Of a DNA stretch of 64,000 bases, positions 1-64,000 are shown in pieces. This DNA is from Marivita sp. (GTDB taxonomy: Bacteria; Pseudomonadota; Alphaproteobacteria; Rhodobacterales; Rhodobacteraceae): assembly GCF_020055635.1 (NCBI RefSeq), contig NZ_JAIPUT010000002.1, positions 124,001 through 188,000 on the forward strand. The letters are read 5' to 3'. Every line of letters starts with the position of its first letter. Within the stretch, counting starts at the first letter, position 1. The notes beneath the pieces were generated by a model that saw only the letters and a program-made list of their open reading frames with translations, had not been told where the DNA came from and did no database searches. Both the position numbers and the translations under genes were made by a program.

Positions 1-420
1 TGGCGGCGTCCGCTGATCGAGGCGGCGTCGCGGCTCAGGATCCTGGGATGGGCATCGATCCTGCTCATCGCCACCGCGAGCGCCGCGATGGTCACGCTGG
101 CCGCCAATGCCGCGCTGGCCGCGAATGCGCAGGTGATCGCGGTGCTGCGGCTGGTCGGGGCCAAGGACACCTATATCGCCCGCGCCTTTGTCCGGCGTTT
201 CGCGCTGCGGTCGCTGACCGGCGCGGCGTTCGGCACCCTTGTCGGGATCGTCGCGCTTGTCCTGATCCCGTCGCGCGGCGACAGCGCCGGGTTCCTGACC
301 GATCTGAGCATCCAGGGCTGGGGCTGGGTCTGGGTGATCCTCATCCCGCCCCTGTCCGGTCTTGTCGCATTCATCGCCACCCGTTTCGCGGCGCGGCGGG
401 TTCTCGAGGAGTTGGCCTGA
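1..420 (+). CDS. ftsX: Cell division ABC transporter permease FtsX, C-terminal part (5' end cut by the window)
   Basis: The frame is open from the first base and ends with TGA at 418-420; the N-terminus lies outside the window. The visible 139 residues match the C-terminal half of FtsX/MacB-type permeases: a membrane segment, the conserved stretch VIAVLRLVGAKDTYIARAF, then two more hydrophobic segments and a short basic tail. With FtsE, FtsX couples ATP hydrolysis to activation of septal peptidoglycan hydrolases at the inner membrane. The stop overlaps the next start by one base (TGATG), so plsC is probably translationally coupled. ftsE would be expected just upstream. Confidence 0.85.
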   Translation, partial: WRRPLIEAASRLRILGWASILLIATASAAMVTLAANAALAANAQVIAVLRLVGAKDTYIARAFVRRFALRSLTGAAFGTLVGIVALVLIPSRGDSAGFLTDLSIQGWGWVWVILIPPLSGLVAFIATRFAARRVLEELA

Positions 421-1154
421 TGGCATATGCAATCCAGTGGCTGCGCTCGCTGATCTTCATCGTCGCGGTCTACCTGTCGATCGCGGTCGTCGGGCTGGCC
501 CTGTTTCCCTGGGCGCTGGTGTCGCGCAGGGGCGCGCGGGCCGGGTGCCAGAGCGTGTGCCATTTCGTGCGCTGGGCGGCGCCGTGGATGATCGGCCTCA
601 AGACCGAGATCCGGGGCACGGCGCCGGATTACGAATGTGTCGTCGCCGCCAAGCATCAGAGCTTCCTCGATGTCTTCCTGGTGTTCTCGGCGCTGCCCGC
701 GGGCAAGTTCATCATGAAACGCATCCTGATGTATTCGCCCGTGGTCGGCCAGTACGGGCTGCGCATCGGCTGTATCCCGGTGGACCGGGGCAAGCGCGGC
801 GCGGCGATCAAGCAGATGATCGAGGCGGTCCGGCGCGGCGAGGCCACACCCGGCCAGCTCATCATCTATCCGCAGGGCACCCGCATCGCGCCGGGCGTCA
901 AGGCGCCTTACAAGATCGGCACGGCGGTGCTTTACGAACAGCTGGGCCAGCCCTGCGTGCCGGTGGCCACCAATGTCGGCCTGTTCTGGCCCAAGCGCGG
1001 CATCTACCGCAAGCAGGGCACGGCGGTGGTGGAGTTTCTTGAACCGATCGCGCCCGGGCTGCCGCGCAACGAGTTCCTGCCGCTGCTCGAATCCCGGATC
1101 GAATCCGCATCCAATCGCCTGAACGAGGAGGCCGGCTTTCATGCGCCGCATTGA
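420..1154 (+). CDS. plsC: 1-acyl-sn-glycerol-3-phosphate acyltransferase (PlsC family)
   Basis: The 244-residue product starts with a hydrophobic anchor (about residues 8-32). It carries the two PlsC signatures: the HX4D block as HQSFLD near residue 79 and the phosphate-binding block YPQGTR near residue 148. The family transfers an acyl group to lysophosphatidic acid to make phosphatidic acid at the inner membrane. The ATG is taken from the TGATG junction with ftsX; longer in-frame starts lie inside ftsX and add non-homologous sequence. The 3' end overlaps the next gene by 14 bases, suggesting one ftsX-plsC-PPOX transcript. Confidence 0.85.
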   Translation: MAYAIQWLRSLIFIVAVYLSIAVVGLALFPWALVSRRGARAGCQSVCHFVRWAAPWMIGLKTEIRGTAPDYECVVAAKHQSFLDVFLVFSALPAGKFIMKRILMYSPVVGQYGLRIGCIPVDRGKRGAAIKQMIEAVRRGEATPGQLIIYPQGTRIAPGVKAPYKIGTAVLYEQLGQPCVPVATNVGLFWPKRGIYRKQGTAVVEFLEPIAPGLPRNEFLPLLESRIESASNRLNEEAGFHAPH

Positions 1155-1746
1155 AACGATTGACGATCTCGAAGCGCTCTATGGCGAGCCAGTGCCCGCG
1201 TCACTCAGCAAGGTGGCCGATCACCTGACGTCCAGCTATCGCCGCTGGATCGAGGCGGCGCGGTTCTGCGTGATCTCGACGGCGGGGCCGAACGGCACAC
1301 ATGGCACGCCGCGCGGCGACATCGACCCGGTGGTCCGCGTGGCCGATCCGCGCACGATCCTGCTGCCGGACTGGCAGGGCAACAATCGTCTCGACGGGCT
1401 GCGCGACCTGATCGACGATCCGCGCATCGCCTTCCTGTTCATGATTCCCGGCTCAAAGACCACGGTGCGGGTGAATGGCCGGGCCTGGATCACCGACGAT
1501 GCAGATCTGCGGGCGACGTTCCGGAAAAAGTCCATGCTGCCCGCGACCGTGGTCGTGACCGAGGTGGCCGAGGTCTATACCCAATGCGCCAAGGCGCTGA
1601 TGCGGTCGGGGCTGTGGGATGGCGATCCGGCGCCCGAAGGTCTGCCCACCGTGGGCGAGATCCTGGCCGACATGACGGATGGTGCGCTGGGGGGACCGGA
1701 ATATGACACGGGCTACGAGGCGCGGGCGATCCCGAAACTCTGGTAG
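1141..1746 (+). CDS. Pyridoxamine 5'-phosphate oxidase-like FMN flavoprotein (MSMEG_1061-type)
   Basis: The 201-residue protein has the PPOX split-barrel pattern: a FCVISTAGPNGTHGTPRGD strand-turn near residue 42, the FMN-phosphate-binding region around residues 75-85 (LPDWQGNNRLDGLRDL) and a central TTVRVNGRAWI strand. The family contains small FMN- or F420-dependent reductases of mostly unknown substrate; it is not the vitamin B6 enzyme PdxH. It overlaps plsC by 14 bases and is the last gene of the run. A short hairpin (ggttt-cgg-aaacc, 1761-1773) follows the stop but has no T-tract. Confidence 0.75.
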   Translation: MRRIETIDDLEALYGEPVPASLSKVADHLTSSYRRWIEAARFCVISTAGPNGTHGTPRGDIDPVVRVADPRTILLPDWQGNNRLDGLRDLIDDPRIAFLFMIPGSKTTVRVNGRAWITDDADLRATFRKKSMLPATVVVTEVAEVYTQCAKALMRSGLWDGDPAPEGLPTVGEILADMTDGALGGPEYDTGYEARAIPKLW

Positions 1747-1760
1747 ACCTGCGGACGGTC

Positions 1761-2059
1761 GGTTTCGGAAACCTTAACCGCTGGTGCGCAGGGTGCCTTC
1801 ACGTTGCGCAACGAGCGGAGAGGGTCACTCCCACACCGCGACCCATGACGTTTCTCTTTCCAAGGTGGTTCGCCACCGACCCTGAGAAACCGGTTTCACA
1901 AGGCCCCGCAGGGGGTACAGGTCCGGGGGACACCACCCCGCATACGGGAAGAGATGTCAGCCCAAGGGGCGGCGCCGCTTCGATCACCGACCAGACAGGA
2001 TGCCCGGACCGGGCTTCCCGCACCGCCGGACACCGTCCGGTGGGCACACGGACGTGCGG
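1761..2059. ncRNA. Candidate structured non-coding RNA between convergent genes (family unknown)
   Basis: No convincing protein lies in the 408 bp between the converging genes ending at 1746 and 2155. The stretch holds many stems: 1778-1782/1814-1818 enclosing 1786-1790/1805-1809; 1822-1826/1840-1844; 1850-1855/1885-1890 enclosing ggtgg-TTCG-ccacc (1864-1877); 1904-1907/1911-1914; 1924-1928/1936-1940; 2002-2006/2010-2014; and 2018-2023/2054-2059 enclosing ccggac/gtccgg (2026-2031/2035-2040). I looked for hallmarks of RNase P RNA, tmRNA, SRP RNA and cobalamin riboswitches and found none. High GC alone makes some stems likely. The transcribed strand is unknown; the UUCG loop would read on the plus strand. 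Confidence 0.3.
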
Positions 2060-2154
2060 TCTCTTGCATGAATTGCCAGAGGCGCAGGCCGGACAAACAT
2101 GCCCGACCCACGAGTCCCGCCGCGCACCTCCCCGATTGCGGCGGGCAGCGACCT

Positions 2155-3324
2155 TCAGATCGCGATCACGTCCAGCGGCGGGAAACCGTTGAACCCGACC
2201 GACGCATAGGTCGAGGTATAGGCCCCGCAGTTGCGGATCACGATACGGTCGCCCGATTGCAGGCCCAGCGGCAATTGCACCGGCTGCTTTTCATACAGCA
2301 CATCCGCGCTATCGCAGGACGGCCCGGCGAGGATGCACGCGCCGGTCGGCTCGTGATCGCGGTCGGTGAGGAACTGGTAGCGGATCGCCTCGTCCATGGT
2401 TTCCGCGAGACCCGAGAACTTGCCGATATCCAGGTACACCCAGCGGTGCAGGTCGCTGTCCGACTTGCGCGACACAAGCAGCACTTCGGCGGCGATGGCA
2501 CCGCACTCGGCCACCAGACCGCGGCCCGGCTCTGCCATGATCTCGGGGATGTCGCCGAACCGGTCGTGGATCTGGCGCATGACCGCACCCGCGTAGTTCT
2601 GCGGCGCGTCCAGTTCCTGACCGTAGAAGGCCGGGAAACCACCCCCGATGTTGAGCAGCGTCAGGTCGAACCCTTGCGCCTTCAACCCGTGCCACACCTC
2701 GGCCACCTGGTCGAGCGTCTCACCCCACATGCCGGCTTCGCGGGTCTGCGATCCGACATGGAAGGACAGGCCAACCGGCTTCAGGCCAAGTTCGATCGCC
2801 AGTTCGAAGAGCGCGGGCGTCTTTTCCAGAGCGCAGCCGAACTTGCGCGACAGCGGCCAGTCGGCCTGAAGCGATCCGACGATCAGGCGGATATAGACCT
2901 GCGCGCCCGGTGCGTGCCGGGCCAGCTTGTGCAGCTCTTCCTCGGAATCGGCGGCGAAATGGGTGATGCCCTTGTCATGCGCCCAGGCAATGTCCGAGGC
3001 CCGCTTGATGGTGTTGCCGAAGGAAATGCGCGACACGTCTGCACCGGCGGCCAGGCACATCTCGATCTCGACCCGCGAGGCGGCATCGAAATTGCTGCCC
3101 ATCGCGACCAGCGTTTGAAGGATTTCCGCCGCCGGGTTCGCCTTGACGGCATAGTGGATGCGGGCACGACCCAGCCCCTGGGCCAGGGCCGCGTATTGAC
3201 GCGCCACGGCCTGCGTGTCGATGACAAGCGTCGGACGCTCGAAACGGGTGTTGAGGATATATGCCTCTGCACGGGATACAGATGCGTCTTCGCGGGCGGC
3301 AAGCCCGGTCACGTATGCGTTCAT
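2155..3324 (-). CDS. Ornithine decarboxylase, PLP-dependent fold III
   Basis: The 389-residue protein is a full-length alanine-racemase-fold (type III) decarboxylase. The PLP lysine is K61 in HYAVKANP. Further marks are the SFHVGSQ block, the glycine-rich phosphate-binding motif GGGFP, the AEPGR motif and the active-site cysteine in GPSCDSADVLYE. The family decarboxylates ornithine to putrescine in the cytoplasm; some members prefer lysine or diaminopimelate, and this cannot be decided here. It stands alone on the minus strand, converging on the PPOX gene, with an upstream region of about 200 bp. Confidence 0.85.
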   Translation of the reverse strand: MNAYVTGLAAREDASVSRAEAYILNTRFERPTLVIDTQAVARQYAALAQGLGRARIHYAVKANPAAEILQTLVAMGSNFDAASRVEIEMCLAAGADVSRISFGNTIKRASDIAWAHDKGITHFAADSEEELHKLARHAPGAQVYIRLIVGSLQADWPLSRKFGCALEKTPALFELAIELGLKPVGLSFHVGSQTREAGMWGETLDQVAEVWHGLKAQGFDLTLLNIGGGFPAFYGQELDAPQNYAGAVMRQIHDRFGDIPEIMAEPGRGLVAECGAIAAEVLLVSRKSDSDLHRWVYLDIGKFSGLAETMDEAIRYQFLTDRDHEPTGACILAGPSCDSADVLYEKQPVQLPLGLQSGDRIVIRNCGAYTSTYASVGFNGFPPLDVIAI

Positions 3325-3530
3325 TGGTCATCTCCAATAGACCCGGCCATTCCGGTTTCCCGGCACAGACCGCTCAGTTCTTTCAGAGACGTTACCGTCG
3401 CTACGTAACCGCGTGGGTGCATCGCTTGCGCTGAGCTTGCCCACCTCGACAGAGGCGCGTGCGTTGGCGTCACTAATCGCGCATATGGAGTCGAAAGTGA
3501 GTCGGTGCAATAGATAATCTTGCGCGCGTT

Positions 3531-3737
3531 TCAATTTTTTCCGGAACGATCGGTTTCCTGCTTCAGACAGACCGTCGGGCTTTTCTCCGACGCCATTTCG
3601 GCCCCGCAGAACGCACAACGCCACGCCCCCGGCGCCACGCGCCGCCAGCGGCATTCGCGGGTGAGCGTCGTCGTCTTGTGCTGCCAGTAGAGATAGGCCA
3701 GCACGCCGATCAGGAGGAGGATGAGGAAGATGGGCAT
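3531..3737 (-). CDS. Small membrane-anchored protein with a CXXC pair
   Basis: The 68-residue product begins MPIFLILLLIGVLAYLYW, one N-terminal membrane helix, followed by a basic stretch and a C-x9-C-x2-C-type pattern (ECRWRR...RCAFCGAE) that could bind zinc. An in-frame start 36 bases upstream (3773) would put polar residues before the helix, so the inner ATG is preferred. No function is recognised. It sits between the ornithine decarboxylase promoter region and the sdh terminator, in the same direction as both. Confidence 0.5.
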   Translation of the reverse strand: MPIFLILLLIGVLAYLYWQHKTTTLTRECRWRRVAPGAWRCAFCGAEMASEKSPTVCLKQETDRSGKN

Positions 3738-3794
3738 GGCAGGGATGTAATGTTCAAGATTGGCATTTCGCAACCGCCCGGGCGGAAACCCGAA

Positions 3795-3823
3795 TGAAAA
3801 AGGCGCGCATCTCTGCGCGCCTT
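3795..3823 (-). terminator. Rho-independent terminator of the sdh operon
   Basis: A perfect 9-bp stem (3800-3808 with 3815-3823, aaggcgcgc/gcgcgcctt) has a 6-base loop. On the minus strand it is followed by a T-tract (AAAA at 3797-3800 on the plus strand). It lies 60 bp past the sdhB stop. Confidence 0.8.
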
Positions 3824-3882
3824 GTCGATGATCGGCGTCTTGCCGGGCGACAAATTCCTTGGCACCCGGGACGCTCTTCGGC

Positions 3883-4662
3883 CTACACGTGCCGTTCGAC
3901 CATCATCTTCTTGATCTCGGCAATCGCCTTGGCCGGGTTCAGGCCCTTGGGGCAGGTCTTGGCGCAGTTCATGATCGTGTGGCAGCGATAAAGCTTGAAC
4001 GGATCTTCCAGATCATCCAGCCGCTGGCCGGTGGCCTCGTCGCGGCTGTCGATGATCCAGCGATAGGCATGCAAGAGCGCGGCCGGTCCCAGGAACCGGT
4101 CGCCGTTCCACCAGTAGGACGGGCAGGCGGCCGAGCAGGATGCGCACATCACGCATTCGTACAGACCGTCCAGTTTCTTGCGGTCCTCGATGGATTGTTT
4201 CCATTCCTTCGCCGGACGGTTCGTCTTGGTTTCCAGCCACGGCATGATCGACGCGTGCTGGGCGTAGAAATGCGTCAGGTCCGGGATCAGGTCCTTGACC
4301 ACCGGCATGTGCGGCAGCGGGTAGATCTTCACGTCGCCCTGGATCTCGTCCAGACCGTAGATGCAGGCCAGCGTGTTGATGCCGTCGACATTCATCGCGC
4401 AGGACCCGCAGATGCCTTCGCGGCAGGACCGGCGGAAGGTCAGGGTCGGGTCGATCTCGTTCTTGATCTTGATGAGCGCGTCCAGAACCATCGGGCCGCA
4501 TTTGTCCATGTCGACGAAATACGTGTCCACCCGCGGGTTTTCGCCATCATCCGGGCTCCAGCGATAGATGCTGAATTTCCGGACATTGGTGGCGCCCTCG
4601 GGCTTGGGCCAGGTCTTGCCCGTGCGGATGGTCGAATTCTTGGGGAGCGTCAGTTGAACCAT
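3883..4662 (-). CDS. sdhB: Succinate dehydrogenase iron-sulfur subunit
   Basis: The 259-residue SdhB carries the electrons from FADH2 in SdhA to ubiquinone. It has the plant-type [2Fe-2S] cysteines (CREGICGSC plus a distal LAC) in the N-terminal half. The [4Fe-4S]/[3Fe-4S] cysteines are in [12 protein letters not shown] and [17 protein letters not shown] in the C-terminal half. Length and motifs are normal. It is the last gene of sdhCDA-lipoprotein-sdhB and is followed by a clear terminator. The gap to the preceding lipoprotein gene is only 10 bases. Confidence 0.97.
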
Positions 4663-4672
4663 GTCTCTCTCC

Positions 4673-4981
4673 TTAGCGAAGCAATGCTGGCAGGCCCTCG
4701 GCCGCCAGGCAAGTCAGTGTCTCGGGTTGCGAGACGATGTCCGTCACGATCTGCACCGTGCTTTCGGTCGGGCCGGCCACGCTGTCGAGCGCGAGCGCGC
4801 GGATCTGCACGGCGCTCGCGGTGTCGATCACGCAGTTCAGCGCCGGTTCGAGCGGCACGCCGGGGAACCGTTCGACCAGCACCGGCGTGATCGCCGAGCG
4901 CGCGGCGTCGCGGGCGATCTGGTCCTGTTGCTGGACCGTACACCCCGCGATGACCAGGCACGCTGCAAGCGCCAGGCGCAT
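4673..4981 (-). CDS. Small lipoprotein encoded inside the sdh operon
   Basis: The 102-residue product starts [14 protein letters not shown], a lipoprotein signal peptide with the lipobox VIAGC and C15 as the predicted acylated residue. The mature part has two more cysteines (NCVI and LTCLA) that could form a disulfide in the periplasm. Its ATG overlaps the sdhA stop by one base (TGATG on the minus strand) and it ends 10 bases before sdhB, so it is co-translated with the complex II genes. I recognise no named family. Context suggests a role in complex II assembly or stability, but that is inference. Confidence 0.75.
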
Positions 4982-6786
4982 CAGAACGTCCGTTCCTTCG
5001 GCTTGATCTTCTCGACCGATATGCCGCCCTGGTCTTCCGTCGTCAGCGGATCCGTCACCACCGGGCGGTAGGTCAGATCGGTCTTGTTTCCGTCGACCCG
5101 CGCGATGGTGTGGACGCGCCACTTGTCGTCGTCGCGGGTGGTGAAATCCTCGTGTGCGTGGGCGCCACGGCTTTCCTTGCGCGCCTCGGCCCCGGCGATG
5201 GTCGCCAGCGCGTTGGGCATCAGGTTGGTCAGCTCGAGCGTTTCCATCAGGTCGCTGTTCCAGACCAGGCTGCGGTCGGTGACCGACAGGTCATCCATCT
5301 TGCCCGCAATCGCGATCATCTTGTCCAGACCTTCCTTCATCGTCTTGGAGGTGCGGAACACGGCGGCGTCGGCCTGCATCGTCTTCTGCATCTCGAGCCG
5401 CAGTTCGGCGGTCGGGATGGTGCCCTTGGCGTTGCGCAGCCCGTCGAAGCGGTCGAATGCCTTGTCCACCGACGCCGTGTTGGTTTCCGGCACCGCGCTT
5501 TCGGGATCGACAACCTTGCCCGCGCGGATCGCGGCGGCACGGCCGAAGACCACGAGGTCGATGAGCGAGTTCGACCCCAGACGGTTCGCGCCATGCACCG
5601 ACGCACAGCCGGCTTCGCCCACGGCCATCAGGCCGGGAACAACCGCGTTCGGGTCTTTGTCCGTCGGGTTCAGCACCTCGCCCCAATAGTTCGTCGGGAT
5701 ACCACCCATGTTGTAATGCACGGTCGGCAGAACCGGGATCGGTTCCTTGGTGACATCGACACCGGCGAAAATCTTGGCGCTTTCCGAAATGCCCGGCAGG
5801 CGTTCGGCCAAGGCTTCTTTCGGCAGGTGCGACAGGTTCAGGTGGATGTGATCCCCTTCGTCGCCCACTCCACGGCCTTCGCGGATCTCCATGGTCATCG
5901 ACCGGGACACGTAATCGCGGGGGGCCAGATCCTTGTAGTTGGGCGCATAGCGCTCCATGAAGCGTTCGCCTTCGGAGTTGGTGAGATATCCACCTTCGCC
6001 ACGCGCGCCTTCGGTGATCAGGCAGCCCGAGCCGTAGATGCCGGTCGGGTGGAACTGCACGAACTCCATATCCTGAAGCGGCAGACCCGCGCGGGCCACC
6101 ATGCCGCCGCCGTCGCCGGTGCAGGTATGCGCACTGGTCGCGCTGAAATAGGCGCGGCCATAGCCACCCGTGGCCAGCACCACCATCTTGGCGTTGAAGA
6201 CATGCATCGTGCCATCGTCGAGCTTCCAGCAGATGACCCCGGTGCAGGCGCCATCGTCGGACATGATCAGATCGATGGCGAAATATTCGATGTAGAACTC
6301 GGCATTGTTCTTGAGCGACTGACCATAAAGCGTGTGCAGGATCGCGTGGCCGGTGCGGTCGGCGGCGGCACAGGTGCGCTGCACGGGCGGGCCTTCACCG
6401 AATTCGGTGGTGTGGCCGCCGAACGGACGCTGGTAGATCTTGCCTTCCTCGGTGCGCGAGAACGGCACGCCGTAATGCTCAAGCTCGTACACCGCCTTGG
6501 GCGCTTCGCGGGCGAGGTATTCCATCGCGTCCGTGTCGCCCAGCCAGTCCGAGCCCTTGACGGTGTCGTACATGTGCCACTGCCAATGGTCGGGGCCCAT
6601 GTTCGACAGCGACGCCGCGATGCCGCCCTGTGCGGCCACGGTGTGCGACCGGGTCGGGAACACCTTGGTCACGCAGGCCGTGCGCAAGCCCTGTTCGGCC
6701 ATGCCAAGCGTGGCGCGCAACCCTGCGCCACCCGCGCCGACGACCACGACGTCATATTCATGCGTCTCGTATTCGTATGCAGCCAT
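4981..6786 (-). CDS. sdhA: Succinate dehydrogenase flavoprotein subunit
   Basis: The 601-residue catalytic subunit oxidises succinate to fumarate on the cytoplasmic face of the inner membrane. It has the N-terminal dinucleotide fold ([13 protein letters not shown]), the covalent-FAD histidine H48 in [10 protein letters not shown], the substrate-binding motif HPTGIYGSG and the capping-domain arginine region near [10 protein letters not shown]. The C-terminal motif [10 protein letters not shown] is also typical. Length is normal. It is preceded by sdhD with a 21-base gap and coupled to the lipoprotein gene downstream. Confidence 0.97.
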
Positions 6787-6807
6787 AGTCTGTTTAGCTC
6801 CGATGTC

Positions 6808-7179
6808 TCAAAAGGCCATCTTGGCGATTGCAAACACGCCGACGGCGGCGGCGCCGTAGCTGATGCAGGTCATGCCAAGGATGAGGATTTTTTCCCAGAT
6901 ACCGTGGACGTAGTCTTCGACCATCACCTGGAAACCGTCATTGAAGTGTTTGAAGCCGACAATCAGGGTCAACACGGCGATGATCGCGGGGAAGGGGCGT
7001 GCGAAATAGGCCTGCACCTCTTCGAAGGATGACCCGAGGATGCCGCCGAAGGTGAAGACGAAGAACGGGATCAGGATCAGCAGCGCGACGGACGATTTCT
7101 TCATCGCCCAGAAATGCGCAGTTCCGGATTTTGCGGCGCCCGTGCCGATGGCGCGCTTGCGGTCAGTCAGATATGGCAT
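6808..7179 (-). CDS. sdhD: Succinate dehydrogenase membrane anchor subunit
   Basis: The 123-residue anchor protein has three hydrophobic segments (starting at about residues 27, 60 and 90) and the GFKHFNDGFQVMVEDYV region that contributes heme/quinone-side residues. With SdhC it holds complex II in the inner membrane. The ATG at 7179 is preferred over an in-frame GTG at 7188 because GGTGAGG (7188-7194) then sits 8 bases upstream as the ribosome site. That site overlaps the sdhC stop. Confidence 0.9.
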   Translation of the reverse strand: MPYLTDRKRAIGTGAAKSGTAHFWAMKKSSVALLILIPFFVFTFGGILGSSFEEVQAYFARPFPAIIAVLTLIVGFKHFNDGFQVMVEDYVHGIWEKILILGMTCISYGAAAVGVFAIAKMAF

Positions 7180-7189
7180 GTTGCGCACC

Positions 7190-7576
7190 TCACCAGAGAA
7201 CGACGACAGTAAAGACGGTCAGGACAGCGGAGCCGATGATCGCGATCCAGCCAAGCATCTCGGCCCTGTCGATCTCAAGCATCTTGGCGTTGTCCCAGAT
7301 CAGGTGCCGAACACCGGCCAGCGTGTGATACCACAGCGCCCAGAGCGACAGGAACATGACGATATCGCCGAACCAGCTTGTCACGAAGCCATCGGCGACA
7401 GCGAAATACTCCGGCCCGGTCGAGGCGGCCAGAAGCCACCAGACGATCATCAAGGCCGCCACGATCATGGCGTTTCCAGTGATCCGCGTGAGGATCGACG
7501 AGATCGAGGTCAGCTGGGGGCGATAAACTTGCAAATGGGGTGAAAGGGGCCGATTGCCCCGGTTGACGTCAGCCAT
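7190..7576 (-). CDS. sdhC: Succinate dehydrogenase cytochrome b556 subunit
   Basis: The 128-residue SdhC has the family signature near the N-terminus (RPLSPHLQVYRPQLTSI), three membrane helices and the heme-ligand histidine in LWYHTLAGVRHLIWD. It is the first gene of the sdh operon. The start has an upstream GGAAAGGAC ribosome site. The promoter region carries two TGTGATCACA palindromes 118-148 bp upstream of the ATG. Confidence 0.95.
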   Translation of the reverse strand: MADVNRGNRPLSPHLQVYRPQLTSISSILTRITGNAMIVAALMIVWWLLAASTGPEYFAVADGFVTSWFGDIVMFLSLWALWYHTLAGVRHLIWDNAKMLEIDRAEMLGWIAIIGSAVLTVFTVVVLW

Positions 7577-7693
7577 GGTCTGAGTCCTTTCCGCTTCCTG
7601 TCAGTCTTTTTATTGCTTTTGAAAGCTGTGTCACGCCGGTCGATCCCCCAAAGGCGCGGTTTTTTGGCGCAACACGGCAGAAAATCCGAAATT

Positions 7694-7724
7694 TGTGATC
7701 ACACGTGCAAAAACTGTGATCACA
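7694..7724 (-). promoter_or_regulatory. Paired TGTGATCACA operator upstream of sdhC
   Basis: Two perfect 10-bp palindromes lie at 7694-7703 and 7715-7724. Their starts are 21 bp apart, i.e. two helical turns, on the same DNA face. The same pair with the same 21-bp spacing occurs at 15471-15501 before sucC. Position well upstream of the start fits an activator. In Rhodobacter sphaeroides the GntR-family regulator AkgR is known to activate TCA-cycle genes; assigning these sites to an AkgR-like protein is inference. Confidence 0.65.
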
Positions 7725-7806
7725 TGCCCGCATTCTGGAGAAATCCGCGATTTCATAAATGTTTACTGTTATCGCTACCGCCCGCGAGCGTGACACAAGA
7801 GCTGCC

Positions 7807-8217
7807 TCAGATGCGGAGGATCCAGGCGAGAAAGCCCAGGGTCACTGCCACAAGAAGCGCCAGCGACAGCCGCCACGGTGTCCTGACGTTTGTGTTCTGC
7901 TCGACGCGGCGCGGGAAGATCAGGCTTGGAACGCCCACCACGAGCGTCGCCAGCAGGATGACGACATGCGGCCAGGCCGCGCCACTGGCGGCCGGTCCCC
8001 AGATCAGCGCCAGAAGGCAGATCCCGAGCGCTGCCAGACTGCTCGCCCAGACGCGATAGAGGACCTCGACCACCCGTTGCGTGCCGTTCGTCACCGCGCC
8101 GTCCTGCGTGATGATGGCCTTGTGATAGTCCAAGGGGGCCGCCGACATGCCGTATTTCAAGGCGACCAGAAACATGCCCAAAGCCGCGATGGAATAGAGG
8201 CCAAGGCTTATCATCAT
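7807..8217 (-). CDS. Four-helix integral membrane protein of unknown function
   Basis: The 136-residue protein has about four membrane segments (MMISLGLYSIAALGMFLVAL at the start; then around residues 55-72, 82-100 and 118-134) and a conserved-looking loop ALKYGMSAAPLDYHK. The start at 8217 is chosen because GAGGAG lies 8 bases upstream. It is the last gene of the mcl2-nnrU-DUF1737-mch run and lies just upstream of the sdhC regulatory region. No family is recognised and no enzyme motif is visible. Confidence 0.6.
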   Translation of the reverse strand: MMISLGLYSIAALGMFLVALKYGMSAAPLDYHKAIITQDGAVTNGTQRVVEVLYRVWASSLAALGICLLALIWGPAASGAAWPHVVILLATLVVGVPSLIFPRRVEQNTNVRTPWRLSLALLVAVTLGFLAWILRI

Positions 8218-8294
8218 GGTGCAGTCTCCTCTTCGATCGGGCCAGATTACAGACAACGATCTGCTTTCCAAACCCGAAAAAAGCGAGGGCGGGA

Positions 8295-9326
8295 TTACAG
8301 TGGCATGAGGGCCCAGTAATCCAGATCCAGAAGCACATGCGGCAGGTACTTTCCGGTCTCGTCCTTGAGGTCGAACGACCCGCCCGCCGAGGTCGCCACC
8401 AGCCGCAAGCGCACCGCGCCGACACCGGGGGCGGAGGTTTCGGCCTTGTCCAGCACCTCGGACCAGGCGCGCAGGGTGGTGCCGCTGAAACAGGGGTTGG
8501 CATGGGCGCCCGCGTTCAGCCCGACGATCATCTGCGCATTGGCCAGCCCGTTGAAGGACAGCGCCCGCGCCATGCTGATGACATGCCCGCCATAGATCAG
8601 CCGCTGGCCGTCGGGGCGGAAGGTGGCGTCGAAATGCACCTTGGCGGTGTTCTGCCAGAGGCGCGTCGCCATCATGTGCTCGGCTTCCTCGATGGTCACG
8701 CCGTCCACGTGGTCGATCTTTTCGCCGATCTCGTAATCGCCCCAACGATGCGGTTCGCCCGCCAGTTCGAAATCGTACCCGGTGAAATCGAGGCCCCGCG
8801 GGATTGCCAGATCCTCGACCGACAGCACCGGCTTGAGGTCGGGCACGACGGTCTCGGGCGCGGCCGCATCGGCATCGCGTTTGCGCACCATCACCCAGCG
8901 GACATATTCCATCACCAGCTCGTCATGTTGGTTCAGCCCGCGCGTCCGCACCCAGACGACACCTGTCTTGCCGTTGGAGTTCTGCTTGAGTCCGATCACC
9001 TCGGATTCCGACCGCAACGTGTCGCCCGGCCAGACCGGCGTCACCCAGCGCCCCTCGGCATAGCCCAGGTTGGCGACCGCGTTCAGAGACACGTCCGGAA
9101 CCGTCTTGCCGAAGATCACGTGAAACGCGATCATGTCATCCAGGGGGCTGAACGGCAGGCCGCAGTCCTGCGCGAACTGATCCGACGAATACAACGCGTG
9201 CCGTGCCGGGTAGAGCGCATGATAGAGCGCGCGCTCTCCCATCTTGACCGTGCGCGGCACCGCGTGGCGGATCACCTGCCCGATCGCATAGTCTTCGAAA
9301 AATCTGCCAGCACTGGTTTTGGTCAT
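8295..9326 (-). CDS. mch: Mesaconyl-CoA (2-methylfumaryl-CoA) hydratase, double hotdog
   Basis: The 343-residue protein is two MaoC-like hotdog domains in tandem, with the length typical of the EMC-pathway hydratase. The N-terminal domain includes RTVKMGERALYHALYPAR; the second has the DHVDGVTIEEAEHM region and a FDATFRPDGQRLIYGGHV block. It hydrates mesaconyl-CoA to beta-methylmalyl-CoA. The start MTKTSAGRFFEDY (9326) is chosen over an upstream ATG at 9380, which would overlap the DUF1737 gene. Being in one operon with the malyl-CoA enzyme mcl2 supports the assignment. Confidence 0.9.
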   Translation of the reverse strand: MTKTSAGRFFEDYAIGQVIRHAVPRTVKMGERALYHALYPARHALYSSDQFAQDCGLPFSPLDDMIAFHVIFGKTVPDVSLNAVANLGYAEGRWVTPVWPGDTLRSESEVIGLKQNSNGKTGVVWVRTRGLNQHDELVMEYVRWVMVRKRDADAAAPETVVPDLKPVLSVEDLAIPRGLDFTGYDFELAGEPHRWGDYEIGEKIDHVDGVTIEEAEHMMATRLWQNTAKVHFDATFRPDGQRLIYGGHVISMARALSFNGLANAQMIVGLNAGAHANPCFSGTTLRAWSEVLDKAETSAPGVGAVRLRLVATSAGGSFDLKDETGKYLPHVLLDLDYWALMPL

Positions 9327-9366
9327 CGCCGCACCCTTGGTTCCGGTCGTGGTTCGTTCGAGTGTG

Positions 9367-9570
9367 TCACTGTTCGCCAAGTTTCATCTCCGGGCTGTAG
9401 GGGGTGTCGATTTCCTTCGTGACGGCCTGACCGCAGCGCATCACGCCGTTGGCCTGATCGAAGGCATAGGTCGGATCACCGTGAAGCTCCCACCCCTTGC
9501 TCAGGGCGAGCGATACCTTGTGGCAAAAGGCGGATGTGTCGTCTTCGGTCAGAAAGCGATAGATTTTCAT
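9367..9570 (-). CDS. DUF1737 domain protein
   Basis: The small 67-residue protein matches the DUF1737 pattern: an N-terminal YRFLTEDDTSAFCHKVSLAL helix region followed by KGWELHGDPTYAFD and a short C-terminal strand. The function is unknown. It lies between nnrU (3-base gap) and mch (40-base gap) in the EMC operon, so it is co-transcribed with two EMC enzymes. Confidence 0.75.
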   Translation of the reverse strand: MKIYRFLTEDDTSAFCHKVSLALSKGWELHGDPTYAFDQANGVMRCGQAVTKEIDTPYSPEMKLGEQ

Positions 9571-9573
9571 GGC

Positions 9574-10122
9574 TTATCCCGGAAACGGCCAGACGCCGAG
9601 CCACGCGTGGATGGCGGAGATCACGACGAAGGAGACCAATGTGATCACCACGAGAAGAACATCCTTCTTCGCCTCACCCGGCTGCGGACGGTCCCACACA
9701 GGCTCGGCGCGGTTGATGATGATCACCTCCAGCACCGCCCAGGCCAGCAACCCGCCGAACAGGATGATCGACGCCAGATCGCCGTTGACCAACAAATGTG
9801 CCACCGCCCAGATCTTGACCGCGGTCAGTTGCGGATGCCGCATCTTGCCGCGCAGACGACCGGTCGTGGCACTCATGCCAAAGACGAAAAGCGCGATCAG
9901 CATCAGCAGGTTGTTGATATGCACCATGAAGCTGGGCGGATACCAGACGGGAATGAATTCGGCCCCGCGATAGCCCCAGATCATCAGGCCAAGGCTGATC
10001 ACCAGCGCTACGGTGACAATCAGCTTGCCGGTGTCGCCCATCGCGGCGCGCTGCTCTGGCGCGACACGTTTGAAGATATGGGCCCCGACCCAGATCAGCA
10101 GTCCGACGATTAGAAGAGCCAT
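9574..10122 (-). CDS. NnrU family membrane protein
   Basis: The 182-residue protein has about five membrane helices and the NnrU pattern: VGAHIFKR near the N-terminus, a MRHPQLTAVKIWAVAHLLVNGD loop and a C-terminal HAWLGVWPF. NnrU proteins were first linked to nitrite/nitric oxide metabolism, but many occur without denitrification genes and the biochemical role is open. Here the gene begins 5 bases after mcl2 and runs into DUF1737 and mch. No denitrification gene is visible in the window. Confidence 0.8.
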   Translation of the reverse strand: MALLIVGLLIWVGAHIFKRVAPEQRAAMGDTGKLIVTVALVISLGLMIWGYRGAEFIPVWYPPSFMVHINNLLMLIALFVFGMSATTGRLRGKMRHPQLTAVKIWAVAHLLVNGDLASIILFGGLLAWAVLEVIIINRAEPVWDRPQPGEAKKDVLLVVITLVSFVVISAIHAWLGVWPFPG

Positions 10123-10127
10123 CTGGC

Positions 10128-10985
10128 TTACCCCGCTTGGATGGTTTCGATTGCCTCTGCTTTTGCCAGTATTTCACGGGCCGTGGCAACGTGAAGGTTT
10201 TCGACGATCTTTCCATCGACCACGGCAACGCCCTGTCCGCCCGCTTCGGCCTCTTCAAAGGCAGCGATCTGGCGGCGGGCGAGGTCAATCTCCTCTGGGG
10301 CGGGCGCAAATGCGGTATTGGCGATATCCACCTGCGCCGGATGGATCAGCGTCTTGCCGTCAAAGCCCATGTCGCGGCCCTGCGTGCATTCGGCCCTCAG
10401 CCCCTCGTCATCCTTGAACGCGTTGTAGACGCCGTCCACGATCACCAGCCCTTCCGCCTTGGCCGCCAGCAGGCAGATCGACAGCGACGTGAGCAGCGGC
10501 AGGCGGTCCGCACGGAACCGGGTCTGCAATTCCTTGGCCAGATCATTGGTGCCCATCACCATGCCCGCCATCTTGGGATGCGCCGCGATCTCGGCCGCGT
10601 TCAGCATCCCGCGCGGGGTTTCCATCATCGCCCAGATCGGCAGGTCGCGTGTGATCTCGGCCAGCGCATCAAGCTGGGCGGCAGATTCGACCTTGGGCAA
10701 CAGCACCGCGTCGCAATCCATCTGCGCCACCGCCTCTGCATCGGCCCGGCCCCAGTCGGTGTCCAGCCCGTTGATCCGCACGATCCGCACCCGCGGACCA
10801 TAGCCTCCGGCAGCCAGAGCGGCCTTGAGGGTTTCCCGCGCGGCGGGCTTTTCCTCCACCGCGACCGCGTCTTCCAGATCGAAGATGATCGCATCAACAG
10901 GCAAGCCGCGCGCCTTTTCCAGCGCCCGGTCCTTTGAACCGGGGATGTAAAGAACCGAGCGATAGGGGCGGCTGCGCATGTCCAT
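10128..10985 (-). CDS. mcl2: (3S)-malyl-CoA thioesterase / HpcH-HpaI aldolase family (Mcl2-type)
   Basis: The 285-residue citrate-lyase-beta-like protein has the N-terminal RSVLYIPGSKDRALEKA, the Mg/CoA region IIFDLEDAVAVEEK, the METPRGMLN motif and a GKTLIHPAQ block. At 285 residues it fits Mcl2, which hydrolyses (3S)-malyl-CoA to malate, better than the longer lyase Mcl1 (about 318 residues). A lyase activity cannot be excluded from sequence. It leads the operon containing mch. A motif shared with the other EMC promoters lies 24 bp upstream of the ATG. Confidence 0.8.
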   Translation of the reverse strand: MDMRSRPYRSVLYIPGSKDRALEKARGLPVDAIIFDLEDAVAVEEKPAARETLKAALAAGGYGPRVRIVRINGLDTDWGRADAEAVAQMDCDAVLLPKVESAAQLDALAEITRDLPIWAMMETPRGMLNAAEIAAHPKMAGMVMGTNDLAKELQTRFRADRLPLLTSLSICLLAAKAEGLVIVDGVYNAFKDDEGLRAECTQGRDMGFDGKTLIHPAQVDIANTAFAPAPEEIDLARRQIAAFEEAEAGGQGVAVVDGKIVENLHVATAREILAKAEAIETIQAG

Positions 10986-11008
10986 GGCGGTCTCCTGAGG
11001 TGTCGTGC

Positions 11009-11023
11009 GTAATATTGTTGCGT
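11009..11023 (-). promoter_or_regulatory. EMC-associated motif upstream of mcl2
   Basis: On the gene strand this reads ACGCAACAATATTAC. It differs at one base from the site upstream of ecm (29987-30001), and related sites precede ccr and mcd. A weak -35/-10 pair (TTGCAG, 16 bp, TAGCTC) ends 4 bp before it, which would place it at the transcription start. A TTTTGCAAAA palindrome lies at 11039-11048. The regulator is unknown; RamB-type regulators of acetate assimilation are one candidate by inference. Confidence 0.5.
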
Positions 11024-11174
11024 CAGAGAGCTACATTCTTTTGCAAAAACTGCAAGGCCCGATCTGCCGCAGTGCAGAAAAATCTGCTGCACCCGCATTC
11101 CGAACGCCGCGTTAACCAGATCACAACCGCTGCGCCCGACGCTCTGCCCATCACAGCTGAACAGGGGCAAGCCG

Positions 11175-11485
11175 ATGAAACAGAATTTCTGGACCATGAC
11201 GGTTCTCGCAACAGGCGCATTGATCGCGTCCTCGACACTGACACAGGCGCAACAGAACTGTGCGGCGCGCGATCTGGTGATCGAACGGTTGGCCAGCGCC
11301 TATGGCGAAACCCGACAATCCATCGGCCTTGCGCAGAACAACACCATGGTCGAGGTCTTCGCCTCCACCGACTCGGGCACATGGACGATCACAATCACCA
11401 ATGCGGGCGGCCTGACCTGCCTCGTCGCCAGCGGCCAGGCGTTCGAGCTGCTGGCCGAAACCCTGCCGATCCCGGCCGAGGACGC

Positions 11486-11489
<4 letters not shown>
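11175..11489 (+). CDS. Small exported protein with two cysteines
   Basis: The 104-residue product has an N-terminal signal peptide (hydrophobic residues 7-22, cleavage probably after TQA). The compact mature domain of about 78 residues has two cysteines (QNCAARD and LTCLVASG) that could pair in the periplasm. The core resembles small conserved secreted proteins of Alphaproteobacteria whose function I do not know. AGGGG lies 8 bases upstream of the ATG. It converges on the TSUP gene with a 4-base overlap of the ends. Confidence 0.65.
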
Positions 11490-13351
<1,862 letters not shown>

Positions 13352-13374
13352 CCGCGCGTGTCGTGACGAAACGC

Positions 13375-13411
13375 AAAAAGCGCCCCAAGATGATCCTTGG
13401 GGCGCTTTTTT
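13375..13411. terminator. Bidirectional Rho-independent terminator between mdh and the repeat-protein gene
   Basis: An 11-bp perfect stem (13379-13389 with 13396-13406) has a 6-base loop. A T-tract (13406-13411) follows for the plus strand and an A-tract (13375-13379) serves the minus strand. It lies between the ends of two convergent genes. Confidence 0.88.
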
Positions 13412-13427
13412 CGTGAGTGGGGCGGAA

Positions 13428-15248
13428 TCAGGTTTCGTCTTCGTTCAGCAACTCGTCTTCGGACGTGTCTGTGTCCTGTTCGGAGTCGCTGTCGGTGTCG
13501 TTTTCATCGCCTTGCTGCGTGCCTGACCCGCTCTGCGATTGAGAGCCATCCGAGGCTTCGCCATTCTGGTTTGAGCCATCCGAGGCTGCACCACTCTGGT
13601 CGGAGCCATCCGAGGCTGCACCACTCTGGTCGGAGCCATCCGAGGCTGCACCACTCTGGTCGGAGCCGTCCGAGGCTGCGCCATTCTGGTCGGAGCCATC
13701 CGAGGCTTCGCCACTCTGGTCGGAGCCGTCCGAGGCTGCGCCACTCTGGTCGGAGCCACCCGAAGCTGCACCATTCTGGTCGGAACTGGCCGCGCCGTCA
13801 TTCGTGTCAGCGCCCGTGGTGGCATTATTGTCGGTTCCGCCATTCTCCGCGCCAGTCTCCGTGCCGCTGCCATCCGACTGGGTCGTGTCCCCTTCGGATC
13901 CGGTTTCACCGGTCGCGGATGGGTCGCTCTGGTCTGCGCTATCGGACCCGGACTGGCCGGTCTGCGTGCCATTCTCCGTCGCGGCAGAGCCGGTCTGAGA
14001 CGTGGTTCCCGATTGGGCGCTGGTCGAGCCGTCTTGCCGGGTCGATCCGCTGGCGCCGGTCTGACCGTCAGTCTGTGACGGGGTCGATGCCCCGGCGTCA
14101 TCTGACGACTGGTTGTCCTGCGTCTGGCCCGAGTCTTCTGCAGGGCCGGAGCCCTGATCCGTTCCGGACTGGTTCGTGGGCGCGGCTTGCGAACCGGCAT
14201 CGCCTTGGCCGGAGGTCTCCTGCCCGGATGTTCCAGCGGCGGTTCCTGTCGTCTGGCTGCCTTGCGCACCTTGCGTTTCCGCATTGCTGCCGCCGTCCTG
14301 TGTCTGGTCTTGCTGCTGGCCTTCGCTGCCAGTGGCTTCGCTGCCGGACGCTGCGGACTCAGCCTCACCCGAGCCTGCGTCGCCGCTTTCGGAATCGGAA
14401 CTGACTTCGGCCAGGATGCCCTGTTCGATCTCGCGCAGGCGGGCGCTGCGGGTTTCGACCTGCTGGGTCAGATTGGTGAGGATCGACTGGATTTCCTCGC
14501 GCTGTTCGCGTGCGTTCTGCACGTCCTCGCGGAGCGACTGGCTCTGGGTCGACAGACGTTCGACGTTGGACTGCATTTCTTCGCGCTGGCTTTCCAGTTC
14601 GGCAGCCCGGCTTTCCATGTCCGTGAGTGACTGTTCGACTTCGGTTTGACGGTCGGTCAGCGACTGCATCTCGTCCTGTGACTGGGCGAGGCGGTCGGCG
14701 ACTGTGGCGCTTTCCTCGTTCAGTTCGGAAAGGGTCTCGCGCAATTGCGCTTCGTTCTGGCGGGCCTCGTCCAGACGGGTCGACACCTCCTGAAGCTCTG
14801 CCGTGCGCGTGGAGATCTGCTCTTCAAGCTCGGCTGCGCGGGTCTCGAAGGTTTCGATCGTCTCCTGAAGGGGCGCGGCCTCGTCGCGCAGGTTCGACAA
14901 CCGCGTTTCGGCATCCGAGACCTCGGTCTGGAGCGTATCGCGGCGCGATTGCGCGTCCGAGACTTCGGTTTCAAGCGTATCGACCTGGCTCTGGAGTTCG
15001 TCGCGCTGCCCGGTGAGTTCCTCCACTTCCGGCTCCAGCCCGCCGATCTCGGTGCGAAGCTCTTCGGCGGTTCCGGACAGTTCGCTCTGCTCTGTCAGAA
15101 GGGCCTGGGCCTCGGTGATCTCGCGGTTCAGGGATTGTTCCATGCGGGATTGCGAGACGCCGAAATAGACAGCGAGCAGAATCCCGATTGCGGCCACAAG
15201 GCCAAGGCCTAAAATCTTCTTGTCGGATGAGGTGTCATCAGACGCCAT
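13428..15248 (-). CDS. Membrane-anchored coiled-coil protein with a long acidic Ser/Gly/Asp repeat tail
   Basis: The 606-residue protein has a short cytoplasmic start, one membrane helix (about residues 12-32, ILGLGLVAAIGILLAVYFGV) and a long coiled coil (about 35-290) rich in Glu, Gln, Leu and Arg heptads. A low-complexity tail of about 310 residues follows, built from Ser, Gly, Asp, Gln, Thr and Ala. The tail contains eight 10-residue repeats close to SDQSGAASDG and ends in an acidic stretch. Topology predicts a periplasmic coiled coil and tail. An ATG with GGAG 8 bases upstream is chosen over a GTG two codons earlier. No family is recognised; an envelope spacer or scaffold is a guess. Confidence 0.7.
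   Translation of the reverse strand: MASDDTSSDKKILGLGLVAAIGILLAVYFGVSQSRMEQSLNREITEAQALLTEQSELSGTAEELRTEIGGLEPEVEELTGQRDELQSQVDTLETEVSDAQSRRDTLQTEVSDAETRLSNLRDEAAPLQETIETFETRAAELEEQISTRTAELQEVSTRLDEARQNEAQLRETLSELNEESATVADRLAQSQDEMQSLTDRQTEVEQSLTDMESRAAELESQREEMQSNVERLSTQSQSLREDVQNAREQREEIQSILTNLTQQVETRSARLREIEQGILAEVSSDSESGDAGSGEAESAASGSEATGSEGQQQDQTQDGGSNAETQGAQGSQTTGTAAGTSGQETSGQGDAGSQAAPTNQSGTDQGSGPAEDSGQTQDNQSSDDAGASTPSQTDGQTGASGSTRQDGSTSAQSGTTSQTGSAATENGTQTGQSGSDSADQSDPSATGETGSEGDTTQSDGSGTETGAENGGTDNNATTGADTNDGAASSDQNGAASGGSDQSGAASDGSDQSGEASDGSDQNGAASDGSDQSGAASDGSDQSGAASDGSDQSGAASDGSNQNGEASDGSQSQSGSGTQQGDENDTDSDSEQDTDTSEDELLNEDET
13543..13782 (-). repeat. Eight tandem 30-bp coding repeats
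   Basis: Eight near-identical 30-bp units run head to tail (unit starts at 13543, 13573, 13603 and so on to 13753), each encoding ten residues near SDQSGAASDG. Units differ mostly by single bases (cca/ccg, gca/gcg, cac/cat), including A-to-E changes. They are in frame, so copy-number change by slippage would keep the reading frame open. Confidence 0.9.
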
Positions 15249-15470
15249 AGTCACACTCCGTGTTCTCGAAAATTTGATAAGGTTTCAGCTTGAACTGCAA
15301 ACGCACCGACGCAGGATTCGTTCCCAAAACGCTGGGGTGACCGAGGATGGTCGCATCCATCGCCCTGCTGCATGGTGCGTTAAAAAGCGGCATCACCCAA
15401 GGAACGGTCTTCGTTGCAAAGCCGGTGCAGCGCAGCCCGAAGCGATGATTCCCTCTCAAGTGCGATAGTT

Positions 15471-15501
15471 TGTGATCACACGATTTTTGAGTGTGATCAC
15501 A
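15471..15501 (+). promoter_or_regulatory. Paired TGTGATCACA operator upstream of sucC
   Basis: Perfect palindromes lie at 15471-15480 and 15492-15501, starts 21 bp apart, and 113-143 bp upstream of the sucC ATG. Sequence, spacing and distance match the pair upstream of sdhC. Downstream in the same 365-bp intergenic region (15249-15613) is a TATATC (15572-15577) that could serve as a -10; the -35 at 18 bp (TTAAGT) is weak, as expected for an activated promoter. Nothing else is seen in this gap. Confidence 0.65.
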
Positions 15502-15613
15502 AATGTCGCTTTTTCCGCCCGAAAGGCCCGGTGCGGCAAAAAAACCATTAAGTATTCGTACACCTGCCTCTTATATCGGCCAAAATCGCAGCAATAGACG
15601 GGACAGTTGACCG

Positions 15614-16807
15614 ATGAACATCCACGAGTATCAGGCGAAAGCTCTGCTACGCAGCTACGGCGCCCCGGTGTCGGACGGCCGCGTGGTTCTCAAGGCTGAA
15701 GAGGCCAAGACCAAGGCAGGCGAAATGGACGGCCCGCTCTGGGTGGTCAAGGCGCAGATCCACGCGGGTGGTCGCGGCAAGGGCAAGTTCAAGGAAGAGT
15801 CGGCCGGTGAGGCCGGCGGTGTCCGCCTTGCCAAGTCGGTCGAGGAAGCGGCTGAAGAAGCCAAGAAGATGCTGGGCCGCACTCTGGTGACCAAGCAGAC
15901 AGGCGAGGCGGGCAAGCAGGTCAACCGCATCTATATCGAGGACGGATCGGGCATCGAGACCGAGATGTACCTTGCCCTTCTCGTGGACCGTCAGACATCC
16001 CGCGTGTCTTTCGTGGCCTCCACCGAAGGCGGCATGGACATCGAGGAAGTCGCCGAGAACACGCCCGACAAGATCCTGAGCTTCTCTGTCGATCCGGCCA
16101 CCGGCTACCAGCCGTTTCACGGTCGTCGCATCGCCTTCAACCTCGGCCTCGAAGGCAAGCAGGTGAAGCAATGCGTTGCGCTGATGGGCACACTTTACAA
16201 GATGTTCGTCGAGAACGACATGGAGATGCTCGAGATCAACCCGCTGATCGTCACCGACGCAGGCGATCTGAAATGCCTCGACGCCAAGATGAGCTTTGAC
16301 GGCAACGCCATGTATCGCCATGCGGATATCGCCGAGCTGCGCGACACCACCGAGGAAGATTCCAAGGAGCTCGAGGCGTCCAAGTACGACCTCAACTACA
16401 TCGCCCTGGACGGTGAGATCGGCTGCATGGTGAACGGTGCGGGCCTTGCCATGGCGACGATGGACATCATCAAGCTCTATGGCGCCGAGCCTGCCAACTT
16501 CCTCGACGTGGGCGGCGGTGCGACCAAGGAAAAGGTCACCGAGGCGTTCAAGATCATCACCTCGGACCCGCAGGTCAAAGGCATTCTGGTCAACATCTTC
16601 GGCGGCATCATGCGCTGCGACGTGATCGCGGAAGGCGTGATCGCCGCGGTCAAGGAGGTCGGACTCAAGGTGCCGCTGGTGGTGCGTCTGGAAGGCACAA
16701 ATGTCGAGAAGGGCAAGGAGATCATCCAGAACTCCGGCCTCGACGTGATCGCCGCCGACGACCTCAAGGACGGCGCCCAGAAAATCGTAAAAGCAGTGAA
16801 GGGCTAA
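15614..16807 (+). CDS. sucC: Succinyl-CoA synthetase beta subunit (ADP-forming)
   Basis: The 397-residue protein has the ATP-grasp start [16 protein letters not shown], the glycine-rich loop [14 protein letters not shown], the acidic Mg site (EINPLIVT) and the CoA-ligase domain motif [13 protein letters not shown]. With SucD it converts succinyl-CoA to succinate, making ATP or GTP. It is the first gene of the suc operon, directly downstream of the paired operator, and sucD follows after 4 bases. Confidence 0.97.
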
Positions 16808-16811
16808 GCAG

Positions 16812-17696
16812 ATGGCCGTACTTATCGACGAAAACACCAAAGTCATCTGCCAGGGCCTCACCGGCTCGCAGGGAACGTTTCACACCGAACAGGCCATCGC
16901 CTATGGCACCAAGATGGTCGGCGGCGTGACGCCGGGCAAGGGCGGGATGACGCATCTCGACCTGCCGGTCTTCAACTCGGTCCACGAGGCCAAGCATGTG
17001 ACCGGCGCCAACGCCTCGGTGATCTATGTGCCGCCGCCCTTTGCCGCGGATTCGATCCTCGAGGCGATCGATGCGGAGATGGACGTGATCTGCTGCATCA
17101 CCGAAGGCATCCCGGTGATGGACATGATGAAGGTCAAGCGCGCGCTCGAGACCTCGAATTCGATCCTGATTGGTCCGAACTGTCCCGGTGTCATCACGCC
17201 GGACGCCTGCAAGATCGGCATCATGCCCGGGCACATCCACAAGCGTGGCACCGTCGGCGTCGTGTCCCGTTCGGGCACGCTCACCTACGAGGCGGTCAAG
17301 CAGACCACGGATGTGGGCCTCGGCCAGTCCACCTGCGTCGGCATCGGTGGTGACCCGATCAAGGGCACCGAGCATATCGACGTGCTGGAATGGTTCCTTG
17401 CCGATGACGAGACCGAGAGCATCATCATGATCGGCGAGATCGGTGGATCGGCCGAGGAAGAAGCGGCGCAGTTCCTGGCAGATGAAAAGAAGCGCGGTCG
17501 CTGGAAGCCCACCGCCGGTTTCATCGCGGGCCGCACAGCGCCTCCGGGCCGTCGCATGGGCCATGCCGGTGCCATCGTCGCCGGTGGCAAGGGCGGTGCC
17601 GACGACAAGATCGAAGCGATGAAGTCCGCGGGCATCGTCGTCGCCGAAAGCCCGGCACAGCTTGGCGAAGCGGTGCTTGAAGCGATCGGCAAGTAA
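16812..17696 (+). CDS. sucD: Succinyl-CoA synthetase alpha subunit
   Basis: The 294-residue protein has the CoA-binding Rossmann domain ([17 protein letters not shown]), the GPNCPGVI motif and the phosphorylated active-site histidine in [10 protein letters not shown]. It starts 4 bases after sucC. The TAA stop shares its last base with the ATG of the DUF805 gene (TAATG). Confidence 0.97.
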
Positions 17697-18148
17697 TGGA
17701 CGCGGTTGCCCACATCAAGGCGGGCTATCGCAACTATGCCCGGTTCTCCGGTCGCACCTCGCGGCCGGAGTATTGGGTTTTTGCGGGCTTTCTTTTCGTG
17801 GGCCAGATTCTGAGCTTCGTGATCGCACCCCTCGTCGCGGGCGCGTTCCTGCTGCTGTCCGGCATGCCCGGTTTCGCGGCAGCGGCGCGCCGGTTGCACG
17901 ATGCCGGGCGTTCTGCCTGGTGGCTGGTGCTGCCCCTTCTGGTCACGCCCGCCTGGCTTCTGATCTGGATCGCATCGGCCGCCTCCGCGATGGCGGTCCG
18001 CGACGACCTGCTTGACGATTCCATCTATTTCATGTCCGCCAGTGTGGTCATGCTGGCGGTTGTTTGCGTGATGCTCATCTGGCTCACCGCCCCGTCCCAA
18101 CCCGGCCCCAACAGATACGGTCCCAACCCCAATGAGGTGACGTCATGA
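17696..18148 (+). CDS. DUF805 family membrane protein inside the suc operon
   Basis: The 150-residue protein shows the DUF805 pattern: N-terminal YARFSGRTSRPEYWVF, several membrane helices and the AAAARRLHDAGRSAWWLVL motif. The function of the family is unknown. It overlaps sucD by one base and sucA by four (ATGA), so it is almost certainly co-translated with both. That makes it a structural part of this operon rather than a chance neighbour, although nothing in its sequence points to an enzymatic step. Confidence 0.85.
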   Translation: MDAVAHIKAGYRNYARFSGRTSRPEYWVFAGFLFVGQILSFVIAPLVAGAFLLLSGMPGFAAAARRLHDAGRSAWWLVLPLLVTPAWLLIWIASAASAMAVRDDLLDDSIYFMSASVVMLAVVCVMLIWLTAPSQPGPNRYGPNPNEVTS

Positions 18149-21111
18149 CCGACCAGAGCCCCAACGACCTTTTTCACGCCTCGAGCTTCATGCAGGGGCA
18201 CAACGCCGCGTATCTCGAACAGATGTACGCACGCTATGCCAATGACCCCAACGCGGTCGACGAGGCGTGGCAGGCGTTTTTCCGGCAACTTGGCGACGAC
18301 GACATCAGCGTCAAGAAAGAGGCCACCGGCCCGAGCTGGGCGCGCGCCGACTGGCCGCCCCTGCCAAATGACGACCTGACCGCCGCGCTGGACGGGCAAT
18401 GGCCCGTGGCCCCCGTCGAGGCCAAGGCCGCAGGCGACAAGATCAAGGCCAAGGCGCAGGAAAAAGGCGTCGAGGTCACCGACGACGCCATCCAGCGCGC
18501 CGTGCTCGACAGCATCCGCGCCCTGATGATCATCCGCGCCTACCGCATCCGCGGCCACCTTGCCGCCGATCTGGATCCGCTGGGCATGCGCGAGGAAACG
18601 CCGCATCCCGAGCTTGATCCGAAATCCTATGGGTTCACCGAAGCCGACATGGATCGCCCGGTTTTCATCGACAACGTCCTGGGCCTTCAGATCGCGTCGA
18701 TGCGCGAGATCCTCGACATCGTGAAGCGCACCTATTGCGGCACCTTCGCGCTGCAGTACATGCACATTTCCGATCCCGAACAGTCGGCCTGGCTCAAGGA
18801 ACGGATCGAAGGCTACGGCAAGGAAGTCGCGTTCACCCGCGAAGGCCGCAAGGCGATCCTGAACAAGATGGTCGAGGCCGAGGGCTTCGAGAAGTTCCTG
18901 CATGTCAAGTACATGGGCACCAAGCGGTTCGGTCTTGATGGCGGCGAAAGCCTGATCCCCGCGATGGAGCAGATCATCAAGCGCGGTGGCAACCTGGGTG
19001 TGAAAGAGGTTGTCATCGGGATGCCGCACCGGGGTCGTCTTTCGGTTCTGGCCAACGTGATGCAGAAGCCGTACCGCGCGATCTTCAACGAATTCCAGGG
19101 CGGCAGCTTCAAGCCCGAGGATGTCGATGGATCGGGCGACGTGAAGTATCACCTTGGCGCCAGTTCGGACCGCGAATTCGACAACAACACCGTGCACCTG
19201 TCGCTGACTGCCAACCCGTCGCATCTCGAGGCGGTGAACCCGGTGGTTCTGGGCAAGGTCCGCGCCAAGCAGGACCAGATGGGCGACAGCGAACGCCGCC
19301 AGGTCATGCCGATCCTGCTGCATGGCGACGCGGCCTTCGCCGGTCAGGGCGTCGTGGCGGAATGTTTCGCCCTGTCGGGTCTGCGCGGTCATCGCACCGG
19401 CGGCACGATCCATATCGTCGTGAACAACCAGATCGGCTTTACGACCGCGCCGCATTTCTCGCGCTCGTCGCCCTACCCGACGGACAACGCGCTGGTGGTC
19501 GAAGCGCCGATCTTTCACGTCAACGGCGACGATCCCGAAGCGGTGGTCCATGCCGCCAAGGTTGCGACCGAGTTCCGCCAGAAGTTCGGCAAGGACGTGG
19601 TCATCGACATGTTCTGCTATCGCCGCTTCGGTCACAACGAGGGGGATGAACCGATGTTCACCAACCCGTTGATGTACAAGAAGATCAAGCAGCAGAAGAC
19701 GACCCTGTCGATCTATACCGAACGGCTGGTCAAGGATGGGCTGATTCCCGAGGGCGAGATCGAGGACATGAAGGCGGCCTTCCAGTCGCATCTCAACGAG
19801 GAGTTCGAGAGCGGCAAGACCTACAAGCCCAACAAGGCCGATTGGCTTGACGGGCGCTGGAGCCATCTCGACCGTCAGGACAAGGACGATTACCAACGCG
19901 GCCAGACCGCGATCAAACCCGAGACCCTGAAGCAGGTGGGCGAGGCGCTCACCCGGATGCCGGACGGCTTTCCGCTGCACAAGACCATCGGGCGGCTTCT
20001 GGACAGCCGCAAGGAGATGTTCGACAGTGGCGCCGGGTACGACTGGGCGACCGCCGAGGCCATCGCGTTCGGATCGCTTCTGACTGAAGGCTATCCGGTG
20101 CGCCTTGCCGGACAGGATTCCACCCGCGGTACGTTCAGCCAGCGTCATTCGGGCCTGATCAACCAGGACACCGAGGAACGCTATTATCCGCTCAACCATA
20201 TCCGCGACGGGCAGGCCCGGTTCGAAGTGATCGATTCCGCCTTGTCGGAATACGCGGTGCTCGGGTTCGAATATGGCTACTCCCTGGCCGAACCGAACGC
20301 GCTGACGCTCTGGGAGGCGCAGTTCGGCGACTTCGCAAACGGCGCTCAGATCATGTTCGACCAGTTCATCAGCTCGGGCGAAAGCAAGTGGCTGCGCATG
20401 TCGGGTCTTGTCTGCCTGTTGCCGCACGGGTTCGAAGGGCAGGGGCCGGAACATTCCTCCGCCCGGCTTGAACGGTTCCTGCAGCAATGCGGTCAGGACA
20501 ACTGGATCGTCGCCAATTGCACCACACCGGCCAACTATTTCCACATCCTGCGTCGCCAGCTGCACCGGTCGTTCCGCAAGCCGCTCATCCTGATGACGCC
20601 GAAATCGCTGCTGCGGCACAAGCTGGCAGTGTCGAAGGCCGAGGAGTTCACAACCGGCTCAAGCTTCCACCGGGTGCTGTGGGATGATGCGCAATACGGA
20701 CTTTCCGACACCCAGCTTGTCGGCGACGACAAGATCAAGCGCGTGGTCATGTGTTCCGGCAAGGTCTATTACGACCTGCTGGAAGAACGCGATGCGCGCG
20801 GGATCGACGACATCTACATCCTGCGGTTCGAACAGTTCTATCCGTTCCCGGCGATTTCGGCCGTGAAGGAACTGGAACGTTTCCCGAATGCCGAGATGAT
20901 CTGGTGCCAGGAAGAGCCCAAGAACCAGGGTGGTTGGACGTTCATGGAACCGAACCTCGAATGGGTTCTGGGGCGGATCAACGCAAAGTACCCGCGCCCG
21001 CGCTACGTGGGCCGCGCCACATCGGCCTCGCCCGCGACGGGTCTGGCCAGCCAACACAAAGCACAGCAAGCCGCGCTCGTGAACGATGCGCTGACGATCG
21101 AAGGGAACTGA
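18145..21111 (+). CDS. sucA: 2-oxoglutarate dehydrogenase E1 component
   Basis: The 988-residue thiamine-diphosphate enzyme decarboxylates 2-oxoglutarate and passes succinyl to the lipoyl arms of SucB. It has the N-terminal E2-binding segment (FHASSFMQGHNAAYLEQMY), the GMPHRGRLSVLANV block, the thiamine-diphosphate/Mg region HGDAAFAGQGVVAE with VNNQIGFTT, and the C-terminal transketolase-like domain (DSTRGTFSQRHS, LPHGFEGQGPEHSS). Its length is normal. The start overlaps the DUF805 stop by four bases and sucB begins 3 bases after its stop. Confidence 0.97.
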   Translation: MTDQSPNDLFHASSFMQGHNAAYLEQMYARYANDPNAVDEAWQAFFRQLGDDDISVKKEATGPSWARADWPPLPNDDLTAALDGQWPVAPVEAKAAGDKIKAKAQEKGVEVTDDAIQRAVLDSIRALMIIRAYRIRGHLAADLDPLGMREETPHPELDPKSYGFTEADMDRPVFIDNVLGLQIASMREILDIVKRTYCGTFALQYMHISDPEQSAWLKERIEGYGKEVAFTREGRKAILNKMVEAEGFEKFLHVKYMGTKRFGLDGGESLIPAMEQIIKRGGNLGVKEVVIGMPHRGRLSVLANVMQKPYRAIFNEFQGGSFKPEDVDGSGDVKYHLGASSDREFDNNTVHLSLTANPSHLEAVNPVVLGKVRAKQDQMGDSERRQVMPILLHGDAAFAGQGVVAECFALSGLRGHRTGGTIHIVVNNQIGFTTAPHFSRSSPYPTDNALVVEAPIFHVNGDDPEAVVHAAKVATEFRQKFGKDVVIDMFCYRRFGHNEGDEPMFTNPLMYKKIKQQKTTLSIYTERLVKDGLIPEGEIEDMKAAFQSHLNEEFESGKTYKPNKADWLDGRWSHLDRQDKDDYQRGQTAIKPETLKQVGEALTRMPDGFPLHKTIGRLLDSRKEMFDSGAGYDWATAEAIAFGSLLTEGYPVRLAGQDSTRGTFSQRHSGLINQDTEERYYPLNHIRDGQARFEVIDSALSEYAVLGFEYGYSLAEPNALTLWEAQFGDFANGAQIMFDQFISSGESKWLRMSGLVCLLPHGFEGQGPEHSSARLERFLQQCGQDNWIVANCTTPANYFHILRRQLHRSFRKPLILMTPKSLLRHKLAVSKAEEFTTGSSFHRVLWDDAQYGLSDTQLVGDDKIKRVVMCSGKVYYDLLEERDARGIDDIYILRFEQFYPFPAISAVKELERFPNAEMIWCQEEPKNQGGWTFMEPNLEWVLGRINAKYPRPRYVGRATSASPATGLASQHKAQQAALVNDALTIEGN

Positions 21112-21114
21112 AGA

Positions 21115-22650
21115 ATGACCACCGAAGTGCGAGTGCCCACCCTGGGCGAGTCCGTGACAGAGGCCACGGTTGCCACATGGTTCAAGAAGCCGGGCGACAG
21201 CGTGGCCGTGGACGAGATGCTGTGCGAGCTGGAAACCGACAAGGTGACGGTGGAAGTACCGGCGCCCGCGTCCGGCAAGCTGGCGGATATCGTGGCCAAC
21301 GAAGGCGATACCGTCGGCGTCGATGCGCTTTTGGCGAATATCGCCGAAGCCGGCGATGCCGGCGCGACCGTGCCGGAAAAACGCCCGTCGGAAGAGGCCA
21401 AGCCGGCCCCGGCCCCGGCATCGGATGACAGCGGTTCCACGATCGACGTGATGGTGCCGACCCTTGGGGAATCGGTATCCGAAGCCACCGTGTCGACCTG
21501 GTTCAAGAAGGTCGGAGACACGGTCGCCCAGGACGAGATGCTGTGCGAGCTGGAAACCGACAAGGTGTCCGTCGAGGTGCCCGCGCCCAGTGCCGGTACG
21601 CTGACCGAAATCCTGGCCGACGAAGGCAGCACCGTGGAAGCCGGCGGCAAGCTTGGCGTGATCGGCGCCGGGGCAGGCGCTGCGGCCTCGGCCACGGCGC
21701 AGGAAACCGCACCCGCCCCGGCGGCGCAGCCGTCCTCGACCAGCGGCGGCGATGTCGAAGACGCGCCCTCGGCGAAAAAGGCGATGGCCGAAGCCGGTGT
21801 GAGCCGCGATCAGGTCCAGGGGTCGGGCCGCGACGGGCGCGTCATGAAGGAAGACGTGGCCAAGGCGGTTGCTGCCGCCTCCAGCGCGCCCGCCGCCCAG
21901 ACATCCGCACCTGCCTCTGCGCCGCGTGCGCCGGTCAGCGCCGATGACGCCGCGCGTGAAGAACGGGTCAAGATGACCCGCCTGCGCCAGACCATCGCCC
22001 GCCGTCTCAAGGACGCGCAGAACACCGCCGCGATCCTGACCACCTATAACGAGGTGGACATGACCGAAACGATGGCGCTGCGGTCGGAATACAAGGACCT
22101 GTTCGAAAAGAAGCACGGCGTGCGCCTTGGCTTCATGTCCTTCTTCACCAAGGCCTGCTGCCATGCGCTGAAAGAGGTGCCAGAGGTCAATGCCGAGATC
22201 GACGGCACCGACATCGTCTACAAGAACTTCGTCCACATGGGCGTTGCCGCCGGCACGCCGCAGGGTCTGGTTGTTCCGGTCATCCGCGATGCCGACCAGA
22301 TGAGCTTTGCCGAGATTGAAAAGGCGATTGCCGAGAAAGGCCGCCGCGCCCGCGATGGCAAGCTGTCGATGGCGGAAATGCAGGGCGGCACCTTCACCAT
22401 CTCGAACGGCGGCGTCTACGGCTCGCTGATGTCCTCGCCGATCCTGAACCCGCCGCAATCGGGCATCCTGGGCATGCACAAGATCCAGGACCGCCCGATG
22501 GTCATCAATGGCGAGATCAAGATCCGCCCGATGATGTATCTCGCGCTCAGCTACGACCACCGCATCGTCGACGGCAAAGGTGCCGTGACCTTCCTCGTCC
22601 GCGTCAAGGAAGCGCTCGAGGATCCGCGTCGGTTGTTGATGGATTTGTAA
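21115..22650 (+). CDS. sucB: Dihydrolipoamide succinyltransferase (E2o) with two lipoyl domains
   Basis: The 511-residue protein has two lipoyl domains in tandem (about 1-78 and 104-180), each with the lipoylated lysine in ELETDKV. A Pro/Ala-rich linker, a peripheral E1/E3-binding domain (about 215-250, [17 protein letters not shown]) and the catalytic domain ending [13 protein letters not shown] follow. Most E2o proteins have a single lipoyl domain; the two copies share near-identical DNA (from 21219 and 21539), pointing to internal duplication. The C-terminal domain and the operon with sucA identify it as succinyl- rather than acetyltransferase. Confidence 0.95.
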
Positions 22651-22654
22651 GGAC

Positions 22655-22708
22655 GGTGCGTGCCGGCACGCACCCTACGGACATGTAGGGTGCGTGATCT
22701 CACGCACC
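22655..22708. repeat. Double palindromic repeat downstream of sucB
   Basis: Four arms of one sequence alternate in orientation: ggtgcgtgcc/ggcacgcacc is a perfect 20-bp palindrome (22655-22674), and ggtgcgtga-tc-tcacgcacc (22689-22708) is a second hairpin. The arms cacgcaccctac (22667-22678) and gtagggtgcgtg (22685-22696) can also pair with each other. It looks like a dispersed-type REP element in the sucB to MAPEG gap. It could attenuate transcription or stabilise the upstream mRNA end. Confidence 0.75.
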
Positions 22709-22722
22709 TTGCCGGAGTGGAC

Positions 22723-23112
22723 ATGACCCCCGAACTCACCGCCCTTACCCTTGCCGCGTTGCTCCAGGTGATCCAACTGGCGCTTTATTCCGTTGCCGGT
22801 CAAAAGCAGGCCGGAACGAAGGCCGCGCTGAAACCCCGCGACGAGGCGATCGAACTCACCGGCACCGCAGGACGCCTCAAACGCGCCATGGACAACCATT
22901 TCGAAGGGCTGATCCTCTTTGGCATCGCGGTGATGGTGATCACCTATTCCGGCCAGAACACCGACAAGACGGCTCTGGCCTGCGGGGTCTATCTGCTGGC
23001 TCGCATCCTCTACATTCCGGCCTACGTGTTCGGCTGGGTGCCCTGGCGGTCGCTGATCTGGGCGGTCGGTTTCCTGGCCACGCTCTACCTGCTACTCACT
23101 GCCCTGATGTAA
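22723..23112 (+). CDS. MAPEG family membrane protein
   Basis: The 129-residue protein has four membrane helices and the MAPEG core: N-terminal [22 protein letters not shown], the loop [17 protein letters not shown] and the C-terminal [21 protein letters not shown]. Eukaryotic relatives use glutathione; bacterial ones are mostly uncharacterised. GGAG lies just upstream of the ATG. It sits between sucB and lpd, bracketed by two palindromic repeats. Confidence 0.8.
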
Positions 23113-23121
23113 CTTCTCTGG

Positions 23122-23175
23122 TTCGAAAATATCCCGGGGGAGCGCCGAAGGCGCGGGGGCAGAGCCCCCAGGGAC
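23122..23175. repeat. GC-rich dispersed-type repeat upstream of lpd
   Basis: The stretch from gaaaatatcccgggggag onward holds two adjacent hairpins: gcgcc-gaa-ggcgc (23142-23154) and gggggc-aga-gccccc (23155-23169). The pattern resembles a short intergenic repeat common in Roseobacter genomes, as I recall it. There is no T-tract, so it is not an obvious terminator. It lies within the 89 bp between the MAPEG gene and lpd. Confidence 0.6.
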
Positions 23176-23201
23176 CCCGGCAATGCAAAGGAAAACACGA
23201 A

Positions 23202-24590
23202 ATGGCACAATACGACGTCATCGTCATCGGTTCCGGCCCCGGCGGCTACGTGGCCGCGATCCGCTGCGCGCAGCTTGGCCTCAAGACCGCCTGTGTCGAA
23301 GGCCGCGAGACATTGGGCGGGACCTGTCTGAACGTCGGTTGTATCCCATCGAAAGCGCTTCTGCATGCCAGCCACCAGTTGCACGAGGCCGAGCACAATT
23401 TTGCCAAGATGGGCCTCAAGGGCAAGAGCCCCTCGGTCGACTGGAACCAGATGCTGGCCTACAAGGATGACGTGATCGGCCAGAACACCAAGGGCATCGA
23501 GTTCCTGTTCAAGAAGAACAAGATCGACTGGATCAAGGGCTGGGGGTCGATCCCCGAGGCGGGCCGCGTCAAGGTCGGCGACGACGTGCACGAGGCCAGG
23601 AACATCATCGTGGCCTCGGGCTCCGAGGCCAGCAGCCTGCCCGGGGTCGAGATCGACGAGAAGGTGGTCGTGACATCGACCGGCGCGCTCGAGTTGTCGA
23701 AGATTCCGAAAAAGATGATCGTGATCGGCGCGGGCGTGATCGGGCTCGAGCTTGGGTCGGTCTACAGCCGCCTGGGCACCGAGGTGCAGGTGATCGAATT
23801 CCTCGATGCGATCACACCCGGCATGGATGGCGAGGTGCAGAAAGCGTTCCAGAAGCTGCTTCAAAAGCAGGGCCTTGGCTTTACCATGGGGGCCGCCGTG
23901 CAAAAGGTCGACGCCACCAAGACCAAGGCGAAGGTCACCTACAAGCTGCGCAAGGATGACAGCGAACACGTGATGGACGCGGATGTGGTGCTGGTCTCGA
24001 CCGGGCGTCGCCCCTACACCGATGGTCTGGGCCTCGATGCGCTGGGCATCGAGATGTCGCAGCGCGGCCAGATCAAGACCGACGCGCATTGGCAGACCAA
24101 TGTCAAAGGCATCTACGCCATCGGCGATTGCATCGATGGGCCGATGCTGGCGCACAAGGCCGAGGACGAGGGCATGGCCTGCGCCGAGGTCATTGCCGGC
24201 AAGCATGGCCATGTGAATTACGGCGTCATCCCGGGCGTGATCTACACGCACCCGGAGGTCGCCAATGTCGGCCAGACCGAAGAACAGCTCAAGGAAGCGG
24301 GCCGCAATTACAAGGTCGGCAAGTTCAGCTTCATGGGCAATGGGCGTGCCAAGGCGAATTTCGCCGCAGACGGGTTCGTCAAGATCCTTGCCGACAAGGA
24401 CTCCGACCGCATCCTGGGTGCGCATATCATCGGGCCGATGGCGGGCGATCTCATCCACGAGATTTGTGTCGCGATGGAATTCGGCGCGTCGGCGGAGGAT
24501 CTGGCGCTGACCTGCCATGCGCACCCGACCTATTCCGAGGCGGTGCGCGAGGCGGCGCTCGCCTGCGGCGATGGTGCAATCCACATGTGA
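23202..24590 (+). CDS. lpd: Dihydrolipoyl dehydrogenase (E3)
   Basis: The 462-residue FAD enzyme re-oxidises dihydrolipoyl groups of 2-oxoacid dehydrogenases with NAD. It has the FAD motif [19 protein letters not shown], the redox cysteines in [16 protein letters not shown], the NAD motif [19 protein letters not shown], the [18 protein letters not shown] block and the C-terminal catalytic histidine-glutamate in [11 protein letters not shown]. As last enzyme of the suc operon it serves SucAB here. Confidence 0.97.
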
Positions 24591-24595
24591 GCGCT

Positions 24596-24623
24596 GCGGG
24601 TCGGGCCGAACTGTCCGACCCGC
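24596..24623 (+). terminator. Possible terminator hairpin after lpd
   Basis: A perfect 9-bp stem (gcgggtcgg at 24596-24604 with ccgacccgc at 24615-24623) has a 10-base loop and starts 5 bases after the lpd stop. There is no proper T-tract, so termination is uncertain. Confidence 0.4.
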
Positions 24624-24674
24624 GCCGGCGTTTCGCGCGGTACTCCTGCCCGTTTGCGGAAAACGGAGATTGCC

Positions 24675-25520
24675 ATGACCAAAGCCCCTGACGATGCCGA
24701 GGCCCGCCGCGCGGTTGCCCCGGTCATCTGCTATCCGAATGACAGCCTGCCGGTGCCCGATCTTGCTCTTTATGCAAAGGCTCTGGCAGGGGCCGACATG
24801 GTGGACGTGGCCATCGCGGAACCGCGTGAGGCCTGTACGTTTCGGGTGCCTGCGGGGGCGTTCTTTCGGATCGTCAGCACCGAGGGGCCGCAGGTCGGAG
24901 ACCTGAACCTGTGGAACGCGCATGATCTGTCCGAGCGGTTCTACTCGGGCAAGACCCGCGCGCTGCATGGGACGCATGTGACAACCGGAGAACGCCTCTG
25001 GTCTTCTTTCCCGACGCTGCGTCCGATGGCGACCATCGTCGAGGACAGTTTGGGCTGGTACGGGATCGACGCGTTCGGCGGGTCTGTGCATGACGTGATC
25101 GGCACGCGCTGCGATCCCTATACGGGCAACCTGCTGTCGGGGGTGCAGTACCATCATTGCTGTCATTCGAACCTGACGCGGGCCTTGGCGGCGGCCACCG
25201 GCCTGTCGCTGACCGAGGCGGAGCGCCATGTGCATGATGTGCTCAACGTGTTCATGTGCACCGGGTTCACGCGCGACACGGGGCAGTATTTCATGAAGGC
25301 CAGCCCGGTGCGGCCTGGAGACCATCTGACCTTCTTTGCCGAGATCGACCTGTTGGGAGCCCTGTCGGCCTGTCCGGGTGGGGATTGTTCGGCAGAGCAT
25401 ACCAGTGATCTGGCGGCCTGCTATCCGTTGCGGGTGGAGGTGTTGCAGCCCGCGGCGGGTGCGCTGGAGGGGTGGGTCGCCCCGCGTGTCAATGGCTATG
25501 ATCGCAGCCACGGCGCTTAG
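24675..25520 (+). CDS. DUF1989 (urea carboxylase-associated type) protein
   Basis: The 281-residue protein has the DUF1989 core: the cupin-like segment VPAGAFFRIVSTEGPQVGDLNLWNA, the GIDAFGGSVHDVIGTRCDPY block and the cysteine/histidine-rich segment YHHCCHSNLTRALA followed by DVLNVFMCTGF. Relatives are associated with urea carboxylase/allophanate genes, but none is present here and the reaction is unknown. The ATG at 24675 follows GGAG; an earlier in-frame start adds seven unlikely residues. It may be transcribed from the suc-lpd operon or alone. Confidence 0.75.
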   Translation: MTKAPDDAEARRAVAPVICYPNDSLPVPDLALYAKALAGADMVDVAIAEPREACTFRVPAGAFFRIVSTEGPQVGDLNLWNAHDLSERFYSGKTRALHGTHVTTGERLWSSFPTLRPMATIVEDSLGWYGIDAFGGSVHDVIGTRCDPYTGNLLSGVQYHHCCHSNLTRALAAATGLSLTEAERHVHDVLNVFMCTGFTRDTGQYFMKASPVRPGDHLTFFAEIDLLGALSACPGGDCSAEHTSDLAACYPLRVEVLQPAAGALEGWVAPRVNGYDRSHGA

Positions 25521-26140
25521 TCCGACGGCGTGGCCTTGTCGTGGGGATGTGTGGCGAGGATTGTCCAGTACATCAGGTAATGCAGGGCTATGGGGCCGAG
25601 TGTGATGGCAATGATCCAGTCGAACGGTGTGCCGTATCTTGCGGTGATCTCGTTCAGCAGGATCAGCGCGACAAGCCGGGTGATATTCCAGTTCGCGGCA
25701 TTCTGTTTCCCGTCGTCCCAGTCGCGGGCGAACCAGCCGATCTTGTCGCCATCGCCGAACATGTAGAAGACCACGGCGAACATCGCCAGGTAGATGCCGA
25801 TGCCAAGGCTCAGGGCGGCCTGTGCCGCCGCCAGAGAGGGCAGGGCCATCACCCCGGCATAGGCGGCCAGGCAGATCAGGACCAGTTTGCCCCCGGCATT
25901 CGCGATTCCGATGCGTTCGTAGGTATGAAGCGACTCGGGCAGCTTGACCGCGATGACCGCCACGTGGCCGAAGAGCGCGCACATGACCGGCAGAACCAGC
26001 CCGAACTGCGCCAGCGTTTCTTGGTGATGGGCCGTTATCGTGAACAGCGAGAGGGTGATGACGCTGAACAGGAAAAGCATGCGTGGAATTGGCACGCGGC
26101 TTGTCAGCAGGACATATATGTCGATTACCCAATGTGGCAT
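25517..26140 (-). CDS. Integral membrane protein of unknown function
   Basis: The 207-residue product has about five hydrophobic helices, with a charged loop FGDGDKIGWFARDWDDGKQNAANW between the last two pairs. The start is uncertain: ATG at 26140 (MPHWVIDIYVLL) is used, but neither it nor an inner ATG at 26080 (MLFLFSVITL) has a clear ribosome site, and the frame stays open to 26275. No family is recognised. It converges on the DUF1989 gene with a 4-base overlap of ends. Confidence 0.5.
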   Translation of the reverse strand: MPHWVIDIYVLLTSRVPIPRMLFLFSVITLSLFTITAHHQETLAQFGLVLPVMCALFGHVAVIAVKLPESLHTYERIGIANAGGKLVLICLAAYAGVMALPSLAAAQAALSLGIGIYLAMFAVVFYMFGDGDKIGWFARDWDDGKQNAANWNITRLVALILLNEITARYGTPFDWIIAITLGPIALHYLMYWTILATHPHDKATPSD

Positions 26141-26287
26141 ACGACAGGCGTCGCAGAGAAATGTGGCGCAAATGCGGAAATCTTTGGGCGGCCGACGCAC
26201 AATTGGGAAAAGTCCGATCGACAATCGGTCAGGTCGGTGCGGAAAAAAGGCAGAACAGGTCTGCCTTGTTTTCATTTCGTCCGGAGC

Positions 26288-26992
26288 TCAGGGAAACGCC
26301 GCCGTCAGGGCGATCTCGACCATATCGCCAAAGCTGCGTTCCCGGTCTTCGGGTGGCAGCGCTTCACCGGTCGCGAGGTGATCCGACACTGTCAGTATTG
26401 CCAGGGCGCGAACGGAGTGGCGTGCGGCGAGATTGTAAAGTTCCGCTGCCTCCATTTCGACCCCGAGTATCCCGTGGCGTGTCATCTGTTCGTTCAAATC
26501 CGGGCGTTCATCGTAGAAAACATCGGACGAATATATGCCGCCAACATGGAACTTTGTCGCTTTCGCCTCGGCAGCGATTGCGGCTGCGCGAAGCAGTCCC
26601 CAATCGGCGCAGGGTGCGAAATTCAATTCCCTGAAGATACCGCTGGAGGGGGTCGACAGGCTGCTGGCCGTCATTGCGAGGATCAGATCGCGGATTCCCA
26701 CATGCGGTTGCATTCCGCCGCATGAGCCGATCCGGATCAGCGTTTTCGCGCCGTACTCCCGGATCAGTTCATTGGCATAGATCGACAGTGACGGCATGCC
26801 CATTCCGGAGCCTTGAATGGTCACTCGATTGCCGTTCCACGTTCCGGTGAAACCAAGCATTCCGCGGACCTGGTTCACACATGCCACGTCTTTCAGAAAC
26901 GTTTCCGCCGCCCATTTCGCGCGATAGGGATCGCCGGGAAGCAGAACAGTTTCGGCAATCTCGCCGGGTTGGGCTCCGATATGGATGGTCAT
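26288..26992 (-). CDS. deoD: Purine-nucleoside phosphorylase (DeoD type)
   Basis: The 234-residue protein has the N-terminal phosphate-site motif [14 protein letters not shown], the GSGMGMPS turn, the [13 protein letters not shown] motif and the ribose-binding [14 protein letters not shown] followed by [10 protein letters not shown]. DeoD-type enzymes split 6-oxo- and 6-aminopurine nucleosides with phosphate. It starts one base after the stop of an H-NS-like gene, so the two are translationally linked. Confidence 0.93.
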
Positions 26993-26993
26993 G

Positions 26994-27314
26994 TCAGATC
27001 TTCAGGTCTTCCATGGTCTTTCCCGAAGCCAATGCCTCGATCACCCAGTTCGGCTTGCGGCCTTTTCCGGTCCAAGTCTGGTCCGGGCTTTCCGGATTCT
27101 GGTATTGGGCAACGCCCTTGGAGCCTTTCTTGCCCTTTGCGGGCGCGCTTCCAAGCAGTTCGTCGAGCGAGAAACCATACTCTTTCGCGGCGGATTCGGC
27201 TGCTTTCTTGGCCTGCGTAAGGCGCCGCGTTTCTATGGTTTTCAGCGCTTTTTCCGCTTCCCTGATCAGCTTTTTCAGCTCTTCTTTGGACATGTTGTTC
27301 AGGTCGACGCTCAT
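26994..27314 (-). CDS. H-NS family nucleoid-associated protein (HvrA-like)
   Basis: The 106-residue protein has an N-terminal coiled coil (about residues 5-45, Lys/Glu-rich) for oligomerisation and the C-terminal H-NS DNA-binding motif [15 protein letters not shown]. The Lys/Gly-rich linker with an [12 protein letters not shown] stretch is typical of alphaproteobacterial members. Such proteins silence AT-rich DNA; HvrA in Rhodobacter capsulatus regulates photosynthesis and nitrogen genes. GGAGAG precedes the ATG. Its promoter region (27315-27424) is AT-rich and contains a gtcaattc/gaattgac dyad (27372-27379 and 27406-27413), which could reflect autoregulation. Confidence 0.9.
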
Positions 27315-27424
27315 GAATCTCTCCAGATGCTTTTTGAGGGGTGGCTCTGCAATACTCTTATTGAAAGCGAAGTCAATTCACCAAAGTGGTTTACAAATCG
27401 AGATCGAATTGACGCTTATTCGCG

Positions 27425-27904
27425 TCAGTTCTGCGCCATTGATTGCATCATGGCGGCCATGAAACCCGATTCTTCCAAGCGTTTCAGCAGGAGTGCCGTG
27501 GTGCCGCAATCTTCATTCACGGACATCGAATAGGCTTCGGAAACGCCGTCAGGTAGGAAATTCGCATTTTGATCCATGTCGTCGATGTCCATTTCCGCCA
27601 TTTTCGGAATAAAGACTTCCATATCGTCCAGCATCTGGTCGACAGCGGATTTGCTCGAAGCGTCGACGAAGCGTTCGAGCATACATGCGCCCGCCTCTCG
27701 GTATTCTGCGTCCCAGTCCATATCGGGAAGCGCCGCGCGCAACGGGTCGGGGTTTCCGCCTTCCTTTTCGACCATCCTGACCATCGCGTCGAGAGTCGCG
27801 GACATCATGCGTTCGGACACGCTTTCGAGGCGGTCAAGCTGGGTTTCCGCAAGGACTGCGCCGGGCAGCATGGCGAAAAGTGCGGCGGCCAAAACCTGTT
27901 TCAT
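27425..27904 (-). CDS. Exported protein of unknown function
   Basis: The 159-residue product has a clear signal peptide (KQVLAAALFAMLPGAVLA, cleavage near residue 19). The acidic, Met-rich mature part is about 140 residues, mostly predicted helical, with two cysteines (GACMLERF and NEDCGTT). AGGAG lies 7 bases upstream of the ATG. No family is recognised. It follows the ecm terminator on the same strand and so probably has its own promoter. Confidence 0.6.
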   Translation of the reverse strand: MKQVLAAALFAMLPGAVLAETQLDRLESVSERMMSATLDAMVRMVEKEGGNPDPLRAALPDMDWDAEYREAGACMLERFVDASSKSAVDQMLDDMEVFIPKMAEMDIDDMDQNANFLPDGVSEAYSMSVNEDCGTTALLLKRLEESGFMAAMMQSMAQN

Positions 27905-27915
27905 GCAATCTCCTG

Positions 27916-27947
27916 ATAAAAAACGGGTATGGCTTGCACCATACCCG
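27916..27947 (-). terminator. Rho-independent terminator of ecm
   Basis: A perfect 9-bp stem (27924-27932 with 27939-27947, cgggtatgg/ccatacccg) has a 6-base loop. On the minus strand a run of six T follows (AAAAAA at 27918-27923). It lies 33 bp past the ecm stop. Confidence 0.88.
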
Positions 27948-27979
27948 CTGCGGTCAGGGTCTGAAAGACGGTCGGCCGG

Positions 27980-29956
27980 TTATTCGGCTGCCACTGCCTT
28001 TGGATCGGCAAGGGTGACGATATCCATCATGATCGTATTCAATTCGAAATCCTTGGGCGTGTAGACTTTCGCCACGCCCATCGAGCGCAGGCGCTTTGCA
28101 TCTTCGTCGGGAATGATTCCGCCGACGATGACCGGGATATGACCAAGCCCGGCATCACGCATCCTGGTCATCATGTCTTCGACCAGGGGAATATGGCTGC
28201 CCGACAGGATCGACAGGCCGACGACATGAACCTCGTTCTCCTGCGCCGCAGCGACGATCTGATCCGGGGTGAGGCGGATGCCTTCGTAGTCGATCTCCAT
28301 GCCGCAATCGCGGGCGCGGAAGGCGATCTGTTCTGCGCCGTTGGAATGACCGTCAAGGCCGGGCTTGCCGACAAGGAACTTGAGTCGGCGGCCGAGCTTG
28401 TCGCTGACGGCGTTGACCGCTTCGCGGATGTCGTCCAGCCCTTCGGTCTTGTTGGACACGGATTTCGACACGCCGGTCGGGCCACGGTATTCGCCGTAGA
28501 CGGCGCGCATTTCGCCGGCCCATTCACCGGTGGTGACGCCGGCCTTGGCGCAGGCGATCGAGGCGGGCATGATGTTTGCGCCGTCTTTGGCCGCCGTACG
28601 CAGGTCGTCCAAGGCTTTTTGTGCCGCGTCGTTGTCACGCTCTGCGCGCCACGCGTTCAGGCGGTCGATCTGCTCCTGCTCGACCGCAGGATCGACCGTC
28701 ATGATGCCGCCGTCTTCGCTCTGGAGCGGGGAGGGTTCGCCTTCGATCCATTTGTTCACGCCGACGACGATGGTTTCGTTGCGTTCGATCCTGTTCAGGC
28801 GGTCGGCGTTTGAATCAACCAGACGGCCCTTCATGTAGTCGATGGCACCGATGGCGCCGCCCATTGAATCGAGGTTCGCAAGTTCGGCGCGGGCACCTTG
28901 CTTGAGTTGTTCGACCTTGGCATCGACGGCGGGGTTGCCCTCGAAGAGGTCATCGAATTCCAGAAGGTCGGTTTCATAGGCGAGGATCTGTTGCATCCGC
29001 ATCGACCATTGCTGATCCCACGGGCGGGGCAGGCCGAGCGCTTCGTTCCAGGCAGGAAGCTGCACGGCGCGGGCGCGGGCTTTTTTCGACAGCGTGACGG
29101 CCAGCATCTCGATCAGGATGCGGTAGACGTTGTTTTCCGGCTGCTGTTCGGTCAGGCCAAGGGAATTGACCTGCACGCCATAGCGGAAACGGCGGAATTT
29201 GGGATCGGTGACGCCGTATCGGGTTTCGAGGATTTCATCCCACAGATCAACAAAGGCGCGCATCTTGCACATCTCGGTGACGAACCGGATGCCGGCGTTG
29301 ACGAAGAAACTGATCCGACCGCAGAGCGCCGGGAAGTCTGCGTCGGGAACACGGGGTTTGAGTTCATCCAGAACGGCGACGGCGGTGGCCAGCGCGAATG
29401 AGAGTTCCTGTTCGGGCGTCGCGCCCGCCTCTTGCAGATGGTAGGAACAGACGTTCATCGGGTTCCACTTGGGAATATGCGTGTAGCAATATTCCGCCAC
29501 GTCCCCGATCATCTTGAGCGACGGTTTCGGCGGGCAGATATAGGTGCCGCGCGACAGGTATTCCTTGATCAGATCGTTCTGCACGGTGCCTTGAAGTTGT
29601 GACACGTCCGCGCCCTGTTCCTCGGCCACGGCGACATAAAGCGCCAGCAGCCACGGCGCGGTCGCGTTGATCGTCATGGAGGTGTTCATCTGATCGAGCG
29701 GGATCTGATCGAACAAGGTCCGCATGTCGCCCAGATGGCTGACCGGAACGCCCACCTTGCCGACCTCGCCGCGCGCCAGGACATGATCGCTATCATAGCC
29801 GGTCTGCGTGGGCAGGTCGAAGGCGACCGACAGGCCGGTCTGGCCCTTGGACAGGTTCGACCGGTAGAGCGCGTTCGAGGCCTGCGCGGTGGAGTGGCCC
29901 GCATAGGTGCGGATGAGCCAGGGTTTGTCACGGGTCGGTGTCTGTGCGTCGGTCAT
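27980..29956 (-). CDS. ecm: (2R)-ethylmalonyl-CoA mutase, coenzyme B12-dependent
   Basis: The 658-residue protein combines a methylmalonyl-CoA-mutase TIM barrel (RTYAGHSTAQASNALYR, then VAFDLPTQTGYDSDH) with a C-terminal B12-binding domain carrying the DXHXXG motif (GLDGHSNGAEQ) and the GLSILSGSH block. It converts ethylmalonyl-CoA to methylsuccinyl-CoA. Single-polypeptide length, the tract MNVCSYHLQEAGA and presence of ccr, mcd, mch and mcl2 nearby favour Ecm over methylmalonyl-CoA mutase or MeaA-like proteins. The start MTDAQTPTRD is used; the frame is open 19 codons further up, but that would run through the shared regulatory motif. Confidence 0.88.
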   Translation of the reverse strand: MTDAQTPTRDKPWLIRTYAGHSTAQASNALYRSNLSKGQTGLSVAFDLPTQTGYDSDHVLARGEVGKVGVPVSHLGDMRTLFDQIPLDQMNTSMTINATAPWLLALYVAVAEEQGADVSQLQGTVQNDLIKEYLSRGTYICPPKPSLKMIGDVAEYCYTHIPKWNPMNVCSYHLQEAGATPEQELSFALATAVAVLDELKPRVPDADFPALCGRISFFVNAGIRFVTEMCKMRAFVDLWDEILETRYGVTDPKFRRFRYGVQVNSLGLTEQQPENNVYRILIEMLAVTLSKKARARAVQLPAWNEALGLPRPWDQQWSMRMQQILAYETDLLEFDDLFEGNPAVDAKVEQLKQGARAELANLDSMGGAIGAIDYMKGRLVDSNADRLNRIERNETIVVGVNKWIEGEPSPLQSEDGGIMTVDPAVEQEQIDRLNAWRAERDNDAAQKALDDLRTAAKDGANIMPASIACAKAGVTTGEWAGEMRAVYGEYRGPTGVSKSVSNKTEGLDDIREAVNAVSDKLGRRLKFLVGKPGLDGHSNGAEQIAFRARDCGMEIDYEGIRLTPDQIVAAAQENEVHVVGLSILSGSHIPLVEDMMTRMRDAGLGHIPVIVGGIIPDEDAKRLRSMGVAKVYTPKDFELNTIMMDIVTLADPKAVAAE

Positions 29957-29986
29957 GTCGGCTCCGTCAACGGCGAGATTCGCCCG

Positions 29987-30001
29987 GTAATCTTGTTGCG
30001 T
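29987..30001 (-). promoter_or_regulatory. EMC-associated motif upstream of ecm
   Basis: On the gene strand this reads ACGCAACAAGATTAC, 31 bp before the ATG and 7 bp after the -10 of the predicted ecm promoter, i.e. at the likely transcription start. Close copies precede mcl2, ccr and mcd. A position over the start suggests repression or a promoter-clearance role, not classical upstream activation. Confidence 0.5.
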
Positions 30002-30008
30002 TTCGCGA

Positions 30009-30038
30009 TGCATACGTGAAATTTTGTGTCGCTGTCAA
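30009..30038 (-). promoter_or_regulatory. Predicted sigma-70 promoter of ecm
   Basis: A consensus -35 TTGACA (plus-strand TGTCAA at 30033-30038) is followed after 18 bp by TATGCA (plus-strand TGCATA at 30009-30014) on the minus strand. Transcription would start about 30002, giving a short leader of about 45 bases. Confidence 0.6.
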
Positions 30039-30229
30039 TTCGCCGCACTGCGGCGTCCCGATTTTTTCTGCGTAACAGCATATCCCATGCCCGTGGCATT
30101 GGAATAGGCAAAGCGATGCCGCACAGAAGGTTACAGAGGGCGACCGGTGTCGTGATTTTCATGTGTCTGTCGCGTTGTTGCGCGCCATAAGTTGTTTACC
30201 AAGCGCAGCTTCGTTGCGAGAGTGCAGGA

Positions 30230-31573
30230 ATGACCTCGCAGGTGACATTACCTTTATGGGCCTTTGTCCTGATCCTGACCTTTGCGGCAGTGACCTTTGC
30301 ATCCCATTTCCTGTTTCCTTCGGTTCGCTGGTTCTTTCGTCGCCGGATGGAGCGCGCGGTCAGGCGGTTGAACAAACGCCTGGAGCGACCGATCCAGCCG
30401 TTCAAGCTCTTGCGCCGACAGGACATGATCCAGCGGCTTGTCTATGATCCCGAGGTGACGCAGGCGATCGTCGAGCATGCAAAGGCCGAGGGCGTGCGCG
30501 AGGACGTGGCCTTTGAACGCGCGCGTCGCTATGCAAAAGAGATCGTCCCGTCCTTTTCGGCCTGGGCCTATTTCGGGTTTGCGATCCGCGCGGCAAAGCT
30601 GTTGAGCACATCTCTTTACCGGGTGCGGATGGTGCATCACGACACAGGGCTGGCCGATGTCGATCCCGAGGCGACCGTGGTGTTCGTGATGAACCACCGG
30701 TCGAACATGGATTATGTGCTGGTCACCTACCTCGCGGCGGACCGGTCGGCGCTGTCTTACGCGGTCGGGGAATGGGCGCATGTCTGGCCGCTGTCACGTC
30801 TGATCCGGGCGATGGGCGCCTATTTCATCCGCCGCAAGTCGCGGAATGACCTGTATCGCAAGGTTCTGGGCAAATACGTGCAACAGGCGACGGCGGCCGG
30901 GGTCACGCAAGCGGTCTTTCCGGAAGGCGGGCTGAGCCTTGACGGGGGGCTTTCTCTGCCGAAGGTCGGCATCCTGAAATACATCCTCGAAGGCGCGGCC
31001 TCGGCCGAGCGGGACGTGGTGTTCGTGCCCGTGGCGCTGAATTATGACCGCGTGCTTGAGGATACGATCCTGTGTCGGGCGCATGACACCGGGACGCGTC
31101 GGTTCGGCGCCCGGATCAGCGTCGTGTTCCGCGCCATCCTGCGGCAGGTCTGGTTGCGCGTGACAGGCCGCTTTCACCGCTTCGGCTATGCGGCGGTCAG
31201 TTTTGGCGAGCCGCTGCTTCTGAGTGACATCGGGAGCGCGCCGCACAAGCCCGAGGCGTTGTCCCGGCTCATCATGACCCGCATCGCGGATGCGGTTCCG
31301 GTTCTGCCGGTGCCTCTGGTGGCGGCGCTGTTGTTGCGCGACGGACCGATGACCCGAGACACTCTCGAAGTGGCATTCGCGAAATCGTTGAAGGCGCTCG
31401 AAAGCGGCAGGTTGCATCTGCCGCGCAACAACCGCGATTACGCCGTGGAATTCGGGCTGCGGAACTTGCAGGAGCGCGGGATCGTCGAAACGGATCGGGA
31501 CATGCTGACCATCCCTGCCCACAAGGCCGGGCTTGCCCGGTTCTATGCCAATTCGATCCGCCATCTGCTGTAG
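30230..31573 (+). CDS. Glycerol-3-phosphate acyltransferase-like protein (PlsB-type, short)
   Basis: The 447-residue protein has an N-terminal membrane helix (about 8-30), then the acyltransferase blocks HX4D in MNHRSNMDYVL (near residue 161), a GAYFIRR segment, FPEGGLS and VPVALNYDR. The order and the GAYFIRR block are PlsB-like, but E. coli PlsB is about 800 residues, so this is a short alphaproteobacterial form. Expected role: first acylation of glycerol-3-phosphate at the inner membrane. It is divergent from ecm. Confidence 0.75.
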   Translation: MTSQVTLPLWAFVLILTFAAVTFASHFLFPSVRWFFRRRMERAVRRLNKRLERPIQPFKLLRRQDMIQRLVYDPEVTQAIVEHAKAEGVREDVAFERARRYAKEIVPSFSAWAYFGFAIRAAKLLSTSLYRVRMVHHDTGLADVDPEATVVFVMNHRSNMDYVLVTYLAADRSALSYAVGEWAHVWPLSRLIRAMGAYFIRRKSRNDLYRKVLGKYVQQATAAGVTQAVFPEGGLSLDGGLSLPKVGILKYILEGAASAERDVVFVPVALNYDRVLEDTILCRAHDTGTRRFGARISVVFRAILRQVWLRVTGRFHRFGYAAVSFGEPLLLSDIGSAPHKPEALSRLIMTRIADAVPVLPVPLVAALLLRDGPMTRDTLEVAFAKSLKALESGRLHLPRNNRDYAVEFGLRNLQERGIVETDRDMLTIPAHKAGLARFYANSIRHLL

Positions 31574-31636
31574 GGGATTCCGCGGGTGCGAAAGGATTTT
31601 CTGCAATCGCTCGGTCATAAAGTTACAAAAAATACC

Positions 31637-31651
31637 TGAATCTTGTTGCAT
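31637..31651 (+). promoter_or_regulatory. EMC-associated motif upstream of ccr
   Basis: TGAATCTTGTTGCAT on the plus strand is the reverse complement of a site close to those at ecm and mcl2 (ATGCAACAAGATTCA). It lies about 86 bp before the ccr ATG. It overlaps CATAAT (31649-31654), a possible -10, and its TTGTTG could instead act as a -35 for CATATT 18 bp further on, so the promoter itself is not settled. Confidence 0.45.
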
Positions 31652-31736
31652 AATTTCAAGCGCGCCCATATTTCAACCCTAGAAGCCGCGATTCTGCATT
31701 GCGGCACGAACCAGAGATGACGCTTAGGAGGCCCCG

Positions 31737-33023
31737 ATGGCACTGGATCAGCACACCGGCATCGCCGCGTATGATGCGCCTGAAAAAGACTTGTACGAAA
31801 TCGGCGAAATGCCCCCTCTCGGCTATGTGCCCAAGCAGATGTATTCATGGGCCATTCGTCGCGAACGTCACGGCGAACCGGAACAGTCTTTCGAGGTCGA
31901 AGTCGTCGATACATGGGATATCGACAGTCACGAGGTGCTGGTTCTCGTGATGGCGGCGGGTGTGAACTATAATGGCGTCTGGGCCGGTCTTGGACAGCCG
32001 ATCAGCCCGTTCGATGGCCACAAGGCCGATTACCATATTGCCGGGTCCGATGCGTCGGGCATCGTCTGGAAGGTCGGGGACAAGGTAAAGCGCTGGAAGG
32101 TCGGCGACGAGGTTGTCATCCACTGCAACCAGGATGATGGTGACGATGAGGAATGCAACGGCGGCGATCCGATGATGTCTCCGACCCAGCGGATCTGGGG
32201 CTACGAGACACCGGATGGCGCGTTTTCGCAGTTCACGCGCGTGCAGGCCCAGCAGTTGATGCCGCGGCCCAAGCACCTGACCTGGGAAGAAAGCGCGTGT
32301 TACACGCTGACGCTGGCCACCGCTTACCGGATGCTGTTTGGTCATGCACCGCACGAGCTGAAGCCGGGTCAGAACGTGCTGGTCTGGGGCGCGTCTGGCG
32401 GTCTGGGGTCGTATGCCATCCAGCTGGCCAATACGGCGGGTGCCAATGCGATCGGTGTCATTTCGGACGAGGACAAGCGCGATTTCGTCATGTCGATGGG
32501 CGCCAAGGGCGTCATCAACCGCAAGGATTTCAAGTGTTGGGGTCAGTTGCCCACGGTGAACACGCCTGAATACAAGGAATGGTTCACCGAGGCGCGCAAG
32601 TTCGGCAAGGCGATCTGGGACATCACCGGCAAAGGCAAGAACGTCGACATGGTGTTCGAACATCCCGGCGAGTCGACGTTCCCGGTGTCGACGCTGGTCT
32701 GCAAGAAGGGCGGCATGGTGGTGATCTGTGCGGGCACAACCGGGTTCAACTGTACCTTCGACGTGCGCTACATGTGGATGCACCAGAAGCGCCTTCAGGG
32801 CTCGCATTTTGCGCATCTCAAGCAGGCCGCTTCGGCGAACCAGCTGATGGTCGAACGCCGGCTTGATCCGTGCATGTCGGAAGTGTTCCCGTGGGAGGAA
32901 ATTCCGCAGGCGCATACCAAGATGCTGCGCAACGAACACAAGCCGGGAAACATGGCGGTTCTGGTGCAATCGCCGAAAACCGGGCTGCGCACTTTTGAGG
33001 ATGCGCTGGCGGCCAGATCGTAA
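31737..33023 (+). CDS. ccr: Crotonyl-CoA carboxylase/reductase
   Basis: The 428-residue MDR-family enzyme reductively carboxylates crotonyl-CoA to (2S)-ethylmalonyl-CoA with NADPH and CO2, the key step of the EMC pathway. It has the N-terminal MYSWAIRRERHGEP, the Ccr-specific stretch IHCNQDDGDDEECNGGDPMM, the nucleotide-binding motif VWGASGGLGSYAIQLA and the late block MWMHQKRLQGSHFAHLKQA. Length and motifs are those of Ccr and not of simple enoyl-CoA reductases. GGAGG precedes the ATG. Confidence 0.96.
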   Translation: MALDQHTGIAAYDAPEKDLYEIGEMPPLGYVPKQMYSWAIRRERHGEPEQSFEVEVVDTWDIDSHEVLVLVMAAGVNYNGVWAGLGQPISPFDGHKADYHIAGSDASGIVWKVGDKVKRWKVGDEVVIHCNQDDGDDEECNGGDPMMSPTQRIWGYETPDGAFSQFTRVQAQQLMPRPKHLTWEESACYTLTLATAYRMLFGHAPHELKPGQNVLVWGASGGLGSYAIQLANTAGANAIGVISDEDKRDFVMSMGAKGVINRKDFKCWGQLPTVNTPEYKEWFTEARKFGKAIWDITGKGKNVDMVFEHPGESTFPVSTLVCKKGGMVVICAGTTGFNCTFDVRYMWMHQKRLQGSHFAHLKQAASANQLMVERRLDPCMSEVFPWEEIPQAHTKMLRNEHKPGNMAVLVQSPKTGLRTFEDALAARS

Positions 33024-33053
33024 CGAACTGATTACGTCTTGTTGCTAAGACAG

Positions 33054-33083
33054 ACCCGCGGGCCACTCCGGTTCGCGGGTTTT
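33054..33083 (+). terminator. Rho-independent terminator of ccr
   Basis: A 7-bp stem (acccgcg at 33054-33060 with cgcgggt at 33074-33080) has a 13-base loop, and a T-tract (33080-33083) follows. It lies 31 bp after the ccr stop. Confidence 0.65.
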
Positions 33084-33234
33084 GCATGTTCAAGGAATCG
33101 GTGCAGCCAATTCAATGCCGTAGATTCCGGCGCCTCGCTATATCTGGGGAGTTGGAATCAGGGAATTTCTTTCGAATCTCGCGCATGTTATGGTTGTATT
33201 AACGTTTCGTTAACTATCTGGAGGTGACGCTGAA

Positions 33235-33450
33235 ATGGGACATGATTGGATCATAGACGTGTTGACCGACCTCAAGTCGTTTGCGCTAGCGAACGATCTC
33301 GATGCGCTGGCTGCCAAATTGGATGATACGCAGTTGGTGGCGCGGGCTGAGCTTGTGTCGCACGGCAAGGGGATAGGCCGTGGGATTCTTGGAGAAAGTG
33401 CTTCAATTGGACGATGTGATCGGGCAGTTGGAGTGCGCCGAACATCTTGA
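33235..33450 (+). CDS. Small conserved-looking protein upstream of and overlapping luxR
   Basis: The 71-residue product begins MGHDWIIDVLTDLKSFALAND and has an amphipathic, mostly helical N-terminal half (DLDALAAKLDDTQLVARAEL) and a basic C-terminus. The start has a near-perfect ribosome site, GGAGGTGA, 7 bases upstream. The frame overlaps the luxR gene by 71 bases. I recall similar short proteins upstream of luxR-type genes in Rhodobacterales, but know no function. No promoter is assigned; the preceding region to 33084 is AT-richer than its surroundings. Confidence 0.65.
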   Translation: MGHDWIIDVLTDLKSFALANDLDALAAKLDDTQLVARAELVSHGKGIGRGILGESASIGRCDRAVGVRRTS

Positions 33451-34108
33451 GGAACTGCAAAGCGTCATCGAATGGCTGCGGGATCACTACGCGGTCGATG
33501 ACATGGTGTATCACTGGGTGTCGAGCAATGGCACACAGTACGGATGCGGAACCTATGACCCGGCCTGGGTTCAGAGATACCTGGAGAAAGGCTATCTTCG
33601 CATCGATCCGGTTGTGCTTGGCTGCTACCAGCGGTTTCACCCGGTCGACTGGAAGCGGCTGGATTGGTCAGGCAAGGCCGCGCGCGCGTTCCTGAACGAT
33701 GCGGTCGCACATGGGGTCGGCAATCAGGGCTATTCGATCCCCATTCGCGGCCCCAACGGCCAATTCGCGCTTTTCACCGTCAGTCACAGTTGCGACGACG
33801 CGGAATGGGAAAGTTTTACCGAGATTCATCGCCGTGATCTCATCCTGCTGGCGCATTACTTCAACCAGACCGCGCTCAAGCTCGAGCCGGGCCGGACGCC
33901 GGAGCCGACACAACCGCTGTCACCGCGCGAGGTCGAGACGATGACGCTTCTGGCGGTGGGATACAGCCGTGCGCAAGTGGCGGAAACGCTGTCGATCTCG
34001 GAACATACCTTGCGGGTCTATATCGAAAGCGCGCGGTTCAAACTGGGGGCGATGAACACCACCCATGCCGTGGCGCGGGCGATCGCGCGCGGGCAGATCG
34101 TGGTGTGA
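33380..34108 (+). CDS. LuxR-family quorum-sensing regulator
   Basis: The 242-residue regulator has an N-terminal autoinducer-binding domain with the expected residues: tryptophan and tyrosine in AWVQRYLEKGYLRIDPV, the DP pair, W in HPVDWKRL and G in GVGNQGYSIPI. The C-terminal HTH is LSPREVETMTLLAVGYSRAQVAE to SEHTLRVYIESARFKLG. It should bind an acyl-homoserine lactone and DNA. The start is a GTG (33380) inside the upstream small gene, with AGGGG before it; later starts would cut the first helix of the ligand domain. luxI follows 123 bp downstream. Confidence 0.88.
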   Translation: MGFLEKVLQLDDVIGQLECAEHLEELQSVIEWLRDHYAVDDMVYHWVSSNGTQYGCGTYDPAWVQRYLEKGYLRIDPVVLGCYQRFHPVDWKRLDWSGKAARAFLNDAVAHGVGNQGYSIPIRGPNGQFALFTVSHSCDDAEWESFTEIHRRDLILLAHYFNQTALKLEPGRTPEPTQPLSPREVETMTLLAVGYSRAQVAETLSISEHTLRVYIESARFKLGAMNTTHAVARAIARGQIVV

Positions 34109-34231
34109 GCACGGCGCAATTGCTGTTTCCATATGCGCGACAATCTGCCGTGAAACAGCGTCCGCACGCTCTGGAAAGAAACGATTCACCTTTGAACCTC
34201 AGCCTGTCCGCCAGCAACGGAGGGCATGCTC

Positions 34232-34870
34232 ATGATTCGGTACGTCTATGGTGATCAACTGGCGAAATTTCCGCATCTTGCGCGGACCATGTTCGAGGAT
34301 CGGGCGGATCAGTTCCGGACGCGGCTTGGCTGGGACGTGAGCGTCGACGCCGAAGGGCAGGAACGCGACGATTATGACGATCTGAATCCGCTTTACGTGA
34401 TCTGGGAGACGGCGAGCGGTGTCCATGGCGGATCGATGCGGTTTCTGCCGACGACCGGTCGCACCATGGTGAATGATCATTTCGTTAACCTGACCCACGG
34501 CGTGCCGTTCCAAAGCCCGTTGATCTGGGAATGCACGCGCTTCTGCCTGTCGCGCAACACCGAGGCGGGCACGGCCGCGGCGCTCATGCTGGCGGGCGGG
34601 GAGATCATGCAGGGCTTTGGTATCCGGCATTTCGTTGGCGTGTTCGACGCGCGGATGGTGCGGATCTACACCCGGATCGGCGCCGCACCCGAGGTGCTGG
34701 GATCGCAGGGCGAGGGTCGGCAGGCGATCAGCGTCGGCCTCTGGGAGTTTTCCGAGGCGGCGCAGAAACAGGTGTCTCGCGTGGCCGGTGTACCTTTGGC
34801 CGCGTCGCGATCCTGGTTCGACGCGGCGTTCGGAACCGATGTGCCACAACCCTTCATAAGTGCTGCCTGA
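34232..34870 (+). CDS. Acyl-homoserine-lactone synthase (LuxI family)
   Basis: The 212-residue protein has the conserved LuxI residues: R, F and W in RADQFRTRLGWDV, aspartates in DDYDDLNPLYV, R in GSMRFLPTTGR and the E/R pair in LIWECTRFCLS. It makes an acyl-HSL from S-adenosylmethionine and an acyl carrier. The ATG at 34232 is chosen over 34226 because GGAGG then lies at a normal spacing. A gctgttt/aaacagc dyad (34122-34159) lies in the luxR-luxI gap, but no standard lux box is evident. The acyl chain length cannot be predicted. Confidence 0.93.
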   Translation: MIRYVYGDQLAKFPHLARTMFEDRADQFRTRLGWDVSVDAEGQERDDYDDLNPLYVIWETASGVHGGSMRFLPTTGRTMVNDHFVNLTHGVPFQSPLIWECTRFCLSRNTEAGTAAALMLAGGEIMQGFGIRHFVGVFDARMVRIYTRIGAAPEVLGSQGEGRQAISVGLWEFSEAAQKQVSRVAGVPLAASRSWFDAAFGTDVPQPFISAA

Positions 34871-34908
34871 TGCTGGTGCCCGACTCCGGGCTTCTGTAAT
34901 GTCCGGGC

Positions 34909-36441
34909 ATGACCTTGCCCGCTTTGACATATTCCGAAGACCAGGCTGCCGCGCATGACCGGGTGGCCGAGATGCTGCGCGCGGCGGGTGTCGATCTGGA
35001 GAACGGCCTCGTGTTGCCGCCGCGGGACGGCAAGGCCGACATCATGGCGATCACCGGCAAGGCCGGGTCGGGCAAGACGCTGCTGTTGGCCGAACTGTGC
35101 AAGGCATTGCAGGCTGCCGGGGTCGAGATCGTTTCGGGCGATTACGAGGGCCGGCGGCGCAAGGATCGGCGGACGCTGGCCGTGCTGGCACCGACCAACA
35201 AGGCGGCAAGCGTGTTGCGGATGCGGGGCGTGCCGGCAACCACCATTCACCGCATCATCTACACGCCGGTCTACGATCCGGAATACGAACGGATCGCCGA
35301 ATGGCTGATGGGCAACGATGACAAGCCCGAGGTCGAGGGCCTGACGGAAGAAGCCCTGGCGCGGGCGCAGCTGTCCTTCGAGGCGCACAAGTCGGTTCCT
35401 GCCGCCCTGGCGGCCGCCGGGCTTCGCGGATCGGATTTCATCACCGGCTGGAAGCGCCGCGAAGACCCGCTGGATATCGGCTTTGTCGATGAGGCGTCGA
35501 TGCTGGATGAGCGACAGGTCGCGGATCTGCGCGAGCTATTCCCGAACTTGCTGCTGTTCGGCGACCCGGCGCAGTTGGCGCCTGTGAACCAGTCCGGCAA
35601 GATGGTGTTCGAGACGCTGGAGCCCGAACAGGTGCTCAACCTGAACCGCATCCACCGGCAGGACGCGGACAATCCGATCCTTGACCTGGCGCATGCGCTG
35701 GCTGATCCGCAGCTGGATTTCCGGGGATTCGAGCAGATGGTCGAAGAGATTTCCCGCACCGATGACCGCGTGATCTGGGGCCAGCGCGTCGAGGTCGACC
35801 TGATGGCGCGGTCGCCGGTTCTGGTCTGGACCAACGCAACGCGCATCCGGCTGATCAATGCGTTCCGGTCCGTCCATGACGCGCCCGAGGATTCGCTTCT
35901 GGAGGGCGAGCCGCTGATCTGTGACGGGCTGGAATTGCCGTTGAAGCATCGCAAGAAACGGCTGGATCTGGAGGCGCGTGGCCTGATCAAGGGGGCGCAG
36001 GTGATCTATCTCGGGCCGGGGCGCAAGCCGGGCTTTTCGCGCCTGCACGTCATGGGGGCGGAAGACCCGCAAGTGTCGGCGGCATCCATCGTGAAGATCG
36101 AGAAACCGGGAGAGGAAGAGCCGTTCATCCCCTTTGCCGCGCGCATGGGCGCGACATTCCTGCACGGGGCCGCCGTGACGATCCACAAGGCGCAAGGGTC
36201 GCAATGGGACACGGTTCAGGTGTTCGCGCCCGACCTTGAAGTGGCGGCCCGCATGGGGCGGAGCGAGGCGGGCCAGCCGCTTTGGAAACGGCTGGCTTAC
36301 GTGGCGATCACGCGGGCTTCGACGCGGTTGCACTGGGTTGTCCGCAACCGTCTGTCGAAACCCACCGGACCTTTGCAGGTCGATGATCTGAGGGCCACGC
36401 CCGCGGCGCGGCTGGCGCTCGAGGTTGAAGCCGATTTCTAG
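34909..36441 (+). CDS. RecD/UvrD-like ATP-dependent DNA helicase
   Basis: The 510-residue superfamily 1 helicase has Walker A GKAGSGKT near residue 50, motif Ia LAPTNKAASVLRMRG, Walker B FVDEASMLD, motif III LFGDPAQLAPV, motif IV/V TIHKAQGSQWDTV and motif VI YVAITRAS. It resembles stand-alone RecD-like helicases of Alphaproteobacteria, not the RecBCD subunit, since no recB or recC is adjacent. The substrate is unknown. Its 3' end overlaps the convergent oxidoreductase gene by four bases. Confidence 0.85.
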   Translation: MTLPALTYSEDQAAAHDRVAEMLRAAGVDLENGLVLPPRDGKADIMAITGKAGSGKTLLLAELCKALQAAGVEIVSGDYEGRRRKDRRTLAVLAPTNKAASVLRMRGVPATTIHRIIYTPVYDPEYERIAEWLMGNDDKPEVEGLTEEALARAQLSFEAHKSVPAALAAAGLRGSDFITGWKRREDPLDIGFVDEASMLDERQVADLRELFPNLLLFGDPAQLAPVNQSGKMVFETLEPEQVLNLNRIHRQDADNPILDLAHALADPQLDFRGFEQMVEEISRTDDRVIWGQRVEVDLMARSPVLVWTNATRIRLINAFRSVHDAPEDSLLEGEPLICDGLELPLKHRKKRLDLEARGLIKGAQVIYLGPGRKPGFSRLHVMGAEDPQVSAASIVKIEKPGEEEPFIPFAARMGATFLHGAAVTIHKAQGSQWDTVQVFAPDLEVAARMGRSEAGQPLWKRLAYVAITRASTRLHWVVRNRLSKPTGPLQVDDLRATPAARLALEVEADF

Positions 36442-37457
36442 AGTTTGACGATTTGCTTGCCGGTGTTGCCGCCCTCGAGCATCGCGATAAACGCATCTGG
36501 AGCGTTTTCCAGACCTTCGGCCACGTCTTCCAGATGGACGATCTCTTGGGCCGCGACCTTGGGCGCGACATCCTTGAGGAAGGCCGGGTATTGATCCCAG
36601 TGGTCGAAGATGATGAAGCCCGACACCTCGAGCCGCTTGACCAGGATGTTGCGCCACATGGCGGGCAGCTGGTTGGTCTCGGCGATGTTCGATCCGCCAT
36701 ACCACCCGATCATGCCGCAGACCGGGATGCGGCCATGGACATTCATCAGCGGCATCACCGCCTCAAGCACCTTGCCGCCGACATTTTCCCAGTAGATGTC
36801 GACCCCGTCGGGCGCAGCCTCGGCAATCGCGGCGCGCAGGGATGTGGCGTCGTCATGGGCACGGTGGTCGATGGCGGCGTCAAAGCCGAAGGTTTCGGTT
36901 GCAAGGCGGCATTTCTCGGCCCCGCCCGCGATGGCGATGGTGCGCAGGCCACGCTGCTTGGCCAATTGGCCGACCATGGATCCGACCGGTCCGGTGGCGG
37001 CCGCCACGACCAGCGTTTCACCCGCCTTGGGTTTGCCGAAGCTGTGCAGGCCGACCCAGCCCGTCAGACCGGGCATGCCCAGAACACCCAGTGCCGTCGA
37101 GGGCGGAAGCGACGGGTCAAGCTTGCGCAGGTCGGAGCCGGGCAGGCAGGCGTGGCTGGCCCAGCCCGTCATGCCGGTCACGGTGTCCCCGGCCTCGAAG
37201 CCATCTGCGTTGCTTTGCAGGACACGTCCCACGCCCTGACCGGTCATGGTGGCCCCCAGGTCGACCGGGGGCGCATAGCTCTTGGCGTCATCCATGCGGC
37301 CGCGCATGTAGGGATCAAGCGACAGGTGTGTCACCTCGACCAGAACCTCGCCTTCGGCTGGGGTGGGAAGCGGGTCTTTTGCCAGCTTGAAGTCTTCCGG
37401 TACCGGCGCGCCCTCGGGGCGACGGGCCAGGGTGATGCGGGACATCGTGTCGGACAT
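36438..37457 (-). CDS. NADP-dependent oxidoreductase, zinc-free MDR family (prostaglandin/curcumin reductase type)
   Basis: The 339-residue protein has an N-terminal GroES-like domain (HLSLDPYMRGRM is the hallmark of this subgroup) and an NADP-binding Rossmann domain (VVAAATGPVGSMVGQLAKQRG). The C-terminal block RLEVSGFIIFDHWDQYP is also typical. Members reduce alpha,beta-unsaturated carbonyls; the physiological substrate is unknown. GAGGAAGAG precedes the ATG. It is divergent from the acyl-CoA synthetase gene. Confidence 0.88.
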   Translation of the reverse strand: MSDTMSRITLARRPEGAPVPEDFKLAKDPLPTPAEGEVLVEVTHLSLDPYMRGRMDDAKSYAPPVDLGATMTGQGVGRVLQSNADGFEAGDTVTGMTGWASHACLPGSDLRKLDPSLPPSTALGVLGMPGLTGWVGLHSFGKPKAGETLVVAAATGPVGSMVGQLAKQRGLRTIAIAGGAEKCRLATETFGFDAAIDHRAHDDATSLRAAIAEAAPDGVDIYWENVGGKVLEAVMPLMNVHGRIPVCGMIGWYGGSNIAETNQLPAMWRNILVKRLEVSGFIIFDHWDQYPAFLKDVAPKVAAQEIVHLEDVAEGLENAPDAFIAMLEGGNTGKQIVKL

Positions 37458-37548
37458 GAATTCTCTTCCTCACGGTTTGGGGTTGCGCCAAATTGGTCGG
37501 ATGACCAGTGTATCCGGAACGCACAGGCAGAAGGCAAGGGAGGGCCCG

Positions 37549-39180
37549 ATGCAAGGATTGATGATGAACCGCCCGTTGGCGGTGATAGACCTGCTTCGCT
37601 ATGCCGCCGAGATCCACAGCAACGAGGAAATCGTCTCTGTGCGGACAGAGGGCGATTTGCATCGGCAAGACTATGCCCGGACCTTCGAACGCACGGCGCA
37701 ACTGGCGCATGGGCTTGCGGCTTTGGGCATCGAGCCGGGAGACCGGGTCGCGACGCTGGCGTGGAACGGGTATCGGCATTTCGAATTGTATTACGCGATT
37801 TCCGGCATGGGGGCGGTGTGCCACACGATCAACCCGCGCCTGTCGGCTGAACAGATGCTGTTCATCCTCAATCATGCCGAAGACCGGGTGCTGTTTGTCG
37901 ATCTGACCTTTGTGCCGATCCTTGAGGCGTTGAAGGATCATTTGCCGGCCAATCTGAGGCTGGTGGTGATGACCGATGCCGCACATAGCCCCGAGTCGGC
38001 ATTGGACCTTGAATGCTATGAAGACCTGATCGCGCCGCATCCGACCGAGTACGACTGGCCCGATCTGCCCGAAGAGACCGCGGCGGGGCTGTGTTATACG
38101 TCCGGCACGACGGGCAACCCCAAGGGGTCGCTTTATTCGCATCGGTCCACCGTGCTGCATGCGCTGTTCATCGCGGTGACGCTGCCGCGATCCCTGCACG
38201 AAGGCGCGCGGCTCTTGCCGGTGGTGCCGATGTTCCACGTCAATTCCTGGGGCATGCCCTATGCCGCGCCCATCGTCGGCGCGTCGCTGATCATGCCGGG
38301 GGGCAAGCTGGATGGGCCGTCGCTGTATGACCTGATGGAAAGCGAAAACGTCACGGCAAGCTGGGGTGTGCCGACCGTCTGGCTGGGCCTGCGGGCCGAG
38401 ATCGAGGCGCGGGGCAAGCCGCCATCGGCACTGGATCAGGTGGTGATCGGTGGCTCTGCCGCGCCGCGCAGCATGATCGCGTTTTTCGAGACGCAGGGTG
38501 TCGATGTTTGCCACGCCTGGGGCATGACCGAGATGAGCCCGGTGGGCACGACCGGTCAGATCCCCAATTCGGACAGCGATGTGACGTTCGAGGATCGCGT
38601 GGCGCGCAAATCCCTTCAGGGCCGGCGGATTTTCGGCGTCGATCTCAAGATCGTCGACGAGGCGGGTCAGCGCTTGCCGCAGGATGGCAAGGCCGTCGGA
38701 GAGCTTTACGTGCGGGGCAATGCCGTGATCTCGGGGTATTTCAACGATGAGGCGGCGACCAAGGCGGCAATGGATTCCGAATGCTGGTTCGGGACCGGTG
38801 ATGTGGCGAGCATTTCCCCGAACGGCTATCTGAGCATTCAGGACCGGTCGAAGGACCTGATCAAGTCGGGTGGTGAATGGATCAGTTCGATTGATCTTGA
38901 AAACATCGCCATGTCCCATCCCGACGTGGCCAATTGCGCGGTGATCGCGATTGCGCATCCGAAATGGGACGAACGGCCGGTTCTTGTGGTTGTCCCGAAA
39001 GAGGGCTGCGAACCGACGTTGCAGGAGTTTCATGACCTGATGTCCGAGCATTTCGCCAAGTGGCAATTGCCGGATGACCTGGTGTTCATCGACGCCCTGC
39101 CGCTGACCGCGACCGGGAAGGTGTCAAAGCTGACCCTGCGCCGAAAATTCGCGGATTACGTGCTGCCGGATGTCCGCTGA
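37549..39180 (+). CDS. Medium/long-chain acyl-CoA synthetase (AMP-forming)
   Basis: The 543-residue adenylating enzyme has P-loop YTSGTTGNPKGSLYSHRS, the LPVVPMFHVNSWGMPY block, motif WGMTEMSPVGT, the hinge GYLSIQDRSKDLIKSGGEWIS and the catalytic lysine in TATGKVSKLTLR. It activates fatty acids to acyl-CoA. Substrate length cannot be read from sequence. The start MQGLMM has AGGG upstream; the frame is open 62 codons earlier, but that would overlap the divergent gene. A MaoC hydratase follows closely, suggesting a small fatty-acid operon. Confidence 0.9.
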   Translation: MQGLMMNRPLAVIDLLRYAAEIHSNEEIVSVRTEGDLHRQDYARTFERTAQLAHGLAALGIEPGDRVATLAWNGYRHFELYYAISGMGAVCHTINPRLSAEQMLFILNHAEDRVLFVDLTFVPILEALKDHLPANLRLVVMTDAAHSPESALDLECYEDLIAPHPTEYDWPDLPEETAAGLCYTSGTTGNPKGSLYSHRSTVLHALFIAVTLPRSLHEGARLLPVVPMFHVNSWGMPYAAPIVGASLIMPGGKLDGPSLYDLMESENVTASWGVPTVWLGLRAEIEARGKPPSALDQVVIGGSAAPRSMIAFFETQGVDVCHAWGMTEMSPVGTTGQIPNSDSDVTFEDRVARKSLQGRRIFGVDLKIVDEAGQRLPQDGKAVGELYVRGNAVISGYFNDEAATKAAMDSECWFGTGDVASISPNGYLSIQDRSKDLIKSGGEWISSIDLENIAMSHPDVANCAVIAIAHPKWDERPVLVVVPKEGCEPTLQEFHDLMSEHFAKWQLPDDLVFIDALPLTATGKVSKLTLRRKFADYVLPDVR

Positions 39181-39193
39181 GGGTTTGCGAAAC

Positions 39194-39610
39194 ATGCCGA
39201 CCAGCCTGTCGCGCTGGTATGAGATCGGGCAGGACCGGATCACCGGTTTTGCCGACGTGACCGAGGATTGGCAGTTCATCCACCTGGACGAAGACCGCAT
39301 GGCGCCGCAGGGCGGGACGATGGCGCATGGATTCCTCACGCTGTCGATGCTGTCGGCCATGGCCTACGACGTACAACCCGAAATTCCGGGTCTCCTGCAG
39401 GGGGTGAACTATGGGTTCGACCGCATCCGCTTTGTCAGCCCGGTGCGGGCAGGGCAGCGAATCCGCGGCCGGTTCAGCGTTGCCGACGTGGTCGAAAAGC
39501 CGGGGCGGCTTGACGTGACATGGGATGTCGTGGTGCAGGTCGACGGGGCTGACCGGCCGGCGCTTGTGGCGCAATGGATCAACATGTTCGAGGTCGGCAC
39601 CCCGGGCTAG
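39194..39610 (+). CDS. MaoC-like hydratase, single hotdog
   Basis: The 138-residue protein has the (R)-specific enoyl-CoA hydratase pattern: catalytic-type segment FADVTEDWQFIHLDEDRM with aspartate and histidine near residues 22-31, the GGTMAHGFLTLSML block and a hotdog core. GAGGG lies 10 bases before the chosen ATG. An ATG at 39170, overlapping the synthetase gene, is the alternative start. It probably handles an unsaturated acyl-CoA linked to the neighbouring synthetase. Confidence 0.8.
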   Translation: MPTSLSRWYEIGQDRITGFADVTEDWQFIHLDEDRMAPQGGTMAHGFLTLSMLSAMAYDVQPEIPGLLQGVNYGFDRIRFVSPVRAGQRIRGRFSVADVVEKPGRLDVTWDVVVQVDGADRPALVAQWINMFEVGTPG

Positions 39611-39621
39611 CTGGCAGATGA

Positions 39622-39718
39622 CTAGGACTTCATGGCGCTCAGAAGATCGAGCAGGCCCTTGCGGTCGTCGTCATCCGCATAGTCTTTTGCCGCCAGTCGG
39701 ATGTCATGGGGTGTTCAT
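39622..39718 (-). pseudogene. Possible frameshifted or remnant small gene upstream of rpe's 3' end
   Basis: A minus-strand frame of 30 codons encodes a coding-like segment (RLAAKDYADDDDRKGLLDLL, ending SAMKS and TAG) but has no start: TGA lies just upstream at 39715-39717. An ATG at 39716-39718 would join it after removal of a single base. This looks like a small gene with a 1-base shift or the tail of a lost gene. The rest of the 39611-39793 gap holds nothing I recognise. Confidence 0.3.
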
Positions 39719-39793
39719 GACATCACGATCTGTGATTTCAAACACGGGTTATCGAAAGCCACCGCTGCGAGGGCGTCTTGTGCGGAAACTGCG

Positions 39794-40474
39794 TTATCCG
39801 GCGGCGGTGCGGATCGCGCGGATGTTGTCGCCGTAAGGCGCGGGGTTTTGAACCGACCCGCCCTTGAACACGGCAGAGCCCGCCACCAGCACATCGGCGC
39901 CAGCAGCCACGACCAGCGGCGCGGTTGACGGATCGACACCGCCGTCGATCTCGATATGGACCTCGCGATCACCGATCATCTCGCGCAGTTCGGTGACCTT
40001 CTGGACGCAGGAGTGGATGAATTTCTGCCCGCCGAAGCCGGGGTTCACGGTCATCACGCAGATCAGGTCCACCATGTCGAGAAGCGGTGCGGCGGCCTCG
40101 GCGGGGGTGCCGGGGTTGAGCGCCAGACCGGCCTTGGCGCCGCTTGCGCGGATGGCTTGCAACGTGCGGTGGATATGAGGGCCGGCCTCGACATGGGCGG
40201 TGATGATGTCGGCGCCCGCATCGGCGAAGGCCTGGATATAGGGATCGACCGGCGCGACCATGAGATGCACGTCCATCACGGTCTTGATGTGCGGACGGAT
40301 CGCGGCACAGGTGGCCGGGCCGAAGGTGATGTTGGGCACGAAATGCCCGTCCATGACATCGACGTGAATCCAGTCCGCGCCCTGCGCCTCGACGGCCTCG
40401 ATCTCGGCGCCGAAATTGGCGAAGTCGGCCGAGAGGATCGACGGGGCGATTTTTACCGAACGGTCAAATGTCAT
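39794..40474 (-). CDS. rpe: Ribulose-phosphate 3-epimerase
   Basis: The 226-residue TIM barrel has APSILSADFANFG, metal-binding HVDVMDGHFVPNITFGP, VHLMV, MTVNPGFGGQKFI and IDGGVDPSTAP. It interconverts ribulose 5-phosphate and xylulose 5-phosphate. Length and all metal ligands look normal. It follows ghrA on the minus strand after 30 bases. Confidence 0.96.
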   Translation of the reverse strand: MTFDRSVKIAPSILSADFANFGAEIEAVEAQGADWIHVDVMDGHFVPNITFGPATCAAIRPHIKTVMDVHLMVAPVDPYIQAFADAGADIITAHVEAGPHIHRTLQAIRASGAKAGLALNPGTPAEAAAPLLDMVDLICVMTVNPGFGGQKFIHSCVQKVTELREMIGDREVHIEIDGGVDPSTAPLVVAAGADVLVAGSAVFKGGSVQNPAPYGDNIRAIRTAAG

Positions 40475-40504
40475 GAAAGCAGCTCCGGATTGTCTGAGGC
40501 CGAC

Positions 40505-41440
40505 TTAGTAGCCTGCGTCGCGATCCACAAGGTACAAGAACGGCTCGCCCGATTCTCCGCGCCGGATGTTTTCGACGATCACGCGCGCCGCGCTGGGCGC
40601 GCGGGTTTCGGACGCGATATGGGGTGTCACGGTGACCTTGGGATGTGCCCAGAAGGGATGATCCTGCGGCAAGGGTTCGGTGCGGAACACGTCGAGCGTG
40701 GCATGCGCGACCTGACCGCTGTCGAGAGCATCGACCAGCGCCGCATCGTCGATCAGCGGGCCGCGACCGGGATTGATGATGAACGCGCCCTTGGGCAGCA
40801 AGGCCAGGGTTTCGGCGTTCAGGGTGTTTTCGGTCTCGGGCGTGCTGGGCAGCAGCAGGATCAGGATCTGCGATTGCGTCAAGACCTGCCGCAAGCCGTC
40901 GGAACCGCTCTGGCAGGTGATCCCGTCGATCTTTTTCTGGCTGCGGGCCCAGCCGGATACCGGAAAGCCCAGGCGGTGCAGCGCCTGACCGCAGGCCGAC
41001 CCCAATTGCCCCAGCCCGAGGATGCCGACGGGCCGGTCCGACGCCACTGGCGGCGCATCCGGGATCCATGCGTGATCCGGGTTCACGATATGCGCATCCA
41101 TCCCGAGGTGATGGCGCAGGGTGTGACCGGTGACCCATTCCACCATGCCCTGCGTCAGCCCTTCGTCATCGACCATGCGGGCGTACGGCACTTTCAAGGT
41201 CGGGTTGTTCACCGCGTCCTCGACCCCGGCCCACAGGTTCAGGACCGCCTTGAGACGCGTGTAGGGGGTGAAATCCTGTACCGACGAATTCGGCGCGTAC
41301 ACGATGTAGTCCACGTCTTCGGGCGCCATGTCTGTGGCGAGGTGATACTCCAGCCCGGTCGCATCCAGCGCGCTGCGCAGGTGAGGTTCGTATTGCGCCC
41401 AACGGGTTTCGTTGGCGGCGAACAGGACATTGACGGTCAT
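40505..41440 (-). CDS. ghrA: Glyoxylate/hydroxypyruvate reductase A
   Basis: The 311-residue D-2-hydroxyacid dehydrogenase has the nucleotide motif GILGLGQLGSACGQAL, the catalytic arginine in NLWAGVEDAVNN context and NPGRGPLIDD, and the glutamate/histidine pair in DVFRTEPLPQDHPFW and VTPHIAS. It reduces glyoxylate to glycolate or hydroxypyruvate to glycerate with NADPH. Glyoxylate is also a product of the EMC pathway. It starts 3 bases after rodA ends, so it may be read through from the mre operon. Confidence 0.88.
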   Translation of the reverse strand: MTVNVLFAANETRWAQYEPHLRSALDATGLEYHLATDMAPEDVDYIVYAPNSSVQDFTPYTRLKAVLNLWAGVEDAVNNPTLKVPYARMVDDEGLTQGMVEWVTGHTLRHHLGMDAHIVNPDHAWIPDAPPVASDRPVGILGLGQLGSACGQALHRLGFPVSGWARSQKKIDGITCQSGSDGLRQVLTQSQILILLLPSTPETENTLNAETLALLPKGAFIINPGRGPLIDDAALVDALDSGQVAHATLDVFRTEPLPQDHPFWAHPKVTVTPHIASETRAPSAARVIVENIRRGESGEPFLYLVDRDAGY

Positions 41441-41443
41441 GGC

Positions 41444-42583
41444 TTACCTCGGACGGTGGATATGGGCGCTCTGTACCAAGCCGAAGGCCAGCATCAAGAC
41501 CAACATCGCCGACCCCCCATAACTGACCAGCGGCAGCGGAACCCCCACAACCGGCGCAAGGCCCATCACCATCGACATGTTGACGGCGAAATACAGAAAG
41601 AACGTGACGCCGATCCCCAGGATCAGAAGCGAGGAATAGCGGTCGCGGTTCTGCAGGGCGGCGACGATGCAGAAGATCAGGATCAGCACGTAGAGGATGA
41701 GCAGGGAAATCCCGCCGACAAAGCCGAATTCCTCGGCCAGTGTATTGAAGATGAAGTCGGTGTGTTTTTCCGGCAGGAAGTTCAGGCGCGACTGGGTGCC
41801 CTGCATGAAGCCACGCCCGGTCCAGCCCCCCGAGCCCATGGCGATCTTGGCCTGAGTGATGTGATAACCGGCCCCGAGAGGGTCGGAGCTGGGGTCAAGA
41901 AAGGTGTCGATGCGGCGGAACTGGTAATTCTTGAGCAGCTGCCATTCGGTGCCCCGGCTGAGAAAAATCGTATAGATGCCGGCCACGCCCGCGGTGAACA
42001 CGGTCGCGAAATAGGCCCAGTGAACCCCGGCGAGAAACATCATCAACCCGCCGCCCGCGACCAGAAGAATGGCCGTGCCAAGGTCGGGCTGCGTGAGCAC
42101 CAGGAACGTCGGCAGCAGGATGAGGAACACCGGCACCAGCACCCAGAAGGGATGCGAGGTCCGTTTCATCGGAAGCCAATCGTAATAGGCGGCCAGGACC
42201 ATCACCATTGCGACCTTCATCAGCTCGGACGGTTGCAGCCGCATGAAGCCAAGGTCGATCCAGCGCTGTGCGCCCATGCCCACCGATCCGAAGAACTCGA
42301 CCGCGACCAGCAGCGCGAGGGCGATCAGGTAGGCCATGACCGACATGTTGCGCCAGAACCAGATCGGGACCATCGCCGCCACGAACATGACCGCAAGACC
42401 CAGGCCGAAGCGTTTCATCTGGGGTTCGGCCCAGGGGCTGAGATTTCCGCCCGCCACCGAGTAGAGCATCAGGAAACCGACCCCTGCGATGGCCGAAAGC
42501 AGGACCACCAGGGGCCAGTTGATGAACAGCATCTTGCGCCAGCCCGCCGGGACGGTCTTGACGGTGTATTCAAGATAACTCAT
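41444..42583 (-). CDS. rodA: Rod-shape peptidoglycan glycosyltransferase RodA
   Basis: The 379-residue SEDS protein has about ten membrane helices and family motifs: the DLGTAILLVAGGGLMMF segment, the loop HTDFIFNTLAEEFGF and C-terminal PLVSYGGSAMLVLMLAFGLV. It polymerises glycan strands with PBP2 during elongation. Its start overlaps the PBP2 stop by four bases (ATGA), as the last gene of mreB-mreC-mreD-mrdA-rodA. Confidence 0.95.
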   Translation of the reverse strand: MSYLEYTVKTVPAGWRKMLFINWPLVVLLSAIAGVGFLMLYSVAGGNLSPWAEPQMKRFGLGLAVMFVAAMVPIWFWRNMSVMAYLIALALLVAVEFFGSVGMGAQRWIDLGFMRLQPSELMKVAMVMVLAAYYDWLPMKRTSHPFWVLVPVFLILLPTFLVLTQPDLGTAILLVAGGGLMMFLAGVHWAYFATVFTAGVAGIYTIFLSRGTEWQLLKNYQFRRIDTFLDPSSDPLGAGYHITQAKIAMGSGGWTGRGFMQGTQSRLNFLPEKHTDFIFNTLAEEFGFVGGISLLILYVLILIFCIVAALQNRDRYSSLLILGIGVTFFLYFAVNMSMVMGLAPVVGVPLPLVSYGGSAMLVLMLAFGLVQSAHIHRPR

Positions 42584-44523
42584 GCGCGGCTCCGACCATC
42601 CGGATCATTGGCCTGCATGACCTGTTGCAGGCGTTCCTGCTGACTGCGGATGCGTTCGCGGTCCTTGGAGGGGTACGCCTCGAGCGGCGGGTTGTCGCCG
42701 TAAAGCGCCTGCAAGGTTATATCGCGGGCGATGGGGGCCGCCGCGGACGAGCCGCCGCCGCCATGTTCGACAACCACCGACACCGCGATCCTGGGGGTCT
42801 CGTAGGGTGCATAATTCACAAAGAGCGCATGGTCGCGCCGGTTCCACGGCAGGTCCTCGTTGCGGGTGACGCCCCGCGCGCGCTCGGCGGCGGTGATGTT
42901 TCGGACCTGGCTGGTGCCGGTCTTGCCCGCCATGCGGACGGTTTCGTCGATGATGCGCGAGCCATACGCGGTGCCGCGGCGGTCGTTGCTGACCGCATAC
43001 ATCGCGCGGCGTATCTGGCGCAGATGGTTTTCGTTGAAGCCCAGATCCGTGCCGCCGGTCTCTGCCATCTCGGCGCTGCCGATCCTGCGGGTGAGGCGGG
43101 GCGTGACCTCTTTGCCGGTGGCCAGCCGGGCGGTCATCACGGCAAGCTGCAACGGAGAGCTGAGGACGAAGCCTTGGCCAATGGAGGCGTTTACCGTGTC
43201 GCCAATCACCCAGCCAGCCCCGCGTTCGCGTTCCTTCCATTCCTTGTTCGGAACAAGCCCTTCCGTGACGGCGGACATGCCGATGCTGAACGCCTGTCCC
43301 AGACCAAGCCGCCGGGCGGTGTCGGCGATGCGTTCGATGCCGACCGTCAGCGCGAGGTCGTAGAAATAGACGTCGCAGCTTTCGCGGAGCGCCTGTTCGA
43401 GGTTCATGTGGCCGTGGCCCGCACGTTTCCAGCAGTGGAACCTGCGACCGGCGACCTGCATATGGCCGGGGCACCAGACGGTTTCGTCCGGTGCGACGAC
43501 GCCTGCATCCAGAGCGGCCAGAACGGTGACCATCTTGAAGGTCGATCCGGGGGGATAGGCGTCCTGCACGGTCTTCGAGGCCAGCGGACGATGGTCGTTT
43601 TCCCTGAGTTCGCCGAAATCCGCGACCGAGATGCCACGCACGAATTTGTTCGGATCGTAGGACGGCGACGAGGCGATGCCCAGCAGATCGCCATTGGTGA
43701 CATCCATCACCACGACAGAGGCACTTTCTTCGCCCAGTCGGGCCTGGATGTAGCTTTGCAGCTTGCTGTCGACGGTCAGCTGCATGTCGGCGCCCGCGGT
43801 GCCTTCCTGGCGATCCAGTTCGCGCATGACGCGCCCGACCGCGTTCACCTCGACGCGTTTGGCACCGGCGCGACCGCGCAGCACCTCTTCGTGGCGGGCT
43901 TCGATCCCGACCTTGCCGATCTGGAACCGGGGGATGCGAAGGACCGGGTCGGGGGTTTCGTATCGCGACAGGTCGCGTTCGCTGACCGGGCCGACATAGC
44001 CCACCACATGCGCGAAGTCGCCCCGCCGCGGATAGATGCGCGACAGCCCGACCTCGGGGGTGACGCCGGGCAGGGCAGGGGCGTTCACCGCGACGCGGCT
44101 GATGTCTTCCCAGGTGACGCGTTCGGCTACGGTGACGGGCAGGAACGGCGCGCTGCGCTGCATTTCGCTCAGGGCGCGGTTCAGCTCGTCCTCGTCAAGC
44201 TCTACCAGGGCCGAAAGCCGTGCCACGACATCGTCCACATTGCCCGCGTCCTCGCGGACCATCGTGATCCGGTAGGACGGCTCATTGCCGGCGAGGATGA
44301 TTCCGTTGCGATCGAAAATCTGGCCGCGGGTCGGCGGGATCAGCCGGATGTTGATGCGATTCTCTTCGGCCAGCAGACGGAATTCATCGGCCTGATCGAC
44401 CTGGAGATGCCGCATTCGCAGGCCAAGCGCCCCGGCAAATGCCAGTTGCACGCCGCCAAGGATCACACCCCGGCGCGAGATCTTGCGGATGCTTTCCGCC
44501 GTGTCTTTTGGCGCTCGTCTCAT
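42580..44523 (-). CDS. mrdA: Penicillin-binding protein 2 (elongation transpeptidase)
   Basis: The 647-residue class B PBP has an N-terminal membrane helix (about 17-37), a pedestal domain (PTRGQIFDRNG near 65) and the transpeptidase motifs SXXK in GSTFKMVTV, SCD in RESCDVYFYD and KTG in MAGKTGTSQ. It cross-links peptidoglycan along the cell cylinder. The C-terminus has a short extension rich in Arg and Gln. It overlaps mreD and rodA by four bases each. Confidence 0.95.
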   Translation of the reverse strand: MRRAPKDTAESIRKISRRGVILGGVQLAFAGALGLRMRHLQVDQADEFRLLAEENRINIRLIPPTRGQIFDRNGIILAGNEPSYRITMVREDAGNVDDVVARLSALVELDEDELNRALSEMQRSAPFLPVTVAERVTWEDISRVAVNAPALPGVTPEVGLSRIYPRRGDFAHVVGYVGPVSERDLSRYETPDPVLRIPRFQIGKVGIEARHEEVLRGRAGAKRVEVNAVGRVMRELDRQEGTAGADMQLTVDSKLQSYIQARLGEESASVVVMDVTNGDLLGIASSPSYDPNKFVRGISVADFGELRENDHRPLASKTVQDAYPPGSTFKMVTVLAALDAGVVAPDETVWCPGHMQVAGRRFHCWKRAGHGHMNLEQALRESCDVYFYDLALTVGIERIADTARRLGLGQAFSIGMSAVTEGLVPNKEWKERERGAGWVIGDTVNASIGQGFVLSSPLQLAVMTARLATGKEVTPRLTRRIGSAEMAETGGTDLGFNENHLRQIRRAMYAVSNDRRGTAYGSRIIDETVRMAGKTGTSQVRNITAAERARGVTRNEDLPWNRRDHALFVNYAPYETPRIAVSVVVEHGGGGSSAAAPIARDITLQALYGDNPPLEAYPSKDRERIRSQQERLQQVMQANDPDGRSRA

Positions 44524-45056
44524 TGCGTCCGCCCCAAGCGATCCATGTCACCGGGCGCGCTGCGGCGCACCCCGAACAGGAAATACGACACGACCACCAC
44601 AATCGGATAGACCGCGATGGTCAGAACGACCTGGACAAGGCTGAGGGTCAGCGTGCCCGGCACAAGGATAAGGATCATCATCACCGCGCGATAGAGGATC
44701 GTGATCACGATAAAGGTACCGGCGAAGGTCAGCCATTCAAGCACAAATGTCGTTTCGCGCTGCCGCCGTTCGCGGGATTTGAGCCATTCGGTCGCGCAGA
44801 CCACCAGGACCGACCAGAGACCCGGCGGGCGTTGCAGCAGCATGTCGGCCAGCAGCATCACCGCCGCGACCAGCAGGACAGGCACGTAATCCGGTCGCCG
44901 AACCGCCCAGGCAAAGACCATGGCCACCAGGACATCTGGCCCGGCCCAATGGCTGGGCGCGGGGTTCAGCGGCAGCAGGTGGAAGAACAGGACCACGAAG
45001 GCGGTCAGGATGAACAGGAAACGCATGCCCCAAAGCTTCAGCAGACCGGTATCCAT
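44520..45056 (-). CDS. mreD: Rod-shape-determining protein MreD
   Basis: The 178-residue membrane protein has about five hydrophobic helices. MreD is poorly conserved; identification rests on size, hydrophobic pattern, the PLNPAPSHWAGPDVLVAMVFAW region and position between mreC and mrdA. It overlaps mreC's stop by one base and mrdA's start by four. Confidence 0.88.
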   Translation of the reverse strand: MDTGLLKLWGMRFLFILTAFVVLFFHLLPLNPAPSHWAGPDVLVAMVFAWAVRRPDYVPVLLVAAVMLLADMLLQRPPGLWSVLVVCATEWLKSRERRQRETTFVLEWLTFAGTFIVITILYRAVMMILILVPGTLTLSLVQVVLTIAVYPIVVVVSYFLFGVRRSAPGDMDRLGRTQ

Positions 45057-45961
45057 CAGTCTGCCGGCTCTGCTACGGCGGTGTCGGTCGCGGCCGGAGG
45101 CGTTTCCGGCAGGATGAGCGCCGACGGGTTCGACACCCGCCGCGCACCGTGATCGCGCAGGACGCGCAGGAATTCGAGCCGTTCGTAATCCGCCGCCAGC
45201 CGGGTGCGCAGACGGCCGCCCGGATCCTGGGCCACCTGACCGATGAGAAGTCCGGGGGGGAAGACCTCGCCATCACCCGAGGTGACGATCCGGTCTCCGG
45301 GGCGGACCTGGTCGGGGTCTTCCAGAAAGTCGATGGGCGGCGCCGACGTATTGTCACCAACGATCAGGGCGCGCTGGCCCGACGGCTGGATCGTCGCCGG
45401 GATACGGCTGGTGGCGTCGGTGAGCATGATCACGCGGCTGGTGTTGGCGCCGACACCCGAGATGCGGCCGACAAGCCCGGTACCGTCCATTGTCGCCCAT
45501 CCGTCAACAATCCCGTCGCGAGACCCGACATTGATCAGGACCGACTGGCGGAACGGCGACCCGGAATCGGCCAGCACGACGCCGGTGATGTAGGTCAGGC
45601 GCGGGTCGAGCCGGACGTTGTTCAGGTCGCGCAGCTTGGCGTTTTCCTGTTCAAGCTGAAGCGCCGCTTCCTTCCACGCGGTCATCTGGCGCAACTCGCG
45701 GCGCAGTTCCTGGTTCTGTTCGTAGATGCGCTGATAGCTGCGAAAGTCCCGCGCCAGGTTGACCGTCGCCGTGACAGGGGCCATCGCCCAGTCAAAGCTC
45801 GGGATCACCGTGTCGATCACCACGGCCCGGAACCGTTCCACGCGGGGGCTGTCGATCCGCCAGACGAAGAACAGGCCGAGAAGGCACAGCACGACCACCG
45901 CCAGCAGCAAGCGCCGCAGCGGGGTTGTGTAGGCTTCGCTGTTTGTGCCGTTTTTTGCCAA
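45056..45961 (-). CDS. mreC: Rod-shape-determining protein MreC
   Basis: The 301-residue protein has one N-terminal helix (about 19-37), a short coiled coil (QELRRELRQMTAWKEAALQLEQENA) and the beta-rich periplasmic MreC core (VLINVGSRDGIVDGWATM, then GLVGRISGVGANTSRV). It links MreB to the PBP2/RodA machinery. The start is a TTG with AGGGGG six bases upstream; it gives the typical MAKN N-terminus. mreB precedes by 29 bases. Confidence 0.92.
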   Translation of the reverse strand: MAKNGTNSEAYTTPLRRLLLAVVVLCLLGLFFVWRIDSPRVERFRAVVIDTVIPSFDWAMAPVTATVNLARDFRSYQRIYEQNQELRRELRQMTAWKEAALQLEQENAKLRDLNNVRLDPRLTYITGVVLADSGSPFRQSVLINVGSRDGIVDGWATMDGTGLVGRISGVGANTSRVIMLTDATSRIPATIQPSGQRALIVGDNTSAPPIDFLEDPDQVRPGDRIVTSGDGEVFPPGLLIGQVAQDPGGRLRTRLAADYERLEFLRVLRDHGARRVSNPSALILPETPPAATDTAVAEPAD

Positions 45962-45990
45962 AAATCCCCCTTCCCGGAAGGGTGGTCGGA

Positions 45991-47372
<1,382 letters not shown>

Positions 47373-47804
47373 ATGCTTGTCAAAGTTTTAAAGAGTATTT
47401 TCAAACTCGGGGTCTATGCGGCAGGTGTCGCTGCCGTGGTCGGGGTCTGGGACTATACCCGGCAGGCCAAGGCTGCCGATTTTCAGTATACGGTCGGTGC
47501 GCATGCGGCGTCGCTGGCCGACCGCTACGGCACCGAAGCCCAGTTCGCGGTGGGGGCGCTCGACATTGCGAAAGGTGGCGTCCGGAACGGCCTTGAATGG
47601 GCAGACAATGCCGGTCTGCTTGGCAAGACAGGCGACGCGAGTCCCACCCCCGAGGTGGAAATGGCCCAGTCGGATCTTCCCGAAATTGAGAGCGGGGTCC
47701 TCGCACCAGTGGCAGAGCCGTCCGACGCCGTCGAGATCGCGGCGGTCCGGACCGTCCTGGCCCCCGAGACATCACTTTTTCCCCGCGTCCGCGCCCTTCG
47801 GTGA
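47373..47804 (+). CDS. Small single-pass membrane protein of unknown function
   Basis: The 143-residue product starts MLVKVLKSIFKLGVYAAGVAAVVGVW, a basic start followed by one membrane helix. A soluble domain (AADFQYTVGAHAASLADRYG) and a Pro/Glu-rich tail follow. AGAGGG is a good ribosome site for this ATG; the frame is open 73 codons further up without support. No family is recognised. It is divergent from mreB and precedes the dehydrogenase gene by 110 bp. Confidence 0.55.
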   Translation: MLVKVLKSIFKLGVYAAGVAAVVGVWDYTRQAKAADFQYTVGAHAASLADRYGTEAQFAVGALDIAKGGVRNGLEWADNAGLLGKTGDASPTPEVEMAQSDLPEIESGVLAPVAEPSDAVEIAAVRTVLAPETSLFPRVRALR

Positions 47805-47914
47805 AGCACTGAAACGACGGCGCGTCGTTTTCCTGCTGCAACGTGTCGGGTCGGTTTGGTGGTGCGTTTACACTCCGGGTATTCACGGGTTCAAACGTCT
47901 TGGAGTGAAGACCC

Positions 47915-50413
47915 ATGAAAACGCATGTCAAAGCATTGGTGATCGGTGGCGGCGCCGTCGGCACCTCGATCGCCTATCACCTCGCCCGCGCAGGCTGGGA
48001 TGATGTTATGCTGCTCGAGCGGGATGAACTGACATCCGGCTCGACCTGGCATGCCGCTGGCCTGTTGCCCTATTTCAACATGTCCTATGCGACGACCCAT
48101 ATTCACGACTATTCGATCAAGTACTACAAGACGCTCGAGGAAGAGACCGGGCTGAATGCGGGCTTTTCCGTCGTCGGCAACCTGCGCATGGCGCAAAGCC
48201 AGGAGCGGATGAACGAATACATGCTTTATGCGTCCACGGCGGAAACCTGTGGCGTGCCCTATGAATGGCTGAGCCCGGCGCAGATCAAGGAGCGGTATCC
48301 GCTGGTCAATGCCGACGATCTGGTCGGCGCGATCTTTCACCCGACCGATGGCTACATCAACCCGGCCGACGTCACCATGGCGATGGCCAAGGGTGCACGT
48401 CAGCGGGGCGTGATGATCGAGCGCAAGTGGCAGGCGGATGCGTTCCACTGGACCGGCGATCATTGGGATGTGACCTGCACCAAGATGGTGGAAAAGGGCG
48501 GCAACCTCGTGCCGTCGGATGAACAGATCGTCATTCATGCCGAGCATGTGGTGACCGCGACGGGCAACCACCCGCAGCGCACGGCCAAGCTCTTGGGCCT
48601 GAAAATCCCCGCGATTCCGGTGGAGCACCAGTTTATCGTCACCGAACCCGATCCGGCGCTGGTGGAATGGCGGAAGTCGAACGGGGAACATCCGGTTTTG
48701 CGCGATGCCGATGCCAAGTGGTATGTGCGCGAGGAACGCGGCGGCTGGATTCTTGGCCCCTACGAACGCAACGCGCCGGCGCGCTTCGAATACGGTGTCC
48801 CGGACAGCTTCCGCGCCGACCTGTTCCCGCTCGATCTGGAGCGGATCGAAGAGGAATACATGAGCATGATCCACCGGATTCCCTCGTCGGAAACCGTGGG
48901 TCTCAAAGACGATTTCAACGGTCCGATCTGCTACACGCCCGATGGCAACCCGCTGGTCGGCCCGGCACCCGGCCTGCGCAACATGTGGCTGGCCGAGGGG
49001 TTCTCGTTCGGGATCACGGCGGCGGGTGGCACGGGGTATTACCTTGCCCAGTTGATGGTCGAGGGCGAGGCCGAGATCGACATGGCGTCGCTGGATCCCA
49101 AGCGCTACGGGTCGTGGATGACCACGGAATACGCCGCGCGCAAGAACGAAGAGGCATATGAGCACGTCTACATCCTGCATCACCCCGACGAGGAACGCCC
49201 GGCCTGCCGTCCGCTTCGTACGGCTCCGGCGTACGATCGGCAAAAGGCGCTGGGTGCGCAGTTCGGCTGCGTGAACGGTTGGGAGCGTCCGAACTACTAC
49301 GGGCCGCTGGATGCGCCAGAGACGTTCGATCATGACGCGCGGTCGTTCAAGCGCGGTGGCTGGTGGAAATACGCCGTGGACGAAGCCAAGGCGATCCGCG
49401 AAGGGGTTGGCCTGATCGACGCGACGGCCTTTACCAAGCATCTGGTCAAGGGTCCGGGCGCGACGCAGTTCCTTGACTGGTTCACCTGCAACAAGCTGCC
49501 CAAGGTGGGGCGCATCAACCTGACCTATGCGCTGACAGATCACGGCACGACACGCACGGAATATACCATCGTGCGGTTGGGCGAGGATGAATACTATCTC
49601 GTCTCCGCCGGTGCCTGGACGGCTTATGACGCGGATTACCTGCGCAAGGCGGCCGAGGACAAGGCGGCCGAGTTTGGCTATGTCGAGATCCAGGACGTGA
49701 CCACCCAATGGGGTGTCTTTGCCATCGCCGGGCCGAAATCGCGCGATGTTCTGAAAGAGATCGTCAAGGATGCCGACCCCGAAACCGTGCTGGGCAACAA
49801 GCGGTTCCCGTGGCTGACCTGCCGCGACATCGAGTTGGGCATGTGCCCGGTGCGCGCGATCCGGGTGGCCTATACCGGCGAGCTGGGGTGGGAACTGCAC
49901 CACCCGATCGAGATGCAGAATTACCTCTGGGATCAGCTGATGGCGGCGGGGGCCAAGCACGACATGAAGCTTGTCGGCGGTCGTGCGCAGAACTGGTTGC
50001 GTCAAGAGAAGAGCTACCGCGCCTTTGGCAACGAGCTGGGCCGCGACGCGACACCGCTGGAAGCCGATCTGCCGCGCTTTGTCGATCTGTCAAAGGAGTT
50101 CCATGGCAAGGCGGCGCTGGAAGAAACCGGAGTGCGATCCAAGTGCTGCACGCTGCTGATCGACGGGCCGGAGGATGCCGATCCCTGGGGTCGCGAAGTG
50201 CTGTATCACGGCGAGACCCGCGTTGGGCGACTGACCTCGGGCGGCTATTCGGTGGCCTTCGGCAAGTCCATCGGCATGGGCTATGTGACGCCGGACCTGG
50301 CGGTGCCGGGGACCAAGCTGCAGGTCAAGATGTTCGACCAGCTTTGGGATGCGGAGGTTGTCGAGGACAGCCCCTATGATCCCAAAAACGAGGCCATCCG
50401 GGTCGATGGATGA
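47915..50413 (+). CDS. Dimethylglycine/sarcosine dehydrogenase-like FAD and folate-domain oxidoreductase
   Basis: The 832-residue protein has an N-terminal DAO-type FAD domain (VIGGGAVGTSIAYHLARAGW), the covalent-FAD-type histidine in SGSTWHAAG near residue 46 and a central FAD-capping region. The C-terminal half is a GcvT-like tetrahydrofolate-binding domain (from about residue 430; NLTYALTDHGTTRTEYTIVRL, AYTGELGWELH). Such enzymes oxidatively demethylate dimethylglycine or sarcosine and pass the C1 unit to folate. The exact substrate is not determinable. GGAG lies 9 bases before the ATG. A run of palindromes follows its stop. Confidence 0.85.
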   Translation: MKTHVKALVIGGGAVGTSIAYHLARAGWDDVMLLERDELTSGSTWHAAGLLPYFNMSYATTHIHDYSIKYYKTLEEETGLNAGFSVVGNLRMAQSQERMNEYMLYASTAETCGVPYEWLSPAQIKERYPLVNADDLVGAIFHPTDGYINPADVTMAMAKGARQRGVMIERKWQADAFHWTGDHWDVTCTKMVEKGGNLVPSDEQIVIHAEHVVTATGNHPQRTAKLLGLKIPAIPVEHQFIVTEPDPALVEWRKSNGEHPVLRDADAKWYVREERGGWILGPYERNAPARFEYGVPDSFRADLFPLDLERIEEEYMSMIHRIPSSETVGLKDDFNGPICYTPDGNPLVGPAPGLRNMWLAEGFSFGITAAGGTGYYLAQLMVEGEAEIDMASLDPKRYGSWMTTEYAARKNEEAYEHVYILHHPDEERPACRPLRTAPAYDRQKALGAQFGCVNGWERPNYYGPLDAPETFDHDARSFKRGGWWKYAVDEAKAIREGVGLIDATAFTKHLVKGPGATQFLDWFTCNKLPKVGRINLTYALTDHGTTRTEYTIVRLGEDEYYLVSAGAWTAYDADYLRKAAEDKAAEFGYVEIQDVTTQWGVFAIAGPKSRDVLKEIVKDADPETVLGNKRFPWLTCRDIELGMCPVRAIRVAYTGELGWELHHPIEMQNYLWDQLMAAGAKHDMKLVGGRAQNWLRQEKSYRAFGNELGRDATPLEADLPRFVDLSKEFHGKAALEETGVRSKCCTLLIDGPEDADPWGREVLYHGETRVGRLTSGGYSVAFGKSIGMGYVTPDLAVPGTKLQVKMFDQLWDAEVVEDSPYDPKNEAIRVDG

Positions 50414-50416
50414 CGC

Positions 50417-50513
50417 CGTACCAAGGGCTTTCGAAAGCCCTTGGTACGCATTTTCCAAAATGCGTTGAAAGCGCGTTCGAACGCGCTTTCTTCAAGCCGC
50501 TTCGAAGCGGCTT
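50417..50513. repeat. Compound element of four consecutive palindromes
   Basis: Four perfect inverted repeats fill the gap between convergent genes: 50417-50448 (32 bp), 50446-50465 (18 paired bases around a CC loop), 50467-50490 (24 bp) and 50494-50513 (20 bp). The first, third and fourth share the centre TTCGAA. No T-tract follows either way. It resembles a REP/BIME-like element and probably acts as a bidirectional mRNA 3'-end structure. Confidence 0.8.
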
Positions 50514-50516
50514 TGC

Positions 50517-52205
50517 CTAGCCCAGAAGACGTCGCGCAATCACCTGTGCCTGGATCTCGGCGGCACCTTCGAAGATGTTCAGGATGCGCGCGTCGCAGAG
50601 GATACGGCTGATCTTGTATTCGAGCGCGAACCCGTTGCCGCCGTGGATTTGCAACGCGTTGTCCGCCGCAGCCCATGCCACCCGTGCGCCGAGCAGCTTG
50701 GCCATGCCGGCCTCCAGGTCGCAGCGGCGGCCTTCGTCCTTTTCGCGGGCCGAGAAATAGGTCAGCTGACGCGCGATCATGATCTCGACAGCCATCATCG
50801 CCAGTTTCGACGCAACGCGCGGAAAATGGATCAGCGCCTTGCCGAACTGCTTGCGATCCTGTGCGTATTTCATGCCTTCGTCCAGCGCCGATTGCGCGAC
50901 GCCGATGGCGCGGGCGGCGGTCTGGATGCGAGCGGATTCGAAGGTCTCCATCAGCTGCTTGAAGCCCTTGCCCTCTTCCATGCCCAGAAGGTTCTCGCCC
51001 TTGACCTTGAAGTCGTCGAAGTTGAGGGTGTATTCTTTCATGCCGCGATAACCGAGCACTTCGATCTCGCCGCCCGAGATGCCCGGATCCTGCCACGGTT
51101 CCGCATCGGTGCCGGGGGTCTTTTCGGCCATGAACATCGACAATCCCTTGTAATTGTCGGTGTCGGGCACCGTGCGGGCAAGGACTGTCATCACATGAGT
51201 GCGGGCGGCGTGGGTGATCCATGTCTTGTTGCCGTTGAGGATCCAGTCTCCGTTCTCGTCCTTCACGGCCTTGGTCCGCAGCGATCCGAGGTCGGATCCG
51301 GTGTTGGGTTCGGTGAAGACGGCCGTGGGCAGGATCTCACCCGACGCCAGACCGGGCAGCCATTTGGCCTTTTGTTCGTCGGTGCCGCCAGCAATGACCA
51401 GTTCAGCCGCGATCTCGGACCGGGTGCCGAGCGAGCCGACGCCGATATAGCCGCGCGACAGTTCTTCGGACACGACGCACATGGAATTCTTGCTCAGGCC
51501 AAACCCGCCATGTTCTTCGGGAATGGTCAGGCCGAACACGCCCATCTCGGCCAGCTCGTCGATGATCTCCATCGGGATGAGTTCATCCTTGAGGTGCCAG
51601 TCCTGCGCGTGGGGTTCCACCTTGTCGAGCGAGAAGCGGCGAAACTGTTCGCGGATCATCTCGAGCTCGTCGTCGAGACCACAGGCGCCGACGGTCAGTT
51701 CGGCGCTGCGTTCCTGCATCAGTTCAACAAGGCGCACGCGGGCTGCCTGGGTGTTGCCGCTTTGGGTCAGGTGCATGACCTCGGGTGTCATCAGAACGCG
51801 CATGTCGTCCTGCCCAAGACCGATATCCTGAAGCCGAACCATTTCGCCCTGGTTCATCTGGATGCCGCCATAGATCTGCCAGAGGTATTCGCCAAAGGCG
51901 ATCTGGTGGATCAGCTGTTCGACCTCGCCGAATTTGCCATCTGCATCGAGCCGTTCGGCCCAGCCCTGCATCTGGCGCAGCGATTCGACATATGTCGCCA
52001 ACCACGCAAGACCGTGCGCGGCGGTCTGGTTGTCTTCGATCAGGGCTCCGGAAATGCGGCCATCCGCTTCGACCATGCCGCGCACCTTCGCCGTCGCCAT
52101 GTCCAGCACGGCGTTGGCGGGCTCGAGTGCGGCGGCCGTCAGCGACACCAGGTTCGGCAGGATCGTTTCGGTTGTCAGGGTCAAGTCTTGTCCGTCATGG
52201 GCCAT
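50517..52205 (-). CDS. mcd: (2S)-methylsuccinyl-CoA dehydrogenase
   Basis: The 562-residue acyl-CoA dehydrogenase has a normal C-terminal catalytic part (EEHGGFGLSKNSM, AVFTEPNTGSDLGS, QDRKQFGKALIHFP, QIHGGNGFALEYKISR). An extra N-terminal domain of about 160 residues (LPNLVSLTAAALEPANAVLD onward) is the distinguishing mark of Mcd. It oxidises methylsuccinyl-CoA to mesaconyl-CoA, feeding Mch, and passes electrons to ETF. The start MAHDGQDLT has AGGA 9 bases upstream; the frame is open 54 codons higher without support. It lies directly downstream of pckA. Confidence 0.9.
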   Translation of the reverse strand: MAHDGQDLTLTTETILPNLVSLTAAALEPANAVLDMATAKVRGMVEADGRISGALIEDNQTAAHGLAWLATYVESLRQMQGWAERLDADGKFGEVEQLIHQIAFGEYLWQIYGGIQMNQGEMVRLQDIGLGQDDMRVLMTPEVMHLTQSGNTQAARVRLVELMQERSAELTVGACGLDDELEMIREQFRRFSLDKVEPHAQDWHLKDELIPMEIIDELAEMGVFGLTIPEEHGGFGLSKNSMCVVSEELSRGYIGVGSLGTRSEIAAELVIAGGTDEQKAKWLPGLASGEILPTAVFTEPNTGSDLGSLRTKAVKDENGDWILNGNKTWITHAARTHVMTVLARTVPDTDNYKGLSMFMAEKTPGTDAEPWQDPGISGGEIEVLGYRGMKEYTLNFDDFKVKGENLLGMEEGKGFKQLMETFESARIQTAARAIGVAQSALDEGMKYAQDRKQFGKALIHFPRVASKLAMMAVEIMIARQLTYFSAREKDEGRRCDLEAGMAKLLGARVAWAAADNALQIHGGNGFALEYKISRILCDARILNIFEGAAEIQAQVIARRLLG

Positions 52206-52253
52206 GAATCGTGTCCTTTCAGCTTTGTCGCTGGATATCCACTTTGCAGGTGC

Positions 52254-52269
52254 AGCGCAACAAAAATAC
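52254..52269 (+). promoter_or_regulatory. EMC-associated motif upstream of mcd
   Basis: The plus strand reads AGCGCAACAAAAATAC; the core GCAACAA and the ATAC end match the sites at ecm and mcl2. It lies about 50-64 bp before the mcd ATG. On the gene strand TTGGAA is followed 17-20 bp later by GGGTATTTT, so the motif overlaps the likely -10 and start. Orientation relative to the gene is opposite to that at ecm and mcl2. Confidence 0.4.
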
Positions 52270-52352
52270 CCAATTAACCTTCGATTTGTTCCAATCTTTC
52301 GTCTTGAATTGCTGCTCTGCGGCGCCATGCCGGGTGCAGCTGCAGAAAGAAG

Positions 52353-52390
52353 AAAGGGCGGATGCACCTGAACATGTGCTCCCGCCCTTT
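52353..52390 (-). terminator. Terminator of pckA
   Basis: A 9-bp stem aaagggcgg (52353-52361) pairs with ccgcccttt (52382-52390), with an inner gcac/gtgc pairing. On the minus strand it is followed by a T/C-rich tract (agaaagaag before it on the plus strand). It lies 31 bp past the pckA stop and separates it from mcd. Confidence 0.65.
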
Positions 52391-52421
52391 TGTTTCCAAG
52401 CGCCTTTCGACGCAGGCAAGC

Positions 52422-54020
<1,599 letters not shown>

Positions 54021-54158
54021 TTGCCAAGCTCCTGTAGCCGCGCGTCTTGCGGCGGTCTTTCCTTAACGCGCGGTATTTTGCGCGACCCGGACGTCACGTC
54101 AGAGATGTTGGCCTCTTAACATGGCATTTCCAAGACTGAACAGGATGCAAACACGCCG

Positions 54159-54190
54159 TTAGCGCAACCAAGACGGGTTTAGCGCAACCA
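54159..54190 (-). promoter_or_regulatory. Tandem direct repeat upstream of pckA, candidate operator
   Basis: TTAGCGCAACCA occurs at 54159-54170 and again at 54179-54190, exactly 20 bp apart. A weaker copy, GTTGGCGCAAGG, lies at 54288-54299 over the chvI -35. The GTT...AAC half-sites suit a LacI-type regulator. In Rhodobacter and Sinorhizobium the LacI-family proteins CceR/PckR control pckA; linking them to these repeats is inference. The rest of this 339-bp divergent gap holds only the chvI promoter. Confidence 0.5.
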
Positions 54191-54288
54191 TGGCAGAGCT
54201 CTGCCGCAGGATGTGATGCAAATTAGCCATCCGTAAGGACTTTTCCGTCTCAATTAGGCAGCGGTCACAAAGTGATTCGCAAATTACG

Positions 54289-54317
54289 TTGGCGCAAGGC
54301 GAAAAATTCCGCATAAT
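54289..54317 (+). promoter_or_regulatory. Predicted sigma-70 promoter of chvI
   Basis: TTGGCG (54289-54294), a 17-bp spacer and CATAAT (54312-54317) fit a housekeeping promoter about 45 bp before the chvI ATG. The -35 overlaps a third copy of the pckA-type repeat, so one regulator could act on both genes. Confidence 0.5.
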
Positions 54318-54359
54318 GATGAAAAATCATAATCGAGAGCAGTACAAGGAACACAATCC

Positions 54360-55064
54360 ATGTCGAAAATCGCCCTGGTGGACGATGACAGGAACATCCT
54401 GACATCGGTTGCAATCACTCTTGAGGCAGAGGGATTCGAGGTTGAAACGTACAATGACGGTCAGGCCGCATTGGACGCCTTCAACAAGAAGATGCCGGAT
54501 ATGGCCGTCTTCGATATCAAGATGCCGCGGATGGATGGCATGGACCTGCTTCAGCGGGTCCGCCAGAAATCCAAGATGCCGGTGATCTTCCTCACGTCAA
54601 AGGATGACGAGATCGACGAGGTGCTGGGCCTGCGCATGGGCGCCGACGACTACGTCAAGAAGCCCTTTTCCCAGCGTCTTCTGGTCGAACGCATCCGCGC
54701 GCTGCTGCGGCGTCAGGATGCGATTTCCGGCGATGCCGCCGGGACCGAGGTCGAAGAGACCAAACTCATGGTTCGGGGCAACCTCACCATGGATCCGCTG
54801 CGCCACTCGGTGTCCTGGAAAGGTCTGGACGTGTCCTTGACCGTGACGGAATTCCTGCTGTTGCAGGCCCTTGCACAGCGTCCCGGCTTCGTCAAATCGC
54901 GTGACCAGTTGATGGATGTGGCGTATGATGACCAAGTCTATGTCGATGACCGCACGATCGACAGCCATATCAAACGCCTGCGCAAGAAGATGCGCATGGT
55001 CGACAACGAGTTTTCGGCCATCGAAACGCTTTACGGCATCGGGTACCGTTATAACGAAGAGTGA
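54360..55064 (+). CDS. chvI: Two-component response regulator ChvI
   Basis: The 234-residue OmpR-type regulator has a receiver domain with acidic pocket DDD at 8-10, phospho-acceptor D52 in [10 protein letters not shown] and the lysine in KKPFSQRLL. The winged-helix output domain (about 135-232) ends [13 protein letters not shown] and [13 protein letters not shown]. ChvI governs envelope and acid responses in Alphaproteobacteria. AAGGAA precedes the ATG; chvG starts 2 bases after the stop. Confidence 0.94.
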
Positions 55065-55066
55065 CC

Positions 55067-56779
55067 ATGGCATTGGTTGAGGGCGCGGCACCCGGAAAAT
55101 CCGGCGGGCGCAAAGATGCAGATGTGGTTCTCGGGGACGACTGGGTCGCCCCCGACAAGACAGTCGAGTCCGAAGTCCGGTCCAGCCGCGAAAAGCGTGG
55201 CCTTTTCTCTCTCAACCGGTCCCCGCTCACGCGGAAGATCATCACGTTCAACCTGGTCGCCCTCAATTTCCTCGTTGCGGGCATCCTGTTTCTCAACTCG
55301 TCGCGCGATACGCTTGCAGAACAGAAAGAAACCGCCGTTCGCATCGAAGTCGAGCTGATCGCGGACGTGTTGGAAGCACAGGTGGCGGAGGGCGCGTCCG
55401 TCAATCTTGGCACCGGCGAAGGTGTCGACGTGCCTCGCACGCTCACCGAACTCGATGTGCGACCGGGGCGGCGGGTCTTTGTCTTCGATGCGGCGCGCTT
55501 TCTGGTGGGCGATCTGGAAAGCGCGCCCGTCGCCACCGGAGCGACGTCCGCCGAAAGACCCACGGTCATTTCCGACTTCCTGATGACCGTCTGGAACAGC
55601 GTCTCGGCGATCTTCCGGTCCGATGCCGAGCTCGAGGCCCTGACGCTGGAAGACATATTGCGCCGCGAGATCGAAGAGACCGACCCGTCCCAGACCCGGA
55701 TCGAACGGGCCGAAGGGCCGAACGGGGAAACGATCTTCACCGCGCTCAGCCCGATCGAAGTCGAAAGCGGAGTCGCCGGAACCGTGGCCTTGATCAGCTA
55801 CGCACCCGAGATCGACGCCGCTGTGCGGCTCGAGCGGGAGAACGTGTTGCAGATGTTCGTCATCGCGACATTGGTGTCGATCGGCCTGAGCCTGGTTCTG
55901 GCTTCCACCATTTCGAACCCGATCTCCAACCTGGCCGATGCCGCCGAAGTCGGACGCGACCGGAACCGCCGGAATGTCTCGTCGGGGCGCATCCGCATCC
56001 CCGACCTGACCGCGCGGCCGGATGAAATCGGTCGACTGTCCGGCGCGCTGCGCGGCATGGTCGCGGCGCTCTATGACAGGATCGACGCCAATGAACAATT
56101 TGCCGCTGACGTGGCGCATGAAATCAAGAATCCGCTGGCCTCGTTGCGTTCCGCTGTCGGCACATTGCGTGTCGCGCGTAGGCCCGACCAGGTGGATCGC
56201 CTTCTCGACGTGATCGATCACGATGTCCGTCGCCTGGACCGTCTGGTCAGCGATATATCCAACGCGTCTCGACTTGACAGCGAATTGGTCAAGGAAGAAG
56301 AGGCCGAGTTCAACCTCTTGGAAATGCTTGGCAACCTGGCGCAGTTCCTTGGCGAGGACGCCAAGCGCAAGGGTATCGAATTCATTTCCGACCTGCCTGA
56401 CAGACCGATACAGGTTCATGGACTCGAAGCGCGTCTGGCGCAGGTTTTCGTCAACCTGATCACCAACGCCATCAGCTTTTGCGAGGATGGCGACGCGATC
56501 CGCATCTGGGCGCGCCGTCGGGAAAACCGTGTTCTTATCGTGGTCGAGGATACCGGACCGGGTATCCCGGATGAAGCCCTGACCAAGATCTTCAAACGCT
56601 TCTACTCGCAACGTCCCGAGACCGATTTCGGCAACAATTCGGGGCTTGGCCTTGCGATCTCCAAGCAGATTGTCGAGGCGCATGGCGGCGTGATCTGGGC
56701 CGAAAACATCCGACCGACCGAAGCGGATGCGACATCGGAGCCGCTGGGCGCCCGTTTCGTCGTCGGCCTGCCGCTCTAG
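55067..56779 (+). CDS. chvG: Sensor histidine kinase ChvG
   Basis: The 570-residue kinase has two membrane helices (about 60-78, VALNFLVAGILFLN, and about 262-285) flanking a periplasmic sensor of about 180 residues, then HAMP, HisKA with H351 in FAADVAHEIKNPLASLR, and an ATPase domain (VNLITNAISF, VEDTGPGIP, GLGLAISKQI). It partners ChvI. The ATG at 55067 is used; a GTG two codons earlier overlaps the chvI stop. The acidic N-terminal cytoplasmic segment of about 55 residues is unassigned. Confidence 0.94.
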   Translation: MALVEGAAPGKSGGRKDADVVLGDDWVAPDKTVESEVRSSREKRGLFSLNRSPLTRKIITFNLVALNFLVAGILFLNSSRDTLAEQKETAVRIEVELIADVLEAQVAEGASVNLGTGEGVDVPRTLTELDVRPGRRVFVFDAARFLVGDLESAPVATGATSAERPTVISDFLMTVWNSVSAIFRSDAELEALTLEDILRREIEETDPSQTRIERAEGPNGETIFTALSPIEVESGVAGTVALISYAPEIDAAVRLERENVLQMFVIATLVSIGLSLVLASTISNPISNLADAAEVGRDRNRRNVSSGRIRIPDLTARPDEIGRLSGALRGMVAALYDRIDANEQFAADVAHEIKNPLASLRSAVGTLRVARRPDQVDRLLDVIDHDVRRLDRLVSDISNASRLDSELVKEEEAEFNLLEMLGNLAQFLGEDAKRKGIEFISDLPDRPIQVHGLEARLAQVFVNLITNAISFCEDGDAIRIWARRRENRVLIVVEDTGPGIPDEALTKIFKRFYSQRPETDFGNNSGLGLAISKQIVEAHGGVIWAENIRPTEADATSEPLGARFVVGLPL

Positions 56780-56787
56780 GCCAGAAG

Positions 56788-57228
56788 GTGTCCGACCCCG
56801 AAGCCCTTACCCTGCATGCGACTGCGGTGGCCGTTCACGGGCGCGCGGTTCTTCTTTCCGGGGCCTCGGGGAGCGGAAAATCCTCGCTGGCGCTGGAAAT
56901 GATGGCGCGCGGCGCGACCCTCGTGGCGGATGACCGGGTGATCCTGTCCGAGGAGGCGGGCCACATCCTGTTGACCTGCCCCGATCCGCTTCTCGGGCTG
57001 ATCGAGGCGCGGGGCGTGGGACTTCTTTACGCAGCGTATCAATCCCCGGTGCCGCTTGCGCTCGTTGTCGATATGGATATCACGGAGACCGAACGGATGC
57101 CGGCACCAAGACGGATTTCCTACTTCACGCAAACGCTCCCGTTACTTCACAAAGTCGACTCCCGGCATTTTCCTGCGGCAATTCTGCAATATCTAAGGGC
57201 GGACGGGCGTGCGGATGCGCAGGCCTGA
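56788..57228 (+). CDS. hprK: Short HPr kinase/phosphorylase
   Basis: The 146-residue protein is only the C-terminal kinase core of HprK: P-loop GASGSGKSSLALEM near residue 24, the LVADDRV acidic motif and a GVGLL block. It lacks the N-terminal domain of the Firmicute enzyme, as usual in Alphaproteobacteria. It phosphorylates a serine of HPr (S49 of the downstream ptsH product). The start is GTG. It overlaps rapZ by 14 bases. Confidence 0.9.
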   Translation: MSDPEALTLHATAVAVHGRAVLLSGASGSGKSSLALEMMARGATLVADDRVILSEEAGHILLTCPDPLLGLIEARGVGLLYAAYQSPVPLALVVDMDITETERMPAPRRISYFTQTLPLLHKVDSRHFPAAILQYLRADGRADAQA

Positions 57229-58168
57229 ACGCGAAATCGAGGACATGGCGACCCAACCCGAAGCGAACCGCATCGTATTGGTCACCGGCCCGTCCGGGGC
57301 CGGACGGTCTACCGCGATCAATGTACTGGAAGACCTCGGATACGAGGCGATCGACAACATCCCGCTCCGGATGATCCCGCGGCTTTTCGACGGCGTTTCG
57401 ATCGATCATCCGCTGGCGCTTGGCATTGACGTGCGCAACCGCGATTTTTCGGTCGCGGGGTTGCTCGACCTGCATCTCGATCTTTCAAAACGTCCCGACA
57501 GTGCCGCGTCGCTCCTGTTCCTGGAGTGTCGGCCGGACATCCTGCTCCGGCGGTATTCCGAAACCCGGCGCCGCCATCCATTGGCGGGCGACGACACCCC
57601 GGAGGCCGGCATCGCGCGCGAGATCGAATTGTTGCGGCCCGTCGAGGAAAAGGCCGACATCCTGATCGACACCTCGCTTTTGTCGCCGCATGAGCTCAAG
57701 TCGGAACTGCATCAATGGTTTGCGGACCAGGGGTCACAGAAGCTGTCCGTCGCGGTGCAGTCGTTTTCCTACAAGCGCGGTCTGCCGCGTGGTCTTGACA
57801 TGGTCTTCGATTGCCGGTTTCTGTCCAACCCCCATTGGGAGCGCGGCCTGAAGGACAAGACCGGGCTGGATGCCGACGTGGCCCGGTTTGTCCACGCCGA
57901 CGCTCGGTTTGCGCCTTTTGTCGATCGGGTCACGGATCTGCTTGCCTTTCTGCTGCCCGAGATCGAGGCGGAGGGCAAAACCCATCTTTCGGTCGGGATC
58001 GGGTGTACCGGCGGGCAACACCGGTCGGTTATCGTGACGGAACACGTTGCAAGAGCCCTTGCAGACAGGGGCTTGCAAGTGTCAACTGACCATAGGGAAC
58101 TGGCCAGACGGGGACTCGTGGCCACTGGCAGCAAAGATCTGTCGGAACGCGGAAAGGCAACAGAGTGA
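57215..58168 (+). CDS. rapZ: RNase adapter protein RapZ-like nucleotide-binding protein
   Basis: The 317-residue protein has the N-terminal P-loop domain (LVTGPSGAGRSTAINVLEDLG), the YEAIDNIP segment and a C-terminal domain with FDCRFLSNPHW, GIGCTGGQHRSV and the VSTDHREL end. In E. coli RapZ controls glmS through small RNAs; the alphaproteobacterial role is less clear. The P-loop lysine is replaced by arginine (GAGRST). ATG 57215 is chosen; GTG 57209 and ATG 57245 are alternatives. Confidence 0.9.
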   Translation: MRRPEREIEDMATQPEANRIVLVTGPSGAGRSTAINVLEDLGYEAIDNIPLRMIPRLFDGVSIDHPLALGIDVRNRDFSVAGLLDLHLDLSKRPDSAASLLFLECRPDILLRRYSETRRRHPLAGDDTPEAGIAREIELLRPVEEKADILIDTSLLSPHELKSELHQWFADQGSQKLSVAVQSFSYKRGLPRGLDMVFDCRFLSNPHWERGLKDKTGLDADVARFVHADARFAPFVDRVTDLLAFLLPEIEAEGKTHLSVGIGCTGGQHRSVIVTEHVARALADRGLQVSTDHRELARRGLVATGSKDLSERGKATE

Positions 58169-58566
58169 TCGGGATCGTGATTGTCGCTCACGGTGGGTTG
58201 GCGAAAGAATATCTTTCTGCCGTCGAACATGTCGTCGGCCATCAGCCCGGCATGGCCGCCGTCTCGATCGAAGCGGATCACAACCGGGATTCCAAGCAAT
58301 CCGAGATCTGTAGCGTCGCGGACGAGGTCGACACGGGCAGTGGCGTCGTCATCGTGACGGACATGTTCGGCGGGTCTCCATCCAACCTGAGCCTGCGGGC
58401 CTGCCAGCCCGAAAACCGCCGCATCGTGTATGGTGCGAATTTGCCCATGTTGATCAAACTGGCCAAAAGCCGCAACAAGACCGTACCAGAGGCGGTCCGT
58501 GCGGCCTTGGACGCGGGTCGGAAATACATTGACAGCCAGAACATTACTCTGGATCAGAGCGCGTGA
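58165..58566 (+). CDS. manX: PTS EIIA component, mannose/fructose family
   Basis: The 133-residue EIIA(Man)-type protein has the phospho-histidine H9 in IVIVAHGGLAKEY and the GVVIVTDMFGGSPSN motif. With HPr it forms the soluble end of an incomplete PTS that has no visible sugar permease, so a regulatory role is expected. The GTG start overlaps the rapZ stop (GTGA). Confidence 0.93.
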   Translation: MIGIVIVAHGGLAKEYLSAVEHVVGHQPGMAAVSIEADHNRDSKQSEICSVADEVDTGSGVVIVTDMFGGSPSNLSLRACQPENRRIVYGANLPMLIKLAKSRNKTVPEAVRAALDAGRKYIDSQNITLDQSA

Positions 58567-58594
58567 TCGCAGGGGGTAGGGAAGGTTATCGAGC

Positions 58595-58873
58595 ATGTCC
58601 GTCATCGCGCACCGGGTTTTGAAGATCGTGAACGAGAAGGGGCTGCACGCCCGGGCGTCGGCCAGGCTGGTCGAGGTTGTCGAGGAGTTCGATGCCACGG
58701 CCGAGGTGCGCAAGGATGGCATGTGCGCGTCCGGGGACAGCATCATGGGCCTTTTGATGTTGGCAGCTTCCAAAGGAACCTCTATTGAGGTAGAGACCTC
58801 CGGGCCGGATGCGGAAGCCCTGGCCACGGCCATTGAACATCTGGTGGCCGACCGCTTTGGAGAAGGCTGCTGA
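58595..58873 (+). CDS. ptsH: Phosphocarrier protein HPr
   Basis: The 92-residue HPr has H18 in NEKGLHARAS (phosphorylated by enzyme I) and S49 in GDSIMGLLML (the HprK target). It lies 28 bases after manX. Enzyme I (ptsP/ptsI) is not in the window. Confidence 0.95.
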   Translation: MSVIAHRVLKIVNEKGLHARASARLVEVVEEFDATAEVRKDGMCASGDSIMGLLMLAASKGTSIEVETSGPDAEALATAIEHLVADRFGEGC

Positions 58874-58921
58874 TCGACAGGGTTCGGCAGGGCGAACGGA
58901 AACAGGACCGCACACTGCCTT

Positions 58922-59803
58922 ATGGTTGACAGCTATCAGCACACATCGACAGATGCGCCTTCCGTGGTGTCGGCTGATGTTCCCTATGACAAGCGCAAAC
59001 TCAGCTACGCCAATACCTTCACCAATCCGTGGAAAGCCAACACCATTCGCGCGTTGGAGTGGGTGACGGGCAAGATTCCCTTGCTCTATCTCGTGCGCCG
59101 GTTCGAGCGTATGGGCCCCGCCGAAGGCCAGGCCTTCTGGGCGCAGGCGCTTGGCTTGATGAATATCTCGCTTGAGACCCCGGCAGAGCAGATCGCGCGG
59201 ATCCCCAAAGACGGACCGGTGATCATCGTTGCAAACCATCCGCATGGGTTGGTGGACGGAATGGTCCTGGCCGAGCTGATCGGCCGGGTGCGCACGGATT
59301 ACAAGATCCTGACGCGGTCGCTGTTGACCGGGGTTTCCGAGGTCGAGCAGTTCATGATCCCGGTTCCGTTCCCGCACGAGGAAGACGCCCGCGAACAGAG
59401 CCTGGAGATGCGCAGCCGCGCCATGGCCCATCTCAAGCAGGGCGGCGTGATCGCGCTGTTTCCGTCCGGGCTCGTCGCCTCGAGCGACAGCTATTTCGGC
59501 CCGGCGATCGAACGAAGCTGGAATCCGTTCACCGCAAATCTCATCCAGCGGTCGGGCGCGACCGTCGTGCCGATCTTTTTCCCCGGTCAGAATTCACGCG
59601 CCTACCAGATCGCCAACCGGCTTTCGGCGACGCTCAGGCAGGGCTTGCTGATCCATGAAGTGATCCATGCCTGTGGCAAGCCGCAGACCCCGGTTGTCGG
59701 CGAGCCGATCCCGGCCGAAGCCATCGAGTCCTATGCCGGGCGCAGCCGGGAATTCGTGGCCTCGCTGCGCGAAACGACCTTGGCCCTCGGGAAGCGACCC
59801 TAA
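58922..59803 (+). CDS. Lysophospholipid acyltransferase family protein
   Basis: The 293-residue protein has the acyltransferase blocks in a variant form: NHPHGLVDGMVL (HX4D, near residue 104), then FPSGLVASSD and VPIFFPGQNSRAYQIANRL. The N-terminal 60 residues are polar, with no clear membrane helix. It resembles PlsC-fold proteins acting on non-standard lysolipids; the substrate is unknown. The ribosome site is weak. The start is 48 bp after ptsH, and it converges on the next gene with a 4-base overlap. Confidence 0.75.
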   Translation: MVDSYQHTSTDAPSVVSADVPYDKRKLSYANTFTNPWKANTIRALEWVTGKIPLLYLVRRFERMGPAEGQAFWAQALGLMNISLETPAEQIARIPKDGPVIIVANHPHGLVDGMVLAELIGRVRTDYKILTRSLLTGVSEVEQFMIPVPFPHEEDAREQSLEMRSRAMAHLKQGGVIALFPSGLVASSDSYFGPAIERSWNPFTANLIQRSGATVVPIFFPGQNSRAYQIANRLSATLRQGLLIHEVIHACGKPQTPVVGEPIPAEAIESYAGRSREFVASLRETTLALGKRP

Positions 59804-60675
59804 CGCGTCGGGACCGGTGTTTCGCCGCGATAATCGTAAAATCCGCGCTGCGTCTTGCGGCCCAGCCATCCGGCCTCGACATATTTGGTCAGCAAGGGGC
59901 AGGGCCGGTATTTCGTATCCGCCAGCCCGTCATGCAACACGTTCATGATCGCCAGACAGGTGTCGAGCCCGATGAAATCGGCAAGCTCCAGCGGTCCCAT
60001 CGGGTGGTTCGCGCCCAGCTTCATCGACTGGTCGATCGAGTTCACGTTTCCGACGCCTTCGTAAAGCGTATAGACCGCTTCGTTGATCATCGGCATCAGG
60101 ATGCGATTGACGATGAAGGCCGGGAAATCTTCGGCAGAGGCCGCGGTCTTGCCAAGCTTCTCGACGACTGCCAGGCAGGTTTCGTAGGTTGGCTTGTCCG
60201 TTGCGATCCCGCGGATCAGTTCGACCAGCTGCATCACCGGCACCGGGTTCATGAAGTGGAACCCCATGAATTTCTCGGGCCGATCCGTCCGGCTGGCAAG
60301 TCGCGTGATCGAGATCGACGAGGTATTGGACGTCAGGATCGTGTGATCGTCCAGGTGCGGCAGCAGGCTGTCGAAGATCTTCTGCTTGATCGTTTCCTGT
60401 TCGGTCGCGGCCTCGATGATGAGATCGGTCTTGGCGACCTGCGGTAATTCCCGGGTGATGACAATGCGGGACACGGCCTGATCGCGTTCCTCCTGGGTGA
60501 TCTTTTCACGGCTGACCTGGCGGTCCATGTTTTTTTCGATCAGGCTGAGCGCCCGTTTCAGGGCGTCTTCGCTGATGTCGTTCAGAACAACATCGTAGCC
60601 TGCCAGCGACATCACGTGGGCGATGCCGTTGCCCATCTGCCCGGCCCCGACCACGCCGATTGATTTCACCGTCAT
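59800..60675 (-). CDS. 3-hydroxybutyryl-CoA dehydrogenase
   Basis: The 291-residue protein has the NAD motif GVVGAGQMGNGIAHVMSLAG, the catalytic histidine segment FMGFHFMNPVPVMQLVE, the SNTSSISIT loop and C-terminal GLDTCLAIMNVLHDGL. It interconverts acetoacetyl-CoA and 3-hydroxybutyryl-CoA, upstream of crotonyl-CoA. The start MTVKSIGVVG has GGAG 7 bases upstream; the frame is open 15 codons higher. Confidence 0.93.
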   Translation of the reverse strand: MTVKSIGVVGAGQMGNGIAHVMSLAGYDVVLNDISEDALKRALSLIEKNMDRQVSREKITQEERDQAVSRIVITRELPQVAKTDLIIEAATEQETIKQKIFDSLLPHLDDHTILTSNTSSISITRLASRTDRPEKFMGFHFMNPVPVMQLVELIRGIATDKPTYETCLAVVEKLGKTAASAEDFPAFIVNRILMPMINEAVYTLYEGVGNVNSIDQSMKLGANHPMGPLELADFIGLDTCLAIMNVLHDGLADTKYRPCPLLTKYVEAGWLGRKTQRGFYDYRGETPVPTR

Positions 60676-60826
60676 GCGAATGCTCCGTCCGTTTCGCGGC
60701 AACAATGACTTGTGGGGCAAGGCGCTGCAAGGCGGATCGGCGCGTTCCGTCCAAATTTAGGTTTAGCGATTTGGGAACCGAATCGGGGCAGTCTCATCCT
60801 CGGGTGAAAGGAAAGGGGGTGGGATC

Positions 60827-61645
60827 ATGACAATTCCCGCAACGCACGATCATGGAATTGATTATGCGCCATGTCGATACAATGCATCGCGGCTCTGGTT
60901 TCGCGGTCCGCGCAGACCATTGCGACTGCCATATGTGGCCTGCCTTGGCGGGTCCGAAGTGTACGGGCGTTATCTGGAACGGCCCTGGCCTACCCTGCTC
61001 GAGGGGCAGGTGTCGCGCATTGTCGTCAATCTCGGGATAGAGAATGCCGGCATTGACGCCTATCTGAACGATCCGGGGGCCATGGTGACGGCCGCCAAGG
61101 CCGATGTCTGCGTGGTGCACCTGGCCTGCAGCCATAACACGTCGAACCGGTTCTATTCGGTTCATCCGCGCCGGAACGACCGTTTTCTCAAGGCGTCGGA
61201 GTCGCTGAAATCGCTTTATCCGGAGATGGACTTCACCGAAGTGCATTTCACGCGGCACCTGCTGAAAAGGTTGCAGGCGATCTGTCCTGACCGGTTCGAT
61301 CTGGTCGCGGGTGAGGCGCGCCATGCATGGCGGGCCCGGATGCGGCATCTGATCAGCCAGATGGACGGTGCGGTGGTTCTGCTCTGGTTCAATCCGACGC
61401 CTTTGATGGACGGGAATGCCGGTCTTGGAGAGGGTGATCCCTTCCTGACCCGTGCGCTTGTCCAGTCCTTCGCGCCGCATGTCAGGGACATCGTGGAGGT
61501 CGTGCCACCGGACTGGCGCGCGGGTCACGAGGCGATGGTTGTCCCACCTCTGGAAGAGACACGCGCAGAGCATCTGCCCGGCCCGGCTGCACATGGCTTG
61601 CTGGCGCAGGTCCTGGCGAAGCGGATCAATGCGCTGACACAATAG
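60827..61645 (+). CDS. DUF6473-type protein
   Basis: The 272-residue protein starts with IDYAPCRYNASRLWFRGPRR followed by VACLGGSEVYGRYLERPW, a pattern I associate with DUF6473, a family frequent in Rhodobacteraceae. Later blocks are VNLGIENAGIDAYLND, HLACSHNTSNRFYSVHPRRND and PPDWRAGHEAMVVPPL. The GG(S/T)E...G turn is reminiscent of SGNH-like folds, but no catalytic set is clear. Function unknown. It is transcribed alone, convergent with etfA. Confidence 0.65.
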   Translation: MTIPATHDHGIDYAPCRYNASRLWFRGPRRPLRLPYVACLGGSEVYGRYLERPWPTLLEGQVSRIVVNLGIENAGIDAYLNDPGAMVTAAKADVCVVHLACSHNTSNRFYSVHPRRNDRFLKASESLKSLYPEMDFTEVHFTRHLLKRLQAICPDRFDLVAGEARHAWRARMRHLISQMDGAVVLLWFNPTPLMDGNAGLGEGDPFLTRALVQSFAPHVRDIVEVVPPDWRAGHEAMVVPPLEETRAEHLPGPAAHGLLAQVLAKRINALTQ

Positions 61646-61677
61646 AAAACGGCGCGCCCGGTCAGGCGCGCCGTTTC
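61645..61677. terminator. Bidirectional terminator between the DUF6473 gene and etfA
   Basis: A perfect 12-bp stem aaacggcgcgcc/ggcgcgccgttt (61647-61658 with 61665-61676) has a 6-base loop. It carries A/T at both outer ends and lies between convergent stops. Confidence 0.75.
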
Positions 61678-61696
61678 GCGGTCATGCCATGTTGGA

Positions 61697-62626
61697 TCAG
61701 CTCAGCTTTTCGGTCAGTTCCGGAACGGCTTCGAACAGGTCTGCAACCAGCCCGTAATCCGCGACCTGGAAGATCGGAGCTTCTTCGTCCTTGTTGATCG
61801 CGACGATGATCTTGGAGTCCTTCATGCCCGCGAGGTGCTGAATCGCGCCAGAGATGCCGACGGCGATATATAGATCGGGTGCCACGACCTTGCCGGTCTG
61901 ACCGACCTGCCAGTCGTTGGGGGCAAAGCCGGAATCCACCGCCGCGCGCGATGCACCAACCGCGGCGCCCAGGGCGTCGGCCAGTTTTTCGATCATGGCG
62001 AAGTCGTCTTCCGACCCGACGCCACGGCCACCCGACACGACAACGCCGGCAGATGTCAGTTCAGGCCGGTCGCTTGCGGCGACCTTGTCCTCGACCCATT
62101 CGCTGAGGCCGGGATTGTCACCTGTCGCGATGGCTTCGACAGAGGCCGATCCCCCGGTCGGAGCGACATCGAATGTCGAGGTCCGGAAGGAAATGACCTT
62201 GGTCGCATCCGAGGATTTCACGGTCTGGATCGCGTTGCCGGCGTAAATCGGACGCTCGAACGTGTCGGCATCCACGACCGCGGTCACATCGGTGATGACC
62301 ATGACATCCAGCAGCGCCGCAACGCGCGGCAGGATGTTCTTGGCATCGGTGGTCGCGGGGGCGACGATGTGGGAATAGTCACCCGCCATCGAGGCGATCA
62401 GCGCCGCAACCGGTTCGGCCAGGCGGTGACCGTAAAGATCGTCCTCGGCCAGCAGCACCTTGGACACACCTTCCAGGGTCGCGGCTTCGTCGGCGGCGGC
62501 TTTCGCTGTCGCACCGGCGGCCAGAACCACCACGTCACCCAGCGCTTTCGCGGCGGTCACGGACTTGGCGGTGGCGTCCATCGCCAGGGTGCCGTCGGTG
62601 ATCTCGGCAATCAGAAGTACAGCCAT
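61697..62626 (-). CDS. etfA: Electron transfer flavoprotein alpha subunit
   Basis: The 309-residue EtfA has the N-terminal nucleotide-fold domain and the C-terminal FAD-binding motif (VVSGGRGVGSEDDFAM, DSGFAPNDWQVGQTGKVVAPDLYIAVGISGAIQHLAGM). With EtfB it accepts electrons from acyl-CoA dehydrogenases such as Mcd and passes them to ETF-ubiquinone oxidoreductase. Its ATG directly abuts the etfB stop. Confidence 0.96.
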   Translation of the reverse strand: MAVLLIAEITDGTLAMDATAKSVTAAKALGDVVVLAAGATAKAAADEAATLEGVSKVLLAEDDLYGHRLAEPVAALIASMAGDYSHIVAPATTDAKNILPRVAALLDVMVITDVTAVVDADTFERPIYAGNAIQTVKSSDATKVISFRTSTFDVAPTGGSASVEAIATGDNPGLSEWVEDKVAASDRPELTSAGVVVSGGRGVGSEDDFAMIEKLADALGAAVGASRAAVDSGFAPNDWQVGQTGKVVAPDLYIAVGISGAIQHLAGMKDSKIIVAINKDEEAPIFQVADYGLVADLFEAVPELTEKLS

Positions 62627-63385
62627 TTACACAGCCCCCGCTTCTTTGAGTTTCGCTACCAGTTCGTCAACCGAGGCCACCTTGATCCCCGCGGCGCGCT
62701 CTTCGGGTTCGGAGGTCTTGAGGATTTCGAGGCGTGGCGTGACGTCGACGCCGTAATCGGCGGCTGTCTTTTCATCCAGCGGCTTTTTCTTGGCCTTCAT
62801 GATGTTCGGCAGCGACGCGTAACGCGGCTCGTTCAGGCGCAAATCGGTCGAGATGATCGCCGGCATCTTGACCTTGATGGTCTGCAAGCCGCCATCCACT
62901 TCGCGGGTGACAACGGCGTGGTCGCCGTCGATGTCGACGTTGTTGGCATACATCGCCTGGGACCAGCCCAGCAGCGCCGACAGCATCTGGCCGGTGGCGT
63001 TCATGTCATTGTCGATCGCCTGCTTGCCGCACAGAACCAGACCCGGTTCTTCTTCCTTGACGATGGCGGCCAGGATTTTCGCGACAGCCAGCGGTTCGAT
63101 ATCGGTGTGCACGTCATCGGCGGCAACCACGAGGATCGCGCGATCCGCGCCCATCGCAAGCGCCGTGCGCAGGGTTTCCTGGCTTTGCTTCACGCCAATG
63201 CTGACGGCCACGATCTCGTCGGCCTTGCCGGCTTCCTTCAGGCGGATCGCTTCTTCGACGGCGATTTCGTCGAACGGGTTCATCGACATTTTGACGTTGG
63301 CGAGATCGACACCGGACCCGTCCGCCTTTACGCGAACTTTGACGTTGTAATCGATCACGCGTTTGACAGGCACCAGGACCTTCAT
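62627..63385 (-). CDS. etfB: Electron transfer flavoprotein beta subunit
   Basis: The 252-residue EtfB has [20 protein letters not shown] at the start, the [17 protein letters not shown] signature, AMP-site [16 protein letters not shown] and the [22 protein letters not shown] loop. The ATG at 63385 gives the family start; the frame is open 21 codons higher. An atcgcaga-tgtt-tctgcgat hairpin (63407-63426) lies just upstream of the start, in the leader or promoter. Confidence 0.96.
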
Positions 63386-63579
63386 AAGCGCGTTCCTCTC
63401 GTTGGGATCGCAGATGTTTCTGCGATTCTGACGTTTCGTTCCGGGCAAGGGATACCCAACCCTGACCTAGGGAAACAGGGCAAAATCGTCACGTTAGCGC
63501 CATCGGACGTCGCGTTTTCCGGATTTCCTGTGGCGGTCGGGAAATGTGCCGATATGGCAGGGACGCCGGTTCAGGCACA

Positions 63580-64000
63580 TCAGTCGCAGATCGTCTTCAA
63601 TGCCTGCCATTCCTGCGCGGTCATCACCGGGACGGGGTCGAACCCCTCGGGTGTTGCCTCGCGGGCCGCCTCGACGCGGTCGCCCAGGGCGGGATGGCTC
63701 AGGAAATGGCCAACAAGCGGGCCGGTATCGCCGCCCATTTCAAGGAACCTCTCGAACATGGTGGCGAGCGCGGATGGGGCGATGTCGGCCTCGATCAACA
63801 GGGCATGAGCAAACACATCCGCAGTCGCCTCGGCGCTTTGGCTGTAATTCGCCTCGATCAGGCGTTCTGCCAGCAGCAAGACGGCGGCACCGCCCGCGAA
63901 ATCGCCAAAGATCAGCCCCAGCACACCCAGTGATCCGGCAGAGCGCAAGGCATGGCGCGTCGGGTCGCGGCTGACCACGTGACCGATTTCATGGGCGAAC
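63580..64000 (-). CDS. M48 family zinc metalloprotease, C-terminal part (5' end outside the window)
   Basis: The frame runs off the window edge. The first visible residues read FAHEIGHVVSRDPTRH, containing the HEXXH zinc motif (HEIGH). The second zinc-ligand region is ANYSQSAEATADVFAHALL (E in SAEATAD) and the HPALGDRVEAAR end is typical of M48 proteases (Ste24/BepA type). A hydrophobic stretch of Gly, Leu, Ala and Phe lies between. The TGA stop is at 63580-63582. About 140 residues are visible; the N-terminus is missing. Confidence 0.85.
   Translation of the reverse strand, partial: FAHEIGHVVSRDPTRHALRSAGSLGVLGLIFGDFAGGAAVLLLAERLIEANYSQSAEATADVFAHALLIEADIAPSALATMFERFLEMGGDTGPLVGHFLSHPALGDRVEAAREATPEGFDPVPVMTAQEWQALKTICD

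Follow-up and report, generated by a model that had tools for sequence, protein, structure and literature searches.

The closest precedent for the sites described below is RamB of Paracoccus denitrificans, a class 2 regulator of the ScfR family. At the glyoxylate operon RamB has two boxes placed 32 bp apart from start to start, and CoA esters of the ethylmalonyl-CoA (EMC) pathway are its ligands, with a shift between tetramer and dimer (PMC10370305). In a ramB mutant of this organism the EMC genes go up 8- to 15-fold, and the accessible part of that paper names no direct regulator of them (PMC10370305). Another relevant regulator is PhaR: its consensus in S. meliloti contains YGCRNYGCR (PMC12542648, accessible part), and the form given for its site in R. 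sphaeroides is CTGCNNNGCAG. CcrR of Methylorubrum extorquens, a TetR family activator of ccr, is described as a dedicated regulator of an EMC gene, like the one proposed here. PccR of Rhodobacter sphaeroides, a member of the ScfR family, reportedly has a site of the form TTTGCAAA-N4-TTTGCAAA, which differs from the dyads of the present work.

The sites in Marivita resemble the RamB target in having two boxes about three helical turns apart and in their connection with acetate metabolism (PMC10370305), whereas the letters of the boxes are different, the distance is 31 instead of 32 bp, and the target described for RamB in the accessible text is the glyoxylate operon. The DNA analysed is a 64-kb stretch of a Marivita genome (the window), for which an earlier note had proposed that a shared 15-bp motif precedes four EMC units, ecm, mcl2-mch, ccr and mcd. 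The genes are as follows.

27980..29965, minus strand: ecm mutase gene (mutase domain models)
10128..10985, minus strand: mcl2, CitE-like lyase (domain models, under equivalog cut-offs)
8295..9332, minus strand: mch-like hydratase, 3′ of mcl2 (domain models, under equivalog cut-offs)
31737..33023, plus strand: ccr, crotonyl-CoA carboxylase/reductase (TIGR01751 above cut-off)
50517..52205, minus strand: mcd, acyl-CoA dehydrogenase (domain models, under equivalog cut-offs)

The ccr gene alone lies above a curated cut-off; ecm, mcl2 and mcd fit their enzyme class and reach no equivalog cut-off, so that their EMC names rest on the finding itself and on linkage.

The four copies are present where the note had placed them, and they are all the matches of ACGCAACAAGATTAC with up to three mismatches in the 64-kb window, where 0.67 are expected; one of 100 shuffles reached at least four. 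In the whole 4.94-Mb genome, GCAACAANATTAC occurs exactly at two places, ecm and mcl2, and with up to one mismatch at 10 places including mcd, compared with 6 for the reversed control. When the four 200-bp promoters were shuffled with dinucleotides kept, a pair matching at 14 of 15 positions arose in 14 of 400 runs, and a four-way match equal to the observed one in none of the 400.

For each of the four genes, the DNA upstream of the orthologues was compared across 30 genomes, 17 from the genus and 13 from other genera. In these orthologous promoters the 15-mer turns out to be a part of a larger element, a 17-bp dyad GCGCAA-N5-TTGCGC with an A/T core, which is often paired with another one 31 bp away. 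In the own genus one of the two arms tends to be weaker, while two perfect arms are met in other genera, as in GCGCAATATTGTTGCGC at mcl2 of G018. The mcl2 site is present in all of the 17 genus genomes, and a clear dyad is found in 27 of the 30 genomes overall. The arms at ecm covary in places, GCGAAA being accompanied by TTTCGC or ATCGC. The sites are thus conserved at orthologous promoters (mcl2 in 17/17, ecm in 16/17 and mcd in 16/17 genus genomes), the lack of which the note had named as a reason to give up the regulon. Scores given below are those of a matrix trained on single sites of ecm and mcl2 within the genus (16 distinct ones); the ecm site of G013 (misplaced) and the mcl2 sites of G003 and G008 did not enter it. 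The sites and promoter elements in the window are listed here; PhaR-type elements are matches of YGCRNYGCR.

29985..30001, minus strand: ecm candidate operator B, 17-bp dyad ACGCAACAAGATTACCG, at about +1 to +17, kept in 16/17 genus genomes
30016..30032, minus strand: ecm candidate operator A, GCGACACAAAATTTCAC, 31 bp from B, occupying the -35/-10 spacer
30033..30038, minus strand: ecm -35 TTGACA (by eye); TTGAC-N19-T[AT] in 25/30 genomes
30009..30014, minus strand: ecm -10 TATGCA (by eye)
30044..30052, unstranded: PhaR-type element CGCACTGCG, 5′ of ecm (pattern match)
11007..11023, minus strand: mcl2 candidate operator B, ACGCAACAATATTACGC, top single site of the window, in 17/17 genus genomes
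11028..11044, minus strand: possible weak partner at mcl2, 21 bp from B, in the own genus only
11068..11076, unstranded: PhaR-type element CGCAGTGCA, 5′ of mcl2 (pattern match)
31612..31628, plus strand: ccr candidate operator A, CGGTCATAAAGTTACAA, conserved, low matrix score of 1.1
31643..31659, plus strand: ccr candidate operator B in the 31-bp register, TTGTTGCATAATTTCAA, degenerate in the own genus, matrix score -5.0
31637..31651, minus strand: ccr copy of the earlier note, including the -35 TTGCAT (31646-31651)
31695..31703, unstranded: PhaR-type element TGCATTGCG, ccr leader (pattern match)
52255..52271, minus strand: mcd candidate operator B, GGGTATTTTTGTTGCGC, with TTGCGC inside as the -35, in 16/17 genus genomes
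52286..52302, minus strand: mcd candidate operator A, ACGAAAGATTGGAACAA, score 1.5, 31 bp from B
52251..52259, unstranded: PhaR-type element over mcd operator B (pattern match)

Dyads are located in the spacer and at +1 in ecm, at the -35 in mcd, and at the -35 and -10 in phaB, a further gene with the dyad (see below). The note had put the site at the -10 or transcription start of ecm, mcl2 and mcd. This is roughly the case for ecm and mcl2, where it lies just 3′ of a -10 assigned by eye, and does not apply to mcd, where the site supplies the -35 itself (TTGCGC-N17-TA in 27/30 genomes). The ccr copy likewise overlaps a -35 (TTGCA-N18-TA in 26/30 genomes). Between the -35 and -10 of mcd (window 52232-52260), TGCANNTGCAAA is kept in many genera as judged by eye, and neither the dyad nor the PhaR-type element accounts for it.

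The distance of 31 bp was examined by a test that takes the best-scoring lag between two matrix sites among 45 lags, 17 to 61 bp. Lag 31 ranked first in 8 of 12 promoter sets: in the genus set and the family set alike for ecm, mcl1 and mcd, in the genus set for phaB, and in the family set for ccr. Of 1000 permuted matrices, none had a single lag in first place in 8 sets and two had one in 7, in both cases lag 31 with a matrix correlated with the true one. Counted by gene, one of 1000 permuted matrices equalled the observed five genes. In the 64-kb window the ecm A-B pair is the best pair at lag 31 and the mcd pair the second best. Furthermore, among 44 perfect phaB dyads (one locus gives two), the position at +31 scores above 0 in 66% of cases, compared with 0.5% in the background. 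Examples of pairs are GCGACATAAAGTTTCGC-14-ACGCAACAAGATTACAC at ecm, GCGCAAGAATGTTGCGT-14-GCGCAACTTGATTGCGC at phaB of G019, and ACGCAATGACGTTACAT-14-ACGAACGATTGTTGCGC at ccr of G031.

The pairing is not uniform. No 31-bp partner of the mcl2 site was found in the 30 genomes, where the gene has a single strong site, joined by the weak 21-bp partner in the genus alone; no partner was found either for seven pntA sites, which are perfect by the design of the search. The ecm pair is absent in G008, and in the phaB family set, a small one of 6 genomes, lag 31 comes only second. For ccr, lag 31 has rank 1 across the 13 other genera and rank 12 in the own genus, where lag 23 is preferred. The ccr copy of the note is 8 bp off the register found in other genera; its register ranks first in the own genus and is rejected as the family-wide one.

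In the Marivita genome, CGCAA-N5-TTGCG occurs at 17 places compared with 10 for the control, and most of the 15 that were read are intragenic. The one-mismatch genome scan, too, gave mostly intragenic matches, which counts against the proposal of the note. The sole perfect dyad with an A/T centre in this genome is located 58 bp 5′ of phaB, the acetoacetyl-CoA reductase gene, and the mcl1 promoter carries a dyad pair. Two of the further promoters that the note had put forward thus have sites, while no convincing site was found in the mcm region of Marivita and the epi gene was not located. In 6 of the 17 genus genomes phaB is without the dyad, and the upstream DNA differs there.

Perfect dyads were also searched across the family. 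The pattern GCGCAANNWNNTTGCGC gave 188 perfect dyads in 149 family genomes, with 103 genomes matched, against 43 for a reversed pattern that differs from it in dinucleotide make-up. The 64 loci inspected consist of 30 picked automatically and 34 picked by the authors, mostly by A/T core, and an unbiased count uses only the former: 14 of the 30 are at EMC or phaB genes (phaB 10, and mcl2, mcl1, mcd and ccr 1 each), while glyA and a 2-hydroxyacid dehydrogenase gene account for one more each. Named genomes, when scanned, gave at least 118 loci, 80 of the listed ones having titles from which the family was assigned by reading. Among the matches listed, 19 loci belong to Rhodobacteraceae (phaB 10, pntA 4, panB 2, ccr 1, neither 2), and none of the 61 loci outside Rhodobacteraceae is at any of 14 reference genes. 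The 38 untitled loci among the matches listed include 8 at genes of the reference types: phaB 2, pntA 1, mcl1 1 and CitE-like 4, the last four being only 31-35% like mcl1. For acnA, pdhA and glyA, each a single case, no membership in the regulon is claimed. Perfect dyads are also seen near panB, for pantothenate/CoA synthesis, in two genera (L344, L373), and in a single genome each 5′ of an Lrp-type gene (L296) and of an ArsR-type gene (L219, by eye).

Most probably (at a probability of roughly 0.85), the sites are putative operators of one transcription factor that would form dimers and run a dedicated regulon. Such a regulon, which the note had proposed for the EMC pathway, is well supported by the sites kept at orthologous promoters, by the phaB dyad and the mcl1 pair in the Marivita genome, and by the family-wide scans, which lead back to this pathway above control, the support being sequence comparison throughout. 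Its scope appears wider than the EMC pathway, reaching phaB, pntA and perhaps panB; the predicted members are ecm, mcl2-mch, mcd, mcl1, ccr and phaB, with pntA in some genera. Each operator would be one 17-bp dyad, and several promoters would hold two, often imperfect, exactly 31 bp apart. As 31 bp corresponds to three helical turns, two dimers would probably sit on one face of the helix and bind cooperatively. Dyads lie over the core promoter at differing positions, which fits an occluding repressor better than activation from one fixed site. The repressor would block RNA polymerase and be released by a signal of the pathway, perhaps a CoA thioester; activation could still take the place of repression.

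As to the identity of the factor, a doubtful guess is a third ScfR-like XRE protein (L533:2202-3518), with HTH_3 and a weak ScfR C-terminal domain, whose gene adjoins those of a response regulator and a large histidine kinase. This protein would bind the dyads, assembling as a tetramer across the 31-bp pair, with an EMC CoA thioester as its signal; jointly with PhaR as the sensor of PHB, it would form a two-input gate on acetyl-CoA storage and assimilation across Rhodobacteraceae. The protein is found in 20 of the 21 genomes whose stretch was compared, including G019 (no PhaR) and G022 (no ScfR-1), and its identity in the most distant genomes is 36 to 48%; the sole miss, G016, is a stretch taken for another fragment, and G004 and G020 were left out. 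No conserved dyad was found at the promoter of its own gene. In the neighbourhoods of ecm and ccr in the window and 20 genomes (19 of the family, one of another family), no regulator family was found in at least three of the 21 besides LuxR, LuxI and an H-NS-like protein. The LuxR/LuxI quorum-sensing pair (window 33380-34870) lies directly 3′ of ccr, each with relatives in 10 of the 21 neighbourhoods, and the gene for the H-NS-like protein (window 26994-27314) lies 3′ of ecm, with relatives in 7 of the 21, the window included.

It is unlikely that RamB or its paralogues, ScfR-1 or ScfR-2, bind the dyads. The note had left the motif untied to RamB, rightly so since the published 80-bp RamB fragment fails to match the matrix: its best score is -6.8 and its best pairs at lag 31 or 32 are negative, whereas the Marivita sites score 22.4 (mcl2 B), 14.0 and 9.6 (ecm), and 11.6 and 1.5 (mcd), though ccr B has -5.0. 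Nor do the Marivita sites conform to the RamB boxes, TGACAAACCTTACA and TGACAATACTGACT with an 18-bp spacer. ScfR-2 is a candidate in so far as a related dyad lies 78 bp in front of the ScfR-2 gene itself in 6/6 genus genomes read, absent in G017; against it, ScfR-2 is found in 11/17 genus genomes, all keeping the operators. In G022 the ccr and mcd pairs are present and no ScfR-1 was found, and the promoters of ScfR-1 gave no high-scoring dyad (best 3.0; 20 of 23 loci readable). The dyads at ScfR-2 promoters (L454, L455, L495-L498) are ACGAAATATAATTTCAC-like and placed exactly 78 bp before the start.

Another explanation concerns the phaA-phaB dyad, which might be an intrinsic terminator or an RNA hairpin: flanking sequences extend it to long inverted repeats in many genera, some followed by T runs as judged by eye. 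This is quite unlikely, considering that the A/T loop is constrained and that the same core occurs at pntA, mcl1 and mcd without such arms, in a comparison where the arms GCGCAA/TTGCGC are fixed by the search itself; moreover, the +31 partner of the phaB dyad falls in the promoter. The phaA-phaB intergenic sites (for example L188, L189, L206 and L295) look as if a phaA terminator had been built around an operator.

The shared letters may also be taken for core-promoter elements, with TTGTTGC/TTGCGC as -35 boxes at ccr and mcd and a chance likeness at ecm and mcl2. The letters at mcd and ccr do make -35 boxes with conserved spacing, but the dyads of ecm and mcl2 lie outside the -35/-10 hexamers, both arms are kept or changed jointly, and the 31-bp spacing is constant though the position of the pair in the promoter differs by gene, all of which makes this highly improbable.

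The PhaR-type element is a feature common to the four promoters. YGCRNYGCR is present at ecm in 29, mcl2 in 29, ccr in 29 and mcd in 28 of the 30 genomes. In the window, 19% of 200-bp stretches taken at random contain it, and three equally shaped control patterns reach 0 to 12 of 30; at mcl1 (7/21) and phaB (4/23) it is near background. The R. sphaeroides form is exact in 2, 1, 2 and 4 of the 30 promoters, in the same order of genes, and within one mismatch in 25, 27, 26 and 16. Of 37 family genomes searched for PhaR, 36 gave the gene; the exception is G019, an assembly of one contig and 100% completeness. In this genome YGCRNYGCR occurs in 0 of the 4 promoters, compared with 115/116 elsewhere, and the R. 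sphaeroides form has two mismatches at all four; the PhaR-less case represents one lineage. Paired dyads persist in G019 at ecm, mcd, mcl1 and phaB, the phaB pair consisting of one perfect dyad and one that is a base off, and so does the dyad at mcl2, which suggests a separation of the dyad from the PhaR-type element. That PhaR itself binds the dyads, whose arms hold TGCG/CGCA and so share half-site letters with YGCRNYGCR, is extremely improbable, because G019, although one lineage, separates the two elements by keeping dyads without PhaR and without all four YGCRNYGCR elements. PhaR half-sites are 5 bp apart and dyad half-sites 11, and no high-scoring dyad was found at PhaR promoters (best 6.9; 14 of 39 loci readable, 9 from other families). 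For the proposed regulon, the independent PhaR-type element would be a further input.

No description of the motif was found in the literature searched, which leaves out most subscription journals; the accessible parts of PMC10370305, PMC12542648 and PMC11323563 do not describe it, and that of PMC4344238 gave no match. This would be a new regulon of a familiar type, and the geometry of its putative operators is unusually clear and conserved. On the switching of the EMC pathway in Rhodobacteraceae, PMC10370305 in its accessible part names a regulator of the glyoxylate cycle and not the signal that turns the EMC pathway down. The joint loss of PhaR and its elements in one genome suggests that a separate storage signal acts at the same promoters. 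A conserved operator with a fixed 31-bp pairing would make the regulator findable and its logic testable by point mutation.
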